DNA from: Methylophaga sp. | Lineage (GTDB): Bacteria > Pseudomonadota > Gammaproteobacteria > Nitrosococcales > Methylophagaceae | Reading direction: 5' to 3' | DNA length: 64,000 nt | Assembly: GCA_002733715.2 (NCBI GenBank) | Contig: NVWQ02000055.1 | Coordinates: 99,748-163,747, forward strand | The notes under the pieces: model-generated | Seen by the model: only the letters and a program-made list of their open reading frames with translations | Database searches by the model: none | Told to the model about the DNA's origin: nothing | Shown: positions 1-64,000 of the stretch, piece by piece | Layout of the letters: each line of letters begins with the position of its first letter | How positions within the stretch are numbered: position 1 is the first letter of the stretch | Made by a program: the position numbers and the translations under genes

Positions 1-1416
1 ATCACTAAATTGACCTACTAATCCCGTATCTAAATTAGTATCAACCGTATCAACTTCTTTTTTCTCATAAGCATAACGGCCAGATAATGTGAGTGCCAAC
101 TGATCGCTTAAATCAAAACCCACGGAACCAAAGAGCGCCCAATTACGTGTGCTTTCATCACTCACCGACGAAAGACTTGGAGCTAAGCCTCGTGCAACGG
201 GATCAACTGCAAGTGGCGCACCGGGTACAAAAGCATCTCTTGTTTTACTGTTTTTATCTAAATCATAAAAATAGGCACCTGCCATCCAGCGTATAGACTG
301 ATCAACTGAAGTCAATCTCAACTCTTGACTAAACTCATTCTGATCTACTTTTTCTTCACTAAAACGAATTGTGCTTGCTTGATAATCACTGTCAAATGCA
401 TTATCAAGTTCTAAATCGTTATATCCTGTTATTGATGTAAATGTTACGTTATCTAAGTCCCAGTTAAGCTGGAAAGAGGTTGTGACATTATCACGATCAT
501 TATGGCCTGGAGTCACAGCAAAACCATTTGTCAAACTGGGTAAATCACCGCCAAAACTTTGGAAGTCATTAAACAGAACGCCAGGTCCAAACGCTGCAAC
601 ATTAACAGGGTTTGTTGAAAAATCTTGATTATTTTCAACAAACTGTACTGCATCATCTCCATCATTGGTGTTTTCAACACCTATACGAAACACCATTTCT
701 ATATCATCTGTTGGCAAAGCTAATAATGATAACGAATAATTATTGCTTTGTTTTTCATCTAAATTTCCACCCGTTAGCTCATTTTTATAAAAGCCATCAA
801 AACCTGAATGCATTGCCCCCACACGATAAAACAAGGTATCTTCTGTTATTGCTCCACTATAAGAAACACGTGCGTCTTTGCGGCCTTCATTACCCAAGGT
901 AACCTCTAATTTACCTTCGCCATCATTATCTGGCTGTTTAGTTACATAATTTATCGCACCAGCAAAAGTGTTTCTACCGTACAACGCACTTTGAGGTCCT
1001 TTTGCTACCTCAATTCGTTCAATCTCATCGCCAAACATGGCTTCCATCGCGCCACGTGATTCTTGATATACACCATCGATAAAGAAACCAACATTGGGCT
1101 CACCAATGGTTGTATTCATTCCGCGAATAACAGGATTACCAACTCGCCCACCAAATAAAGGTGTGTAAGTAAACCCTGGCGTCATCATGGCGATATCTTC
1201 AATACTTTGCAGGTCCGCATCTTTAATTAACTGTGCTGAAAAAGCAGTAATCGCAATAGGCACTTCTTGTAGCGTTTCTTCACGCTTCCGTGTCGTTACG
1301 ACCATTTCACCTAAACTTAGTGAATCGGCTCCCGTATCAGAATCTTCAGCAAAAGCAATCGCGGGTAATGACATTATCTGACAGCAGGCCAGACTAAGAA
1401 TAGTACGTTTAAACAT
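1..1416 (-). CDS. TonB-dependent receptor (3' end cut by window start)
   Basis: Reverse-strand translation begins MFKRTILSLACCQIMSLPAIAFAEDS (signal peptide). It contains plug motifs EMVVTTRKREETLQEVPIAITAFSAQ, PVIRGMNTTIGEPNVGFFIDGVYQ and IERIEVAKGPQSALYGRNTFAGAINYVTK. The ORF runs off the window edge. Confidence 0.93.
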   Translation of the reverse strand, partial: MFKRTILSLACCQIMSLPAIAFAEDSDTGADSLSLGEMVVTTRKREETLQEVPIAITAFSAQLIKDADLQSIEDIAMMTPGFTYTPLFGGRVGNPVIRGMNTTIGEPNVGFFIDGVYQESRGAMEAMFGDEIERIEVAKGPQSALYGRNTFAGAINYVTKQPDNDGEGKLEVTLGNEGRKDARVSYSGAITEDTLFYRVGAMHSGFDGFYKNELTGGNLDEKQSNNYSLSLLALPTDDIEMVFRIGVENTNDGDDAVQFVENNQDFSTNPVNVAAFGPGVLFNDFQSFGGDLPSLTNGFAVTPGHNDRDNVTTSFQLNWDLDNVTFTSITGYNDLELDNAFDSDYQASTIRFSEEKVDQNEFSQELRLTSVDQSIRWMAGAYFYDLDKNSKTRDAFVPGAPLAVDPVARGLAPSLSSVSDESTRNWALFGSVGFDLSDQLALTLSGRYAYEKKEVDTVDTNLDTGLVGQFSD

Positions 1417-1637
1417 GTTTTTTCTCTCCTTAAAGTTTTACACACAAACAGCTATATTAACGATAAAACCCATAGTTAGTACTTGCTTGCAGCATCAAAC
1501 GATAACTAATATATATTTGAATGGCAAGCATATAACACCTTGATTTTAAAGAATGTGCGTTATCTCTTGTTTTTCAAAACTCTATATGCGCTACAATCGC
1601 TCTACACTACTATAATTAAAGCATGTGAATTACATCA

Positions 1638-2705
1638 ATGAATAATGGAAAATACTTAGCAGTTCAAGGACGATGGCTTTGCCTATTAATTGCCACTCTT
1701 TTTTTTAGTAGCTACTTTAGCTCTGTCCGTGCAGAAGAGGATGCAGCGCAACAAGTCGCAACACCCGTATCAAGTACGACACTAGATAAAATTTTATTTT
1801 TTCCTTCACGCGAAGCTCCAGCAACGGTTGTGAGCCTCAATAACAGCATGATAAGCGCAGAAATTTCAGGTGAAATTCTTGAGATATTAGTTCAAACAGG
1901 CGATGAAGTTAAAAAAGATGAGGTTCTAGCTAAAATTGATTGTGAGCCTTATCAAATCGCTAAACAACGGGCTAATGCGGCGCTTAATTCTGGCTATGCA
2001 CGTAGCAAATATGCCAAACAACGCCAGAAAGATGCCGAAAAATTACGAAATAGTCGTGCTATTTCTGCAGATCAACTTAATATGCGTAGCTCTGAAGCCA
2101 ATGCGCTAGCATCTGAAATAGGGGTGCTAGCGGCTGATTTAAAAGAGGCAAAACGTCGTATCACCAAATGTATTATCACTGCGCCTTTTGATGCCGTTGT
2201 TGTTGAGCGGCAAGCTAGCGTGGGAGACTACACTAGCCCAGGTTCAGTTTTAGTCAAGCTATTAGATCTTAATAACTTAGAGGTGAGTGCTAAAATCCAA
2301 CAGCAAGATGTAGACAGCCTAAAAATTGCCGGAACCATTTCCTTTATCGCATCAGGTAAAACATATCCTGTAACGAACCGTACTGTCGTTCCATTGGTAG
2401 ATAGTCGAATTCGTAGCTATGAAGCACGTCTTGATTTTACTAAAGATGTTGCCTCCACCGGCTCTGCTGGCCGCCTGCGATGGGAAAGCGATCAGGTTCA
2501 TATCCCTGCCGATTACCTTGTTAAGCGAAATGAACAGCTAGGCATATTTATAAACAAAGATGGCACCGCTTCTTTTCATCTGCTTGATGCGGTGGGAAAC
2601 GGCCTACCCGCTGCTATTGATTTGCCTGAAAATACAGAGGTAATAACAACTGGGCGATATGGCCTTGTTGATGGCCAAGCTATAAAAATAGTTAACCCTC
2701 AATGA
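1638..2705 (+). CDS. RND efflux periplasmic adaptor (HlyD/MFP family)
   Basis: SAEISGEILEILVQTGDEVKKDEVLAKIDCEPY lipoyl-like motif, coiled-coil region, ITAPFDAVVVERQASVGDYTSPGSVLVKLLD. Directly upstream of an RND permease. Confidence 0.9.
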   Translation: MNNGKYLAVQGRWLCLLIATLFFSSYFSSVRAEEDAAQQVATPVSSTTLDKILFFPSREAPATVVSLNNSMISAEISGEILEILVQTGDEVKKDEVLAKIDCEPYQIAKQRANAALNSGYARSKYAKQRQKDAEKLRNSRAISADQLNMRSSEANALASEIGVLAADLKEAKRRITKCIITAPFDAVVVERQASVGDYTSPGSVLVKLLDLNNLEVSAKIQQQDVDSLKIAGTISFIASGKTYPVTNRTVVPLVDSRIRSYEARLDFTKDVASTGSAGRLRWESDQVHIPADYLVKRNEQLGIFINKDGTASFHLLDAVGNGLPAAIDLPENTEVITTGRYGLVDGQAIKIVNPQ

Positions 2706-2840
2706 TACCCGTGACAGCTAAAACTACTGCTTTCAGCTTTTTACCCTACCGTGGCTACCGTATGTGGTTAGCGGGAGTCGTGCTTGCACTCAGATTCCGG
2801 CTAAAAGCCTACCGGAATGACATTGACTTCACTTGGGTAT
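2706..2840. repeat. Nested palindromic intergenic element
   Basis: Termini atacccgtga / tcacttgggtat with inner arm gattccggctaaaagcctaccggaatgac. Same family as the other copies listed. Confidence 0.65.
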
Positions 2841-2845
2841 AAAAC

Positions 2846-5800
2846 ATGTATCGTAAGCTTCTCACTAATACGGTTCTAGTTAACCTCACTTTCTTGCTTG
2901 TTGTTATTGCAGGTTGGATTAGCTACACCTCGATGCCGCGCGAGCAAGATCCCGATGTGAATTTTAATTGGGTTGTTATTAGTACTTCTTGGCCGGGCGC
3001 TACAGCTGAAGATGTTGAAAATCAAATTACCAACCCTCTTGAAGATGAAATCGAAAAAGTACCTGATGTAAATAGGGTGTCGAGCAGTAGCCGAGTTTCA
3101 TTTTCATTTATTACCGTACGCTTTTCTGACATGGAACCGAGTTTGTTTCGTCAGCGCGTTGAAGAAATGCGTCGCGGCATTCAGTCTGCCGTTGACAATT
3201 TGCCACCCGATGCAAAGCAACCCCTTGTTACCGAACTGTCTAGCTCAAATACCTATCCAACTGCTGTTATCACAGTTTCAGGCATTGAAAATGATGAATT
3301 ACTTAGAAAAACCTCACGCAATGTTGCAAAAGATATTGCGCGTATAAAAGGGGTTGATCGTGCTGACACATGGGGCACCGAAGATCCAGAATTACAGGTG
3401 CTCTTCAGCCCGGAGAGCTTGATTGGTTTGGGTGTGTCGCCGACCGTCTTATCTAACACCGTGAATGCTTATTTTAGAGATCTCACAGCAGGTAGCATTC
3501 AACTAGGTGAACAGCAATGGCGCGTTAGACTAAGCGGCACTAGTAACGACCCAAGTTATCTTGCTGAGCTACCTATTTTAACCGTTGAAGGAGAACTTCC
3601 CCTTCGGAGTGTTGCAACCATTGTTCGTGGTCAAGAAAGGCCCGCCCAGCTAGTTTCATATGAAGGCCGACCAGCCTCGATGATATCCGTATTTAAACGA
3701 GGAAACGCCAACAGTCTTGCCTTGCTGGAAAATCTGCAAGCCTATGTCTACGAGCGCAATTACGCGTTAGCGGATCAAGGGATCCAACATGATATTGTCG
3801 ACGATCAAACTGTAGCAACACGCACCGCTATCGGAATGATGGAAAGAAATGCCGTTATTGGTCTTATTCTAGTTATGTTGGTTACAGGATTATTTCTCGG
3901 TTGGAAAATTGCCCTATTTACCGGTATGGGACTTATCTTTTCTTTGATGGGATCTTTCTGGATTTTATCTGCCATGGGCGAAACCTTAAATATTATGGTT
4001 TTGCTTGGTGTCGTTATTGTTTTGGGAATGCTGGTTGATGATGCTGTGGTGGTGGTTGAATCCATGTATGTCAATCTCAGAAAAGGCATGTCAAGTACCG
4101 AAGCCGCAATAAGCACTGTCGATGAAATGTGGGTTCCCGTCATGGTGTCATCGCTCACCACCATTGCCGCATTTTTACCGCTTATTTTGTTGCCCGGTAT
4201 TTTGGGCCAATTTATGCGTGTAGTGCCTATTGTTGTCTCCGTTGCTTTAGTTGTTAGTTTAGTTGAAGCTTTCTGGTTGCTACCTTCACATATTATTTTT
4301 TCAAATACGAATCCTGCAAAAATCACCTCTATTCAGCGCATACGAAACCGTGTTACAAACTGGATACGTCATCGCTATGTCAATGTACTTATACCTGTTA
4401 TGCGCTTTCCTAAAACAAGCATATCTATAGGAGGACTATTAAGCTTGCTAGCGGTATTTGCCGTAACAACCAACGTGGTTCGCGTTGACTTTTTTGCTAA
4501 CGACCCTATTCGCTTGTTTTACCTTAATGTCTATATGCCTGCTGGCAGCTCTTTAAGTAATACCGACGATGTTCTTAAAAAACTTGACTTGAAAATTCGT
4601 CAAACAGTTGATGCTAAAGAGCTTCGTTCTATCACCACAACAGCAGGGGTATTACTCACCGAAACGGAGCCACTGTTTGGCGACAGTATGGGGCAAATAA
4701 TGTTCAGCCTGCCCGCTAGAACGGCAGATTTAATGTCTGTTGATGAGTTGATTGAAGAAGTTCGACTTGCCATTTATGGTGTACCCGGCCCGACAGATCT
4801 ATCCTTCTTGCGCCGCAACACTGGGCCACCAAGTGAAAGCCCAATCAGTGTAAAGGTACGTGGCGACAAGATAGAACAGTTACGTCTAGCAACAGCAGCT
4901 TTAGAGCAGATCATGGCAACAATACCTGGCATTCAGGATCTTCACAGTGATGATGCCAGCTCAGGTGCGCAGCTCACGCTTAAGCTTAATCCTGATGCAA
5001 TTACCCGGGCTCAACTTAACCCTGCAGATATTGCAGAAATTTTACGCTTATATGTTGACGGCTCCATCGTTGCTAATATGCGTTTTGAAGGTGAGAAATG
5101 GAATGTGCGAGTACGTGCACAGCCTAGCTCATTGCAAGATATAAAATCCTTTTTAAGCCATCCTGTTGGTTTAGCAGACGGGAGTGAAATTGCATTAGAA
5201 CAACTAGTTACCTATTCATCAGCCTATGCTGAAGGTACGATTCATCACCGGAACTTTAGACGCACGATCACCTTAGAAGCGGATCTTGATTCCGAACTAA
5301 ATAACAGTATTTCTGCAAACGCACAAATTGCAGAAAAATGGCAAGAAATTGCCCATAACTACCCAGATGTAAGCTTAGATTTTTCTGGCGAAATGGATGA
5401 CATTAAAGAAAGCCTAAATGGCATGGCCGTATTATTTTTGTTTGGCATCGGCTTAATTTACATGATTCTTGGCACACAGTTTAAAAGCTATACCCAACCT
5501 CTGCTTATTCTTGCAACAGTGCCGATGGCCTTTACGGGCGTTATTATCGGCCTCATTGTAAGTAACAACCCTCTAAGCTTGTATACCTTATATGGGGTGA
5601 TTGCACTTGCTGGAATTGTTGCTAACGATGCGATTGTTTTGATCTCTACCGCCAACCGTAACCTTGCCAAAGGCATGTCGCTGGCTCACGCCATTGTCAA
5701 AGCATCACAACGCCGTGTAATGCCCATTTTAATTACAACCGTCACCACAATGGCCGGCCTCTTTTCATTGGCTTCAGGCTTAGGTGGAAAATCTCTAATG

Positions 5801-6367
5801 TGGGGACCACTGGCGACAGCTATTGTATGGGGTTTAGGTTTTGCCACTATTTTAACTTTATTAATTATTCCACCGCTATACGCGTTCATTATGCGTAATA
5901 AAACCGGTAAAAAGGCTACTCTGGCTTCGCCTCCGTTGCTACCTGATAGTTCTGGCGGCGTCATGGCTTCGCTCAATAACTTGTCATCATTCTTCAGTCG
6001 AGAGCGTCAAATAGACAAGGCGGGCTTAGATGAAATTGCAGCACATTCTTCACTTAAAATAATGTATGAAATGGCAACTAAAGCGTTTGAAGAGGGGGAT
6101 GCGGAACTAGCTATTCGCCACTTCCAAGCACTGGCAAAACACCTGCCCAATAATTTCACCATTAACTTGATGGCAGCGCAGTCAATCATGTTGTATATGC
6201 AAAGCATTGGTTGGGATATTGGTTATCTTGATCGCGCAAAACGTTATTTTGCCAAAGCAAAACAGGTGCATCCTGATGACGCCCGCGTGGTTCATCTTGC
6301 GGCGCTAATCAAAGAGCTTGATACCGACGGTGATGTAGAAATAAACTGGGAAAAACTAGCGAAATAA
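2846..6367 (+). CDS. RND efflux permease (AcrB/MexB type) with C-terminal TPR-like extension
   Basis: SMPREQDPDVNFNWVVISTSWPGATAEDVENQITNPLE, GVVIVLGMLVDDAVVVVE, IALAGIVANDAIVLI. The last ~145 aa after the final TM segment are soluble and TPR-like (AFEEGDAELAIRHFQALAKHLPNN). Confidence 0.95.
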   Translation: MYRKLLTNTVLVNLTFLLVVIAGWISYTSMPREQDPDVNFNWVVISTSWPGATAEDVENQITNPLEDEIEKVPDVNRVSSSSRVSFSFITVRFSDMEPSLFRQRVEEMRRGIQSAVDNLPPDAKQPLVTELSSSNTYPTAVITVSGIENDELLRKTSRNVAKDIARIKGVDRADTWGTEDPELQVLFSPESLIGLGVSPTVLSNTVNAYFRDLTAGSIQLGEQQWRVRLSGTSNDPSYLAELPILTVEGELPLRSVATIVRGQERPAQLVSYEGRPASMISVFKRGNANSLALLENLQAYVYERNYALADQGIQHDIVDDQTVATRTAIGMMERNAVIGLILVMLVTGLFLGWKIALFTGMGLIFSLMGSFWILSAMGETLNIMVLLGVVIVLGMLVDDAVVVVESMYVNLRKGMSSTEAAISTVDEMWVPVMVSSLTTIAAFLPLILLPGILGQFMRVVPIVVSVALVVSLVEAFWLLPSHIIFSNTNPAKITSIQRIRNRVTNWIRHRYVNVLIPVMRFPKTSISIGGLLSLLAVFAVTTNVVRVDFFANDPIRLFYLNVYMPAGSSLSNTDDVLKKLDLKIRQTVDAKELRSITTTAGVLLTETEPLFGDSMGQIMFSLPARTADLMSVDELIEEVRLAIYGVPGPTDLSFLRRNTGPPSESPISVKVRGDKIEQLRLATAALEQIMATIPGIQDLHSDDASSGAQLTLKLNPDAITRAQLNPADIAEILRLYVDGSIVANMRFEGEKWNVRVRAQPSSLQDIKSFLSHPVGLADGSEIALEQLVTYSSAYAEGTIHHRNFRRTITLEADLDSELNNSISANAQIAEKWQEIAHNYPDVSLDFSGEMDDIKESLNGMAVLFLFGIGLIYMILGTQFKSYTQPLLILATVPMAFTGVIIGLIVSNNPLSLYTLYGVIALAGIVANDAIVLISTANRNLAKGMSLAHAIVKASQRRVMPILITTVTTMAGLFSLASGLGGKSLMWGPLATAIVWGLGFATILTLLIIPPLYAFIMRNKTGKKATLASPPLLPDSSGGVMASLNNLSSFFSRERQIDKAGLDEIAAHSSLKIMYEMATKAFEEGDAELAIRHFQALAKHLPNNFTINLMAAQSIMLYMQSIGWDIGYLDRAKRYFAKAKQVHPDDARVVHLAALIKELDTDGDVEINWEKLAK

Positions 6368-6380
6368 ATTAAGTTGAAAT

Positions 6381-6457
6381 TGGCGGAGCGGACGGGATTC
6401 GAACCCGCGACCTCCGGCGTGACAGGCCAGCATTCTAACCAGCTGAACTACCGCTCC
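6381..6457 (-). tRNA. tRNA-Asp (GTC), CCA encoded
   Basis: Reverse complement GGAGCGGTAGTTCAGCTGGTTAGAATGCTGGCCTGTCACGCCGGAGGTCGCGGGTTCGAATCCCGTCCGCTCCGCCA folds as a cloverleaf with a GTC anticodon. Near-identical to E. coli tRNA-Asp. Confidence 0.96.
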
Positions 6458-6591
6458 ACACCTCTTTGAGTAAGCTTATTGCTAAACCGGAAACTCAAAG
6501 AAGCGGCAAGAATACAGCATATCTTACAAAGATGTTAGCGTTATTTTCATAATAATAGTGAACCTTGAAATAGCCGCACTAAAAGAGCTGA

Positions 6592-8334
6592 TTATTTCCA
6601 GTTATTTTGCTTTGCTGCCTGAAGCTTTGCATAACCTTCAAGCAGTTTTGTGTGTCGCTCAAAGCCTTCCAAACCCAAGCCTGAGCAATGTAAATCATGA
6701 AAAACCGTATCACCTTCCACAATAGCTAGTGCATCTGCGACATTCTGACTTCCATACAAATATTCTAAACCTTGTTGATAATTTGCATACTGGCGCTGCG
6801 GATGCCATTTAATTTCTAGCAATGCTTTTATGCAGCGATGTTGGAGCTGTATTTCGTCGCTCCCTTGTTCAAGCGCCAAACACCAATCAAGCCATTCAAT
6901 TGCTTGCTCATCTTGCAAAGCGAGATACAGCATCGCTTTAATTTCACCTAATCTAATGGTTGCCCACAATGTATCAGGATCAGGTGCCAGCCCAATAAAG
7001 GAGGCAGCCAACGTCTGGTCGTTATATGCACCATCATCCAGGCGTTTTAAAATGTCTTGCCAGCGCTCATTATCACCCTGTTTTAATGTTAAAAAATCTT
7101 CGCGGAATAAGGCTCCTTCGTTATTATTTTCCCAAACAAGTTCATCGACAGGATAAATATCGGACATGCCCGGCACTAAAATACGGCAAGCATAGACATC
7201 TAGGTGCTCATAATCAGCTATGTAAATATCAAAGCCCATATCGTGTATTTTATTGCTCAGATAATCAAACTCATCGGCCGTTTCACTATCATGATCCCAA
7301 TCATAAAACTCATAATCCGGAGTAGATCGGAAAAAGTCATTTGAAATGTAACCACTAGAATCAATAAAGTGCATCTCTAAATTTTGAGGAGAAGCCACTT
7401 CGTCTAAATCAAATGTTGGTGGATGAAAAACATCTAGCTGATCTAAATTCCGACCTTGTAATAACTCTGTCACCGTACGCTCTAAAGCCACCTCAAAACT
7501 CGGATGCGCACCAAAAGAAGCAAACACTGAACCATCTTTCGGGTTGATTAATGTCACACTCATTACTGGGTATTTTCCGCCTAACGACGCATCGGCGACC
7601 TTAAGAATATAGCCATGTTCTTCCAGCTCTTGTATTGATTTTTGAATATCTGGATAACGATCTAAGACGGCTTTTGGCACTTCAGGCAAACAAAGTCCTT
7701 CGGCAATAATTTTATTTTTAACATAGCGTTCGAAAATTTCTGATAGCGATTGAATCCGGGCCTCATTACGCGTATTGCCTGCCGACATGCCATTGCTGAC
7801 AAAAATATTGGCAATAATATTGATCGGGATATAGATTGTTTGCCCATCACGCAGACGATGATATGGCGCAGCACAAATTCCTCGCTCACCTGTTCCAGAG
7901 TTTATATCGAACAATTTATCAGGGCTTAGCTCCTTTTCAGGATCAAAGTAGTCCCATAGGAACTGATCCATCAACCCATCAGGCATCTCTTCTGCCGAAC
8001 TATCAAACCAGCGCTCATTAGGATAATGTACAAATTCATTTTGACTATGCTGCTCGCCAAGATAAAAATCAGCAAAGAAATAATTACAGCTTAGCCGCTC
8101 AAAATATTCTCCCAAAGCACTAGCAAGACATGCTTTTTCTGTTGCGCCTTTGCCATTGGTAAACATTAGCGGGCAGCTTTTGTCGCGAATATGAACGGAA
8201 TACACGTTGCTGACAGGGTTTAACCAAGAGGCCTGTTCTATATCAAAACCAAAGAACTTTAATTTAGCCTCCATCGTTGCAATGCTCGTTTCTAGATCGC
8301 TGTCTTTACCTTTGATATATGTTTTTTCTGTCAT
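6592..8334 (-). CDS. ycaO: YcaO-domain protein (ribosomal protein S12 methylthiotransferase accessory factor type)
   Basis: KCPLMFTNGKGATEKACLASALGEYFERLSCNYFFADFYLG and NTRNEARIQSLSEIFERYVKNKIIAEG, characteristic of E. coli-type YcaO. Confidence 0.93.
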   Translation of the reverse strand: MTEKTYIKGKDSDLETSIATMEAKLKFFGFDIEQASWLNPVSNVYSVHIRDKSCPLMFTNGKGATEKACLASALGEYFERLSCNYFFADFYLGEQHSQNEFVHYPNERWFDSSAEEMPDGLMDQFLWDYFDPEKELSPDKLFDINSGTGERGICAAPYHRLRDGQTIYIPINIIANIFVSNGMSAGNTRNEARIQSLSEIFERYVKNKIIAEGLCLPEVPKAVLDRYPDIQKSIQELEEHGYILKVADASLGGKYPVMSVTLINPKDGSVFASFGAHPSFEVALERTVTELLQGRNLDQLDVFHPPTFDLDEVASPQNLEMHFIDSSGYISNDFFRSTPDYEFYDWDHDSETADEFDYLSNKIHDMGFDIYIADYEHLDVYACRILVPGMSDIYPVDELVWENNNEGALFREDFLTLKQGDNERWQDILKRLDDGAYNDQTLAASFIGLAPDPDTLWATIRLGEIKAMLYLALQDEQAIEWLDWCLALEQGSDEIQLQHRCIKALLEIKWHPQRQYANYQQGLEYLYGSQNVADALAIVEGDTVFHDLHCSGLGLEGFERHTKLLEGYAKLQAAKQNNWK

Positions 8335-8355
8335 AATTTATCTTCTTGAATAAAA

Positions 8356-8396
8356 TAAGGCCTCACCAGAATTTGTTCTCGCAAGGCCTTTCTTTT
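8356..8396 (-). terminator. Probable intrinsic terminator downstream of the cytochrome c gene
   Basis: Minus strand AAGGCCTTGCGAG...GTGAGGCCTTATTTTATT: inverted AAGGCCT arms followed by a T-rich run. Confidence 0.5.
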
Positions 8397-8413
8397 TAGT
8401 TTGGCTTAAATTT

Positions 8414-9073
8414 TTAATTCTGCTTTTTAGGTTTGACGTTACCAATTGCGCCATCAGACCGTGCGTTTAGATAGCTATAAATTTGATCGAAGTTTTCCAT
8501 GACTTTAACGTTGGCCTTCCATGCCGGCATACTACCAATTTGGCCTGATTTACCATTTTCGACTGTTGCAAAAAATTCTTCTTTGCTAAGTGTTTTTACA
8601 CTTTCAAGTAAATTTGCACCAAGCCCTCCATCATCAAGACCCATGCCATATTTAGCATGACAACGAGCACACCAGTTACGAAACAATTTAAATCCAGCAT
8701 AACTCTCGGCATCCAACTTGTTTCCATCAACAACACTGTATAACGCCTCATCCTCTGAGGAAGTGGCCACTGAATCAGAAGTTGTAGGGGCAGAAGGCTC
8801 TGTCGCCACCTCTGGTTTCAGTGTTGGTACTGTCATTTCTGGTTCTGGTTCTGCTACTTCTGGAGTCGGCGCGGGTTCCTCTTTCGCCACAAGCTCTTCT
8901 TTTGGAGTAACGGCCTCAACCACTTCTTTCGCCGGAATATCTGTAAACACCGCCTCTGTTTTTGTCATATACCCATCATTACTGCCATGCAGCGCAGGCC
9001 ATATCGCCAACATAAAAAATGCAGTTAGAGCGGCTGCCCCCAGTGTTATAAAAAGCAATTTTGAACTATTCAT
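8414..9073 (-). CDS. Membrane-anchored class I cytochrome c with Pro/Glu-rich linker
   Basis: N-terminal TM anchor, P/E/T-rich linker, single heme motif NWCARCHAKYGMG and distal Met in QIGSMPAWK. Confidence 0.85.
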   Translation of the reverse strand: MNSSKLLFITLGAAALTAFFMLAIWPALHGSNDGYMTKTEAVFTDIPAKEVVEAVTPKEELVAKEEPAPTPEVAEPEPEMTVPTLKPEVATEPSAPTTSDSVATSSEDEALYSVVDGNKLDAESYAGFKLFRNWCARCHAKYGMGLDDGGLGANLLESVKTLSKEEFFATVENGKSGQIGSMPAWKANVKVMENFDQIYSYLNARSDGAIGNVKPKKQN

Positions 9074-9160
9074 TATCCAGACTCTCCTAAGTTTATAAAT
9101 CTCACATTGATATTATGGGATAATGATAACTCTTTATCAAACAAACAAGGCCTACAAAAA

Positions 9161-9733
9161 ATGAGCATCGAACAAAGACTTCTGCAACGGAGCAATACTA
9201 GCTGTGAACTATGCAGTGCCGATGCTAATTTATCTGTTTATGAAATCCCCCCAGTTTCAACGGCTACCGAAGAGAATAGCATTTTTCTTTGTAATGCTTG
9301 CCTTGGCCAGATTAACGATCCGGGCACCATCGATCCTAATCATTGGCGTTGTTTAAATGATTCTATGTGGACACCTGTTCCTGCGGTACAAGTTATGGCT
9401 TGGCGCCAACTTAAGCAACTTGAAGGCGAAGGCTGGGCACAAGACTTGCTCGACATGCTTTATCTTGAACCCGAAGTTCAGCAGTGGGCTGAAGCCAATG
9501 GATCGGATGAAGATGATGATCGTACCCCTTCTAAAGATAGTAATGGCACTGATTTGCAAGCAGGTGATAGCGTTACCCTAATTAAAGATCTTGATGTAAA
9601 AGGGGCTGGCTTTACTGCCAAGCGCGGAACAACGGTAAAAAACATTGCTTTAACTGATAATCCCGAACATATTGAAGGTCGAGTGAATGGTACCCGAATA
9701 GTCTTGCTCACCAAATTTTTGAAGAAAGCCTAA
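9161..9733 (+). CDS. PhnA-domain protein (YjdM type)
   Basis: MSIEQRLLQRSNTSCELCSADANLSVYEIPP zinc-ribbon start and LQAGDSVTLIKDLDVKGAGFTAKRGTTVKNIALTDNPEHIEGRVNGTRIVLLTKFLKK. Supplied ORF 9107 trimmed to the internal ATG. Confidence 0.92.
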   Translation: MSIEQRLLQRSNTSCELCSADANLSVYEIPPVSTATEENSIFLCNACLGQINDPGTIDPNHWRCLNDSMWTPVPAVQVMAWRQLKQLEGEGWAQDLLDMLYLEPEVQQWAEANGSDEDDDRTPSKDSNGTDLQAGDSVTLIKDLDVKGAGFTAKRGTTVKNIALTDNPEHIEGRVNGTRIVLLTKFLKKA

Positions 9734-9741
9734 ACAAAAAA

Positions 9742-9770
9742 GCGCTTACCTTTCCGGTAAGCGCCTTTTT
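9742..9770. terminator. Bidirectional intrinsic terminator
   Basis: Perfect stem gcgcttacc-tttcc-ggtaagcgc flanked by A-run and T-run, between convergent genes. Confidence 0.85.
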
Positions 9771-9797
9771 ATTGCAACGGTTTTTGTTAGAGCGTTG

Positions 9798-10235
9798 TTA
9801 CCATGTTTTAGGTGGCACTCTAATTTTCTGACCTGGGTAAATCAAATCAGGATCTTTGATTACCTCTTTATTAGCATCAAATAATTTTGGATAATCCATC
9901 GCATTGCCATAAAACTTCTTGGCAATTTTAGATAAGCTATCGCCGCTCACAATGGTGTAATACTCTACTTCAGCAACTACTTCTGGCGCATCTAAACCTT
10001 CGATTTTAACTTCGGTAACACCTTGCACATTGCCCGCCATTAGTACCGCTTTTTCCATTGCTTCTGATGTTGCGGCTTTACCGCTCAGACTAACTACGCC
10101 ATTTTCAAAGCTCACGCCCAAGTCATCAACACCCGGGTTTTCAGCGCCAATGCTTTCTTCTATTTTTTCAGCAGCTTCTGCTTCTGAAGAAAACAGCTTT
10201 TTACCTAAATCTTTTACAAAATCAAATAAGCCCAT
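9798..10235 (-). CDS. BON + LysM domain protein (YgaU/Kbp type)
   Basis: MGLFDFVKDLGKKLF start, BON-like VVSLSGKAATSEAMEKAVLMAGNVQGV, LysM YYTIVSGDSLSKIAKKFYGNAMDYPKLFDANK. Confidence 0.93.
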   Translation of the reverse strand: MGLFDFVKDLGKKLFSSEAEAAEKIEESIGAENPGVDDLGVSFENGVVSLSGKAATSEAMEKAVLMAGNVQGVTEVKIEGLDAPEVVAEVEYYTIVSGDSLSKIAKKFYGNAMDYPKLFDANKEVIKDPDLIYPGQKIRVPPKTW

Positions 10236-10247
10236 TTCTATCTCCTA

Positions 10248-10823
10248 TTATTTTAAAAAACCTTTTAAGAGGCTGCCAACTAAATCACTACTGCCTGATT
10301 TGCTGCTACCGCCCATAAGAGAGCCTAATACCGAACCCAGCATTCCACCTCCTGAACGATTACTTCCGCCAGAAACAGCTCCTGCTAGCATATCAAGCAT
10401 ACCGTTTGATTGTGCGCCTTTGCTCATTGCGCCCATTAACATTGTGGCAGCCATTGGCAAAAGCTTTTTGATAATACTAGAGCCAACACCGGTCGAACTA
10501 GCCACTTGTGAAGCCACTTGTCGGCTGGCATCTTTACTGCCTAAAAGATGGCCTAATATTTTGTTACCGTCAAGCAATGATGCAGGATCCGATAATGATT
10601 CAGGCTCATCAACATAACGTTGATGATTGCCTTTTCCTAACGCACCTAACAATGACTCTAAACCATTTTCCTGCTCTACATTGCTTTGTAGCTTGCCTGT
10701 TAATGCTGGCAATAGTTGAGATAAAATATCGCTTGTTTGATCCGTTGAAAGATTATGTTGTTTAGCTAAGCTACCTAAGGCATCGCCTTTGGTAGCCGCT
10801 AAAACCATGCTTAATAAATCCAT
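10248..10823 (-). CDS. DUF937 family protein
   Basis: MDLLSMVLAATKGDALGSLAKQHNLSTDQTSDILSQLLPALTGKL plus Gly-rich C-terminus, typical of DUF937. Confidence 0.85.
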   Translation of the reverse strand: MDLLSMVLAATKGDALGSLAKQHNLSTDQTSDILSQLLPALTGKLQSNVEQENGLESLLGALGKGNHQRYVDEPESLSDPASLLDGNKILGHLLGSKDASRQVASQVASSTGVGSSIIKKLLPMAATMLMGAMSKGAQSNGMLDMLAGAVSGGSNRSGGGMLGSVLGSLMGGSSKSGSSDLVGSLLKGFLK

Positions 10824-10838
10824 GAGATAGCTCCGTGC

Positions 10839-11042
10839 TTATTTGAGTATAAAGGTCACTTTCATTGCGACTTTATAGCCTACAATCTTATTATCTTTAA
10901 TATCTAATGTTTGATCTTGGATCCAAACTGATGTGACATTTTCTAATGTTTCTGTGGCGCGCGCTACACCATCTTGAATAGCGTCATCAAAACTTTTTGT
11001 TGAACGGGCAATAACTTCTGTAACTCTTGCAATAGACGACAT
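10839..11042 (-). CDS. Dodecin family flavin-binding protein
   Basis: 67 aa, VTEVIARSTKSFDDAIQDGVARATETLENVTSVWIQDQTLDIKDNKIVGYKVAMKVTF. Confidence 0.93.
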   Translation of the reverse strand: MSSIARVTEVIARSTKSFDDAIQDGVARATETLENVTSVWIQDQTLDIKDNKIVGYKVAMKVTFILK

Positions 11043-11121
11043 AATAGTTCCTTTATTTATTAATTTAAGAATTGTGAACTTTATACGTTATTGCACTCTA
11101 TGACAAGCCGCTAAGCGTAAA

Positions 11122-12138
11122 TCAATTTTCCTGCGGGATGAGCGCCCAATCATTGTTGACCGCATCAAGCAGCCTCGTCAGCGCTTTACTTTTTTTGCGA
11201 TAACTATCCACATCCGCATCCCATCGTACCTTAACAGAGATATGTAAAGGGCCAGTTATCTCTCGAACAAGCTCTTTCCGCACTCGATAAATACCTGTTC
11301 GCTCATTGTGTTGCTTGTCTTTTGGGTCGGGTGCCAATGTGTTTAAAAAATGAGGCTCAAACTGCAAGCCAAACTTGCTTGCTTCACTGCTGATCCATTG
11401 ACTTGCAATGTGGCTTAAGCCTGGCTCTTTATATCCGCCGCCAATATCTGAATGTACCCCTGAAAACCAAACTTGCTTAAGATCTGAGCCCGGTTTGTCG
11501 CTCCACATTGTTGGCTCAAAATCTACACGATTTTCATCTATTGCTAAGGCGTGGCGAGCATGTTGAATAATTTTGCTTGGCTCTGTATCATGAAATAAAA
11601 ACTCACGCTCACCTAATGTCCCCCAAAAAGGAACCGGAATACCCAACGCGCCCACCGTATCCCATGCCCCAATAAATTCGATCGGACAAATATCAGCACA
11701 CGCTAAGTCTTGCCGAAACTTTTCTGCCAATGGCTCATTTGGCCCCGTTGATTTAGCACGTTTTCTATAAAGTTTATAAGCGGCGGGAATTTGATCGGCG
11801 AACTCTCTTTTCAATAGGCCACAGTTGCGGATAAAGCCAGCCAAAGAACGAACAGTGTAAGCGCCTCGACTAAAACCAAAAAAGAAAAGTTTGTCGCCCT
11901 CGTTATAGTTATGAACAATAAAGCGATAACAATCTAAAATATTTTTATCGATGCCAGCGCCCGTTAGCCCGCCTGCAATTTTCTTTCTGTCTGTGCCTAC
12001 ACCCCAATCATAAAAAACAATTTGCTCTACATCATCGGCCATCGGCTTAACGCCTCGAGCCATTTGTAGCACATTAGTGGCAAGACCTTTTTCTGGTGAG
12101 TTCCATGTACCATCAGCAAAAATAACAATTCTCTTCAT
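11122..12138 (-). CDS. DUF2235 alpha/beta hydrolase (Tle1-like phospholipase catalytic fold)
   Basis: KRIVIFADGTWNSPEKG, nucleophile elbow FFGFSRGAYTVRSLAGFI, WFSGVHSDIGGGY. Confidence 0.9.
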   Translation of the reverse strand: MKRIVIFADGTWNSPEKGLATNVLQMARGVKPMADDVEQIVFYDWGVGTDRKKIAGGLTGAGIDKNILDCYRFIVHNYNEGDKLFFFGFSRGAYTVRSLAGFIRNCGLLKREFADQIPAAYKLYRKRAKSTGPNEPLAEKFRQDLACADICPIEFIGAWDTVGALGIPVPFWGTLGEREFLFHDTEPSKIIQHARHALAIDENRVDFEPTMWSDKPGSDLKQVWFSGVHSDIGGGYKEPGLSHIASQWISSEASKFGLQFEPHFLNTLAPDPKDKQHNERTGIYRVRKELVREITGPLHISVKVRWDADVDSYRKKSKALTRLLDAVNNDWALIPQEN

Positions 12139-12176
12139 TGTTCTTTACCTCATATTTTGGCTAAGACATGCTGTTT

Positions 12177-13187
12177 TTACTTTTGTCTGTGATATGAAAT
12201 AACCCGTTCAACTTCATTTTTAGAGCCCAAAATAACAGGCACACGCTGATGAATATCTTGTGCTTGAATATCCATAATACGATCATAGCCCGTGGAGCTC
12301 ACGCCGCCCGCCTGTTCAACAATAAAGCTCATTGGGCTGGCTTCATACATTAGCCGTAATTTACCGCCATTGGTCGAAGGTTTGCTATCGATCGGATACA
12401 TAAAGATCCCGCCACGAATCAACACACGATAAACTTCCGCCACCATCGAGGCCACCCAACGCATATTGAAGTTCTTCTCACGCCCACCATCCACACCTTG
12501 AATGCATTCTTCGACATAGCGTTGCATCGGCTCTTCCCAAAAACGTTGATTCGACATATTAATGGCAAACTCGGCTGTATCTTCTGGGATAGTCATCTTG
12601 GGGTGGGTCAAAATAAACTCGCCAACGTCCTGATCTAAGGTAAAACCATTTACACCATTACCGGTCGTTAAAATCATCATTGTTGCCGGACCATAAACAC
12701 AAAAACCAGCACACACTTGCTCAGTGCCTTTTTGCATAAAATGCTCAGATTTTGGTGTGGTTACCCCTTCAGGGCAGCGTAAAATTGAGAAGATCGTACC
12801 TACGGACAGGTTAATATCAATATTAGACGAACCATCCAGCGGATCAAAAGCAATTAAGTATTTACCCTTAGGCTGATCATCTGGAATTTGAATAATTTCT
12901 TCAATTTCTTCTGAAGCCATACCTGCTAAATACCCAGTCCAATTCAAGGCGTCCACCATCACATCATTAGTGATGATATCCAGCTCTTTTTGAACTTCAC
13001 CTTGCACGTTCTCAGATTCAGCCGCTCCACCAATACCGATAATTCCGCTTCGGTTAACTAAGTGAGAAATCTTTTTACAGGCGCTGACAATATCATTCAA
13101 TAATCCCGATATTTCGCCTGTTGAGTTTGAAGAAGTACGTTGCTCTTCAATAATAAATTGAGTTATTGATTTTCCTATATCTGACAT
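12177..13187 (-). CDS. fbp: Fructose-1,6-bisphosphatase class I
   Basis: KGKYLIAFDPLDGSSNIDINLSVGTIFSI and GGIFMYPIDSKPSTNGGKLRLMYEASPMSFIVEQAGG. Start set at MSDIGKS. Confidence 0.96.
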   Translation of the reverse strand: MSDIGKSITQFIIEEQRTSSNSTGEISGLLNDIVSACKKISHLVNRSGIIGIGGAAESENVQGEVQKELDIITNDVMVDALNWTGYLAGMASEEIEEIIQIPDDQPKGKYLIAFDPLDGSSNIDINLSVGTIFSILRCPEGVTTPKSEHFMQKGTEQVCAGFCVYGPATMMILTTGNGVNGFTLDQDVGEFILTHPKMTIPEDTAEFAINMSNQRFWEEPMQRYVEECIQGVDGGREKNFNMRWVASMVAEVYRVLIRGGIFMYPIDSKPSTNGGKLRLMYEASPMSFIVEQAGGVSSTGYDRIMDIQAQDIHQRVPVILGSKNEVERVISYHRQK

Positions 13188-13208
13188 GATGGGCTCCTTC
13201 ATTTATTC

Positions 13209-13240
13209 CGTCATTCTCGCGAAGGCGGGAATCCAACGAT
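13209..13240. repeat. Left half of ~80-bp palindromic repeat
   Basis: cgtcattctcgcgaaggcgggaatccaacgat matches the left arm of the intact copies at 18747 and 21266. Confidence 0.8.
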
Positions 13241-13270
13241 TTAACTAAGTATAAGCTAAATTTGAATGTC

Positions 13271-13558
13271 TTAGCAGATGCTTGGGTAAAGATCTTCCCT
13301 AACAGAATTATTTTCTTCTATCAATTCTATCTTCCAGTCTCTATTCCACTTTTTCAGTTGCTTTTCACGAGCAATTGCTGATTCCATTTCTTGGTGAAGC
13401 TCATACCAAACTAAACTATGAATTTGGTGTGTTTTTGTAAATCCTTCAACTTCATTGTTCTTATGTTGCCAAATTCGCTTAATAAGATCAGAGGTAACAC
13501 CAATGTATAGCGTTCCGTTCTTTTGGCTTGCTATCATGTAAACACAGGATTGTTTCAT
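13271..13558 (-). CDS. GIY-YIG endonuclease family protein
   Basis: CVYMIASQKNGTLYIGVTSDLIKRIWQHK...LVWYELHQEMESAIAREKQLKKWNRDWKIELIEENN. Confidence 0.95.
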   Translation of the reverse strand: MKQSCVYMIASQKNGTLYIGVTSDLIKRIWQHKNNEVEGFTKTHQIHSLVWYELHQEMESAIAREKQLKKWNRDWKIELIEENNSVREDLYPSIC

Positions 13559-13588
13559 TCATTTTAATCCGTGTTAACTTGTCTCTAT

Positions 13589-13620
13589 CCATGGATCCCC
13601 GCGTTCGCAAGGATGACGAA
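13589..13620. repeat. Right half of ~80-bp palindromic repeat
   Basis: ccatggatccccgcgttcgcaaggatgacgaa matches the right arm of the copies at 18747 and 21266. Confidence 0.8.
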
Positions 13621-13624
13621 ACGC

Positions 13625-14434
13625 TTAAATTTTAACTAAAATTTCACCCATGCCAATGCCGCCTAAATCTCCCGCATAACGCTGTACGCGAGAAAACATG
13701 TCTAAATTGGCAAATTTGGTGTCTAAATTACGGAAAGAAGCTAACATTAACGGTAAAAACGCCAATGTATGTGGGCCACAGTCATTAAAGTTTGCTGGGA
13801 TCTGAGCTTCTTTCAGCAATAACAGTGTGCCTCGCTTCATCCCGTAACCAAGATGAGCACCGACATCGCCTAATACAGCAATTGTGCCTGAGATCATTCT
13901 TCCGCCGCAATAATCACCCGCATTGCCTTCAATTAAGATATAACCGCGACGCATATGATCACCGGTGCGCGCACCAGTATTGCCCGTTACTATAACGGTT
14001 CCACCAGTCATACCATTTTTATTGCCAACACGTGCTCCACCTACAATATCGCCGGCATTACCGTTAATTTTTATCTGCCCACCTTTCATTTCGCACGCCG
14101 TATAAATTCCCGTATTACCCGTTACAAGAATATAACCATTAGTCATCATTGCACCGAGGTAGGCACCGACATTTCCTTTTATTTCAATGGTGCCATGGCT
14201 CATTTGGTTGCCAATAAAGTCTAGCTTATCACTGCTATTTTCAAACAGGATATGCTTTGCATTATCACCACTAACATCAAAAACACTGTCAACTCGAACC
14301 GTGCTGTTGCCTGATGGCAGTTCAATTGCTGCAATATCTGCGGCCGACTTACCCTCCAAATTATCTGCAGTAAGCACCGAACAATCAATTCTTTGTTTAG
14401 GAGATTGTTTTAGCGTTAATTTTAAAGCGCTCAT
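13625..14434 (-). CDS. fhcC: Formylmethanofuran dehydrogenase/formyltransferase-hydrolase complex subunit C
   Basis: Repeated GXXGD/GNAG beta-helix: GNTGIYTACEMKGGQIKINGNAGDIVGGARVGNKNGMTGGTVIVTGNTGARTGDHMRRGYILIEGNAGDYCGGRM. Operon with fhcDAB. Confidence 0.94.
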   Translation of the reverse strand: MSALKLTLKQSPKQRIDCSVLTADNLEGKSAADIAAIELPSGNSTVRVDSVFDVSGDNAKHILFENSSDKLDFIGNQMSHGTIEIKGNVGAYLGAMMTNGYILVTGNTGIYTACEMKGGQIKINGNAGDIVGGARVGNKNGMTGGTVIVTGNTGARTGDHMRRGYILIEGNAGDYCGGRMISGTIAVLGDVGAHLGYGMKRGTLLLLKEAQIPANFNDCGPHTLAFLPLMLASFRNLDTKFANLDMFSRVQRYAGDLGGIGMGEILVKI

Positions 14435-15327
14435 GCCATAATCTCCTGTAAATGGAAGTGGAAGGGGCCAAGTTTGCCACCATAGTTACCGGCACTAATT
14501 CGGCGAATACCATTTTCAGCACCTAAATCACACACCGCTTGAATGCCTACTCGCATTGCGACATCAATATCTTCTTTGGTTAAACCGTCGATAACAATTT
14601 CCATCACTGATTCAACCTCAGGGGAAAGGTCACTCTTGGTTTGGCCTTTTAAAGTTGGACAAAACGCATCATTGGTTGAGGCATTTAATGCTTTAAATTT
14701 CGAGCCCACTTTTGAACCGGAGCGAACAACACCACCCGGGAAAGGCATAATGACATTAGGGCATTTTTTCATTTCAACAATTGCGGCTTCACAAGCTGTT
14801 AAGGCTTGAGCTTGCGATTCGGCTAACACCAGGAAGTTACCACCACCCACTGAGGCTTGAACGCCTGTTTTTTCTTGGGTTAGGAACTCTCCATCCATTA
14901 CCGGAATACGCCAATAACGTTTACCATCAATCATTTTTGAGATTTGGAAACCATCACCAAAGAAACGCAGGTTCTGGCCTAATGCAATTTCAGTATCACT
15001 TTCTAAACCTGAAAATAACGCTGATGTGGGCGAAGTGAGCACACACTGACCTGAGCGGGTTTCAACTTGTTTTGCTAGGCTTTTTCCACCCATTGCAAAA
15101 ATCAAAATAGATACGCCGGGCCGGCCATCGGGTGTTTCACTTGGCTCAAGCACTCTTTCAATACCGGCCTCACAGCCACAAGCAATTACCGACGTCGCAA
15201 ACCCGGTGAAAGTTTGTGCTGAAATCATCGCCCATTTTGCATTGAGTGCAGTAATGATTAAGCGCGTGCCTTTCATTGGGAATGCTTCTGCGAAGGTTTC
15301 ATCAATTGTTACACCATTGATAATCAT
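14431..15327 (-). CDS. fhcD: Formylmethanofuran--tetrahydromethanopterin N-formyltransferase
   Basis: MIINGVTIDETFAEAFPMKGTRLIITALNAKWAMISAQTFTGFATSVIACGCEAGIE. Confidence 0.96.
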   Translation of the reverse strand: MIINGVTIDETFAEAFPMKGTRLIITALNAKWAMISAQTFTGFATSVIACGCEAGIERVLEPSETPDGRPGVSILIFAMGGKSLAKQVETRSGQCVLTSPTSALFSGLESDTEIALGQNLRFFGDGFQISKMIDGKRYWRIPVMDGEFLTQEKTGVQASVGGGNFLVLAESQAQALTACEAAIVEMKKCPNVIMPFPGGVVRSGSKVGSKFKALNASTNDAFCPTLKGQTKSDLSPEVESVMEIVIDGLTKEDIDVAMRVGIQAVCDLGAENGIRRISAGNYGGKLGPFHFHLQEIMA

Positions 15328-16991
15328 ATTTTGCCTCCTGCATGTAACGGCTGCACGGTCAGACTACCTCGACCGTCATCAACAATTTCATCATCACTGA
15401 TTTTAAAGTTACCTAGTTTCTGAGTATGGTACTTATCAAAATACGGTTTCAATGATTTTTCAATGCTGTTGTCATATTCTGGTTTAACCACATGTGTTGT
15501 GCCCCATGTGACTTCGACAATCTCACCATCTTTAACAACCATAGTGCCATCTTTAAATACATAATCTGGTTTGCTGAACATTTTTTCACGATCTTCATCA
15601 TCGGTATAAACGGTAATATCCGCTGCAGTTCCTACACCTAAGCTACCACGATCAGCAAGACCAACTAATTTAGCCGCACCCGCACGGGTCATAATGGCAA
15701 TTTCATATAAAGTATATTCACGATCTAAAGAAGCTAAATGGCTGGCTTTTTGAGCTTCTGGATGCAAGGTCGATAAAATATCGTTACGGAAGGTCTTATC
15801 CATCAATAAACGTATCAAATGTGGATAACTGGTAAACGGCGCCCCATTTGGGTGATCCGTTGTTAAGAACACACGCCAAGGGTCATCAACCATTAAGAAT
15901 GTTTCTAAACCAATCATCCATTGCAAAGCATTAACATAGCTTTGATCTTTATATTTGAATGGCAATACACCACAACCAGCATCACATTCAATATCCATAA
16001 CCACCCATTTGTTTGGGCTAGCATGAGGATGAGCAGCATGTTGACGCATAGTATCGCCTGATGCTGTAACCGTTTGACCAAATAAGATCTGGCCAACGTC
16101 GGCAGTAATGTTTTTGTGTTTATTAATGGTCTCTGCAATTTGAGCAGAACCTGATGAGAACTTAAAGTCGCCTTCAGTACCATAACTATGGAACTGGATA
16201 TGGGTCATATGCATTGGCAAACCGTTGATGCCTTCCATTGTATCAATGGTCATTTCTAAGTTACCGGCCACACCTAGGTTACAGCCATGAACATGCAAGG
16301 GATGTGGCACACCTAACTCTTTCACCGCAGTAGCTAATCGCAATAAAATATCACGAGGCGTCACACCGTAATATTGGTTTTTTTCATCTAAATCAAGTTT
16401 ACGTTGATTGAATTTAAACGCATTAATACCGCCCGGGTTGACCACTTTCACGCCAATAGCGTGGCTGTGGGTCATTGTCCAAGCCACATAGTTATTAATC
16501 GCTTCTTGATCACCGTTCGATGCCATCATTCTGAGTAGGAAATCATCACTACCCAACATGACATAACCCCCTTTATCGATGATCGGCGTATCACCCATTT
16601 CCATATGTGCTTGACGTGCATTGACCGGCAAAATTGCAGGTTCGAAACCTGCTGTATAACCCATTTCAGCATAACGATAGCCCGCCGTTAATGTGCTAGG
16701 TGCAGCATGACCACAACCACTTCGCATTAACTCGGTTCGAGCAACAACATCGGCCGCATGATCTTCTGGCAACATGGTGCGGGCAATATTAACCTTCCCA
16801 CCACCAATATGCGTGTGCATATCAATCGCACCGGCCATCACCACCTTACCCCGCAGGTCAAACTCTTTATCAATACGATCGTCGCCCGGCCTGGCAATAA
16901 TGCGGCCATCTCGGATATAAATATCTTTGACTTCGTTATTGATACTATTGGCTGGATCGTAAATTCTGCCGCCTGTTAGTTTTGTTAACAT
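15324..16991 (-). CDS. fhcA: Formylmethanofuran dehydrogenase subunit A (amidohydrolase fold)
   Basis: GAIDMHTHIGGGKVNIARTMLPEDH, PHPLHVHGCNLGVAGN, FLTTDHPNGAPFTSYPHLIRLLMDK. Confidence 0.96.
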   Translation of the reverse strand: MLTKLTGGRIYDPANSINNEVKDIYIRDGRIIARPGDDRIDKEFDLRGKVVMAGAIDMHTHIGGGKVNIARTMLPEDHAADVVARTELMRSGCGHAAPSTLTAGYRYAEMGYTAGFEPAILPVNARQAHMEMGDTPIIDKGGYVMLGSDDFLLRMMASNGDQEAINNYVAWTMTHSHAIGVKVVNPGGINAFKFNQRKLDLDEKNQYYGVTPRDILLRLATAVKELGVPHPLHVHGCNLGVAGNLEMTIDTMEGINGLPMHMTHIQFHSYGTEGDFKFSSGSAQIAETINKHKNITADVGQILFGQTVTASGDTMRQHAAHPHASPNKWVVMDIECDAGCGVLPFKYKDQSYVNALQWMIGLETFLMVDDPWRVFLTTDHPNGAPFTSYPHLIRLLMDKTFRNDILSTLHPEAQKASHLASLDREYTLYEIAIMTRAGAAKLVGLADRGSLGVGTAADITVYTDDEDREKMFSKPDYVFKDGTMVVKDGEIVEVTWGTTHVVKPEYDNSIEKSLKPYFDKYHTQKLGNFKISDDEIVDDGRGSLTVQPLHAGGKI

Positions 16992-17006
16992 CTCTATCCA
17001 GCCCCT

Positions 17007-18281
17007 TTAAAGCGCTTTTTCAACAGCGGTTAGTACGTCGAAGGTACTTGGCAAGCCACTGTCACGTAATTTTCGTAATGGTACGGATACCACGCCATCT
17101 GTTCTAAATGCTCGACCTACATGGTCAATTCCCGGTGTTCCCACAGGAATAAACACTTCTGGTTCTTGCTCAAAGGTCATGCCTGATCGACCTAATACCG
17201 CCGTTGTGGCGTTTGATTTAGGTGGTGTGCGATCAATATTGAAGCTAGAGATCCATATTAAGGCGTCCACCTCATCGTTTTCTAACATCCGGGTCGTATC
17301 ACAAAGATGCGGGTCGTAATCAGGGTAACCTTGATTAAAATTGGTTCGCATAGGGAAGCCAGACTGCCAAGCGGACACTTGATTAACGGTAATGCTGCCC
17401 TCTTTTCCACCCAAAGGTAAACCACTTGAACGTGTGTCGTCATTTAACTCTTTAACCATTTCACACACGGTTTGAACTGTCGCTTCAGCATGATCAAAAT
17501 CTAAATCACCTGCCGCCCATGTCACCACAGAATATTTGGCCTTTTTTAACTGTTCAGCCAATACAGCCAGATCACTCACTGCAATGCCGCCCACTTTTTT
17601 AGCTTGAATTGCTTTTCCTTTTACTAAAGCGCGTAAAACTGAAACCACTTCTGGTAAATCAGCATCATCACACGCTAATATTTGAGCTTTTTTTCCTTTT
17701 GGTGAAGTAGAAGCATTGCCCGATGGTGTTTTACCAAGGTAAACCACTTGCCGTGATTCAATCTCTTGATCAAACATGCTTTCATCATTCCACACCATAC
17801 GTTCAAAAAACCGAGGATATTCCGCTTCAATATCGCTGCCCACCACCACCAGCAAATCAACTCGATTCCTCACTTCGGTTAAGGTGGTCAGCATCCAACC
17901 GGTATCTTGCAACACTAAGGTATTTCTAAAGCCTGCAGCTGAATCCATATTATCAATGGTAGCTCGGCTTTTATCAGCCAAAGCCATTGCAGAGCGTGCA
18001 CCGTTTAAATCGGTAGCCATTCCACCTATAACAGTTTGCTTGCTCTTGCGTAGCAAATTAACAATCTGGCTGACGGCTTCGTTTAAAGACACCTCTTTGC
18101 CTTTTACCCGTGGCGAGGTATCCGTTATAGGGGTTTCAAAACCTTTTTTAGTGACGGCATCACCGTTTTCAATGATAGATACATTATTACCTTCAACTTT
18201 GATTGTTAAATCATCTGAGGCAATACCACAAAATGGACTTGGCACTTCTTGCCAAACGCCTGCTCCGGTTTGTTCGGTCAT
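17007..18281 (-). CDS. fhcB: Formylmethanofuran dehydrogenase subunit B (bacterial FhcB)
   Basis: Molybdopterin-oxidoreductase-like fold (PFCGIASDDLTIKVEGN) in the fhcBADC order. Confidence 0.92.
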   Translation of the reverse strand: MTEQTGAGVWQEVPSPFCGIASDDLTIKVEGNNVSIIENGDAVTKKGFETPITDTSPRVKGKEVSLNEAVSQIVNLLRKSKQTVIGGMATDLNGARSAMALADKSRATIDNMDSAAGFRNTLVLQDTGWMLTTLTEVRNRVDLLVVVGSDIEAEYPRFFERMVWNDESMFDQEIESRQVVYLGKTPSGNASTSPKGKKAQILACDDADLPEVVSVLRALVKGKAIQAKKVGGIAVSDLAVLAEQLKKAKYSVVTWAAGDLDFDHAEATVQTVCEMVKELNDDTRSSGLPLGGKEGSITVNQVSAWQSGFPMRTNFNQGYPDYDPHLCDTTRMLENDEVDALIWISSFNIDRTPPKSNATTAVLGRSGMTFEQEPEVFIPVGTPGIDHVGRAFRTDGVVSVPLRKLRDSGLPSTFDVLTAVEKAL

Positions 18282-18292
18282 CTTGATTTCCC

Positions 18293-18670
18293 TTAATCGT
18301 ACTTAATGTATTTAAAACGCGGGTCTGAAGGGGTGCCTTCAAATGGACTGCCATCTTGTTTACCTGGCTGCCATTGCACAACCTCTTCTATTTTTTTAGC
18401 TAATTCAAAATCTTTATCGGTAATGCCTTTGGCGCTATGTGTGGTTAATTTTACAATCACAAAGGCATAAGAAGCCGATATATCAGGGTGATGCCATGCT
18501 GCTTCAGCTAAATGGCCAACGGTATTAATTACCATTAATGTGCCTTTCCAGCCGCTGGTTTTATACTTGCGCCTGATCCAGCCATTTTCGAAATACCAGT
18601 GTGGTAATTCTGCCGTTAATTTTTCAGCGACTTGTGCTTCTGTATACGTTTTTTCGTTACTTTCTGACAT
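18293..18670 (-). CDS. Pterin-4a-carbinolamine dehydratase family protein
   Basis: LPHWYFENGWIRRKYKTSGWKGTLMVINTVGHLAEAAWHHPDISASYAFVIVKLTTHSAKGITDKDFELAKKIEE. The HHPD motif is diagnostic. Confidence 0.92.
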   Translation of the reverse strand: MSESNEKTYTEAQVAEKLTAELPHWYFENGWIRRKYKTSGWKGTLMVINTVGHLAEAAWHHPDISASYAFVIVKLTTHSAKGITDKDFELAKKIEEVVQWQPGKQDGSPFEGTPSDPRFKYIKYD

Positions 18671-18746
18671 AACAATTTCAGCCTTTAAATTATTTATACC
18701 TATGGCCATTCAAAATTTATAAAATCATGATAACTTTACAAAGGCT

Positions 18747-18826
18747 CGTCATTCCCGCGAAAGCGGGAATCCAACGATAGTGGCTAGTTCCACTGCCCAT
18801 GGATCCCCGCTTTCGCGAGGATGACG
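18747..18826. repeat. Intact ~80-bp palindromic repeat
   Basis: cgtcattcccgcgaaagcgggaatccaacga...ccatggatccccgctttcgcgaggatgacg. Confidence 0.85.
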
Positions 18827-18889
18827 AAAAATAGACCTCTACAGCTTTATTCCCCTTGGATACCTTGAGCATACTCTAATCATGTCCTT

Positions 18890-19432
18890 CTATCCATGCT
18901 TTGCTCTCATTAATAATGACTCAATTTTGTTTTGCTTTAACTGTTTTTGTAGTTGATCTGCCTTATCTCGCCCGATAATAGGACCCACCTGTACGCGATG
19001 CCATGTGTCTTTATTGTCAATGGTGACTGTTTGCACTTTAGATTCTATCCCCAACAAGGCCAACCTTGCCCTATAGCTATCGGCATCCGCTGCTTTTCTA
19101 AACGAGCCTACTTGCAACATATAACTGACTTTTTCTTTTGATTCTGGGGTTGTCGCTTGCGGCGGTGATGTCACAATAGGTACTTGTTTTGGCGTATTAA
19201 CCACCACTTCCATTTCTGGCAATAAGGTATAAAAATCAAAGGTCGGCTCAATATTTTTATTGGCTTTTTGCTCTGTTTCTGTCGCAGCTTTATCTAGCCG
19301 TTCTGCTGGCACATTATCTTTTAAATGCAAAAGAAACATCACAAAAGCACCGACAGCAAAACTAAGTAGCATCGGTCCCCAAGGCGGTGTTTTTTGCTTT
19401 GCGCTATTTCGTGAGTTTTTTCTTGTCGCCAT
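18890..19432 (-). CDS. SPOR domain protein
   Basis: Single TM segment and C-terminal SPOR domain YMLQVGSFRKAADADSYRARLALLGIESKVQTVTIDNKDTWHRVQVGPIIGRDKADQLQKQL. Confidence 0.93.
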   Translation of the reverse strand: MATRKNSRNSAKQKTPPWGPMLLSFAVGAFVMFLLHLKDNVPAERLDKAATETEQKANKNIEPTFDFYTLLPEMEVVVNTPKQVPIVTSPPQATTPESKEKVSYMLQVGSFRKAADADSYRARLALLGIESKVQTVTIDNKDTWHRVQVGPIIGRDKADQLQKQLKQNKIESLLMRAKHG

Positions 19433-21192
19433 TACATGCTCTCCGGAGCAGACACACCTATTACGCCCAAACCATTTTCAATTACTTGTTTGACCGCACT
19501 TATCAATGTTAACCGTGCTTGGCTAAGCTCAATATCATCAACAATAAAGTGATGGGCGTTGTAATAAGTGTGGAAATCACGCGCTAAATCAATTAAATAA
19601 TGCGCCAAAATATGGGGCGTGTAATTTAATGCTGCGGTTTCAATAATTTCTGAATATCGTGACAAGGCAGTGAATAATGCCAGCTCATGATCTTCTGTCA
19701 AACAGTTTAAATTGGCTTCGCCTTGCTTTGCATCCCACGACAAACCACGCTCGGCTAATTGTCTAAACACACTGCATACCCGTGCATGTGCATATTGCAC
19801 ATAATAAACAGGATTATCGTTGCTTTGAGATTTGGCTAATTCAAGATCAAAATCCATATGTTGATCAGCACCACGCATCACATAGAAGAACCGAGCCGCA
19901 TCTTTGCCAATTTCTTCTCGTAACTCTTTTAGCGTGACAAATTGACCACTACGAGTCGACATGGCGATTTTTTCTGCACCTCGATATAACACTGCAAACT
20001 GAACCAATAACACTTTTAGTTTTTCTTGGTCTTTTCCCATTGCCGTGAGTGATGCTTTTACCCGAGGAATATAACCATGATGATCACTACCCCAGACATC
20101 AATTATCGTATCAAAACCCCGATTAAATTTATTTAAATGATAAGCAATATCAGATGCAAAATAAGTTGTTTGACCATTATCACGCACTACAACACGATCT
20201 TTTTCATCACCATAATCGGTTGATTTAAACCACCATGCCCCGTCTTTTTCATACAATACATTGGAGGCTTTTAACTGCTCAATCGCTTTATCAACATCAC
20301 CCGATTCCATCAGTGATCGCTCAGAAAACCATTCATCGTAATCCGCTCCAAAATCCATAAGGTCTTCTTTAATGCCTGCAATAATCGAGTTTAAGCCCAG
20401 GTCAAATACGTTTCGATATTCAGCTTCACCCAATAATGCCTTAGCATTCACAATTAACGCATCAATATGAAGTTCTTTATCACCACCTTGCGGTTCATCA
20501 TCAGGCACATTAGCAAACACTTCTAAACTTGCTCTAGATAACTCATCACCTAAATCATTTTTTAATGCCGCAGCAATATCTAAAACATAATCACCTTTAT
20601 AGGCGTTACTTGGGAAAGTAAATTGTTCACCACAGGCAGTCAAATAACGTAACCACACACTGGTGGCCAAAATATCCATCTGCCGACCAGCATCATTCAC
20701 ATAATATTCTCGGTGAACATCAAATCCTATTTCAGAGAGCAAACTACTAACAACAGAACCATATGCTGCACCCCGACCATGACCTACATGCAATGGTCCT
20801 GTTGGGTTAGCTGATACAAACTCAACTTGGGCGCGCTTGCCAGCGCCAATTTTACTTTGACCAAACTGATTGCCAGCCGCCAACACATCTTTAACAATTT
20901 GCTGGGCTGAATCCGCAGAAAGCGTGAAATTAATAAATCCAGGGCCAGCAATATCTACTTTAGTTATAAAATCAGCATTAGCCACAACTTCTACAATATG
21001 AGTTGCTATTTGGCGCGGATTCATTTTTGCCGTGCGCGCTAACATCATTGCAATATTACAAGCAAAATCGCCGTGCGCTTTGTCTTTAGTGCGTTCTATT
21101 TGTATTTCTGGTAAATCGATTTCAGGTAATGCACCACTAGCAATTAAATCTAATAATGATTGTTCAATCAGTTTTTTTAGCTGGTCTTTCAA
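19432..21192 (-). CDS. argS: Arginyl-tRNA synthetase
   Basis: [30 protein letters not shown] (HIGH-type motif), [33 protein letters not shown]. Confidence 0.97.
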
Positions 21193-21265
21193 AGTGGAAT
21201 AGCCTTACTAATGTATTAATCATGATATTTTAACCTATCTCAGTAAGATGATCATATCCTTAAAA

Positions 21266-21350
21266 CGTCATTCTCGCGAACGCGGGAATCCAACGATTGT
21301 AAATGTTTAAATAGCCCATGGATCCCCGATTAAAGATCTCGAGGATGACG
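21266..21350. repeat. Palindromic repeat copy
   Basis: cgtcattctcgcgaacgcgggaatccaacgatt...cccatggatccccgattaaagatctcgaggatgacg. Confidence 0.85.
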
Positions 21351-21383
21351 CGGTTTCATAGAGTGAGCGTTATAAAATAATAA

Positions 21384-23567
21384 TCACATTAAATCAACCG
21401 GATCAATATCAATCGACCATCTGACTTTACGAGCCAATTTCAATTTTGAAATAGCGTTAATGGTGTGATCTAATAATTGATGAATGGGTTTTCGTTTTGA
21501 ACAGGACAATAAGAGCTGTGCTCTATATCGACCTGCTCTTTTTTCCATTATTGCTGGCACGGGGCCTAATATCATTACTTGTTGTTGATTAGCTTTATTT
21601 AATAACTCTAATGCTTCGGTTAAAAACAGCATGGCGAGAGATTGTTGTTTATCCTCTGCTCGAATCACGCAGAGTGATCCCCCCGGGGGTAACCCCATAT
21701 CCTTACGTTGTGCTAAAATTTTTTGGGCAATAAAATTATAATCTTGCCCTATTAAATCTTTCCAAAAATCATTTTTTATTTGGCTGGTTTGAATAAACAC
21801 TTCGCCAGGTTTTTGTCCTCGTCCTGCTCTGCCTGTTACTTGGGTAATCAGTTGCGCTAAAATTTCTGTAGCCCGAAAATCGGCACTAAATAAACCTTGA
21901 TCAGCATCTAAAACGCCGACTAAAGTGACATTATGAAAATCATGACCTTTAGCTAACATTTGTGTGCCCACTAATATTTTGGCACCGCCTTGTTGAATCT
22001 CATCAATAATTTCAGCAAAGACATTCACTTTTTGGGTGGAATCACGATCAATTCTAATCACCTCTGTTTCAGGGAAATATAGCTGCAAAGTTTGTTCTAA
22101 TTGCTGTGTTCCCACACCATAGGTTTTTAGTTCCGTTGTTTTACAAGTAGGGCAATGTTGAATTAAACGATGAATCAAACCACAGTGGTGACACATTAAA
22201 ATATTGCGTGATTGATGCACAATCATTTTTGCATCACATGAAGTACAAGATGCGATCCAATTACAATCATGACACATTAATACAGGCGCAAAGCCTCGGC
22301 GATTTATAAATAATAAAACCTGATTACCTAGGCTGATTTGCTGTTGAATCGCTTTATATAAAATAGTTGAGATACCGCTATTTGCAGTCGGGCCTTCACT
22401 ATCTATCACTTTTATTTTAGGTAATTTAGCGCCGGTAGCACGCTCTGTTAAATTTAACAGCGCATATCGCCCTTGTTCGACGTTATAGAGACTTTCTAGT
22501 GATGGGGTAGCACTTCCTAAGACAATAGGGATATCTGCTCTCTGTGCTCTTATTAAGGCGACACTACGTGCATGGTAACGCAAACCATCTTGTTGTTTAT
22601 AAGAACCATCATGTTCTTCATCAATAATAATCAAACCAATATTTTTTAGGGGCGTGAATACAGCTGATCGTGTTCCTATCACCACATCAGCCAAGCCATC
22701 TCGTGCTAATAACCACGCTTGTTTTCGATCACCGTCTGATACAGCAGAGTTTAGCACCACAATATTAGCATCTAAATGTTGGCGAAATCGCTGGACAAAC
22801 TGAGTGGTTAAACCAATTTCAGGAATTAGAATAAGTGCTTGTTTGCCTTTTTCAATAATTTGTTTTGTTAGTTGAATATAAACTTCTGTTTTGCCACTAC
22901 CTGTAATGCCATGTAGTAGATAAGGCTTAAAGCTATCATGATATTTCCAAACAGCACCAACTACATCTCGCTGTTGTTTAGATAAAGTATGAGATGGCTC
23001 AGTATCACAAGCTAATAGTGTTTGTTTTACTTGTTGATGCTGTTTTATTAGTTTTTTATCTTCAAGTGAAAATAATGATGATTTACAAGATCCTAATTCA
23101 GCTATTATCTGTTGTTGTGAAATAGCGTCTGAATAGTTAGCTAAATAAGACATTATTTGCTGTTGTTTTTTGCCTAGTTTTATTTCATCTTGGTTTAATT
23201 CTAACTGCCAATAAGTTTCAGTTTTTAATTCAGCGAGATCTTGTTGCCGTAGCTTTTTAGGTAATGCCGCCTGAAAACATTCTCCGATTGGATGATGGTA
23301 ATAATTACTGACCCAGTTAATAAGTTCAAAAGTAGTTTGTGGAATTAAGACTTGATCATCAATAATCTTTTCAATCGTTTTTAATTTAGCATTATACTTT
23401 TCAAATGTTGATGTTGAAATACCCACTATTATTCCTACTAGTTGCCGTGATCGAAATGAAACTAAAACTCTCATACCAATTTCAGCAGTGATATTTGAAT
23501 CTGTATTGAGATAATCAAAAACAGTTCGTAATGGACAAGGGATGGCAATATGCAGAATAGATGTCAT
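21384..23567 (-). CDS. priA: Primosomal protein N' (helicase)
   Basis: LLHGITGSGKTEVYIQLTKQIIEKGKQALILIPEIGLT, IIIDEEHDGSYKQQDGLRYHARSVA, Zn-binding CHDCNWIASCTSCDAKM...CHHCG. Confidence 0.97.
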   Translation of the reverse strand: MTSILHIAIPCPLRTVFDYLNTDSNITAEIGMRVLVSFRSRQLVGIIVGISTSTFEKYNAKLKTIEKIIDDQVLIPQTTFELINWVSNYYHHPIGECFQAALPKKLRQQDLAELKTETYWQLELNQDEIKLGKKQQQIMSYLANYSDAISQQQIIAELGSCKSSLFSLEDKKLIKQHQQVKQTLLACDTEPSHTLSKQQRDVVGAVWKYHDSFKPYLLHGITGSGKTEVYIQLTKQIIEKGKQALILIPEIGLTTQFVQRFRQHLDANIVVLNSAVSDGDRKQAWLLARDGLADVVIGTRSAVFTPLKNIGLIIIDEEHDGSYKQQDGLRYHARSVALIRAQRADIPIVLGSATPSLESLYNVEQGRYALLNLTERATGAKLPKIKVIDSEGPTANSGISTILYKAIQQQISLGNQVLLFINRRGFAPVLMCHDCNWIASCTSCDAKMIVHQSRNILMCHHCGLIHRLIQHCPTCKTTELKTYGVGTQQLEQTLQLYFPETEVIRIDRDSTQKVNVFAEIIDEIQQGGAKILVGTQMLAKGHDFHNVTLVGVLDADQGLFSADFRATEILAQLITQVTGRAGRGQKPGEVFIQTSQIKNDFWKDLIGQDYNFIAQKILAQRKDMGLPPGGSLCVIRAEDKQQSLAMLFLTEALELLNKANQQQVMILGPVPAIMEKRAGRYRAQLLLSCSKRKPIHQLLDHTINAISKLKLARKVRWSIDIDPVDLM

Positions 23568-23780
23568 TATTATAATTATAATATATATATTTAAAAGATT
23601 ATGTTGATGTTGTTTATTGTCTGTTGATATGTGGATAAACGATATTTAAAATTTAAAATCAAAAACTTAATTTAAATTACTATGTTGATAAGTAGCTTTG
23701 TTTTCATCTTTATACTTGTGGATAAACAGCTAAGTTATCCACAGCTAAAGTTATCCACAGCTTTTTATTACGTTTATAAA
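23568..23780. other. Candidate oriC / DnaA-box cluster with AT-rich region
   Basis: Perfect DnaA boxes TTATCCACA at 23735-23743 and 23751-23759 (+), and TGTGGATAA at 23630-23638 and 23717-23725 (-). Near-box tgttgataa at 23683-23691. AT-rich tract 23568-23610. Confidence 0.65.
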
Positions 23781-23801
23781 GTGCTTATACAGATGTTATT
23801 G

Positions 23802-24039
23802 TATAAACCCGTAATGCTTCAATCTGCAAGGTATTTACCAATATCGCGTCATCCTCGAGATCTTTTATCGAGGATCTTACAGTCTCCCACTAAGCTTGTG
23901 TTCAGCTTGACTGGGTAAACATGCGCTAGTCTTGCTTAAACTCAGATCCCGGCTACAAACCTGTCGGGATGAAGGGATAAGTGAAGCATGCTGGAATGAC
24001 GATGTGGTAAAATCTGCAACTTGATTGATTATGGGTATA
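23802..24039. repeat. Full-length nested palindromic element
   Basis: Outer ends tataaacccgtaatgcttcaatctgcaa / ttgcagt-like ctgcaacttgattgattatgggtata, inner arms cgtcatcctcgagatcttttatcgaggatct and agatcccggctacaaacctgtcgggatga. Confidence 0.7.
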
Positions 24040-24042
24040 TAA

Positions 24043-24561
24043 ATGAAAATAGCACTGATTGTTGCAACAGATCAGCAAGGATTAATAGGAAAAGACAATG
24101 ATCTTCCTTGGCATTTATCTGCTGATCTGCAATATTTTAAAAAAGTGACCATGGGTAAACCAATTATTATGGGTAGAAATACCCATGAATCGATAGGCCG
24201 ACCTTTACCTGGTCGACAAAATATTATTGTTACCAAAAATCGATCTTATAAAACAGAGGGTTGCACAATTGTTTATTCAACGGATGATGCGCTGTTGGCC
24301 GCAGCAGACGCCGATGAAGTAATGGTGATGGGTGGGGCATCTTTATATACACAATTATTACCACAAGCAGATAAACTTTATTTAACCTTAGTTCACGCTA
24401 ATTTAGAAGGCGATACTTGGTTTCCGGAGTGGCATACAGAGGAATGGCAACAGATAAGTCGAGAAGATCATCCGGCAGACGATAAAAATGAATATCCCTA
24501 CAGTTTTATCGTCTATGAAAAGATGGTTTATCCTCGTGACCATTCAAATTACAGAAAATAG
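24043..24561 (+). CDS. folA: Dihydrofolate reductase
   Basis: MKIALIVATDQQGLIGKDNDLPWHLSADLQYFKKVTMGKPIIMGRNTHESIGRPLPGRQNIIVT. Confidence 0.97.
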   Translation: MKIALIVATDQQGLIGKDNDLPWHLSADLQYFKKVTMGKPIIMGRNTHESIGRPLPGRQNIIVTKNRSYKTEGCTIVYSTDDALLAAADADEVMVMGGASLYTQLLPQADKLYLTLVHANLEGDTWFPEWHTEEWQQISREDHPADDKNEYPYSFIVYEKMVYPRDHSNYRK

Positions 24562-24564
24562 CTT

Positions 24565-24676
24565 TGTCATCCCGGTAGGCTTGTAGCCGGGATCTGAGTA
24601 TAAATAAGACATTCATTAAGCACTCGAGGCAGTGACAGAGGAGTGAAAACGTTGCAGATTAATGATTATGGGGATA
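24565..24676. repeat. Nested palindromic element, partial
   Basis: tgtcatcccggtaggcttgtagccgggatctgag...gaggagtgaaaacgttgcagattaatgattatgggga. Confidence 0.65.
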
Positions 24677-24920
24677 AATGTTCTTTATCAGAAGTTAAAA
24701 TCCGCAAAGCAGCTTGAGTATGTTCAGCAGCTTCGTGACCTAAATCAGTTAAATAGCCACCATCAGCACTATCAACCAAACCTTTATCATGTAAACGTTT
24801 CGTTGCCTCAACAAGCCCTTCACGGGCGGTGTTGTGGACTTTTATTCCTTCTTGGGTTGTATCTAAATTATAACGAAGTAAAACTTCGATTTCATCGACT
24901 AATGTTTGTTGTATTGGCAT
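24666..24920 (-). CDS. TIGR02647 family protein
   Basis: MPIQQTLVDEIEVLLRYNLDTTQEGIKVHNTAREGLVEATKRLHDKGLVDSADGGYLTDLGHEAAEHTQAALRIL, a small conserved gammaproteobacterial family recalled by motif. Confidence 0.75.
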   Translation of the reverse strand: MPIQQTLVDEIEVLLRYNLDTTQEGIKVHNTAREGLVEATKRLHDKGLVDSADGGYLTDLGHEAAEHTQAALRILTSDKEHLSP

Positions 24921-25134
24921 GTTTTTACCTTAATTTTGAATTTAAAACTATCCTACACGGATTTATACTAGAAAAGGATGAATTTAAAATTTGTAGCAGG
25001 ATCATTGCTAGATAATAATAGAAAATGTGAGGAATAACACGGAAAAATTATATAAAATTGATCCATAATGTTATTACCTACCCTTTAGGTACAGTAGCAT
25101 CCTTGTTATATATATGGTATAAAAACACTCAATT

Positions 25135-25644
25135 ATGATAAAAAACAATAAAATACAAGGTTTTACGTTATTAGAGTTAATGATAACAGTCGCGATTGCT
25201 GCTATTTTAACAGCGATAGGTATTCCTAGTTTTACGGGTTTAATTAGGGATAGTCGAATGACAACAAGCACTAATGATTTTCTCACAGCATTAAATTATG
25301 CCCGCAGTGAAGCCGCGACAAGAAATGAAAATGTAATAGTTCAAAGTAAGAGTGGAACAAACCTTGATTGGAAGGATGGCTGGGATGTTTATATTGATGC
25401 TAATACTGATAATATAGTTGATCCTGGAGAGTTATTAAAAACTCATGATGCCTTACCAGCGGGCTATACCTTAACTTCCAATAATTTTAACACTCAAGTT
25501 GAATATGATCCTTCAGGGATGATAACAACTAATTTTAATGCAAGTTTTTTTCTCTGTTTAAATTCTGACGCAAGTACGGCTAGAGCAGTTATTGTTAACC
25601 GTTTAGGGCGAGCAAGGGTAGATACGGCTGTAACATGTTCTTAA
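25135..25644 (+). CDS. Type IV minor pilin, GspH/FimT/FimU family
   Basis: GFTLLELMITVAIAAILTAIGIPSFTGLIRDSRMTTSTNDFLTALNYARSEAATRN. Confidence 0.92.
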   Translation: MIKNNKIQGFTLLELMITVAIAAILTAIGIPSFTGLIRDSRMTTSTNDFLTALNYARSEAATRNENVIVQSKSGTNLDWKDGWDVYIDANTDNIVDPGELLKTHDALPAGYTLTSNNFNTQVEYDPSGMITTNFNASFFLCLNSDASTARAVIVNRLGRARVDTAVTCS

Positions 25645-26105
25645 CAAAAATAAAGAATAAAGGTTTCACATTAATAGAAGTGTTAATTACACTTGTTATT
25701 ATGGCTATTGGCTTGCTGGGCTTAGCTGGGCTTCAAATAAGTTCTCTGCGTGATAATTTAAGTGCTGAACACCGAGGGAAAGCAGCACAATTAGCCTATG
25801 ATATGGCCGATAGAATGCGATCGAATATCGATAGAAACAATATGGTTGGACTAAATGACTATACAAACGCAGCAGTTGAAAACACCAATTGTATTGCTGT
25901 GCCAATTGTTGGCTGTACAGCAACAGAACAAGCTGGTCATGATGTATTTGAATGGGAGAGGGAAGTTGCTAACTCGCTTCCGTTCGGTCAAGGAGATGTG
26001 AGTGTTGCGGCAGGTGTCTATAGCATAATTGTTGAGTGGGATGATGACCGCAGTGGTGTGGTTGATGCAAGTGATGCGGCGTTTACAATAAGGTTTGAAC
26101 CATGA
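25635..26105 (+). CDS. pilV: Type IV pilus modification protein PilV
   Basis: GFTLIEVLITLVIMAIGLLGLAGLQISSLRDNLSAEHRGKAAQLAYDMADRMRSN. Confidence 0.92.
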   Translation: MFLTKIKNKGFTLIEVLITLVIMAIGLLGLAGLQISSLRDNLSAEHRGKAAQLAYDMADRMRSNIDRNNMVGLNDYTNAAVENTNCIAVPIVGCTATEQAGHDVFEWEREVANSLPFGQGDVSVAAGVYSIIVEWDDDRSGVVDASDAAFTIRFEP

Positions 26106-27142
26106 GAATAAATAACATTAGGAATCAGATAGGTTTTACTATCATAGAACTTATGATAGCGCTCACGATAGGCTTGTTTTTAACGGCAGGCGCAGTAAAA
26201 ATATTTACCGGAACAAAAAACATTAACCGTACACAAGAAAACCTGTCCAGAATGCAAGAAAACGCCCGTTTTGCTATGTATTTTTTGACTGAAGGCTTAC
26301 GTGAAGTGGGGTTTGATGGTGGTGTGTGTGGAAATGGAGAAAAGCTGGATCAAGCATATAATAATTTAGATACATCTAATGCCCAATATCAATTTAAGAC
26401 TAGGTTATTGGCGGGGCAGCCAGCATTATATGCTTCTTTATCGGGTGCTATTGGAGGGGCTGATAATACAGGTGTAAATGGTTCCGACAGTATTTCAATT
26501 AGGGCGCTTGGGGGGGTGGGGCGAGGTGTAGCACTGGTAGCCCCTTACCCTGCTAATAAATCAGATAATTTATCAATTAACCCAGCTGAGGCAGGTTTGT
26601 TTGCCCAAGGTGACATTGTCTTAGTCACAGACTGTTTTACTGCTGATATTTTTCAGATATCGAATAACCCTGCAGGTGGAACGTTAAGTCATGCGGCAGG
26701 AGGGGGTTTGAGTCCAAAAAATAAAACAGGAAATTTACAATTTATTTATACAAATGCCAATAATCCTAGGGTCTACCGCTTATCTTCTACGACAGGCTTA
26801 TTAGCAAGAACATATAGTGTTGCTAATAGTGTGGGTGTGCCAGGTTTATCTCTGGGATTAGATCAACTGGTGCCAGATATTGAAAATATGCAAATTCTAT
26901 ATGGGCAACGTCAAGCTAGTGGCGGTCTATTTTATGTTCCTTCTAATACGGCAGGCTTAGATATGGAACGAGTGATTAGCATAAGAGTGAGTTTGCTCGT
27001 AAGAAGTCAGGATAATTTTGTTGCGACCAATCCTCAACCCTATTTTTATAATGGAGTTGATGTGTCAGGAGCGGCTATTCCTGATCGTAGATTAAGAAAA
27101 GTATACACATCCACTGTTGCGGTGCGAAACAGGCTTAATTAG
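26102..27142 (+). CDS. pilW: PilW family protein
   Basis: GFTIIELMIALTIGLFLTAGAVKIFTGTKNINRTQENLSRMQENARFAMYFLTEGLREVGFDG. Confidence 0.92.
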   Translation: MRINNIRNQIGFTIIELMIALTIGLFLTAGAVKIFTGTKNINRTQENLSRMQENARFAMYFLTEGLREVGFDGGVCGNGEKLDQAYNNLDTSNAQYQFKTRLLAGQPALYASLSGAIGGADNTGVNGSDSISIRALGGVGRGVALVAPYPANKSDNLSINPAEAGLFAQGDIVLVTDCFTADIFQISNNPAGGTLSHAAGGGLSPKNKTGNLQFIYTNANNPRVYRLSSTTGLLARTYSVANSVGVPGLSLGLDQLVPDIENMQILYGQRQASGGLFYVPSNTAGLDMERVISIRVSLLVRSQDNFVATNPQPYFYNGVDVSGAAIPDRRLRKVYTSTVAVRNRLN

Positions 27143-27156
27143 GCCAAGGTTAAAAA

Positions 27157-27546
27157 ATGATTAAAAATAAAGGTTTTACACTTATAGAATTAATGATTGT
27201 TATTGCAATTATCGGGATTTTAGCTGCAATTGCTTATCCTAGCTATCAAGGCGCGCTAAGAGACTCACGCCGTGGTGTAGCGGAAGCTGATTTAGTTGAA
27301 TTAGCGGGGTTTATGGAGCGCTATTACACAACAAATTCAAGTTATACCGGTGCTGCGCTACCGTTTAATGAGTCACCTCAAGAGGGGGTGGCTAAATATT
27401 ATGATCTAACCTTCCCTTCGGCTCCTACAGCGGCATCCTTTGCAATATCGGCGACGCCCAAAAATTCGCAAACGACAGATTATTGTGGCACGTTGGGATT
27501 AGATAGCACCGACACAAAAACAGCAGCCGTTGCAGGTTGTTGGTAA
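27157..27546 (+). CDS. PilE-like type IV pilin
   Basis: [66 protein letters not shown]-terminal disulfide region DYCGTLG...AGCW. Confidence 0.92.
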
Positions 27547-27692
27547 AGAGTGAGTTTAATCACAGAAAAACAACGCGCTATAATTTAAGATGAAAGTAGG
27601 GAAATATTGAATGAACGAAACAGTCAGTGTATAACCAACCATCTGGGGATGAGGAATTATGGGGCAACAAAGTGAAAAATAATGGTTATTTG

Positions 27693-28211
27693 ATGAGGTC
27701 TCACCATATGCAACAGGGTGTAGTGCTGGCTGTTGCCTTAATTATGCTGGTTTTAATCACATTATTAGGAATGAGTGCTATGCGCTCAACGATAATGGAA
27801 GAGCGCATGGCAAGCAATAGTCGCAACGACAATATTGCTTTTCAATTGGCAGAAACAACCTTACGCCAAGCAGAGGCGAACCTTTTAGCCGATCCCCAAG
27901 CTACTTCAATATTATCTGCCTTAAGTCAATCCGTTGGCTTGGGCGCTTGTGAAATCCTTTTAAATAACGAAGATTTTACAGACCAAGCTCGCTGGGATGC
28001 GATCGCCTGTGATTATGCGGGCAATGCAGATGTGGGAATAACACGAACAGCTCATTATTTTATTGAGTTTGTGCGTGCTGAAATACCCGCCATACCGGGA
28101 ACAACCCCCCCTAGAAATTGCTATTATCGTATTACAGCCAGAGCTTATGGCCCCGATGTAAATAGTGCAGTAACATTACAATCAACATATAAATTTAATG
28201 CGTGTAGTTAG
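27693..28211 (+). CDS. pilX: PilX-type minor pilin
   Basis: MQQGVVLAVALIMLVLITLLGMSAMRSTIMEERMASNSRNDNIAFQLAETTLRQAE. Start trimmed to MRSHHMQQG. Confidence 0.88.
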   Translation: MRSHHMQQGVVLAVALIMLVLITLLGMSAMRSTIMEERMASNSRNDNIAFQLAETTLRQAEANLLADPQATSILSALSQSVGLGACEILLNNEDFTDQARWDAIACDYAGNADVGITRTAHYFIEFVRAEIPAIPGTTPPRNCYYRITARAYGPDVNSAVTLQSTYKFNACS

Positions 28212-28229
28212 GCGCAAGGTGTAAATATT

Positions 28230-31200
28230 ATGGGTAACTTAGTTTTAAAAAATAAATTTTTAGCACTAAAAAAACAAATTCAGCAATTGAAAGCCAGTGT
28301 TTTTCTGGTCACGGCAATGTTGTTTTCAAATAGCGTTATAGCTATTGATATCGCCCAAAGCCCCTTGTTTATTGATCACTCAGCCACGCCGAACATCATG
28401 TTTGTTTTAGATGATTCTGGTTCAATGGATTTTGATATTCTCGCCGTGCCGCACTGGCGCGCTCAAAATTATGACCATGATGTTATGCGCTATTGGGCAC
28501 AAGGCGGTTGGCTGGGCTGGTCAGATATGCCTACGGGTAAAATTACTGATGCTACATGGCGATCTTATACCGGTTATTGTAATGACAGAAATGCAGATGG
28601 TATTTGCTATAACGAGTTATATCTCAATAATGATAATGATCGAGATGATAGTGAAAAAACATTCATTGCACCGGTTGTGGCTAATGATGATTGGGCTTTA
28701 GTATTACAGCATTGGTATTTTTGGGAATTCCCGAAAGGCTATTGTCAAATGCCAAGTGGTGGTGGTGGGCCAGCGTTGCCAGACGCCGGTGATTGGTTAC
28801 CAAGTCTAGATAAGGTTTTTGCCTTTTTAACCGGCTCGAAACAGGCGCATGCACATTCAGGTGATTTTGGCCCAGGCAGCCCTCACCAATGGAACGGAGC
28901 AAACCATCCAAGCAACCAAAACACAGGTGGTGCAGGCGCGTATAGACAAGAAGTGTGGGTAGATAAAGGCCCCCAGAGAAACACGTGGGATGTTGATAAT
29001 GAATATTATAATAATGCGACACCCAAAACGACATGCGAAACCGCTGGAGGCACCTGGAACAGGGACACGAACTACAATCATAGAGTGCTCCATCATAATG
29101 GATCGTATACGTTTGGTGGAACGACCACTCGCGCAGCCTGGGTAAATGGTTGGACTGGTCCAGCACCTGTAATTAATGCTCTAACGGGTGCAATAACAGC
29201 CAATGGCCCACTCAATAGCAACACGGGTGATTATCACAATGAATATTTAAAAAACTATACGACTGCCACCGGCGGAAGAGCACGGTTTGATATTAATGGT
29301 GACGGGGTGGGTAACGATACCAGTTTTAGAGAGAAAGATGAGCAAAGTAATAGGGTTGTTAATTATCGCTATATTCAACATTTAACTGATAATACCTATC
29401 CTCGTGCAGATTGGCATGCCTGTGGTAATACCAGCAACACCAACTATTGGATGGCAACCAATGCCTGTGCATCATTAAATAGCACTATGCCAGGCAATTA
29501 CCCTGTGGCATCGCCTAATAGCCCTATAGATAATCCAAGCAATAAAGTTGCGGCAAGTATTTATAATAAGGGTAAGACAGACTTTGTTCAATTAGGTAGC
29601 CCTGCAACCGTGCCTAGATATATCCGTTCATTGGATTGGGTGGGAGCACCCCGCACCCCTAATGTCGACGTGCTGATGCCGCCTTGGGCTGGGGGAACTA
29701 AACATGCAATGAGCAAACATGATCCTTTTCCATTAGTAGTAGATTGGCGCGTACGTTCAGCAGATTTTAACGTAATGTATTATCGTCCAAATAGTAACTA
29801 TAAAGTATGGGCAGACATAACAGAGGTGTTGCCAGGAGGATGTGCTAACAAATTTAACTGTGCACGTAGTAATCCACAATCAGGCACGGCAGGTTATGCT
29901 TTAACGGCAGACTTGGCGCGCCCTAGAGCTGAATATGGTGCGGCTAGTGCTGCTCCTGTCAATGTTCAGGCAGGCTTTGTTTATGAGGTCTGGGTGGATG
30001 ATGCAGGCCATTTACCATCGCGTACTAGACCTGAATGGATTCGGGGAGATACTAGTTGTGGTACAACGGGTGGTTATACTATTACAGCATCAGACGTTGC
30101 AGCAAGTTTTGGTGGTGCAGGTGTGGTGGATCCTGCGACAGGTATAACCTATGGAGCAGGTCAACATATTTGTTTTAGTTATTTAAATAAAGATCCAAAT
30201 GGTAATGCCGGTGATGGCGAGGTTGATTTATGGGATTCGCATTATCGGGTAGAAGTAAAGGATTCAAAAATTGTTGTACAAAAGGTGCGCCGTACCCCAC
30301 ATTTAAAAGGTGAACAATTATATAGCGCTACAGGCCCAGGTGGTACGCCACCGGTTTATACAGTTGGTTCGCACTTTTATTCGTCAGCACCTACAGGTTA
30401 TGCAGCGATGAAAGTAGCGATGTCAGATACGCGCGTGTTAAGTACAACGATCTATACTACAGCCAATTATGCAATGATTTCTTCTAGTGCCTTATGTTTA
30501 AAAGTGTTAGGCGAAGATCCAGCAAATCCAGGTCACTGTCGAACACTAGCTCAAGTAAAAGAAAATGCGGCCAACTGGTATCAATATAGCCGCAAACGTT
30601 CATTTGTTGCTAAAGGTGCAATAGGCTTGTTAATGGCTGAAATCCCAGATGTGAACTATGGCTTAATGGGTACCAAAAAACACAGCAGCGATAATATTTC
30701 CTCTTTATTTAGAGATGTATTCGATGGTAATGGGTCTGGTAATGGTGATGCTGATAGGAATACACATAATGATAATATTCGAAGCGCACTATATAGCTAT
30801 GTTTGGCCTGCTACAGGAACGCCTTTACGACGTGCATTAGAGCGTGCTGGTGAATACTTTGCCGGCCGTGGCCCTAATTTGGGCGCCGGTGTAAACAACC
30901 ACTCTATTAGCCCGATTATTGAAAGTTGTCAGAAAAATTACGCCATTATGTTAACCGATGGTTATTGGAATGGAAGTGATCCTATAGGCGTGTCTAATGA
31001 AGATGGAGATGCCTTTGGTGCGGCTTATAATGGCACCTTAGCCGATGTGGCGAAAAAATATTATGATGAAGATCTTCGCCCTCTTTTACCTAATGAGGTG
31101 CCAACAGATGCTTTTGATACCAATAGCCAACAACATTTAACAACCATAGGGATTGGTTTTGGTGTTTCTGGTTCGTTGGTAGATGACCCTGATCCGTTAA

Positions 31201-33587
31201 CGGCACCGGCTGAAGATGGTTGGCCGGGCAACCCTGATGCATCAGGTGCCTCTGTATTGACAGAAACATCAACATGGGGAGGCGATCCAAAGCCTAATTC
31301 AAATGCAGCCTTTAAAATCGATGATTTGTGGCATGCTGCATATAATAGCCGAGGCAGATATTATAAAGCTGATAACCCCGACGAATTAATTTTACAATTA
31401 AAAGCGGCTATCCTAACGGCACTAGCGGCGTCAGGTTCAGCAAGTGCATTAACAGCGAATGCGACCGTGTTAACGGGGACAACACGGGTATATCAAACGC
31501 TTTTCAAAAGTGATGAGTGGTCAGGCGAGATTAAGGCTTATAGCTTGACAGCTTCAGGTTTAATTAATCCGTCGCCAATATGGACAGCTGAGAACCAAAT
31601 AGCGGCTCCAGGGGCTCGGAAGATTTTTACTTTAGATGCTAGTGGCGCAGGTGCCTCGTTTAGCTGGGCAGCTTTAAGCCCTAGTCAGCAGCTTTTGCTC
31701 AGAACACGTTGGGTACCAAATGTGCTAGAAAATGTAGCATTTGGTCGAGCTCAGTTAGATTATATACGAGGCCAAAGCGATGCACAATTTAGAGACCGAG
31801 CAGGTAAGAAGCTAGGCGATATTGTTCATAGTGAGCCACTATATGTAGGCGGGCCTAATCAGTTTTATCCTGATTCATGGGAAACAGTGAACTACAGTAC
31901 CTTTAGATCGGCTAATAGTGGTCGCACGCCTATGTTATATGTGGGAGCAAACGATGGAATGATGCATGCTTTTGATGCCACAACTGGCGCTGAGAAGTAT
32001 GCTTATATTCCAAGCGTTTTATTACCTGATTTGAATCAATTAAGTCATAAGCCTAGCCCTGGCCAAGATTTTAGCCATCGTTATTATGTAGATGATACGC
32101 CAGTGAGTGGGGATGTGTTCTTTTCAGGTGCGTGGCATACCGTGCTTGTGGGTGGTCTTCGTGCCGGTGGCAAAGGCGTTTACGCTTTAGATATAACAAC
32201 GGTTCCAGGCGGTGCTTCAGAAACGACGATTGCCGGTAATAAGGCGTTATGGGAATTTACTACAGCCAACGATGTTGATATGGGTTACAGTTTTAGTCGA
32301 CCTAGTATTGTCAAATTAAATAATGGCGATTGGGGGGCAATATTTGGTAACGGATATAATAGTGCTAACCATAAAGCTGTACTTTATATTGTTGATATAG
32401 CGGATGGCTCGCTTATTAAGAAATTTGAAATGGGTGTAGGTGATGCTACCAATTCAAATGGCTTGTCAACGCCAACACTTGCCGATACCAATGGTGACAT
32501 GATTGCTGATAGGGTATATGCCGGCGATTTATTGGGCAACGTTTGGACTATCGATATTAGCGATGCAAATGAAGCGAACTGGAAGTTTAGTTATGACATA
32601 CTTGCGGTATCGAATACTGCAGCGGCTAAAACACCGTTGTTTACGGCATCAGATGGTTCGGGTGGAGTACAAGCTATAACGGCGCCAATTGCGCTGAGTC
32701 GTCATCCTTATGGGCCGCTTGCAGGTTATCTCTTAAACTTTGGTACAGGTAAGTATGTAGGATCAACAGATAACAGTGATACCGGTCAGACACTACAATC
32801 AATGTATGGTATCTGGGATTATGGCGTTGCAGGTGTTACAAGGGGAGATTTACTGGAGCAAATTATAGAATCTGATTTATCAGCTTCGGGCACAGATGTA
32901 CGAGTAACGTCTGCAAATGGGCCGGTGAATTGGTTAAATGCAGGCGTTAATGTGGGAGATGTTGGCTGGAAGAGCCAGGTTAATCAAAAAGGCTGGCGAA
33001 TGGATTTAGTCGACACCAGCGCTGCAGGTACACCGCCACCGAATCATGGTGAGCGCATTATTTCAAAAATGGTCATTATTGATGGTGCGATAATTTTCTC
33101 AACTCTATTACCGGCGGCAGATCCCTGTGATGGCGGGGGTAGCGGTTACACTATGGCTTTAATTGCAGCAACGGGTTCTCGTTTTGCGGCATCACCATTT
33201 GATATTAATGGTGACGGTTTATTCTCAACGGCTGATTTTGCTGATGTTGATAATGATGGGACAGCAGATACGGCTATTAGTGGAGTAAAATCAACAGCAG
33301 GTATTCCAAGTATTCCACTAATATTATATAAACCAGGAGGCGGAATGGTTTCTATTTCGGATCATAGCTCTGGTGGTTTAGTTATGGCAGGGCCATCAAC
33401 GGCAGGGACGGCAACATGTGTAGTAAGCGGAGGAGCGGGGAGCTGTACGGTTATACCCGGGCCACCACCGACATGTGTGATGACAGGAGCTGGAACCTGT
33501 ACGATTACCGGTACGATAGATGAAGGAACAGGCCCTTTAAATGGTCTTTCAAGCAAGGGCCGCCAAAGCTGGAGGCAGTTAGAGTAG
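28230..33587 (+). CDS. pilY1: PilY1 type IV pilus tip-associated protein/adhesin
   Basis: 1785 aa, VWA-like NIMFVLDDSGSMDFD, C-terminal propeller (TPMLYVGANDGMMHAFDATTGAEKYAYIPSVLLPDLNQL, HRYYVDDTPVSGDVFF), ending SKGRQSWRQLE. At the end of a minor-pilin operon. Confidence 0.95.
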   Translation: MGNLVLKNKFLALKKQIQQLKASVFLVTAMLFSNSVIAIDIAQSPLFIDHSATPNIMFVLDDSGSMDFDILAVPHWRAQNYDHDVMRYWAQGGWLGWSDMPTGKITDATWRSYTGYCNDRNADGICYNELYLNNDNDRDDSEKTFIAPVVANDDWALVLQHWYFWEFPKGYCQMPSGGGGPALPDAGDWLPSLDKVFAFLTGSKQAHAHSGDFGPGSPHQWNGANHPSNQNTGGAGAYRQEVWVDKGPQRNTWDVDNEYYNNATPKTTCETAGGTWNRDTNYNHRVLHHNGSYTFGGTTTRAAWVNGWTGPAPVINALTGAITANGPLNSNTGDYHNEYLKNYTTATGGRARFDINGDGVGNDTSFREKDEQSNRVVNYRYIQHLTDNTYPRADWHACGNTSNTNYWMATNACASLNSTMPGNYPVASPNSPIDNPSNKVAASIYNKGKTDFVQLGSPATVPRYIRSLDWVGAPRTPNVDVLMPPWAGGTKHAMSKHDPFPLVVDWRVRSADFNVMYYRPNSNYKVWADITEVLPGGCANKFNCARSNPQSGTAGYALTADLARPRAEYGAASAAPVNVQAGFVYEVWVDDAGHLPSRTRPEWIRGDTSCGTTGGYTITASDVAASFGGAGVVDPATGITYGAGQHICFSYLNKDPNGNAGDGEVDLWDSHYRVEVKDSKIVVQKVRRTPHLKGEQLYSATGPGGTPPVYTVGSHFYSSAPTGYAAMKVAMSDTRVLSTTIYTTANYAMISSSALCLKVLGEDPANPGHCRTLAQVKENAANWYQYSRKRSFVAKGAIGLLMAEIPDVNYGLMGTKKHSSDNISSLFRDVFDGNGSGNGDADRNTHNDNIRSALYSYVWPATGTPLRRALERAGEYFAGRGPNLGAGVNNHSISPIIESCQKNYAIMLTDGYWNGSDPIGVSNEDGDAFGAAYNGTLADVAKKYYDEDLRPLLPNEVPTDAFDTNSQQHLTTIGIGFGVSGSLVDDPDPLTAPAEDGWPGNPDASGASVLTETSTWGGDPKPNSNAAFKIDDLWHAAYNSRGRYYKADNPDELILQLKAAILTALAASGSASALTANATVLTGTTRVYQTLFKSDEWSGEIKAYSLTASGLINPSPIWTAENQIAAPGARKIFTLDASGAGASFSWAALSPSQQLLLRTRWVPNVLENVAFGRAQLDYIRGQSDAQFRDRAGKKLGDIVHSEPLYVGGPNQFYPDSWETVNYSTFRSANSGRTPMLYVGANDGMMHAFDATTGAEKYAYIPSVLLPDLNQLSHKPSPGQDFSHRYYVDDTPVSGDVFFSGAWHTVLVGGLRAGGKGVYALDITTVPGGASETTIAGNKALWEFTTANDVDMGYSFSRPSIVKLNNGDWGAIFGNGYNSANHKAVLYIVDIADGSLIKKFEMGVGDATNSNGLSTPTLADTNGDMIADRVYAGDLLGNVWTIDISDANEANWKFSYDILAVSNTAAAKTPLFTASDGSGGVQAITAPIALSRHPYGPLAGYLLNFGTGKYVGSTDNSDTGQTLQSMYGIWDYGVAGVTRGDLLEQIIESDLSASGTDVRVTSANGPVNWLNAGVNVGDVGWKSQVNQKGWRMDLVDTSAAGTPPPNHGERIISKMVIIDGAIIFSTLLPAADPCDGGGSGYTMALIAATGSRFAASPFDINGDGLFSTADFADVDNDGTADTAISGVKSTAGIPSIPLILYKPGGGMVSISDHSSGGLVMAGPSTAGTATCVVSGGAGSCTVIPGPPPTCVMTGAGTCTITGTIDEGTGPLNGLSSKGRQSWRQLE

Positions 33588-33659
33588 AATCAAAGTTCAA
33601 GCAGTGGAGATCTTTTTCTTCACTGCTTGGTTGGTTTCATTATTTATGAGAACAGCATT

Positions 33660-33905
33660 ATGGAAATTCCAGGAATTGCACCATTAAGCGGTCAACCAAC
33701 ATTAACCAACCCGTTAAGTCGGGAACGGTTATTGGAAGGGCGAGTTACTACATCGCAAGGAATTGAAACGTATAATACCGAAGTGATGCGAGAGCAACCA
33801 ACTACAAGAGTGAAGAGTGCTGAAGTTGTAGGGCAAGCCTCTGATAGCACACCGATAGCTTTTGAAGTGAATCATTTTGGCGGCACGATTGATATTATAG
33901 TTTAA
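33660..33905 (+). CDS. Small hypothetical protein
   Basis: 81-aa ORF MEIPGIAPLSGQPTLTNPLSRERLLEGRVTTSQGIETYN..., same strand as and close to the next ORF. No family recognised. Confidence 0.5.
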   Translation: MEIPGIAPLSGQPTLTNPLSRERLLEGRVTTSQGIETYNTEVMREQPTTRVKSAEVVGQASDSTPIAFEVNHFGGTIDIIV

Positions 33906-33920
33906 CCAAAGGTTTGATGT

Positions 33921-34265
33921 ATGACGGCACCTATTATTTCAGATGATCCCCTTTATCGCTTGTTGCGAGAAGGTAAAATGGACGAGTTTAATCAGCGGAT
34001 TGCTGCAGGTGAAAAAGCAGATTTAACATCCTGTGATTTTCGCCATATTAACTTGCAGGGCATCAATGCTGAAGGCTTAGACTTTTCTAATAGCTATTTT
34101 AGGCAAGCAGATTTGCGTGGTGTTGATTTTACGGTGTGTGCGAATTTCAATGGCACCAGCATTCATGGTGCAAAAATTTCTGGTACTTACTTTCCTGCGG
34201 AGCTTCGCGCAGAAGAGCTGTTGCTATCGTTAAATAATGGTACTCGTTTGCGTTATGGTGCTTAG
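33921..34265 (+). CDS. Pentapeptide-repeat protein
   Basis: ADLTSCDFRHINLQGINAEGLDFSNSYFRQADLRGVDFTVCANFNGTSIHGAKISGTYF. Confidence 0.88.
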   Translation: MTAPIISDDPLYRLLREGKMDEFNQRIAAGEKADLTSCDFRHINLQGINAEGLDFSNSYFRQADLRGVDFTVCANFNGTSIHGAKISGTYFPAELRAEELLLSLNNGTRLRYGA

Positions 34266-34280
34266 CTAAGAAAATAGCTT

Positions 34281-34404
34281 CGTCATCCTCGAGATCTTTT
34301 ATCGGGGATCTATTATTCAAACTAACTTCTCGCTAAAAGTATGCGGAAATCTAGCATTTAAAATATGAGCACAAGATCCCGGCTAAAAGCCTACCGGGAT
34401 GACG
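34281..34404. repeat. Nested palindromic element
   Basis: cgtcatcctcgagatcttttatcggggatct ... agatcccggctaaaagcctaccgggatgacg. Confidence 0.75.
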
Positions 34405-34484
34405 AGAAATGAACTCAACTCCGTAGCTTCTATAGTTGCTATGTAAGCAGTAAGTTTGCGGCTTAAGCCGCTCCTACTGGTCTA

Positions 34485-35222
34485 TTACGGAGTTTGGGCT
34501 TCTTTTTTTTGAGGTAAAAAACGGGCACAAAACAATCCCAACTCAAATAACACCCAAACCGGCAAGGCTAACAGTGTTTGTGAAATTATATCGGGCGGCG
34601 TTAGCAGCATACCAATTACAAAGGCGCCAACAATTATGTAGGGGCGTTTTTCAGCTAAACTTTCCACCGTTGATACTCCAGTCCAGATTAATAGCAAAGT
34701 AGCAATAGGCACTTCAAACGCTAATCCGAAAGCAAAAAACAGCTTTAATACAAAATCTAAATAGCTGCTTATATCGGTCATGATGGCTACGCCTTCAGGG
34801 GCCGCTTGGGTGAAGAAGCCAAAAACCAGTGGAAACACGACGTAATAAGCAAAAATAATTCCTAAAAAGAACAGTATTGTGCTGGCAAATAACAATGGGA
34901 AGACCAGTTTACGTTCATTGTCATAGAGGCCGGGGGCGATAAAAGCCCATAGCTGGTATAGCAAAATAGGGATGGCTAATAAAACGGCAAGACTTAGGGT
35001 AAGCTTAAAAGGAATTAAAAACGGTGAGGCAACCTCAGTTGCGATCATGGTGCTTGATTCCGGCAGGTGACGTAAAAGTGGCTCTGCTAGAAAATGGTAT
35101 AAATCATTTGAAAAAGGCAGCAAGCAGGCTGCGAGAATAGCTACGGCTAAAAGTCCACGCAATAAACGATCACGCAACTCGATTAGGTGGGTAATGAGCG
35201 GTTGTTGGTTATCGTTTGTCAT
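34485..35222 (-). CDS. tatC: Sec-independent protein translocase TatC
   Basis: PLITHLIELRDRLLRGLLAVAILAACLLPF, ALVFPLLFASTILFFLGIIFAYYVVFPLVFGFF. Start at MTNDNQQP. Confidence 0.96.
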   Translation of the reverse strand: MTNDNQQPLITHLIELRDRLLRGLLAVAILAACLLPFSNDLYHFLAEPLLRHLPESSTMIATEVASPFLIPFKLTLSLAVLLAIPILLYQLWAFIAPGLYDNERKLVFPLLFASTILFFLGIIFAYYVVFPLVFGFFTQAAPEGVAIMTDISSYLDFVLKLFFAFGLAFEVPIATLLLIWTGVSTVESLAEKRPYIIVGAFVIGMLLTPPDIISQTLLALPVWVLFELGLFCARFLPQKKEAQTP

Positions 35223-35535
35223 TTTTTTCAATGGGGTCAGACTCGATTGATTCTTCGAGTATGTTTTCGCTAGATTTTTTGTCGATAGTTTGAGAATCAA
35301 TCGAGTCTGAGCCCATTGAAACCTCATCTAAATCAATGGTTTTATTTAAGGCTTGTTTGAGCTCTTCAGCACGCAGTTCTTGGGAAATTTCTTTGCGGAC
35401 GGACTGGATTGAGGCATTCGCTCGGCCAATCCACAGCCCTGTAACACGCACCAGTTTAGGTAAGCGCTCGGGTCCGACGACAACCAGAGCAACAACAGCA
35501 ATTATGAATAGCTCCCAGAAACCAATATCAAACAT
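35209..35535 (-). CDS. tatB: Sec-independent protein translocase TatB
   Basis: MFDIGFWELFIIAVVALVVVGPERLPKLVRVTGLWIGR. Confidence 0.96.
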   Translation of the reverse strand: MFDIGFWELFIIAVVALVVVGPERLPKLVRVTGLWIGRANASIQSVRKEISQELRAEELKQALNKTIDLDEVSMGSDSIDSQTIDKKSSENILEESIESDPIEKNDKR

Positions 35536-35621
35536 GGTTCGACAGGGCTCCCCTGAGTATAGTCGAAGGGCTCACCACGAGCGGCAAAGAGTCGATGTAA
35601 ATTATTTTCACTTAGGCTTTG

Positions 35622-35852
35622 CTAGCTTGAATGTTTGTCTTTTTCGCTCTCTTCAACGCGATTAATGACATTATCATTGTCGTCTGACTTAGCTTCAATT
35701 TCGTCCTCTCCCTCACGCATCGATTGCTTGAAGTTTTTAATGGCACTACCGACATCGCCGCCTAAAGAGCGCAATTTTTTTGTACCAAACAATAAAATGA
35801 TAATGGCTAAAACAATTAATAATTGCCAAATACTTATTCCACCGAATCCCAT
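35622..35852 (-). CDS. tatA: Sec-independent protein translocase TatA
   Basis: [46 protein letters not shown]. Confidence 0.95.
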
Positions 35853-35877
35853 AATGTTCTCCTAATAATTCAAAACT

Positions 35878-35908
35878 AGATTCCGGCTAAAAGACTGCCG
35901 GAATGACG
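35878..35908. repeat. Short palindromic repeat unit
   Basis: agattccggctaaaagactgccggaatgacg. Confidence 0.65.
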
Positions 35909-35930
35909 TGTTAGTGAAGCTTCAAGTTTT

Positions 35931-36269
35931 CTAATTAAATCCGGGCATGCCTTTGCCGCCCAGAATATGCATATGTAAATGTCCAACTTCTTGGCCGCCG
36001 CCTGGACCGGTGTTGATAATAGTGCGAAAACCGTCATCTAAGCCTTGTGAACGGGCTAGCTCTGGAAGCTTTAGCATCATATGAGTAATGAGTGTTTGAT
36101 GCTCTGGTGTAAGGTTGTCGAGGCTTACAATGTGTATTTTAGGTATAACCAATAAATGCACAGCTGCCTTTGGGCTGATATCCTTAAAAACAAAGATCTG
36201 CTCATCTTCATAGACTTTTGATGACGGAATATCGCCAGCAATAATTTTGCAAAACAAGCAGTCAGACAT
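35931..36269 (-). CDS. HIT family (histidine triad) protein
   Basis: DCLFCKIIAGDIPSSKVYEDEQIFVFKDISPKAAVHLLVIPKIHI...GQEVGHLHMHILGGKGM. Confidence 0.95.
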   Translation of the reverse strand: MSDCLFCKIIAGDIPSSKVYEDEQIFVFKDISPKAAVHLLVIPKIHIVSLDNLTPEHQTLITHMMLKLPELARSQGLDDGFRTIINTGPGGGQEVGHLHMHILGGKGMPGFN

Positions 36270-36586
36270 TATTTGCTCCTATTGGCTTTTTCTTCAAGCC
36301 CAGACAAACCAAAGCGGCGATCAAGCTCATCAAGAATCGTTTGTGGCTTAATATCATTATGCGCCAATAGTACAAGACTATGAAACCATAAATCTGCGGT
36401 TTCATAGATGATCTCTTCGCGATTACCGCCTTTGCCTGCGATAACGGTCTCTATCGCCTCTTCACCCAGTTTTTTTAGGATCTTATTTGTACCGCCATGA
36501 TAAAGGCTTGCAACATAAGAGTCTTCAGGATCAGCTTGTTTTCGTTCTTCAATAATTTCAGCAAGTCGGCTTAATACGTCACTCAT
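36269..36586 (-). CDS. hisE: Phosphoribosyl-ATP pyrophosphatase
   Basis: [47 protein letters not shown]. Confidence 0.95.
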
Positions 36587-36967
36587 TTATTTGTATATCT
36601 CTTTTGGGTCTTTTAATACGGGCTCAATTCTTTGCCATTGTCCATCAACAAGTTTTTTGTAGAAACAATGATGACGACCAGTATGACAGGCAATGCCCCC
36701 CATTTGTTCGACTTCTATCAATATTGCATCATAATCACAGTCTAAGCGAATAGATTTTACCAGCTGTTGATTGCCAGACTGCTCGCCTTTATGCCAGATT
36801 TTTTGGCGCGATCGTGACCAATAAACAGCGTGGCCAGTTTCTAGGGTAAGTCTCAAGGCTTCTCTGTTCATCCAGGCTAAAGTGAGCACTTGCTTCGACG
36901 CATGCTCTTGTGTGATAACGGGAGCAAGGCCATTATCATCCCATTTAACCTGATCTAGCCAGTCCAT
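36587..36967 (-). CDS. hisI: Phosphoribosyl-AMP cyclohydrolase
   Basis: [53 protein letters not shown]...[11 protein letters not shown]. Confidence 0.96.
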
Positions 36968-37740
36968 TACAGTCGAACCTCAATACCTTGGCTTGCCATT
37001 TGTCGTTTGGCTTCTTCAACCGTGTGTTCACCAAAATGAAAGATGCTAGCGGCGAGCACAGCATCGGCGCGGCCTATTTTTACACCATCCGTTAAATCTT
37101 GCAGTTTACCAACGCCACCTGATGCAATAACTGGAACAGTAACAGCATCACTCACTGCGCGAGTTAGCTCTAGATCAAAGCCGGATTTGGTGCCGTCTTT
37201 ATCCATACTGGTGAGTAATAATTCACCCGCACCGAAATCAACCATTTTTTTTGCCCATTCTATAGCATCAATTCCTGTGGGTTTACGGCCACCATGAGTA
37301 AAGATTTCCCAGCGTTTGGGCTCGCCTTCGGCTGAAACACATTTAGCATCAATGGCAACAACAATGCATTGTGAGCCAAATTTTTCGGTGGCCTCACGTA
37401 CAAATTCGGGGTTGGCGACAGCGGCCGAGTTGATGCCCACTTTATCTGCACCGGCATTAAGCATGCGACGAACATCTTCAACGGTGCGAATACCTCCACC
37501 GACGGTTAAAGGGATAAATACTTGGCTAGCGACAGCTTCAACGAGGTGTTCCATGGTGTCACGGTTATCATGCGTTGCGCGAATATCTAAAAAAGTAATT
37601 TCATCGGCACCTTGTTCATTATAGCGTTTGGCGACTTCAACGGGATCGCCAGCATCACGAATATCGACAAATTGCACACCTTTCACCACGCGGCCATTGT
37701 CAACGTCGAGGCAAGGAATAATGCGTTTGGCCAAGCCCAT
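36967..37740 (-). CDS. hisF: Imidazole glycerol phosphate synthase cyclase subunit
   Basis: [53 protein letters not shown]. Confidence 0.97.
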
Positions 37741-38493
37741 TTAGTTATAATCCTGTGGTGGATTAAGGCGATCGGCAAGCGCCTGACCTTCGGCCAAGTC
37801 AATGGTGCCTTCATAAATTGCACGGCCGACAATGGCGCCCATCACGCCTTCACTTTCATAGTGGCACAGGGCTTTAATATCATTGTTATCGGTTACGCCA
37901 CCTGAGGCGATGACGGGAATATTAATTGCGCGAGCCAAATCACGAGTTGATTCTAAATTTACGCCTTGCATCATGCCGTCTCGGCTAATATCGGTATAAA
38001 TAATAGCTTCAACACCGTCTTGTTCAAAGTGTTTTGCCATATCGGTTACATCGTGATGGGACAGCTTTGACCAGCCATCAATAGCTACTTTGCCATCTTT
38101 AGCATCTAAGCCCACAATAATGTGGCCGGGGAATTCAGCACAAACATCACCAACAAAATGCGGAGCATTAACGGCTTTAGTGCCAATAATAACGTAACGA
38201 ACACCGGCTTCTAAATAGGTTTGAATGGTATCTTCATCACGAATACCTCCACCGATTTGTACATCAAGATCAGGAAATTCTTTGCAGATATCATGGATAA
38301 TACTGGCATTGACGGGCTTGCCGGCAAATGCGCCATCGAGATCAACCATATGTAAGCGTTTTGCACCTGCGTCAACCCATTTGCGGGCGACAGCAATGGG
38401 ATCTTCTGAAAAGATCGTGTTGTCATCCATGCGCCCCTGACGCAAGCGGACACAGTGACCTTCTTTTAGATCAATGGCGGGGATTAACAACAT
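37741..38493 (-). CDS. hisA: ProFAR isomerase
   Basis: [58 protein letters not shown]. Confidence 0.97.
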
Positions 38494-38518
38494 AATAATT
38501 CTCCATTTTTAGCATAAT

Positions 38519-39151
38519 TCATGGTTGACCGTCCCAGTTCACAAAGTTTTTTAATAATTGTAGACCGGCATGATGACTTTTTTCCGGGTGAAATTGCACA
38601 GCAAAGATATTGTCTTTGTAGAGTGCAGAAGTAAATTTAGCAGGATACTCCGTAGTTGCCGCAATCACTTTGTCATCATTAGGTTTAACATAATAACTGT
38701 GCACAAAATAAAAGCGACTATCTAGTTCAATGTTTTTCCATAATGGATGTGAAATTGTTTGATGAACTTGATTCCAGCCCATATGAGGCACTTTTAAATG
38801 AGGCGCGGCATTCATATCAAAATGATGAACATGGCCCGCAAACAGATTTAAACCATCAACGCCGCCATTTTCATCGCTGTGCGTCATTAATAACTGCATG
38901 CCAATACAAATACCTAAAAAAGGTTTCTCTGCAGCTACTTGCCGGATAACGTCGGTTAACCCAAGACGTTGGACTTCGGCAAGACAAGAGCGGATAGCAC
39001 CTTGGCCGGGGAAAACAACATGGCTGGCGCTTAGAATGCGCTCAGGATCGGATGTTACTTCAACAGGCACACCGTTTGAAACGGTTTCCAATGCTTTTGA
39101 GACAGAGCGTAAATTGCCCATGCCATAATCAATGACGGCGATGTGTTGCAT
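38519..39151 (-). CDS. hisH: Imidazole glycerol phosphate synthase glutaminase subunit
   Basis: IAVIDYGMGNLRSVSKALE, KPFLGICIGMQLLMTHSDENG, FAVQFHPEKSHHAGLQLLKNF. Confidence 0.97.
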   Translation of the reverse strand: MQHIAVIDYGMGNLRSVSKALETVSNGVPVEVTSDPERILSASHVVFPGQGAIRSCLAEVQRLGLTDVIRQVAAEKPFLGICIGMQLLMTHSDENGGVDGLNLFAGHVHHFDMNAAPHLKVPHMGWNQVHQTISHPLWKNIELDSRFYFVHSYYVKPNDDKVIAATTEYPAKFTSALYKDNIFAVQFHPEKSHHAGLQLLKNFVNWDGQP

Positions 39152-39167
39152 AAGAATTTCTAAGCTT

Positions 39168-39761
39168 TTAAAGCGAGCCTTTAGTTGAAGGTAATTGTTC
39201 TAGCGCACGTGGATCAAGTGTAACGGCCATTCGCAAAGCGCGGCCAAACGCTTTAAAGATCGTTTCTGCAATGTGATGCGCGTTGCGGCCTTTTATTGAA
39301 TCGATATGCAAGGTCATTCCAGCGTGATTAACTAAGCCTTGGAAGAACTCATAAAACAAGTCGACATCAAACTCACCGATCTTGTCGCGAGTGAAAGTAA
39401 CGTCAAATTCGATACCTGGGCGACCGGATAAATCTAGTACCACGCGCGACAAAGCTTCATCTAGCGGAATATAAGCGTGACCATAGCGGATAATGCCTTT
39501 TTTATCACCTAATGCTTTTTTAAGTGCTTGCCCAATGGTAATGCCAGTATCTTCAACGGTGTGGTGGGCATCAATATGTAAGTCACCTTTTGCTTTTACA
39601 TCTAGATCAAACAATCCGTGACGGGCTATTTGCTCCATCATGTGGTCGAGAAAGGGCACGCCGGTTTCAGCTTTAAACTGACCGCTGCCATCAAGGTTTA
39701 TGGTCACCTCAATTTGAGTTTCAAGTGTGTTGCGCGAGACCGAAGCGATGCGAGAAGCCAT
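39168..39761 (-). CDS. hisB: Imidazoleglycerol-phosphate dehydratase
   Basis: [65 protein letters not shown]. Start moved to [12 protein letters not shown] because the upstream extension runs toward a repeat. Confidence 0.96.
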
Positions 39762-39815
39762 GACGTTTCCAAAATGTTCAGAATAAAACAGCATAATAAC
39801 TGTTTCAGGGTCAGG

Positions 39816-39986
39816 TATACACCTATAATCATTCAATTTGTGCATTTTCACTCCTCTGTCACTCCGGTATGTTACCCAGTCGAGCTGAGCACAAGCTTAA
39901 TCCGGAGTCTTGTTTGTGCAGAGATCCCGGCTAAAAGCCTGCCGGGATGACAAGGATTTTTTTGCAAATTGAAGTATCACGAGTAT
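39816..39986. repeat. Full-length nested palindromic element
   Basis: ggtatacacctataatcattcaatttgtgca...gagatcccggctaaaagcctgccgggatgacaagg...tttgcaaattgaagtatcacgagtata. Confidence 0.65.
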
Positions 39987-39997
39987 AGTAATAGATT

Positions 39998-40747
39998 ATG
40001 ATTCAAGCGACCAATGTAACCCCCTTATTTAACGATCTTGCGAAGATCGAACATGATCGTAATGTGGCTTGTCATGCCTGCTCTCTTTATAGTTTATGTT
40101 TGCCTTTGGGTTTGAATAATAATGACCTTATACGGTTAGATAGTATTATCGAGCGCAGTCAAAATTATAAACGTGGTTACGCGTTGTTTACCTCGGATCA
40201 GCCTTTTAAATCCTTATTTGTTGTGCGCTCCGGCTCGTTTAAAACCACTATTTCAGCTACGGATGGACGAGATCAGGTCACGGGCTTTTATTTCCCAGGT
40301 GAATTTATTGCGCTTGATGCTATACACCAGCAAAACTATCAATCAAATGCAAAAGCATTGGAAAGTAGCAGTGTGTGCGAATTGCCTTTTCAGAATATGG
40401 AAGAAATTGGTAAGGGTATGCCGCAGTTACAAATACAAATGCTAACGCGCTTGAGCAAAGAGCTGGCCGGCGATAAAACCTTCATGTTGTTATTGGGCAA
40501 AAAAACAGCAGATGAAAAACTAGCAACATTTTTATTATCGCTGTCTAAGCGCTTCCAAGACCGTGGTTTTTCCGCTACGAACTTTCAGCTTAGTATGTCG
40601 CGTAGTGATATTGCAAATCATCTCGGATTAGCGGTGGAAACGGTTAGTCGGCTGTTTTCACGGTTTCAAGAAGAAGGGTTGATTTCTATTGCGGGGAAAG
40701 CGCTCTCAGTACAAGATATTGAAAAACTCAAACAATTATGTGGTTAA
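39998..40747 (+). CDS. fnr: FNR/Anr-type Crp-family regulator
   Basis: N-terminal C-x2-C-x5-C (VACHACSLYSLCLPLG) plus internal Cys (SSSVCELPF) as in FNR. HTH SMSRSDIANHLGLAVETVSRLFSRFQEEGLI. Confidence 0.94.
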   Translation: MIQATNVTPLFNDLAKIEHDRNVACHACSLYSLCLPLGLNNNDLIRLDSIIERSQNYKRGYALFTSDQPFKSLFVVRSGSFKTTISATDGRDQVTGFYFPGEFIALDAIHQQNYQSNAKALESSSVCELPFQNMEEIGKGMPQLQIQMLTRLSKELAGDKTFMLLLGKKTADEKLATFLLSLSKRFQDRGFSATNFQLSMSRSDIANHLGLAVETVSRLFSRFQEEGLISIAGKALSVQDIEKLKQLCG

Positions 40748-40843
40748 AAAACCACAAAAAGACCATTGATATAGCTAAAAACCAATACGCCCCTATCTTT
40801 TCTTGCTGAAATAGCTAAAAAAAAACGATAATGACCACACAAA

Positions 40844-40857
40844 TTGACATGGATCAT
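40844..40857. promoter_or_regulatory. Candidate FNR box upstream of ompW
   Basis: ttgac-atgg-atcat against consensus TTGAT-N4-ATCAA (8/10 half-site positions). A TATGAT -10-like hexamer lies at 40879-40884. Confidence 0.6.
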
Positions 40858-40925
40858 GGAAAAGCTTGTATAAGCTCGTATGATCACCCCACACAGATTT
40901 TTAAGTATTTATTCAGGAGAATAAA

Positions 40926-41597
40926 ATGAAAGCAACAAAACTGGCTATTGCGTTATTAACAGCAACAGGTATTTCAGCGATTGCTACACCAGTAATGGCG
41001 TATGAAGCGGGCGACTGGTTAATTCGTGGTCGTGTTATTAATGTTAACCCTAATGATCATAGTGGCCAAGTATCAGTTAATGGTGCGGCGGTAGCCGGAA
41101 GTGGCGTGACCGTTGATAGCGATACTGTTCCTGAATTAGATATTACTTATATGTTCACTCCTAACTGGGGTGCGGAACTTATCTTGGGCTACTCTTCTCA
41201 TGATGTTGATGCTTCAGGAACGCTGAATACTCTGAATCAAGTTATTGATGCCAAAGCTTTACCGCCAACATTAACATTGCAATATCACTTTATGCCGAAC
41301 TCAAACATTCGTCCTTATGTAGGTGCGGGTGTGAACTATACTTATTTCTTTGATGAAAAAGTAAAAGGTCCGTTAGATCAGCCAGGTGCAAAAGTCAAAA
41401 TGGATGATTCCTGGGGTTTAGCAGTACAAGCGGGGGTCGATGTGGCGCTAAATGATGATTGGTTTGTTAACTTAGATGTTAAATACATTGATATTGAAAC
41501 AACGGCTCGATTCAAAGGCACAGCGGCAGGTAAAGTAAAAGTGAACGTAGATGTTGATCCTGTTGTTTGGGGTATTGGTATCGGTCGTCGCTTCTAA
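40926..41597 (+). CDS. ompW: OmpW family outer membrane protein
   Basis: YEAGDWLIRGRVINVNPND...PELDITYMFTPNWGAELILGYSSHDV...LPPTLTLQYHFMPNSNIRPYVGAGVNYTYFF...VWGIGIGRRF. Confidence 0.95.
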   Translation: MKATKLAIALLTATGISAIATPVMAYEAGDWLIRGRVINVNPNDHSGQVSVNGAAVAGSGVTVDSDTVPELDITYMFTPNWGAELILGYSSHDVDASGTLNTLNQVIDAKALPPTLTLQYHFMPNSNIRPYVGAGVNYTYFFDEKVKGPLDQPGAKVKMDDSWGLAVQAGVDVALNDDWFVNLDVKYIDIETTARFKGTAAGKVKVNVDVDPVVWGIGIGRRF

Positions 41598-41624
41598 AAC
41601 GCATTAAAAAGTAGTACCCATATT

Positions 41625-41651
41625 AGACCCTCTTTACGAGGGTCTTTTTTT
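41625..41651 (+). terminator. Intrinsic terminator of ompW
   Basis: agaccctc-tttac-gagggtct followed by a T-run. Confidence 0.9.
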
Positions 41652-41661
41652 GCCTTTAATT

Positions 41662-41834
41662 CCGTTATCATTCAAGTTGTATAATTTATGCGTCATCCCT
41701 GAGATCTTTTATCGGGGATCTACGGTTAAAATACTAGACTCCCGTTTAAAGCATACGGGAGTGACGAGTAGCGCAAGCCAGCACCTTCAGTGACGACTGC
41801 ATAAAGATTCTGGCTGCAAGCCTGCCAGAATGAC
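41662..41834. repeat. Nested palindromic element
   Basis: cgttatcattcaagttgtata outer end; cgtcatccctgagatcttttatcggggatct, gactcccgtttaaagcatacgggagtgacg and gattctggctgcaagcctgccagaatgacg arms. Confidence 0.65.
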
Positions 41835-41843
41835 GAGTCCAGA

Positions 41844-43385
41844 TTATGCCTTTGCGATTTTTAATAGACTTTTAACTTTAATGCCAACAAGCGAAAGCAG
41901 TATAAAATAAGTCGCCATTGCAGCGGCAATTAATCCAAAGAGCATGATAAACCGTTGCCAGACACCGGAATCAATCCACTTTATTGTTTCAGGTGTTAGC
42001 CAAAATAAAATACCTATTAAAGCGACATTGGGGATAAGCAGCTGAATTATAAACTTTCTCCAACCCGTTCTTGGTTGATATACGCCTAGCTTTCTTAGCC
42101 CAATATAAAGTAATGCAGCGTTAAGTGCGGCCGATATTGATGTGGCTAAAGCAAGGCCAACATGGGCAAACTGCAGCATAAGAATGATGTTAAGCACCAT
42201 ATTAGTTACTAGAGCGATAATGCCAATTTTGACAGGTGTTTTGGTATCTTGGCGGGCAAAATAGCCTGGCGCCAAGACTTTAATAAAGATAAAAGGTAAT
42301 AAACCTAAGCCATAAGCCATTAAGCTAAGCGAAGCCTGATGCGCATCTGAAGCGCTAAACTCGCCATACTGGAATAATGATAACAATAAAGGCTCTGCAA
42401 GCCAGACAAGCCCTATTGCGGCCGGTGTACCAATGATAAAGACCCAGCGTAGTGCCCAGTCGATGGTGTTTGAGAATTCAGCCTTAGATTTTGAGGCATG
42501 TTTTTTTGATAAGCTAGGTAATATAACGGTTGCCAAAGCAATGCCAAAGATACCTAGTGGAAATTCAACTAAGCGATCAGAATAATAAAGCCAAGAGATG
42601 CTACCTGTTACTAGAAACGAAGCTAAAATGGTATCTAATAACAGATTAATTTGTGCTACAGACACGCCAAATATCGCGGGTAGCATCAGTTTGATAATTT
42701 TCTGTACACCGCTTTCCCTCCATCCCCAGCGAGGCTTAGGCAGCTGCCCAATTTTTATTAAGAAAGGAATTTGAAATAAAAGCTGTACTACCCCGCCGAT
42801 AAAAACACCCCACGCTAATGCAGTAACGGGTTCTGCTAAGTGAGGCGATAGCCATATCGCACAGGCAATAAGTGATAGGTTAAGAAATACAGGGGTAAAA
42901 GCAGGCGCAGCAAATTTACCAAAGCTATTAAGTATCGCGCCCGCTAATGCGGTTAATGAAATAAAGAATAAATAAGGAAATGTGATTTTTAATAAGTTGC
43001 CGGCAAGGGTGATTTTGTAATCATCGCCAATAAACCCAGGAGCAAAAAGCATAATGAGGACAGGTGCAGCTAACACGCCAATTACTGTGATAATAAATAA
43101 AATTGTTGCCAGTGTGCCGCTAGTGCTGGCAATAAGCTCCTTAAGATCTTTGTCACCTCGGTTGCGATATTCGGCTAAAACAGGGATAAATGCCTGAGAA
43201 AAAGCACCTTCAGCAAACAGTCGGCGCAAAAAATTGGGGATTTTAAAAGCAACAAAAAAGACATCAGCCCCTAAACCAGCACCAAACAGGCGGGCAATCA
43301 CGATATCGCGAACAAAACCAAGGATCCGCGATATAAAAGTCATCATGCTGACTATGGCGGTTGATTTAAATAACTTTTCACTCAT
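41844..43385 (-). CDS. murJ: Lipid II flippase MurJ
   Basis: STAIVSMMTFISRILGFVRDIVIARLFGAGLGADVFFVAFKIPNFLRRLFAEGAFSQAFIPVLAEYR. Confidence 0.97.
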   Translation of the reverse strand: MSEKLFKSTAIVSMMTFISRILGFVRDIVIARLFGAGLGADVFFVAFKIPNFLRRLFAEGAFSQAFIPVLAEYRNRGDKDLKELIASTSGTLATILFIITVIGVLAAPVLIMLFAPGFIGDDYKITLAGNLLKITFPYLFFISLTALAGAILNSFGKFAAPAFTPVFLNLSLIACAIWLSPHLAEPVTALAWGVFIGGVVQLLFQIPFLIKIGQLPKPRWGWRESGVQKIIKLMLPAIFGVSVAQINLLLDTILASFLVTGSISWLYYSDRLVEFPLGIFGIALATVILPSLSKKHASKSKAEFSNTIDWALRWVFIIGTPAAIGLVWLAEPLLLSLFQYGEFSASDAHQASLSLMAYGLGLLPFIFIKVLAPGYFARQDTKTPVKIGIIALVTNMVLNIILMLQFAHVGLALATSISAALNAALLYIGLRKLGVYQPRTGWRKFIIQLLIPNVALIGILFWLTPETIKWIDSGVWQRFIMLFGLIAAAMATYFILLSLVGIKVKSLLKIAKA

Positions 43386-43447
43386 TCATTGGCTCATATT
43401 TATGTATTATGGGTATTTTATAGTTGTAATAATGGTAATAGCTATCA

Positions 43448-44092
43448 ATGGCAACACAATGCAAGGGCTTTAATTCTAAGTGTTTTCTGCTCACCTATCT
43501 CATTATAGTGGGTTTATTGATTGTTTTGTGGATGAACCGCGCGTCACTTAGGCAGGGCGATCAAAGAGTGATCCCTCCGACGATGCAATCTTACTTAGAG
43601 TCTCCGCCTCGCCTGCTCCCAACATTTACTTTGAACACAAAAAACAAGTTAGCGCTTACTAGCGAAAGGTTTAAGGATAAATGGTCTTTTGTCTATTTTA
43701 CACATGGTAGTTGCTTGCCAAGCTGTAAGCCTAGCTTAGATAAAATGAAAGCGTTACAAGCCGCTTTTGCAAATTCTGATTTTCAATTTTTAGTCATTGG
43801 CTTAGATACTCAGCACGAAACTGCGGATAACTTATCTCAATTCTTGATGTCGCAAGGCTATGATTTTACGGTTGCAACAGGCTCAGAAAAAGAAATAGAA
43901 AAGCTAGCTACAAGCTTTATTGCTTTATATTTACAAACGGACTTTACCGATGGTAGCTACCAAATCGAGCAAGAACACCATCTTTTTGTCGTTGATCCTA
44001 AAGGACGTGTATACGCAACATTCCGTCCACCCTTTAAAAGTAGTCGTTCGCAATTCCTCGCCCTTCGTAGCTTTTATGCAAAAACAGAATAA
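43448..44092 (+). CDS. SCO1/SenC family protein
   Basis: FKDKWSFVYFTHGSCLPSCKPSLDKMKALQAAF (CxxxC copper motif) and HHLFVVDPKGRVYATFRPPF. Confidence 0.88.
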   Translation: MATQCKGFNSKCFLLTYLIIVGLLIVLWMNRASLRQGDQRVIPPTMQSYLESPPRLLPTFTLNTKNKLALTSERFKDKWSFVYFTHGSCLPSCKPSLDKMKALQAAFANSDFQFLVIGLDTQHETADNLSQFLMSQGYDFTVATGSEKEIEKLATSFIALYLQTDFTDGSYQIEQEHHLFVVDPKGRVYATFRPPFKSSRSQFLALRSFYAKTE

Positions 44093-44127
44093 GATTTTAA
44101 TTTAGCCTGAATAGTTCTAAAAACTTG

Positions 44128-44206
44128 GTCATTCCCGCATGTTTTTAGCGGGAATCTTAGTAGTTATATCTCACAGCTTTTGGCTAAAAATCTTACCAGA
44201 ATGACG
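44128..44206. repeat. Palindromic repeat copy
   Basis: gtcattcccgcatgtttttagcgggaatct...ttggctaaaaatcttaccagaatgacg. Confidence 0.65.
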
Positions 44207-44240
44207 AAAAATAACTAAATTCTCTTATCCAGAATGCAGG

Positions 44241-45143
44241 TTAATTTAATGCATCGGCAAAGGCCTGAGATAATAATTCTAAAGTTTTAGTACGCTGATA
44301 ACTGGGCCGCCAGACAAGCCCTAGCTCTCGCATGGGTTTATTATTTTTTGCTACTAGCGGCCTTATACAAATATCAGCATGGCTAACCATATCTGAATTG
44401 ATAGCCATTTCTGGAATTAAGGTTATTCCTAGCCCCCCTGCCACCATTTCAATAAGCGTATATAAGCTGGTGCCTTGCATGCTTGTTCGCTGCGCGGTTG
44501 CTGGCAATTGGCACGCGCTCAGCGCATGCTCGCGCAAGCAGTGGCCTTCTGATAATAGTAATAGGTCATCAATAGGGAGTTGATCGGCGACAATTTGTTT
44601 TTTAGAGGATAATGCGTGGTTTTTGGGCAATGCCACCCAAAAGGCTTCTTCTCCAAAAATATGTTGATTAAGCTCTTTAATATCAAATGGAAAAGCCAGC
44701 AACGCAACATCAATTTCACCGCTTCGCAGCTTGTTTACCAGTGGCTCTGATTGATCTTCAATCAAAATCAGCTCTAGCTGGGGCAACTGTTGGCGAATGG
44801 CAGTTAAGGCTTTAGGCAATAAAAATGGGCAGATACTCGGAATAATTCCTATTCGAACTCTTCCGGTTGATGGGCTTTGTTCTGATTGTGCGACATCTAC
44901 TAGATCTGATGATAAAGATAAAATATGCTGTGCTCGCTGGGCCACGTCTATACCGAGAGCTGTAGGTAAAACTTTGCGGTTAGTGCGCTCTATTAATCTA
45001 GCATCTAATAGGCTTTCAAGATCTTGTATGCCGGCGCTGAGTGTTGATTGAGTCACAAAGCATTGATCAGCAGCATGGCCAAAATGCTTTAAATCAACGA
45101 CAGAGACTAAATATTGTAATTGGCGGAGTGTTGGCAAGCCCAT
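44241..45143 (-). CDS. oxyR: LysR-family regulator, OxyR type
   Basis: MGLPTLRQLQYLVSVVDLKHFGHAADQCFVTQSTLSAGIQDLESLL, LLLLSEGHCLREHALSAC (OxyR redox Cys context). Confidence 0.9.
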   Translation of the reverse strand: MGLPTLRQLQYLVSVVDLKHFGHAADQCFVTQSTLSAGIQDLESLLDARLIERTNRKVLPTALGIDVAQRAQHILSLSSDLVDVAQSEQSPSTGRVRIGIIPSICPFLLPKALTAIRQQLPQLELILIEDQSEPLVNKLRSGEIDVALLAFPFDIKELNQHIFGEEAFWVALPKNHALSSKKQIVADQLPIDDLLLLSEGHCLREHALSACQLPATAQRTSMQGTSLYTLIEMVAGGLGITLIPEMAINSDMVSHADICIRPLVAKNNKPMRELGLVWRPSYQRTKTLELLSQAFADALN

Positions 45144-45290
45144 AATCGGAAATTCCACTTAACAAGACATAAATAAGTCGTTGGGTCTAAAATAACACAA
45201 AATGCAAATGAATATGCCGAAATGTGTTTGAGGAACGAAATGCGACTGGCTGTTGCCTAAATTGATGAATAAACTGAAGAGCCTAAGGAA

Positions 45291-45442
45291 TATACCCAAG
45301 TGAAATCAATTTGCAGTTTTTACCGTTTCGTTATTCCGGCAGGCTTTTAGCCGGAATCTGACGATAAACAACAAGACTCCGGCAAAAGCCTACCGGAGTG
45401 ACGGAGGAGCGAAAATTTACAGATTGAATGATCACAGGTATA
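45291..45442. repeat. Full-length nested palindromic element (~150 bp)
   Basis: tatacccaagtgaaatcaatttgca...gttattccggcaggcttttagccggaatct...gactccggcaaaagcctaccggagtgac...tacagattgaatgatcacaggtata. Confidence 0.75.
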
Positions 45443-45596
45443 TTACGAAATCTTTGCTAAAATATTACAGACGTCAGAGAAGCACATTTTTCATAATTAA
45501 CAAAAATTGAAAAGTGGCATGCCTGACACTATGTTGATGTATTAGATTCAAATTTAAAAAAGTAATTATTACAACTATAAACCGGAGAAGTAAAAA

Positions 45597-45761
45597 ATGA
45601 GACAGTGGCAATGTGTAGTATGTGGCTTTATTTATGATGAAGCTAAAGGCCTACCTGAAGAAGGAGTTGAGCCAGGAACACCTTGGGATGATATTCCTGA
45701 TGATTGGGAGTGCCCTGAATGTGGGGTGGGTAAAGATGATTTTGAAATGGTTGAAATCTAA
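45597..45761 (+). CDS. Rubredoxin
   Basis: 54-aa ORF below the ORF-track cutoff: [54 protein letters not shown], two CxxCG knuckles. Confidence 0.95.
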
Positions 45762-45820
45762 AATAAGAAAAGAGGTATCAGATATTTTAATCTTACCTCC
45801 TTTTTGATAAGTATTGAATT

Positions 45821-46976
45821 ATGGATCCTATAATTATAATTGGCACCGGAATGGCCGCCTATTCGCTCGCAAGAGAATTCCGTAAGATCGATAAGGCCAC
45901 ACCGTTAACTTTAATTAGCTCAGACGATGGCCGAAGTTATCCAAAGCCGATGCTATCGAATGCACTAAGTAAAGGAAAAATGGCAGAGCAAGTCGCCATG
46001 TTTGACGCCGCATCGATGGCAAAAACATTAAATGCTGAAATAATTATTAACAGTGTTGTTGAGCAGATTAATCCTCAGGCACATAGTCTAATAATGGCAG
46101 ACGGTTCACAGCATCATTATAAAAAATTGGTTTTGGCGGTGGGTGCTAGCCCGATAATTACCCCTATAGAAGGTGATGCCTCGAATGACGTTCTGTCGAT
46201 AAACAACTTACTTGATTATACTGTTTTTCGTGCTCGCTTAGTTAGCGCAAAACATATTGCTTTAATAGGTCCTGGATTAATAGGTTGTGAGTTTGCAAAT
46301 GATTTAATTGCTAGGTGATGTACGAGTATCTGTTATTGGCCCAGCTCCAAGGCCTATGAATAATGTTCTACCTGACTCTGTAGCACTAGAATTGCAAAAG
46401 CATTTGGCTGATGCTGGTGTTGAATGGCATTTAGGTACGACGGCGAAGTCATTAAATTATAATGATGGAGGCTTTAATTTAGTACTGAATAATGGCACTG
46501 TTATTGAGCCCGACCTTGTTGTTTCAGCTGTTGGGTTGCGAGCGAATACGCTACTGGCATCACAAGCAGGACTAGCCGTTAATCGCGGCATTATAACCAA
46601 CGCATTGTTACAAACAACGGAGGATGACATTTATGCCTTAGGTGATTGTGCTGAAGTTATGGGGCATAACTTATTATTTATTACTCCGCTACTTGCAGCC
46701 GCTAAGGCATTAGGCAAAACACTTGCCGGGGAAACAACCGAGGTCAACTACCCTGCTATGCCCGTTGCCGTTAAAACACCACTGTACCCTTTAGTCCTTG
46801 CTTCACCTGCCAGGGGGCTGCAAGGTGAATGGGTTTTTGAGAAGGCCGAATCTGGCTTTGGTATAAAAGGTTTGTTCGTAGATAGCAGTGAAGCATTGCT
46901 AGGGTTTGTATTAAGTGGCGATTGTGTGAAAGACAAACACACAATAACAAAACAATTACCTAGTATATACCCGTAA
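45821..46976 (+). pseudogene. Rubredoxin/FAD-dependent NAD(P)H reductase, split by a frameshift near 46312
   Basis: ORF1 (45821-46318) ends ...IALIGPGLIGCEFANDLIAR*. ORF2 (46308-46976) continues the same fold in another frame: LGDVRVSVIGPAPRPMNNVLPDSVALELQKHLADAGVEWHLG. Confidence 0.8.
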
Positions 46977-47129
46977 TCATTCAATCTGTAAATCTCAAAC
47001 CAAAAGCTAGGAAGCCAGAGCTACACGTTGCAATGCTTGATAAGGACTAGTCATTACCTGCGCATTACGCCTTGCTCTGACTTCTTGCTTTTGCCCTGAA
47101 TCTTCACCGATTGAATGATTACAGGTATA
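46966..47129. repeat. Nested element with same outer ends but a different core
   Basis: tatacccgtaatcattcaatctgtaaatct ... gattgaatgattacaggtat. Core hairpin caaaagctaggaagccagagc / gctctgacttcttgcttttg instead of the GTCAT arms. Confidence 0.65.
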
Positions 47130-47202
47130 TTGTCATAAGCACTTTATGTCATGAAGCGTATGCAGTAAAATTACCGTACTTCCCTTTTCTCGGATCTGGC
47201 TG

Positions 47203-48261
47203 GTGATCACCCAACTTACTGTCTCAAACCTGCGTAATATTAGCGATCTTTCTTTGCAACCGATCTCAGGTATAAACTTGATCTTGGGTGAAAATGGATC
47301 GGGAAAAACCAGCTTGCTCGAGGCGATTCATTTGCTGGCAATGGGTCGATCGTTCAGAACAAGAACCTTAAAAAATGCTATTCAATTTGAGCAGCAGCAA
47401 CTCCAGATCACCGCCAAGATAAGCGGGGATATCCCCGTCGGTTTACAGTATGATAAAAATAAAGGCCTAAAAATTAGGCTTAACAGAGCGCCATTAAAAC
47501 GGCTTTCAGAACTGGCAATGCAGTTACCATTACAGTTTGTACCGGCTAACTGCCACCAGTTTTTTGAGAAAGGCCCTCGTTATCGCCGCCAACTTTTAGA
47601 TTGGGGTTTGTTTCACGTGGAACCAAGCTTTAATTTTCATTGGCAGGCGTATAAAAAAATAATTCAACAACGCAATGCCGCACTCAGGCAGCACAAACCG
47701 ACAAGCGAAATACAATTATGGGATGCCCATTTAGTCTCTCACGGTGACGCGATTACGGCCTTGCGGAAACAACAATTGAAAAAGGTGCTTGATCAGTTTT
47801 CAGTTTTGTTTGCGCGGTTATGCCCGGAGTTTTCAGGTGCGGAATTCACCTTAAAATATCGAAATGGTTGGCTCAAAGGTTCAACATTGGATCTAGCGCT
47901 TAGCGGATCGATAACGCGAGATCAACAGTTAGGGTATACGCGCTCGGGTAGCCATGCCGCAGATTGGTCTTTTAAAATTAATGATGCTGATCCGATAGAG
48001 ATGTTCTCGCGGGGGCAGCAAAAACTGTTTTTCCTTGCCTTATGCATGGTGCAAGCTAGCATGGCCGAGCACAGTAATCACGATAGAAGCATTCTCTTGT
48101 TGGATGATATAAGTTCAGAACTGGATCAGAAACATCAACAAAATGTAATGCAGGAACTTACTCTTTTGCCCGTGCAAACATTTGTGACCGCAACGGATTT
48201 TGAATTTAATAACAGTGAAAAAATGAAGATGTTCCACGTGGAACGCGGTCAAATACGATAA
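47203..48261 (+). CDS. recF: DNA replication/repair protein RecF (GTG start)
   Basis: LTVSNLRNISDLSLQPISGINLILGENGSGKTSLLEAIHLLAMGRSFRT and SILLLDDISSELDQKHQ. Confidence 0.96.
   Translation: MITQLTVSNLRNISDLSLQPISGINLILGENGSGKTSLLEAIHLLAMGRSFRTRTLKNAIQFEQQQLQITAKISGDIPVGLQYDKNKGLKIRLNRAPLKRLSELAMQLPLQFVPANCHQFFEKGPRYRRQLLDWGLFHVEPSFNFHWQAYKKIIQQRNAALRQHKPTSEIQLWDAHLVSHGDAITALRKQQLKKVLDQFSVLFARLCPEFSGAEFTLKYRNGWLKGSTLDLALSGSITRDQQLGYTRSGSHAADWSFKINDADPIEMFSRGQQKLFFLALCMVQASMAEHSNHDRSILLLDDISSELDQKHQQNVMQELTLLPVQTFVTATDFEFNNSEKMKMFHVERGQIR
47609..47624. promoter_or_regulatory. Candidate parS site
   Basis: TGTTTCACGTGGAACC, one base from the classical TGTTTCACGTGAAACC form. Confidence 0.75.
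48230..48245. promoter_or_regulatory. Candidate parS site
   Basis: TGTTCCACGTGGAACG with perfect palindrome GTTCCACGTGGAAC, resembling Pseudomonas-type parS. Confidence 0.75.
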
Positions 48262-48293
48262 GGTCTACGCCTCGCTCTGATGTGGTAAAATAA

Positions 48294-50741
<2,448 letters not shown>

Positions 50742-50844
50742 CACTAAGTTTTATCCTGAATTAAACTAGGAGTTATTCCTATTAACGAAGGTCATAATAT
50801 TGATTATTATGGCCTTCTTGCTTGTTACGTCCAAATACCATTCT

Positions 50845-50911
50845 CGTCACTCCCGCATGGTCGTTAGTGGAAGCGCTATTAAAACCTCGAAAAAAGATCT
50901 TGAGGATGACA
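50845..50911. repeat. Palindromic repeat copy
   Basis: cgtcactcccgcatggtcgttagtggaagc...cctcgaaaaaagatcttgaggatgac. Lies inside the spurious N-terminal extension of ORF 50800. Confidence 0.55.
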
Positions 50912-50958
50912 GGCTTTTGAATGTTCATGGATATAAACAGAAAAAACTGGAGAAAAAG

Positions 50959-51513
50959 ATGAATAACAGTTCAGCGCGTTATGATCGTGTGCAGATCATC
51001 TTACATTGGTTAATAGCGCTGGTCCTTTTCTTTATGATTGGGCTCGGTTTGTATATGGTAGAGCTGCCCAAACAGTCAGAATTGCCGCCGGGCGAAGAAA
51101 GTGTTCGCGCATTTTACTTCTTGATGCATAAATCAATGGGCCTGACCGTCGCAATGTTGATTATTTTGCGCGTAGTATGGCGTTTAACGCATAAAGCACC
51201 TCCATTGCCAGATACGGTATCAAAATGGCAACAGCGAGCAGCTGGGCTTGTTCACGGCGCGATTTATGCGTTGATGCTTGCAATGCCACTATCAGGTTAC
51301 TTGCAATCGATGTTTAGTAAATATGATACCAAATTTTGGGGTATTGTATTACCTCGAATGGCTGAGGCAGACAAAGCAGCGCGAGAACAGTTTACAGAGG
51401 TTCACGAGATCTTGGCCTTTCTATTAATTGGCTTTATAGTGATCCATATTGCCGCGGCAATCAAACATCGCCTAGCAGGTTCAGGTGTTTCAGAGCGAAT
51501 GTCGCTAAAATAA
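50959..51513 (+). CDS. Cytochrome b561 family protein
   Basis: MNNSSARYDRVQIILHWLIALVLFFMIGLGLYM...FLMHKSMGLTVAMLIILRVVWRLTH...LLIGFIVIHIAAAIKH. Confidence 0.93.
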   Translation: MNNSSARYDRVQIILHWLIALVLFFMIGLGLYMVELPKQSELPPGEESVRAFYFLMHKSMGLTVAMLIILRVVWRLTHKAPPLPDTVSKWQQRAAGLVHGAIYALMLAMPLSGYLQSMFSKYDTKFWGIVLPRMAEADKAAREQFTEVHEILAFLLIGFIVIHIAAAIKHRLAGSGVSERMSLK

Positions 51514-51531
51514 CAACGAATAGTTAGAGTT

Positions 51532-51558
51532 AAAAAAGGCCCACTATGGGCCTTTTTT
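51532..51558. terminator. Bidirectional intrinsic terminator
   Basis: aaaaaaggccc-actat-gggcctttttt between convergent genes. Confidence 0.9.
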
Positions 51559-51575
51559 ATGCCTTGAATCTTAGC

Positions 51576-52892
51576 TTAATGTAACTTGATCTTTGGATGC
51601 ACACTTCGGCGGAATAAGTGAGAAATTGTAAGCATTCCTACACGGAAGAAACCAAATAAGGACACTTGGTGCATTTTGTACAGTGACAAGTACATCATTC
51701 GAGCCATAAAGCCTTCGATCATTAGGCTACCTTTACTAATGCTGCCCATCATATTGCCGACAGTGCTGTAGCGGCCTAGAGACACTAATGAGCCATAATC
51801 ATGATAGGCATACTCAGGAAGATCTTTATCTTTCATTCGGTTGCGAATTGATTTATAAACTAATGAAGCCATTTGGTGAGCAGCTTGAGCGCGAGGCGGT
51901 ACATTTTCATCATGCCCTTCCCACTTACATGCGCAACAGTCGCCAATAGAATAAATGTCATCATCAAGCGTTGTTTGTAGCGTTTGTTTAACCACAAGCT
52001 GGTTGATCCAGTTGGTTTCCAGGCCGCCAATATCTTTTAGAAAATCGGGTGCTTTGATGCCGGCAGCCCAAACTTTAATTGCGGCAGGAATTACCTTACC
52101 ACTTTCGGTTTTAATATTTTTAGGAGTGACCTGAACTACACGTTCGTTGGTGAGCACATCAACGCCCAGCTTCTCGAGTTCGTGTTGCGTTGCGGCAGAC
52201 AAGTTTTCAGGTAGACCAGGCAATACACGATCGGCAGCCTCAATGATAGTAATTTTGACGTCTTCAGGTTTGACTTCATCTAAGCCATAGATAGTTAAGG
52301 TATGCGCAACCTCATGCAATTGAGCGCTTAATTCAACACCTGTTGCTCCCGCCCCGACAATGGCTATATCAAGCTGACCTTCGTCAAGCGGTTTGTCTTG
52401 TGTGTGTGCACGAAAATAAGCTTCTAAAAGTTTAGTTTGAAAGACTTCCGCCTGCGATGTGGTATCTAGAAAGCAGCAATTTTTTTCAACGCCTTGAATA
52501 CCAAAATCATTACTTACACTGCCAACAGAAATAATTAAAAAATCATAATCAAAGGTGCGGCGCGGAATAATTTCAACGCCTTTAGCGTTCACTGTTGGTG
52601 CTACGCTGATCTGTTTGTTTTCACGATCTAAGCCATCCATTTTGCCAAGTCGAAAGTTAAACCCGCTACACATGGCTTGAGCAAGATATTCAATCTCATC
52701 TTCATGAGAATCAAGTGTACCAGCCGCGACTTCATGTAATAGCGGCTTCCAGATATGGGTCGTGGTACTATCAACAAGCTTGATCTCGGCCTTGCCCTTT
52801 TTACCTAATTTTCGACCCAATTTAGTAACAAGTTCAAGGCCACCAGCCCCGCCACCGACTACTACAATCTTAGGAATAGAATTTGTTGTCAT
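51576..52892 (-). CDS. ndh: Type II NADH dehydrogenase
   Basis: PKIVVVGGGAGGLELVTKLGRKLGKKGKAEIKLVDSTTTHIWKPLLHEVAAGTLD; YSIGDCCACKWEGHDENVPPRAQAAHQMA. Confidence 0.94.
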   Translation of the reverse strand: MTTNSIPKIVVVGGGAGGLELVTKLGRKLGKKGKAEIKLVDSTTTHIWKPLLHEVAAGTLDSHEDEIEYLAQAMCSGFNFRLGKMDGLDRENKQISVAPTVNAKGVEIIPRRTFDYDFLIISVGSVSNDFGIQGVEKNCCFLDTTSQAEVFQTKLLEAYFRAHTQDKPLDEGQLDIAIVGAGATGVELSAQLHEVAHTLTIYGLDEVKPEDVKITIIEAADRVLPGLPENLSAATQHELEKLGVDVLTNERVVQVTPKNIKTESGKVIPAAIKVWAAGIKAPDFLKDIGGLETNWINQLVVKQTLQTTLDDDIYSIGDCCACKWEGHDENVPPRAQAAHQMASLVYKSIRNRMKDKDLPEYAYHDYGSLVSLGRYSTVGNMMGSISKGSLMIEGFMARMMYLSLYKMHQVSLFGFFRVGMLTISHLFRRSVHPKIKLH

Positions 52893-53031
52893 TGTTTTTC
52901 GTCCCACAAAACCATTAATTTATCGTTTAATTCTAACGTATTAAGTAGGGATAAAACTATCTTATTTTTTACTATGATCGAAGACTCTGGCAAAATTGAC
53001 CTTACTATGACGTTAATTAAGGTTTATTGAT

Positions 53032-53580
53032 ATGCAACCACCTCCAGAAAAACCACGTCTTGCATGGGCTGTAACGGGATCAGGTCATTATCTAGAAGAG
53101 TGCCTTGAGATTATCCGCGGCCTAGATGATGTCGATTTGTTCTACAGCCGTGCCGGTGAAGAAGTTATTCGCATGTATGGCCATGATCCAAAATCAGTAA
53201 ACGGCGATGGTCGCACCTATCATGATCGTACGGCTAGCTCGCCGCCAGTAGGTCTGTTTTATCGTGGCGATTACCACACCTTAGTGGTGGCGCCAGCAAC
53301 ATCAAATACCGTCGCTAAAATGGTGTTGGGCTTATCAGATAGTTTGGTAACTAACGTTTATGCGCAGGCGGGAAAATGCCGTATTCCAAGTATTATTCTA
53401 GCGTGTGATACCGAACCAGAAATGGACACCCCTGCTCCTGATCGTATTGTTAAAGTATGGCCGAGAGAAGTGGATCTGGCACACACACATAAGTTGAGAG
53501 CATTTGAAGCGACAACGGTGGTTGAAAATCCAGAAAAATTGCTTGCAGCATTACAAGTGCGTTTGGGCGAATTGTCTTAG
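53032..53580 (+). CDS. Flavoprotein, dihydromethanopterin reductase DmrB / archaeoflavoprotein-like
   Basis: RLAWAVTGSGHYLEECLEIIRGLDDVDLFYSRAGEEVIRMYG...HTLVVAPATSNTVAKMVLGLSDSLVTNVYAQAGK. Linked to H4MPT/methanofuran genes. Confidence 0.8.
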   Translation: MQPPPEKPRLAWAVTGSGHYLEECLEIIRGLDDVDLFYSRAGEEVIRMYGHDPKSVNGDGRTYHDRTASSPPVGLFYRGDYHTLVVAPATSNTVAKMVLGLSDSLVTNVYAQAGKCRIPSIILACDTEPEMDTPAPDRIVKVWPREVDLAHTHKLRAFEATTVVENPEKLLAALQVRLGELS

Positions 53581-53583
53581 CTA

Positions 53584-54984
53584 ATGGCTGAGAAAATCCT
53601 TTTTTTAACGGGCAAGCTTGCCGAGCCTAGCCTGCACAGGGTGCTGGCTGATATGGCGCCTTTGCCTTTTGAATATCGTGTTCACCAGCTTGGTGTCTCT
53701 GTTGCCGCATTGATTACCGACAAAATGATAGCGCGTCGCCTAAAGCCAGAAGATGTGGCGGACTGTGATCAAATAATTGTGCCGGGGCGGGTTCGAGGTG
53801 ATCTTGATGCTTTAAGCCTACAACTCAAAGTGGCTGTTGTTCGTGGGCCGGAAGAAGTGAAAGATTTGCCACTATTTTTTGGTCGCGAGCGTAAGCAGCC
53901 AGATTTAAGTCGTTATGATGTCAATATCTTCGCTGAAATTGTCGATGCTCCAGAGCGAAGCATCGAAAGCATCGTCGAACGTGCGCAATATTATGCGGAT
54001 AATGGTGCTAACGTGATCGATATTGGCTGCTTGCCCGAAGAAAAGTTTCCACATCCTGAAGAGGCGGTTATTGCCCTGCATGAGCGGGGCTTTAAAGTCA
54101 GTGTTGATTCATTAGAGATGGATGATCTGCGTCGGGCAGGCAAGGCGGGGGCAGACTACCTGCTGAGCTTGACTGAAAAGACCTATCATTTAGCCGAGGA
54201 AACAGATGCCGTACCCATTTTAGTTCCAGCAGTCATGGGCTCGCTCGACTCGTTAGAGCGAGCCATGGAGTTGATGGATAAAATCAACCGTCCATGGATT
54301 GCCGATCCTATTCTTGATCCGATCCATTATGGTTTAACGAATTCTATTGTGCGTTATCATCAGTTACGTCAAAAATATCCTGATGCCCCGATGATGATGG
54401 GCGTGGGTAACTTAACAGAATTAACCGATGCCGACACCAGTGGGATAAATGCCTTATTATTTGGGATTATATCTGAGCTACAAATAACCAACGTGCTCGC
54501 AACCGAAGTAAGTCCTCACGCACGACGGGCAATTAAAGAGGCGGATATAGCAAGACGAATGATGTTTGCCGCCCGAGATGATAGTAGTTTGCCGCGTGAT
54601 TTTACCGGTGATTTGATGGTGGCACATGACCGCCGCCCTTTCCCTGATAGCTCACAAGATGTTGCAGAATTAGCCAGCAATATTAAAGATCCCAACTATC
54701 GGATCAAAGTCGCTGAAGAAGGCATTTTCATGTTTAATCGTGACGGCTTGATGCAGGATGTTGATCCCTTTGCTTTTTATCCTCAACTAGATCTTAAAGA
54801 TGACACTGGCCATGCATTCTATTTAGGCGCAGAGCTAGCAAAAGCACAAATCGCATGGCAACTAGGCAAGCGTTATACCCAAGATGAAGAATTAGAATGG
54901 GGCTGCGCCGTCAGTAAAGAAGAGGTTGATTTGAATGAGCAAAAAGAACAAGGCACAACAATGAAGAAAGGGAATAAATCGTGA
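53584..54984 (+). CDS. Dihydropteroate-synthase-like protein of methanopterin gene clusters
   Basis: NGANVIDIGCLPEEKFPHPEEAVIALHERGFKVSVDSLEMDDLRRAGKAGADYLLSLTEK TIM-barrel pterin-binding pattern. Linked genes. Confidence 0.8.
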   Translation: MAEKILFLTGKLAEPSLHRVLADMAPLPFEYRVHQLGVSVAALITDKMIARRLKPEDVADCDQIIVPGRVRGDLDALSLQLKVAVVRGPEEVKDLPLFFGRERKQPDLSRYDVNIFAEIVDAPERSIESIVERAQYYADNGANVIDIGCLPEEKFPHPEEAVIALHERGFKVSVDSLEMDDLRRAGKAGADYLLSLTEKTYHLAEETDAVPILVPAVMGSLDSLERAMELMDKINRPWIADPILDPIHYGLTNSIVRYHQLRQKYPDAPMMMGVGNLTELTDADTSGINALLFGIISELQITNVLATEVSPHARRAIKEADIARRMMFAARDDSSLPRDFTGDLMVAHDRRPFPDSSQDVAELASNIKDPNYRIKVAEEGIFMFNRDGLMQDVDPFAFYPQLDLKDDTGHAFYLGAELAKAQIAWQLGKRYTQDEELEWGCAVSKEEVDLNEQKEQGTTMKKGNKS

Positions 54985-55577
54985 CGCAAGCGAATGAAAT
55001 CTTAAATAGCAATATCCACGAAGTAATTGTTACAACAACAAATGAAGAAGGCCAAGCACATTCTGCACCAATGGGAATAAGCGAAGTGAATGGTCACATT
55101 CTTATTAAGCCCTTTAAACCTTCAGCGACCTACGACAACTTAAAACAACATCGACAATGCACTATAAACTACACTGATGATGTGCGAGTATTTGCAGGCT
55201 CATTAACAGGACGGCGAAGCTGGGATATGCTCCCCTGCCAGCAAATTGAAGGTTTTTACTTGAGCCAAGCACTGGCTCATACTGAATTAGAAATTGTTGG
55301 TTTTGATGATGATGATCCAAGAGCGCTATTCAAAGGTGCAGTAGTGTGCGATATTAGTCATGCCCCGTTTAGAGGATTTAACCGCGCCCAAAGCGCCGTG
55401 ATTGATGCGGCAGTATTGGTGAGCAGATTAAAGATGTTGCCTGAAGAAAAGATACAGCAAGAAATTGCTTATTTATTGATAGCGATAGAAAAAACAGCAG
55501 GCCCCAGAGAGTTAGAGGCATGGGGCTGGTTAATGGCAAAAATTAAAGACAGTGGAATAGAGTTAAACGATGAGTAA
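54981..55577 (+). CDS. DUF447 family protein (methanopterin-linked)
   Basis: NSNIHEVIVTTTNEEGQAHSAPMGISEVNGHILIKPFKPSATYDNLKQHRQCTINYTDDVRVFAGSL, flavin-reductase-like fold. Overlaps the previous gene by 4 nt. Confidence 0.8.
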   Translation: MTQANEILNSNIHEVIVTTTNEEGQAHSAPMGISEVNGHILIKPFKPSATYDNLKQHRQCTINYTDDVRVFAGSLTGRRSWDMLPCQQIEGFYLSQALAHTELEIVGFDDDDPRALFKGAVVCDISHAPFRGFNRAQSAVIDAAVLVSRLKMLPEEKIQQEIAYLLIAIEKTAGPRELEAWGWLMAKIKDSGIELNDE

Positions 55578-56277
55578 ATGGTTAGCCAGTGTTCAGTCAT
55601 TAGAAGAAGCGCAAGCATTATTGCCGGTGTTGCCTGATATTCTGGATATGAAAGACCCATCAAAAGGCGCATTAGGTGCTTTAGATGTTGAAACCGTCAG
55701 CCAAATCGTTGATTTAGTCGCAGGCCGCTGCCAAACCAGTGCAACGATAGGTGATTTGCCGATGAATGCTGAGCTTATCAGTGCATCAATGATTGATATG
55801 GCAACGTCAGGTGTCGATTACGTAAAAATAGGTTTATTTTCAGCAAGCAATTTAACAGAATGTATTTCAAGACTTGAACCGACGATTAAGGCCTTATCAG
55901 CGCCCGTCATTGCCGTATTGTTTGTAGACAAAGAAGCCGATATTTCCTTATTACCCTTGCTTAAAGCCAGCGGTTTTCACGGTGTTATGGTTGATACTGC
56001 AATTAAAAAAGGTCAACATCTACGCGCCCACTGGAGTGAATTAAAATTAAATGCCTTTGTTCAACAAGCACATCAGCATGGCTTGTTATGTGGCTTGGCG
56101 GGTGCATTGCGTTGCAAAGATATTCCATCACTTGCACAACAAGGTGCTGATTATTTAGGTTTTAGAAGTGCGTTATGCCAGCAACAAAATAGAACCAGTA
56201 GGATCGATGTTAAGTTAGCAAGACAAGTACGCGAAGCGATAAAATCAACAGAGATTGAGCGGCAGATTGCTAGCTAA
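55570..56277 (+). CDS. mfnB: (5-formylfuran-3-yl)methyl phosphate synthase (MfnB / DUF556)
   Basis: WLASVQSLEEAQALLPVLPDILDMKDPSKGALGALDVETVSQIV...VDYVKIGLF...GLAGALRCKDIPSLAQQGADYLGFRSALC. Confidence 0.87.
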   Translation: MSKWLASVQSLEEAQALLPVLPDILDMKDPSKGALGALDVETVSQIVDLVAGRCQTSATIGDLPMNAELISASMIDMATSGVDYVKIGLFSASNLTECISRLEPTIKALSAPVIAVLFVDKEADISLLPLLKASGFHGVMVDTAIKKGQHLRAHWSELKLNAFVQQAHQHGLLCGLAGALRCKDIPSLAQQGADYLGFRSALCQQQNRTSRIDVKLARQVREAIKSTEIERQIAS

Positions 56278-56310
56278 GCTGAATTATCTCGGATAACGCC
56301 ATTTACCCTA

Positions 56311-56392
56311 GCGGTTGCTCCGTTTCGGTAGGCTTTTAGCCGGAATCTGTGGGATAACTACTAGATTCTCGCTAAAAAAATGCGGGAACGAC
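56311..56392. repeat. Palindromic repeat copy (degenerate)
   Basis: gcggttgctccgtttcggtaggcttttagccggaatctgtg...gattctcgctaaaaaaatgcgggaacgac. Confidence 0.55.
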
Positions 56393-56407
56393 TGTAGATT
56401 CAAGCAA

Positions 56408-56746
56408 TCATTGCAACATTATTTTCAATATTTTCTTCTCCAACTCTAACCGCTTAATACGCTTTTCAAGTGCTTGGAACTTCTGTTGCTCTGACGTGAG
56501 CGCTTTTACTTTAGGGGGGAATCCTCGCCTCTCTTCGGATAATTACTTAACCCGTCGCCTTAGTGCTGTTGCGCCAACACCTAATGATTCACATGCCTGA
56601 TAATGCTATAGGATTGATCAAGCACTAACTGGGCGGCTTGTCGTTTGAATTCCAGGCTGAATTCTCTTTGTTTTGTTGTCATTAAACACCTCTGTTGGGT
56701 GGGTTTTACCACCTAAGTTGGCGCCCGGTTTTAATGAGCCACTACA
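56408..56746 (-). pseudogene. IS3-family OrfA remnant with possible IS end
   Basis: Minus strand MTTKQREFSLEFKRQAAQLVLDQSYSI then frameshifts; GVGATALRR; later KALTSEQQKFQALEKRIKRLELEKKILKIMLQ*. Upstream TGTAGTGGCTCATTAAAACCGGGCGCC looks like an IS terminus. No OrfB present. Confidence 0.8.
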
Positions 56747-56768
56747 CCTGGCTGTTTTATATAAAAAC

Positions 56769-56797
56769 TTGACGAGTAAAAAGTCTTAGCTTATTAT
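56769..56797 (+). promoter_or_regulatory. Sigma-70-like promoter of the accessory operon
   Basis: TTGACG (56769-56774), 17-nt spacer, TATTAT (56792-56797). Confidence 0.75.
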
Positions 56798-56802
56798 GTT
56801 TC

Positions 56803-56819
56803 GTGGGAATTATTCCCAC
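56803..56819. promoter_or_regulatory. Perfect 17-nt palindrome at predicted +1 (candidate operator)
   Basis: GTGGGAAT-T-ATTCCCAC, immediately downstream of the -10 hexamer. Confidence 0.65.
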
Positions 56820-56940
56820 AAGCATCACAATGCGTTTTTTATAAAAATTGCGCAAGAGCTCACATAATAACCCAGTGTTTTAAGGTTGTTTTAAGTTTAG
56901 TGACGTATTATTTCAGTTAAAATTATTAGGAATTGAGATT

Positions 56941-58032
56941 ATGAGCATTACCAGAATCAATACCACCTCAAAGTTCACACGAATTGATAAAACACGCATT
57001 GCTACTGCAAAGCGATCATATGTCACCCGTAATGTCTCCATACAATCCTTTCGCTATTTAGTTGAAGGTAATATAATTCCAAAATCAGGACAATTGTTAC
57101 TTGCTAGAGTTGATCGTATTGGTCAGCACGCTAGACTGGAACACCCTTCTGGCCGTCGAGCACATCTATTTATCGGCGACGAAATTATTGTTAGTTACGG
57201 CCACAGATATGCCCCTGATCAGTTCTTGTCAGAAATGCCTAAAACGCTCGATAAATGTGAACTTGTTGCCTCGGGTGGAATTGCATCTCGAGTAATTACA
57301 AAGCATAGTAAAGTAAAAAATGCCACAAAAATAACACCTATCGGCCTACTTGCCGATCGTGATCAAAACATCATTAACCTAGACCAGTGGACACTTCCGG
57401 ATGTTCCAAGTCAAAGCACTAAACCGCTTATTATTGCAGTTACAGGAAGTTCGATGAATGGCGGTAAAACAACAACAGCAGCAAACATTGTCAAGGGGCT
57501 TACTAACTCTGGCTTAAAAGTGGCTTCAGCAAAAATAACTGGAACAGGCTCGGGACTTGATTCATGGAAGATGCTTGATGCGGGCGCATATCCAGTGATT
57601 GATTTTACGGATATCGGCTTTGCCAGTACGTATAAAATGACAACCGATGAAGTCATATCCATCATGCTCCGTCAAATTAATCATCTATCCAGCTATGCTG
57701 TCGATGCCATTATCCTTGAAATAGCAGATGGACTTGCACAAACTGAGACAAGTGCATTGCTGGAATCAACAGCGTTCCTTGAAAATGTTGATGCCGTATT
57801 TTTTGCGGCAGCAGAGGCGCTGAGTGTTCATTCTGGTATTGAATGGTTGCAGAAGCGAAATTTACCCGTGATAGCTGTCAGCGGTGCGCTTACCGCATCA
57901 CCAGTAGCAACTGATGAAGCAAGAAATATTTGCCGATTACCTATTCTGACCAGTGAAGATCTCATTAGCAAAAATATTCATAGCTTCATCTTAGATAATA
58001 TTCCAGAAGTCAAACTTCATCAATATGAGTAA
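56941..58032 (+). CDS. P-loop NTPase, DUF1611-like/SIMIBI-type (uncharacterised)
   Basis: Walker A AVTGSSMNGGKTTTAANIVKGLTNSGLKVASAKITGTGSGLDSWKMLDAGAYPVIDFTDIGFASTYKM; ILEIADGLAQTETSALLESTAF; VSGALTASPVATDEA. RBS aggaattgag upstream. Confidence 0.7.
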   Translation: MSITRINTTSKFTRIDKTRIATAKRSYVTRNVSIQSFRYLVEGNIIPKSGQLLLARVDRIGQHARLEHPSGRRAHLFIGDEIIVSYGHRYAPDQFLSEMPKTLDKCELVASGGIASRVITKHSKVKNATKITPIGLLADRDQNIINLDQWTLPDVPSQSTKPLIIAVTGSSMNGGKTTTAANIVKGLTNSGLKVASAKITGTGSGLDSWKMLDAGAYPVIDFTDIGFASTYKMTTDEVISIMLRQINHLSSYAVDAIILEIADGLAQTETSALLESTAFLENVDAVFFAAAEALSVHSGIEWLQKRNLPVIAVSGALTASPVATDEARNICRLPILTSEDLISKNIHSFILDNIPEVKLHQYE

Positions 58033-58035
58033 CTG

Positions 58036-59742
58036 ATGAAGTTACCCCCTATTTTTACTCCCCAAAGACGAATTAAATTTTTCTGGTTAAGCATTAATGG
58101 TACCTTACAAGCAACGATGGCTATTAGTTTTTCGATCCTAGTTAAAAACATGTTTGACCATCACCTCCAAAACAATGACTTGCCGTTCTTGTTTTGGAAA
58201 TCAGCCTTGCCATTCATTGCCATTTCTTTAATAACGGCATGGCTCAAATATAAGGAACGAAGCGATGCTGAAGCCCTTGGGCAAGATTATGTTAATGAAC
58301 TGCGTAATCGCATGTTTTCAAGGTTATGTAGAACAGAATTAAGACAGTTAGATTATCATGGGCGAGGCGATATTATCTTACGTTTTGCTAGTGATCTAAG
58401 TGCAATAAGGCAATGGATTAGTCTCGGGCTTGCTCGGATCCTTGTGGCAGGTATTACGCTTATAATGGCTATTACAGCTCTTTGTTTCATCAACCTTACA
58501 CTGGCATTAATTGTCGGTTCTGTGTTGTTCATTAATGCTTTATTATCTTCCTTTCTGGGATACCGTCTTCAACAAAGTTTTAGAGAAGCTAGGCGTAGTC
58601 GCTCATATCTTGCTAACAATTTGACTGAAAAAATCTCATCCATTACAACAGTAAAAGCATCTGGCCAACGCCGTCGAGAGAAAAAACGTATTAAACAGCA
58701 AAGTATGCGCCTAGTCGTAGCCATGGTTGAAAGAGCTAAAGCCATCGGAATGCATCGCGCTGTTACCGAGGGCAGTTTATTAATTGCTACCTCTTTGGTT
58801 TTGCTCGTAGGTGTTTTGTTATCTAAAAATAACGAAGGCTCGATTTCCCCCGGTACAGTTGTTGCTGCAATGACTATTGTTGCGCTCCTTACCCAGCCCC
58901 TACGGAACATAGGAAGAGTCTATGAATATTGGCATGGTGCAAATATTGCCTATGAAAAACTAGGGCGCTTTCTAATTACAACAGGTTCTTCTCGGCGTGA
59001 GCGTCCTGAAAAAACAGGCCCTGGCATTATGACGCTGAAGAAGCTAAAAGATTTCAATGGCGAAAGCCAGCCTAATCTGACGATTAAGCCAGGCAGAAAA
59101 ATAGTGATCTTAGGTAAAAATGGAGCTGGAAAGTCATCATTGCTTGCCCAATTATCAGGACTAATGTCGCCGACTGCAGGTGAAGTAAGGCTTGATAATT
59201 TTAATGTCACAAAACTTCATGAAAGCTTTCTAAGAAATGTGATAGGGATGGTGAGCCCTGAATTACCACTACTAAAAGGTTCGATACGAAAAAATATCTG
59301 CTATCGGTGGCCAGCAGCGCCCGACGCTGAAATTCAAAGAGTAGTCGAGAGCTGCGGATTAACATCTATTCTTGAAAAGCTTCCTAAAGGGATCGACAGT
59401 CGAGTTGCCGAAAGAGGTAACAATCTTTCTCTTGGTGAACAGCAACGTATCTGTTTAGCTAGAGCATTATTAGGATCGCCACAAGTATTGCTTCTGGATG
59501 AAGCTGACAGCTTCCTTGATGGCGAATCCCGAGAACTTTTTACCACTATTATCCGAAACTATACTGGCACCATTATCATGGCCACCCACAATGTGGATCA
59601 TATTTTATTAGCTGATGATATCTGGCTAATAAAAGATGGGGGCATCTGTTGGAGTGGTCCGCGAGATGATTTTTCTATTACATCACTAGGCCGCTCATTT
59701 GAAGACTCGTTTAATAGTATCAAAGGGGAAATAAATGGGTAA
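58036..59742 (+). CDS. ABC transporter, fused TMD-NBD half-transporter (exporter type)
   Basis: N-terminal TM region, Walker A VILGKNGAGKSSLLAQLSG, signature NNLSLGEQQRICLARALL, Walker B VLLLDEADSFLD. Confidence 0.92.
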   Translation: MKLPPIFTPQRRIKFFWLSINGTLQATMAISFSILVKNMFDHHLQNNDLPFLFWKSALPFIAISLITAWLKYKERSDAEALGQDYVNELRNRMFSRLCRTELRQLDYHGRGDIILRFASDLSAIRQWISLGLARILVAGITLIMAITALCFINLTLALIVGSVLFINALLSSFLGYRLQQSFREARRSRSYLANNLTEKISSITTVKASGQRRREKKRIKQQSMRLVVAMVERAKAIGMHRAVTEGSLLIATSLVLLVGVLLSKNNEGSISPGTVVAAMTIVALLTQPLRNIGRVYEYWHGANIAYEKLGRFLITTGSSRRERPEKTGPGIMTLKKLKDFNGESQPNLTIKPGRKIVILGKNGAGKSSLLAQLSGLMSPTAGEVRLDNFNVTKLHESFLRNVIGMVSPELPLLKGSIRKNICYRWPAAPDAEIQRVVESCGLTSILEKLPKGIDSRVAERGNNLSLGEQQRICLARALLGSPQVLLLDEADSFLDGESRELFTTIIRNYTGTIIMATHNVDHILLADDIWLIKDGGICWSGPRDDFSITSLGRSFEDSFNSIKGEING

Positions 59743-60556
59743 TAGTGACACCTTACTTGATACTCCTAATACACACGAAGAAGTATTGCAATTTCAGGTG
59801 GGAGGATTATCCTCTCAGACATATAGAGTTTTTATTCCAAATAATTGTACCTTTAATTCGAATAGTAGTGTTCTTGTTTGTATTCATGGCATATCAAGAA
59901 GATCTAAAGAACAGATACAGTTATTACGTAAAGACGCTAAAGAAAATAGTACCATTCTTATCGCCCCCTTATTTGATAGTCATTATCACCCATCATATCA
60001 ACGCCATAAAATAGGTGTTGATGGGCAACGCTCTGACCAAGTCCTAAATAATATTATTGCTGATGTTGAACAAAGGTTTGACCTGCGTATAGAACAATTT
60101 GATTTGTTTGGTTTTTCAGGCGGAGCACAATTTGCTCACCGCTATGCACTAAGATACCCCAAAAAAATATCAAAATTAATATGCTGTGCGGCAGGCTGGT
60201 ATACCTTCCCAGATTCTCAGTTAGCTTTTCCTTATGGAATAGCGGCTAATAATGATCTGAAATTTATGCTTGATCCTGCCGATGAACAGCTCGCAGCATT
60301 TCTTAAAATCCCTATCACAATTGCCGTTGGAGAATATGATAAACATCCAGATCCTAGTATTAATCGCACCAAAAAAGTGAACAAACAACAAGGGTTTAAT
60401 CGCATTGAAAGAGCCGCTCGTTGGGCAAACGCGCTTCTAGAACAAGGCGAGAGATTGGGGCTCAAACCTCAATTACGGTTTGTTCTGTTACCTCAAAGCA
60501 GCCATTCATTTACAGAATGTGTGTCTTATGGCAGATTATCACCCTATATATTTTAA
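59735..60556 (+). CDS. Alpha/beta hydrolase, cytoplasmic
   Basis: VLVCIHGISRRSKEQ oxyanion region, nucleophile elbow FGFSGGAQFAHRYALRYP, putative catalytic His in LLPQSSHSFTECV. No signal peptide. Confidence 0.85.
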   Translation: MGNSDTLLDTPNTHEEVLQFQVGGLSSQTYRVFIPNNCTFNSNSSVLVCIHGISRRSKEQIQLLRKDAKENSTILIAPLFDSHYHPSYQRHKIGVDGQRSDQVLNNIIADVEQRFDLRIEQFDLFGFSGGAQFAHRYALRYPKKISKLICCAAGWYTFPDSQLAFPYGIAANNDLKFMLDPADEQLAAFLKIPITIAVGEYDKHPDPSINRTKKVNKQQGFNRIERAARWANALLEQGERLGLKPQLRFVLLPQSSHSFTECVSYGRLSPYIF

Positions 60557-60575
60557 CTATTAAAATCGAGAGCTT

Positions 60576-61745
60576 ATGAACAACTACACACTAAAGACTT
60601 TAACTTCCGCCGTCACATTATGTTTACTTATGCAGCCACTTGCTTATGCTGGCTCTACACTAGGTGATGCCCTTTCGTACAAATCTGAAGATAAGAACTT
60701 CACCATCAAGGTGGGGGGGCGAATTATGGTTGATGCCACTTCTTATGATGAAGATATTACCCCCCTTAATGGTGGCAGTGAAATAAGACGATTACGCCTA
60801 AAAGTGAGTGGTAGTGTGTTCAAAGATTGGAGATATGGTTATAGCTATGACGCGGCTTCAAATAAAGATTTCCGAATTAAAGGTGCCTATCTTGGATATA
60901 ACGGTTTTGATAGATGGCGGTTAAAAGTTGGTAATTTACAACAACCTTTTAGCCTTGAAGAACTTACGAGTTCTAAACATATAACGTTTATGGAACGTAG
61001 CCTTGCCAATCTGTTTGCCCCAAGTTATACGCTAGGTGCTACTGCAAATACATGGGGTACAAATTGGTCAACTACAGTTGGTATTTTTGGCGATACGATT
61101 GCTGAGAGAAATCAAAATAATGATGGGAGTCGCGGTATTGCTGGAAGAGTCACCTATACACCAATAAAATCAGATGATTTACTTGTACACCTAGGGATAT
61201 CTACTGTTCAACAAAATATAGACTCAAATCAAATTATTCGTTTTAATACCCGTCCAGAAAGTCATTACACCGATAGTAAACTACTATCAACGGGGGCTCT
61301 TGGAGATATTGATTCAAAATCGTTATATGGTTTAGAGGCCGCCATTGTAAATGGGCCTTGGTCTGTTCAAGGTGAATATATGACGGCAAAACTGGATAGA
61401 AATAATAACACTGATGCAGATTTTAATGGCTGGTATGTGCAAGGTAGCTGGTTTGCTACCGGAGAAAAGCGACGTTACTCTTCAAAATCAGGAGCATTTA
61501 CGAGTGTAAAACCAAAATCTAAATATGGTGCTATTGAACTAGCATTGAGATACAGTGAACTTGACTTAGAAAATGCTGGTGTAACAGGTGGAGAAGAAAA
61601 TAATACTACTATTGGTGTGAATTGGTATGTCACTCGTTACATTCGTGTAATGGCTAATTATATTGATGTCAATGCTGAGCCAAATAGAAATGGTAGGAAT
61701 GAAGATGCGGACGTCCTGCAAGCTCGTATTCAAGCATGGTTCTGA
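60576..61745 (+). CDS. OprP/OprO-type phosphate-selective porin family protein
   Basis: Signal peptide MNNYTLKTLTSAVTLCLLMQPLAYAG, FTIKVGGRIMVDATSYDEDITPLNGGSEIRRLRLKVSGSVFKDWRYGYSYDAASNKDFRIKGAYLGYNGFDRWRLKVGNLQQPFSLEELTSSKHITFMERSLA, terminal aromatic ARIQAWF. Confidence 0.9.
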   Translation: MNNYTLKTLTSAVTLCLLMQPLAYAGSTLGDALSYKSEDKNFTIKVGGRIMVDATSYDEDITPLNGGSEIRRLRLKVSGSVFKDWRYGYSYDAASNKDFRIKGAYLGYNGFDRWRLKVGNLQQPFSLEELTSSKHITFMERSLANLFAPSYTLGATANTWGTNWSTTVGIFGDTIAERNQNNDGSRGIAGRVTYTPIKSDDLLVHLGISTVQQNIDSNQIIRFNTRPESHYTDSKLLSTGALGDIDSKSLYGLEAAIVNGPWSVQGEYMTAKLDRNNNTDADFNGWYVQGSWFATGEKRRYSSKSGAFTSVKPKSKYGAIELALRYSELDLENAGVTGGEENNTTIGVNWYVTRYIRVMANYIDVNAEPNRNGRNEDADVLQARIQAWF

Positions 61746-61749
61746 TGCA

Positions 61750-62390
61750 ATTCCTCTCTGCGTATTCCACGGTGGAATACGCAGAGAGATTTTTAACGGA
61801 GAAAACACACCGCCATCTAACGTATTTGTCGTATTTGGAATATTAAATTTAGGATACCGTCGATGGGTGAACAAATAAGGCATGTTTGTGCGAATACTAC
61901 GGTAAGCTGATCGTAATCTTTGATGCGTATAATGCCATTTTCCAGTCTCTGGGTTAAACGTCTTTTCAGTAATAAATTCAGCATGCCTTTTGTGCCATAA
62001 ATCAAGTAAAGATATGAACCTTTTTTCTGTGTTTCGATTCAAAAAAAGCCACGTGCCTTAAATTTATTGAAGCGGTTAGCTTTGGTTTTTGTGTCAGGTA
62101 ACGCGTCATAATCGCCTGCTGATGAAAGTGATATATTTGTACAGGAATGCTGTTAAAGGCTGGTATTAAGCCCTTTTTCCCATCTATGGTGATACTTTTA
62201 ATGGTGAATCCTATCCTGCATAAACCACTGACCATATCCTTATAGTCACTCACTTGTTCGGTTCGAATAAAATAGTATGAAAGCACTTCCGAACAAAGAC
62301 TATCTTTAGCAATCAGTACACCAAACTTATCCTTTCTCTTGGAAATTTGGACACTTTTTTATAACACATTGTAAATAATTCCAGTTAAAC
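61750..62390 (-). pseudogene. DDE transposase remnant (IS256/IS1249-like), multiple frameshifts
   Basis: Minus-strand fragments KDMVSGLCRIGFTIKSITIDGKKGLIPAFNSIPVQIYHFHQQAIMTRYLTQKPKLTASINLRHV, LDLWHKRHAEFITEKTFNPETGKWHYTHQRLRSAYRSI and NTTNTLDGGVFSPLK, in different frames. Confidence 0.75.
61754..61794 (+). terminator. Very strong hairpin terminator after the porin gene
   Basis: 17-nt perfect inverted arms ctctctgcgtattccac / gtggaatacgcagagag (61754-61770, 61772-61788) then atttttaa. Confidence 0.85.
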
Positions 62391-62416
62391 CATTAGCCTA
62401 CATGTGGATATAGATG

Positions 62417-62890
62417 TTAGGCAAGCCGCAGTTCCTTTATGGACGCAAACGTATTTCTGTCACTTATATCTGGGTTGATGCTCAACTCAACAATAGTTAC
62501 TGCCGGAAGATCTACTTGATAATCTTCGACTTGACTTGTTGCACCTTCAGGGCTGAAGTTCCACTGCTGCCTTACAATTTCTTGGTACGATTGACCGCCG
62601 TCAGGAGACCATCGCAAAACATATTCTTGCGTACGTTCAATCTCTAACTCTTCAAATTCTAACCTGATCCATTGGAGTTTCTGAGGATTGTCGAAGACAA
62701 GCCTAATGATCTGCTCACCCGGGCCTGAAGCACGCCAGCTTGATGCTTCATGAGGCAGCAGTGCGAACTCGATTGGAAATTCATCGGCCTCTGAGGTGAC
62801 CTCAACCACCGCAAGCTTCTCGATGCCCAACCATTGCGGATCAGAATTAATCTTTTGTTTATGATCTGAGTTGATAATTTTTTTACGCAT
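62417..62890 (-). CDS. F5/8 type C (discoidin)-like domain protein
   Basis: EQIIRLVFDNPQKLQWIRLEFEELEIERTQEYVLRWSPDGGQSYQEIVRQQWNFSPEGATSQVEDYQVDL beta-sandwich carbohydrate-binding-like pattern. Confidence 0.6.
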   Translation of the reverse strand: MRKKIINSDHKQKINSDPQWLGIEKLAVVEVTSEADEFPIEFALLPHEASSWRASGPGEQIIRLVFDNPQKLQWIRLEFEELEIERTQEYVLRWSPDGGQSYQEIVRQQWNFSPEGATSQVEDYQVDLPAVTIVELSINPDISDRNTFASIKELRLA

Positions 62891-62927
62891 CAGAATACCT
62901 TTTAAATTAAATAAGTTCGAAAACAGT

Positions 62928-62956
62928 GCTAACGTCTAAACTGTCCGCTTGTTAGC
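62928..62956 (-). other. Short attC-like remnant
   Basis: Minus strand GCTAACAAGCGGACAGTTTAGACGTTAGC: TAACAA...GTTAGC boxes 3' of the delta-CA gene. Shorter than a normal attC. Confidence 0.4.
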
Positions 62957-62974
62957 GATATTTACATATAGTGA

Positions 62975-63835
62975 TCACTTTATTTTTGATAGGAGATTAG
63001 GGTTAACAACTAGGTTTCTTACACCATGAGCATGATCTTCATTAAAAACATTTCCTTTACACCACTCGCCCACCGTTTTTATATTAACTTTTGATACTTT
63101 AGGTCGAACACTCCATGAAACTTGGAGCGGTGAACCTTTCTCATTATAACTAGGGCCTGTTGTTGAGCCAGAATATTGCACAGGAGTGCCTGTATTGTCA
63201 GGGATATTGAGTGCTTGGTGACGGTCATTTTTCACACCGTATTTAGTCAATTCACCAAAGTCCTTAGCGCTTTCATCATTTACCAATACGTATACCTGTG
63301 TTTCTACACGTAATTGAGGGTTTGCGATTGAGTCACTTAGACAAGAAGCCAAAGTAGGGCCTGGTTCAATTTGTGCGCTTGAATGCACATAATGAACTTC
63401 AATAGTATCACCTGAATTAAGGCTTCCATGTTTGCTTGGACATATCTCTTGATCTATGGGTTTTAGTTCTTCGGCACTAAGGCTGCCAGAAAACATGTAA
63501 CCACTCTGAAACCCATGACCATCACCATTGCCAGCATACTTTGTAAATTCCCCACCTTTATGTTCAGCATTTTTATGAAAATGTATATTACAAAGATTCA
63601 TTTTCGTAAAATCTGGTGAGGAATTGAAAGCAACTGTGTTATTTCCTATAGTTGAGTCAATATCACGGGGTGATTGCGGGCCAAACCCTTTGTTTAAGGT
63701 ATTCTTTGCAAGTAGCTCGCGTTGCTGAGCAATGACTTGATTAGAAGTCTTAGCATCAATATCGGGTTTATGTTGTTCAATGCTAGCACAGCCAGATATT
63801 AATACTGTTCCTATCAGAAAAAGAGAGGCTCTCAT
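62975..63835 (-). CDS. Delta-class carbonic anhydrase-like lipoprotein
   Basis: Lipobox LISGCAS; FTKMNLCNIHFHKNAEHKGGEFTKYAG (HFHxNAEHK) and DTIEVHYVHSSAQ match the delta-CA zinc-ligand pattern. Confidence 0.75.
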   Translation of the reverse strand: MRASLFLIGTVLISGCASIEQHKPDIDAKTSNQVIAQQRELLAKNTLNKGFGPQSPRDIDSTIGNNTVAFNSSPDFTKMNLCNIHFHKNAEHKGGEFTKYAGNGDGHGFQSGYMFSGSLSAEELKPIDQEICPSKHGSLNSGDTIEVHYVHSSAQIEPGPTLASCLSDSIANPQLRVETQVYVLVNDESAKDFGELTKYGVKNDRHQALNIPDNTGTPVQYSGSTTGPSYNEKGSPLQVSWSVRPKVSKVNIKTVGEWCKGNVFNEDHAHGVRNLVVNPNLLSKIK

Positions 63836-63899
63836 TTTTTATATCTCCATTTGTTTGTAATGACTAAATTCTAGTTCAATTTTCTTTTTCGATAGATTC

Positions 63900-63987
63900 G
63901 CTAACGCCTTGCTAACCGGCCATTTATACAGAGTGCAGCGAAGCGGAACGGCGTATAAATGACCGGGTTGAGCTAATTGTTAGAAGC
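63900..63987 (-). other. Integron attC recombination site
   Basis: Minus strand GCTTCTAACAATTAGCTCAACCCGGTCATTTATACGCC...GTATAAATGGCCGGTTAGCAAGGCGTTAGC: TCTAACAATT and GCGTTAGC boxes with CCGGTCATTTATAC/GTATAAATGGCCGG internal imperfect hairpin. Confidence 0.85.
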
Positions 63988-64000
63988 TGTTTTCTCTAAG

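Follow-up and report, generated by a model that had tools for sequence, protein, structure and literature searches.

The question raised by this locus is whether a cluster of DnaA boxes between priA and folA can be the replication origin of a bacterial chromosome. In gammaproteobacteria the origin, oriC, usually adjoins dnaA/dnaN or mnmG, and a sequence-only reading of the DNA had proposed the priA-folA gap as an atypical candidate. The window, the whole stretch that was analyzed, has 64,000 nucleotides and corresponds to C56:99748-163747 of genome G000. From the evidence set out below, segment 23568-23759 is very probably the chromosomal replication origin of this Methylophaga-type gammaproteobacterium. 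The segment and its surroundings were found to contain the following features.

21384-23567, minus strand: priA, left neighbour of the origin (NF004067, 886.9 bits, cut-off 763)
23568-23621, no strand: predicted DNA-unwinding element, from A+T content and conservation, made up of the AT tract 23568-23593 and the conserved stretch AAAAGATTATGTTGATGTTGTTTATTGTC
23622-23630, minus strand: weak DnaA box TGTTGATAT adjoining the unwinding element, a conserved block (identity 0.84)
23630-23638, minus strand: exact DnaA box TTATCCACA, nearest to the unwinding element in a place like that of E. coli R1; family identity 0.605, below the other three exact boxes
23657-23669, plus strand: IHF-like site AATCAAAAACTTA (consensus WATCAANNNNTTR), a motif match with predicted binding
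23683-23691, minus strand: degenerate DnaA box TGTTGATAA (TTATCAACA), one change from TTATNCACA
23717-23725, minus strand: exact DnaA box TTATCCACA of the conserved core, family identity 0.935
23735-23743, plus strand: exact DnaA box TTATCCACA of the conserved core, identical in 48 of 48 aligned copies
23751-23759, plus strand: exact DnaA box TTATCCACA of the conserved core, family identity 0.977
24043-24561, plus strand: folA, type 3 dihydrofolate reductase, right neighbour of the origin (NF008037, 183.9 bits, cut-off 168)
47609-47624 and 48230-48245, plus strand: two parS-like sites inside recF, with 2 and 3 mismatches

The divergent arrangement of priA (left) and folA (right) described in the sequence-only reading was confirmed by family models for both genes. 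Its further statement, that almost all genes to the left of the site read leftward, was true inside the window but not over the 123 kb of contig to the left, where only 47 of 89 long ORFs do so. The two parS-like sites in recF were recovered as announced; recF-gyrB lies within the window at a distance of 24 kb from the origin, and the window gave three parS-like matches where 0.34 would be expected. Genes for formylmethanofuran dehydrogenase occupy 13625-18281 (subunit A was recognised by its family model) and fit a C1-using bacterium. The closest named relatives of the PriA protein were those of Methylophaga-type MAGs (NORP65, 78%) and Methylophaga pinxianii (58%), and the family f1 of the relatives is here called Methylophagaceae. 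Pilus genes are located between folA and tatC in the window and are absent from that place in relative G018. Behind GspH-type pilin genes, 28230-33587 encodes a protein of 1785 amino acids with a PilY1 beta-propeller domain.

The four exact 9-mer boxes, the near-match at 23683 and the adjoining AT-rich tract of the sequence-only reading were all present, with the positions and strands listed above. The exact boxes lie within 130 bp and form the only group of at least three among the 45 exact DnaA boxes of the genome (2.83 Mb, 80 contigs), the runner-up being a pair 75 bp apart on C73. A simple Poisson estimate puts the number of four-box clusters expected by chance at about 5e-8. The A+T content was 85.5% over 23568-23629 and 77% over 23560-23800, and the predicted AT-rich unwinding element is placed beside, not within, the box cluster. 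Mean pairwise identity among 48 family copies was 0.72 at 23590-23621, compared to 0.38-0.46 in the spacers between boxes. The weak box at 23622-23630 has the family consensus tATCCACAgg on the opposite strand, and the box position at 23683 is kept as TTAtNNACA in most relatives. The predicted IHF site lies between the boxes; a site with at most one mismatch was observed at the aligned place in 28 of 48 family copies, compared to 7% of shuffled sequences. No clear DnaA-trio (TAG repeats) was recognised when the alignment was inspected by eye, and no Rfam RNA family was found within 23300-24200. A short palindromic repeat (gatcctcgataaaagatctcgaggat-like) at 23850-23880, between the origin and folA, was also seen beside the G023 origin and looks like a dispersed intergenic repeat.

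The anatomy is very likely that of an ordinary, canonical gammaproteobacterial oriC in an unusual place. The oriC of E. coli likewise has exact TTATCCACA boxes, one of them adjoining an AT-rich unwinding region, with an IHF site between boxes, and it too lies away from dnaA. The E. coli origin is, however, flanked by mnmG-mioC and not by folA-priA. It also differs in its GATC repeats: GATC is absent from 23560-23800 and rare in the relatives, so there is no sign of SeqA/Dam control. A compact core of three boxes separated by 7 and 9 bp, as in the window, is not known from E. coli.

This core, TGTGGATAA-N7-TGTGGATAA-N9-TTATCCACA, is found about 190 bp upstream of the priA start across Methylophagaceae. 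The exact layout was present in 20 of 29 genomes of the genus, a layout with TTATNCACA as the third box in 38 of 57 genomes of the family and, with few mismatches allowed, a matching layout in nearly all family genomes having the region. Elsewhere in the class it was observed in only one (G289) of about 380 genomes sampled. The core boxes were 0.94-1.0 identical across 48 copies, compared to 0.38-0.66 for the linkers. The intergenic boxes keep their place and spacing in three genera and are beside folA in a fourth, and the gene order folA - origin - priA - argS - fhc was kept in the four relatives compared. This bears on the idea of a chance cluster, or of a remnant of an integrated plasmid or phage origin, in whose support nothing was found. 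Conservation of position, spacing and neighbouring genes in related genera refutes it; together with the very low chance expectation and the lack of DNA similarity between the segment and any of 72,556 plasmids, its probability is vanishingly small.

Some genomes deviate from the common pattern. In G445, of the fourth genus, the boxes lie beside folA and PriA was not found at E <= 1e-60; the origin therefore seems to be independent of the presence of priA. In G421 (1.1 Mb) neither PriA (E <= 1e-60) nor a DnaA-box cluster was detected at the limits used. At locus L257 (G419), two oriC-like cores lie in tandem upstream of priA, at about 513 and 190 bp from the gene and 320 bp from each other. 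The G289 copy (L220), from an unrelated family, has the same three-box core at C1:3175085-3175128. Several TTATNCACA boxes were also seen upstream of priA in two other gammaproteobacterial families (L038 in G034 and L040 in G039), which could be cases of independent or of shared origin placement.

An origin should be located where the asymmetry between leading and lagging strands switches. GC skew was calculated at third codon positions for each ORF, with plus- and minus-strand genes kept separate, since gene direction also causes skew. In the window, the 22-24-kb bin is where skew turned from negative values to positive ones. On the 164-kb contig, cumulative GC skew reached its minimum at C56:122519, about 0.9 kb from the boxes; a minimum far from the locus, which the sequence-only reading had named as counting against an origin, was looked for and not found. 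To the left of the boxes the third-position skew was negative for genes of both strands (-0.111 for plus, -0.121 for minus) and to the right it was positive for both (0.051 and 0.167; Mann-Whitney p 6e-5 and 8e-5 for left versus right). The likelihood-best change point, judged on one 164-kb contig of an 80-contig assembly and not on a closed circle, was 123314-123790 of 163747, which is exactly the priA-folA gap.

The same analysis was applied to relatives. In G018 (1.5 Mb, 3 contigs) the best change point, 528544-528847, was again the priA-folA gap. Genes located between dnaA (453 kb) and the gap share the skew values of those left of dnaA, so in this genome dnaA is excluded as the switch. 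The gap was also the best change point in G423 (2.7-Mb contig), G006, G007 and G040. Altogether the change point fell in the gap for G000 and five of seven further testable relatives, G008 (41-kb contig) and G042 (origin at the contig end) being left out of the tally. In the other two it was about 9-11 kb off; for G015 the gap was nearly as good (74.7 vs 78.7), and for G010 the gap was not among the best five. As a positive control, outgroup G029 gave a switch at 841853-842118, with five boxes at 842005-842108 beside dnaA, showing that the method works. Raw GC skew alone was discarded in favour of the gene-strand-controlled skew because it was misled by gene orientation in G018 (cumulative minimum 29 kb off) and in G010; only the controlled analysis, not the raw minimum, places the G018 switch in the gap. 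Three things are read directly from the sequence: the boxes, the conservation of their layout, and the switch of replication strand at the segment. With the family-wide position they support the oriC candidate first proposed for the gap.

The boxes could instead belong to a site like datA or DARS that titrates or recharges DnaA, with IHF, while the true origin is elsewhere. In E. coli, datA combines five DnaA boxes with an IHF site and the core of DARS consists of three boxes (PMC4585315), so boxes plus IHF, as seen in the window, cannot by themselves tell oriC from datA or DARS. However, datA and DARS are not at a strand switch, whereas the strand asymmetry of six genomes switches at the priA-folA segment and not at dnaA. 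The genome also lacks any other cluster to serve as an origin, and a conserved AT-rich element abuts the boxes. A titrating or recharging site was therefore considered very improbable.

It could also be argued that the origin has remained at its usual dnaA-dnaN or mnmG location and that the priA cluster is accessory, or a DnaA-regulated promoter of priA or folA. On C19 of G000 both the dnaA-dnaN pair and the rpmH-rnpA-yidD-yidC-mnmE block are intact, and a single exact box lies 97 bp upstream of dnaA (gene names on C19 were read from ORF translations, dnaA alone being matched to its model). Against this stand the 24 family genomes without a box cluster at dnaA, where none or one box was found near the gene, the left-arm skew of the genes between dnaA and priA in G018, and the persistence of the cluster beside folA in G445, where no priA was found. 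An origin at the usual place was accordingly judged very improbable. The separation from dnaA noted in the sequence-only reading was confirmed: dnaA is on another contig in G000 and lies 74-216 kb from the origin in relatives with both on one contig.

Outside the family the ancestral arrangement was observed. Five outgroups have 2-7 boxes in the dnaA-dnaN gap. The order-level outgroup origins (G025-G030) share with the window a cluster of TTATNCACA boxes, which coincides with the strand switch in the single genome tested. They differ in being at dnaA-dnaN, a cluster that the family of the window appears to have lost, having the folA-priA cluster. From the family-wide folA-priA layout, the skew switch at that place and the missing dnaA box cluster, the simplest reading is that oriC left the ancestral dnaA-dnaN gap for the folA-priA gap before the family diversified, in a single move with loss of the old boxes, while dnaA-dnaN and rpmH-rnpA-yidC-mnmE stayed together elsewhere. 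No description of a Methylophaga oriC was found in the literature searched; DoriC may already list the locus by automatic prediction.

For the relocated origin, we infer from the order of the sites that DnaA and IHF bind the segment, that it is melted and that helicase is loaded there. DnaA would sit on the three core boxes (23717-23759) and IHF would bend the DNA at about 23657-23669. DnaA-ATP could then reach the AT-rich element by spreading across the weak box at 23683 and the two boxes at 23630 and 23622. Melting of 23568-23621 by DnaA-ATP would allow the helicase to be loaded, leading to bidirectional replication.

In five relatives (G006, G007, G001, G008 and G041; loci L016, L019, L020, L021 and L241) a second full oriC-like copy was found between priA and argS, and a decayed second copy was present in G020. 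A tree built from the origin sequences places the downstream copies together within {G006, G007, G001} and within {G008, G041}, apart from the upstream copies, and in the PriA tree the genomes with a second copy fall in one clade (80/92 support). The second copy is thus old and vertically inherited through speciation. Its core boxes stayed exact while the linkers changed, which suggests that it has a function. The third-position skew of priA itself, used to judge which copy is active in the dual-copy genomes, gave too few sites and no clear difference. Helicobacter and other Epsilonproteobacteria have a bipartite origin, oriC1-dnaA-oriC2 (PMC5043019), and in the five relatives a single gene is similarly flanked by two box clusters. 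In the relatives, however, this gene is priA and not dnaA, and each copy is a complete version of the same module; G000 differs further in having one cluster only. Putative double origins offer another possible parallel (PMC4403523). It is tentatively suggested that the two complete modules flanking priA in this clade act as a bipartite or twin origin, with DnaA bridging both and looping out the replication-restart gene, and that the single copy of the window is the unduplicated state of the family-wide relocated origin.

The twin copies of some relatives offer a natural experiment on whether two origins separated by about 2.5 kb can function together. Genomes with the relocated origin should not be started at dnaA, nor should their oriC be sought there. 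Methylophagaceae present a family-wide case in which oriC left dnaA while dnaA and its neighbours stayed together and the outgroups kept the ancestral state, and what fixes the position of oriC is thereby made testable in culturable Methylophaga.
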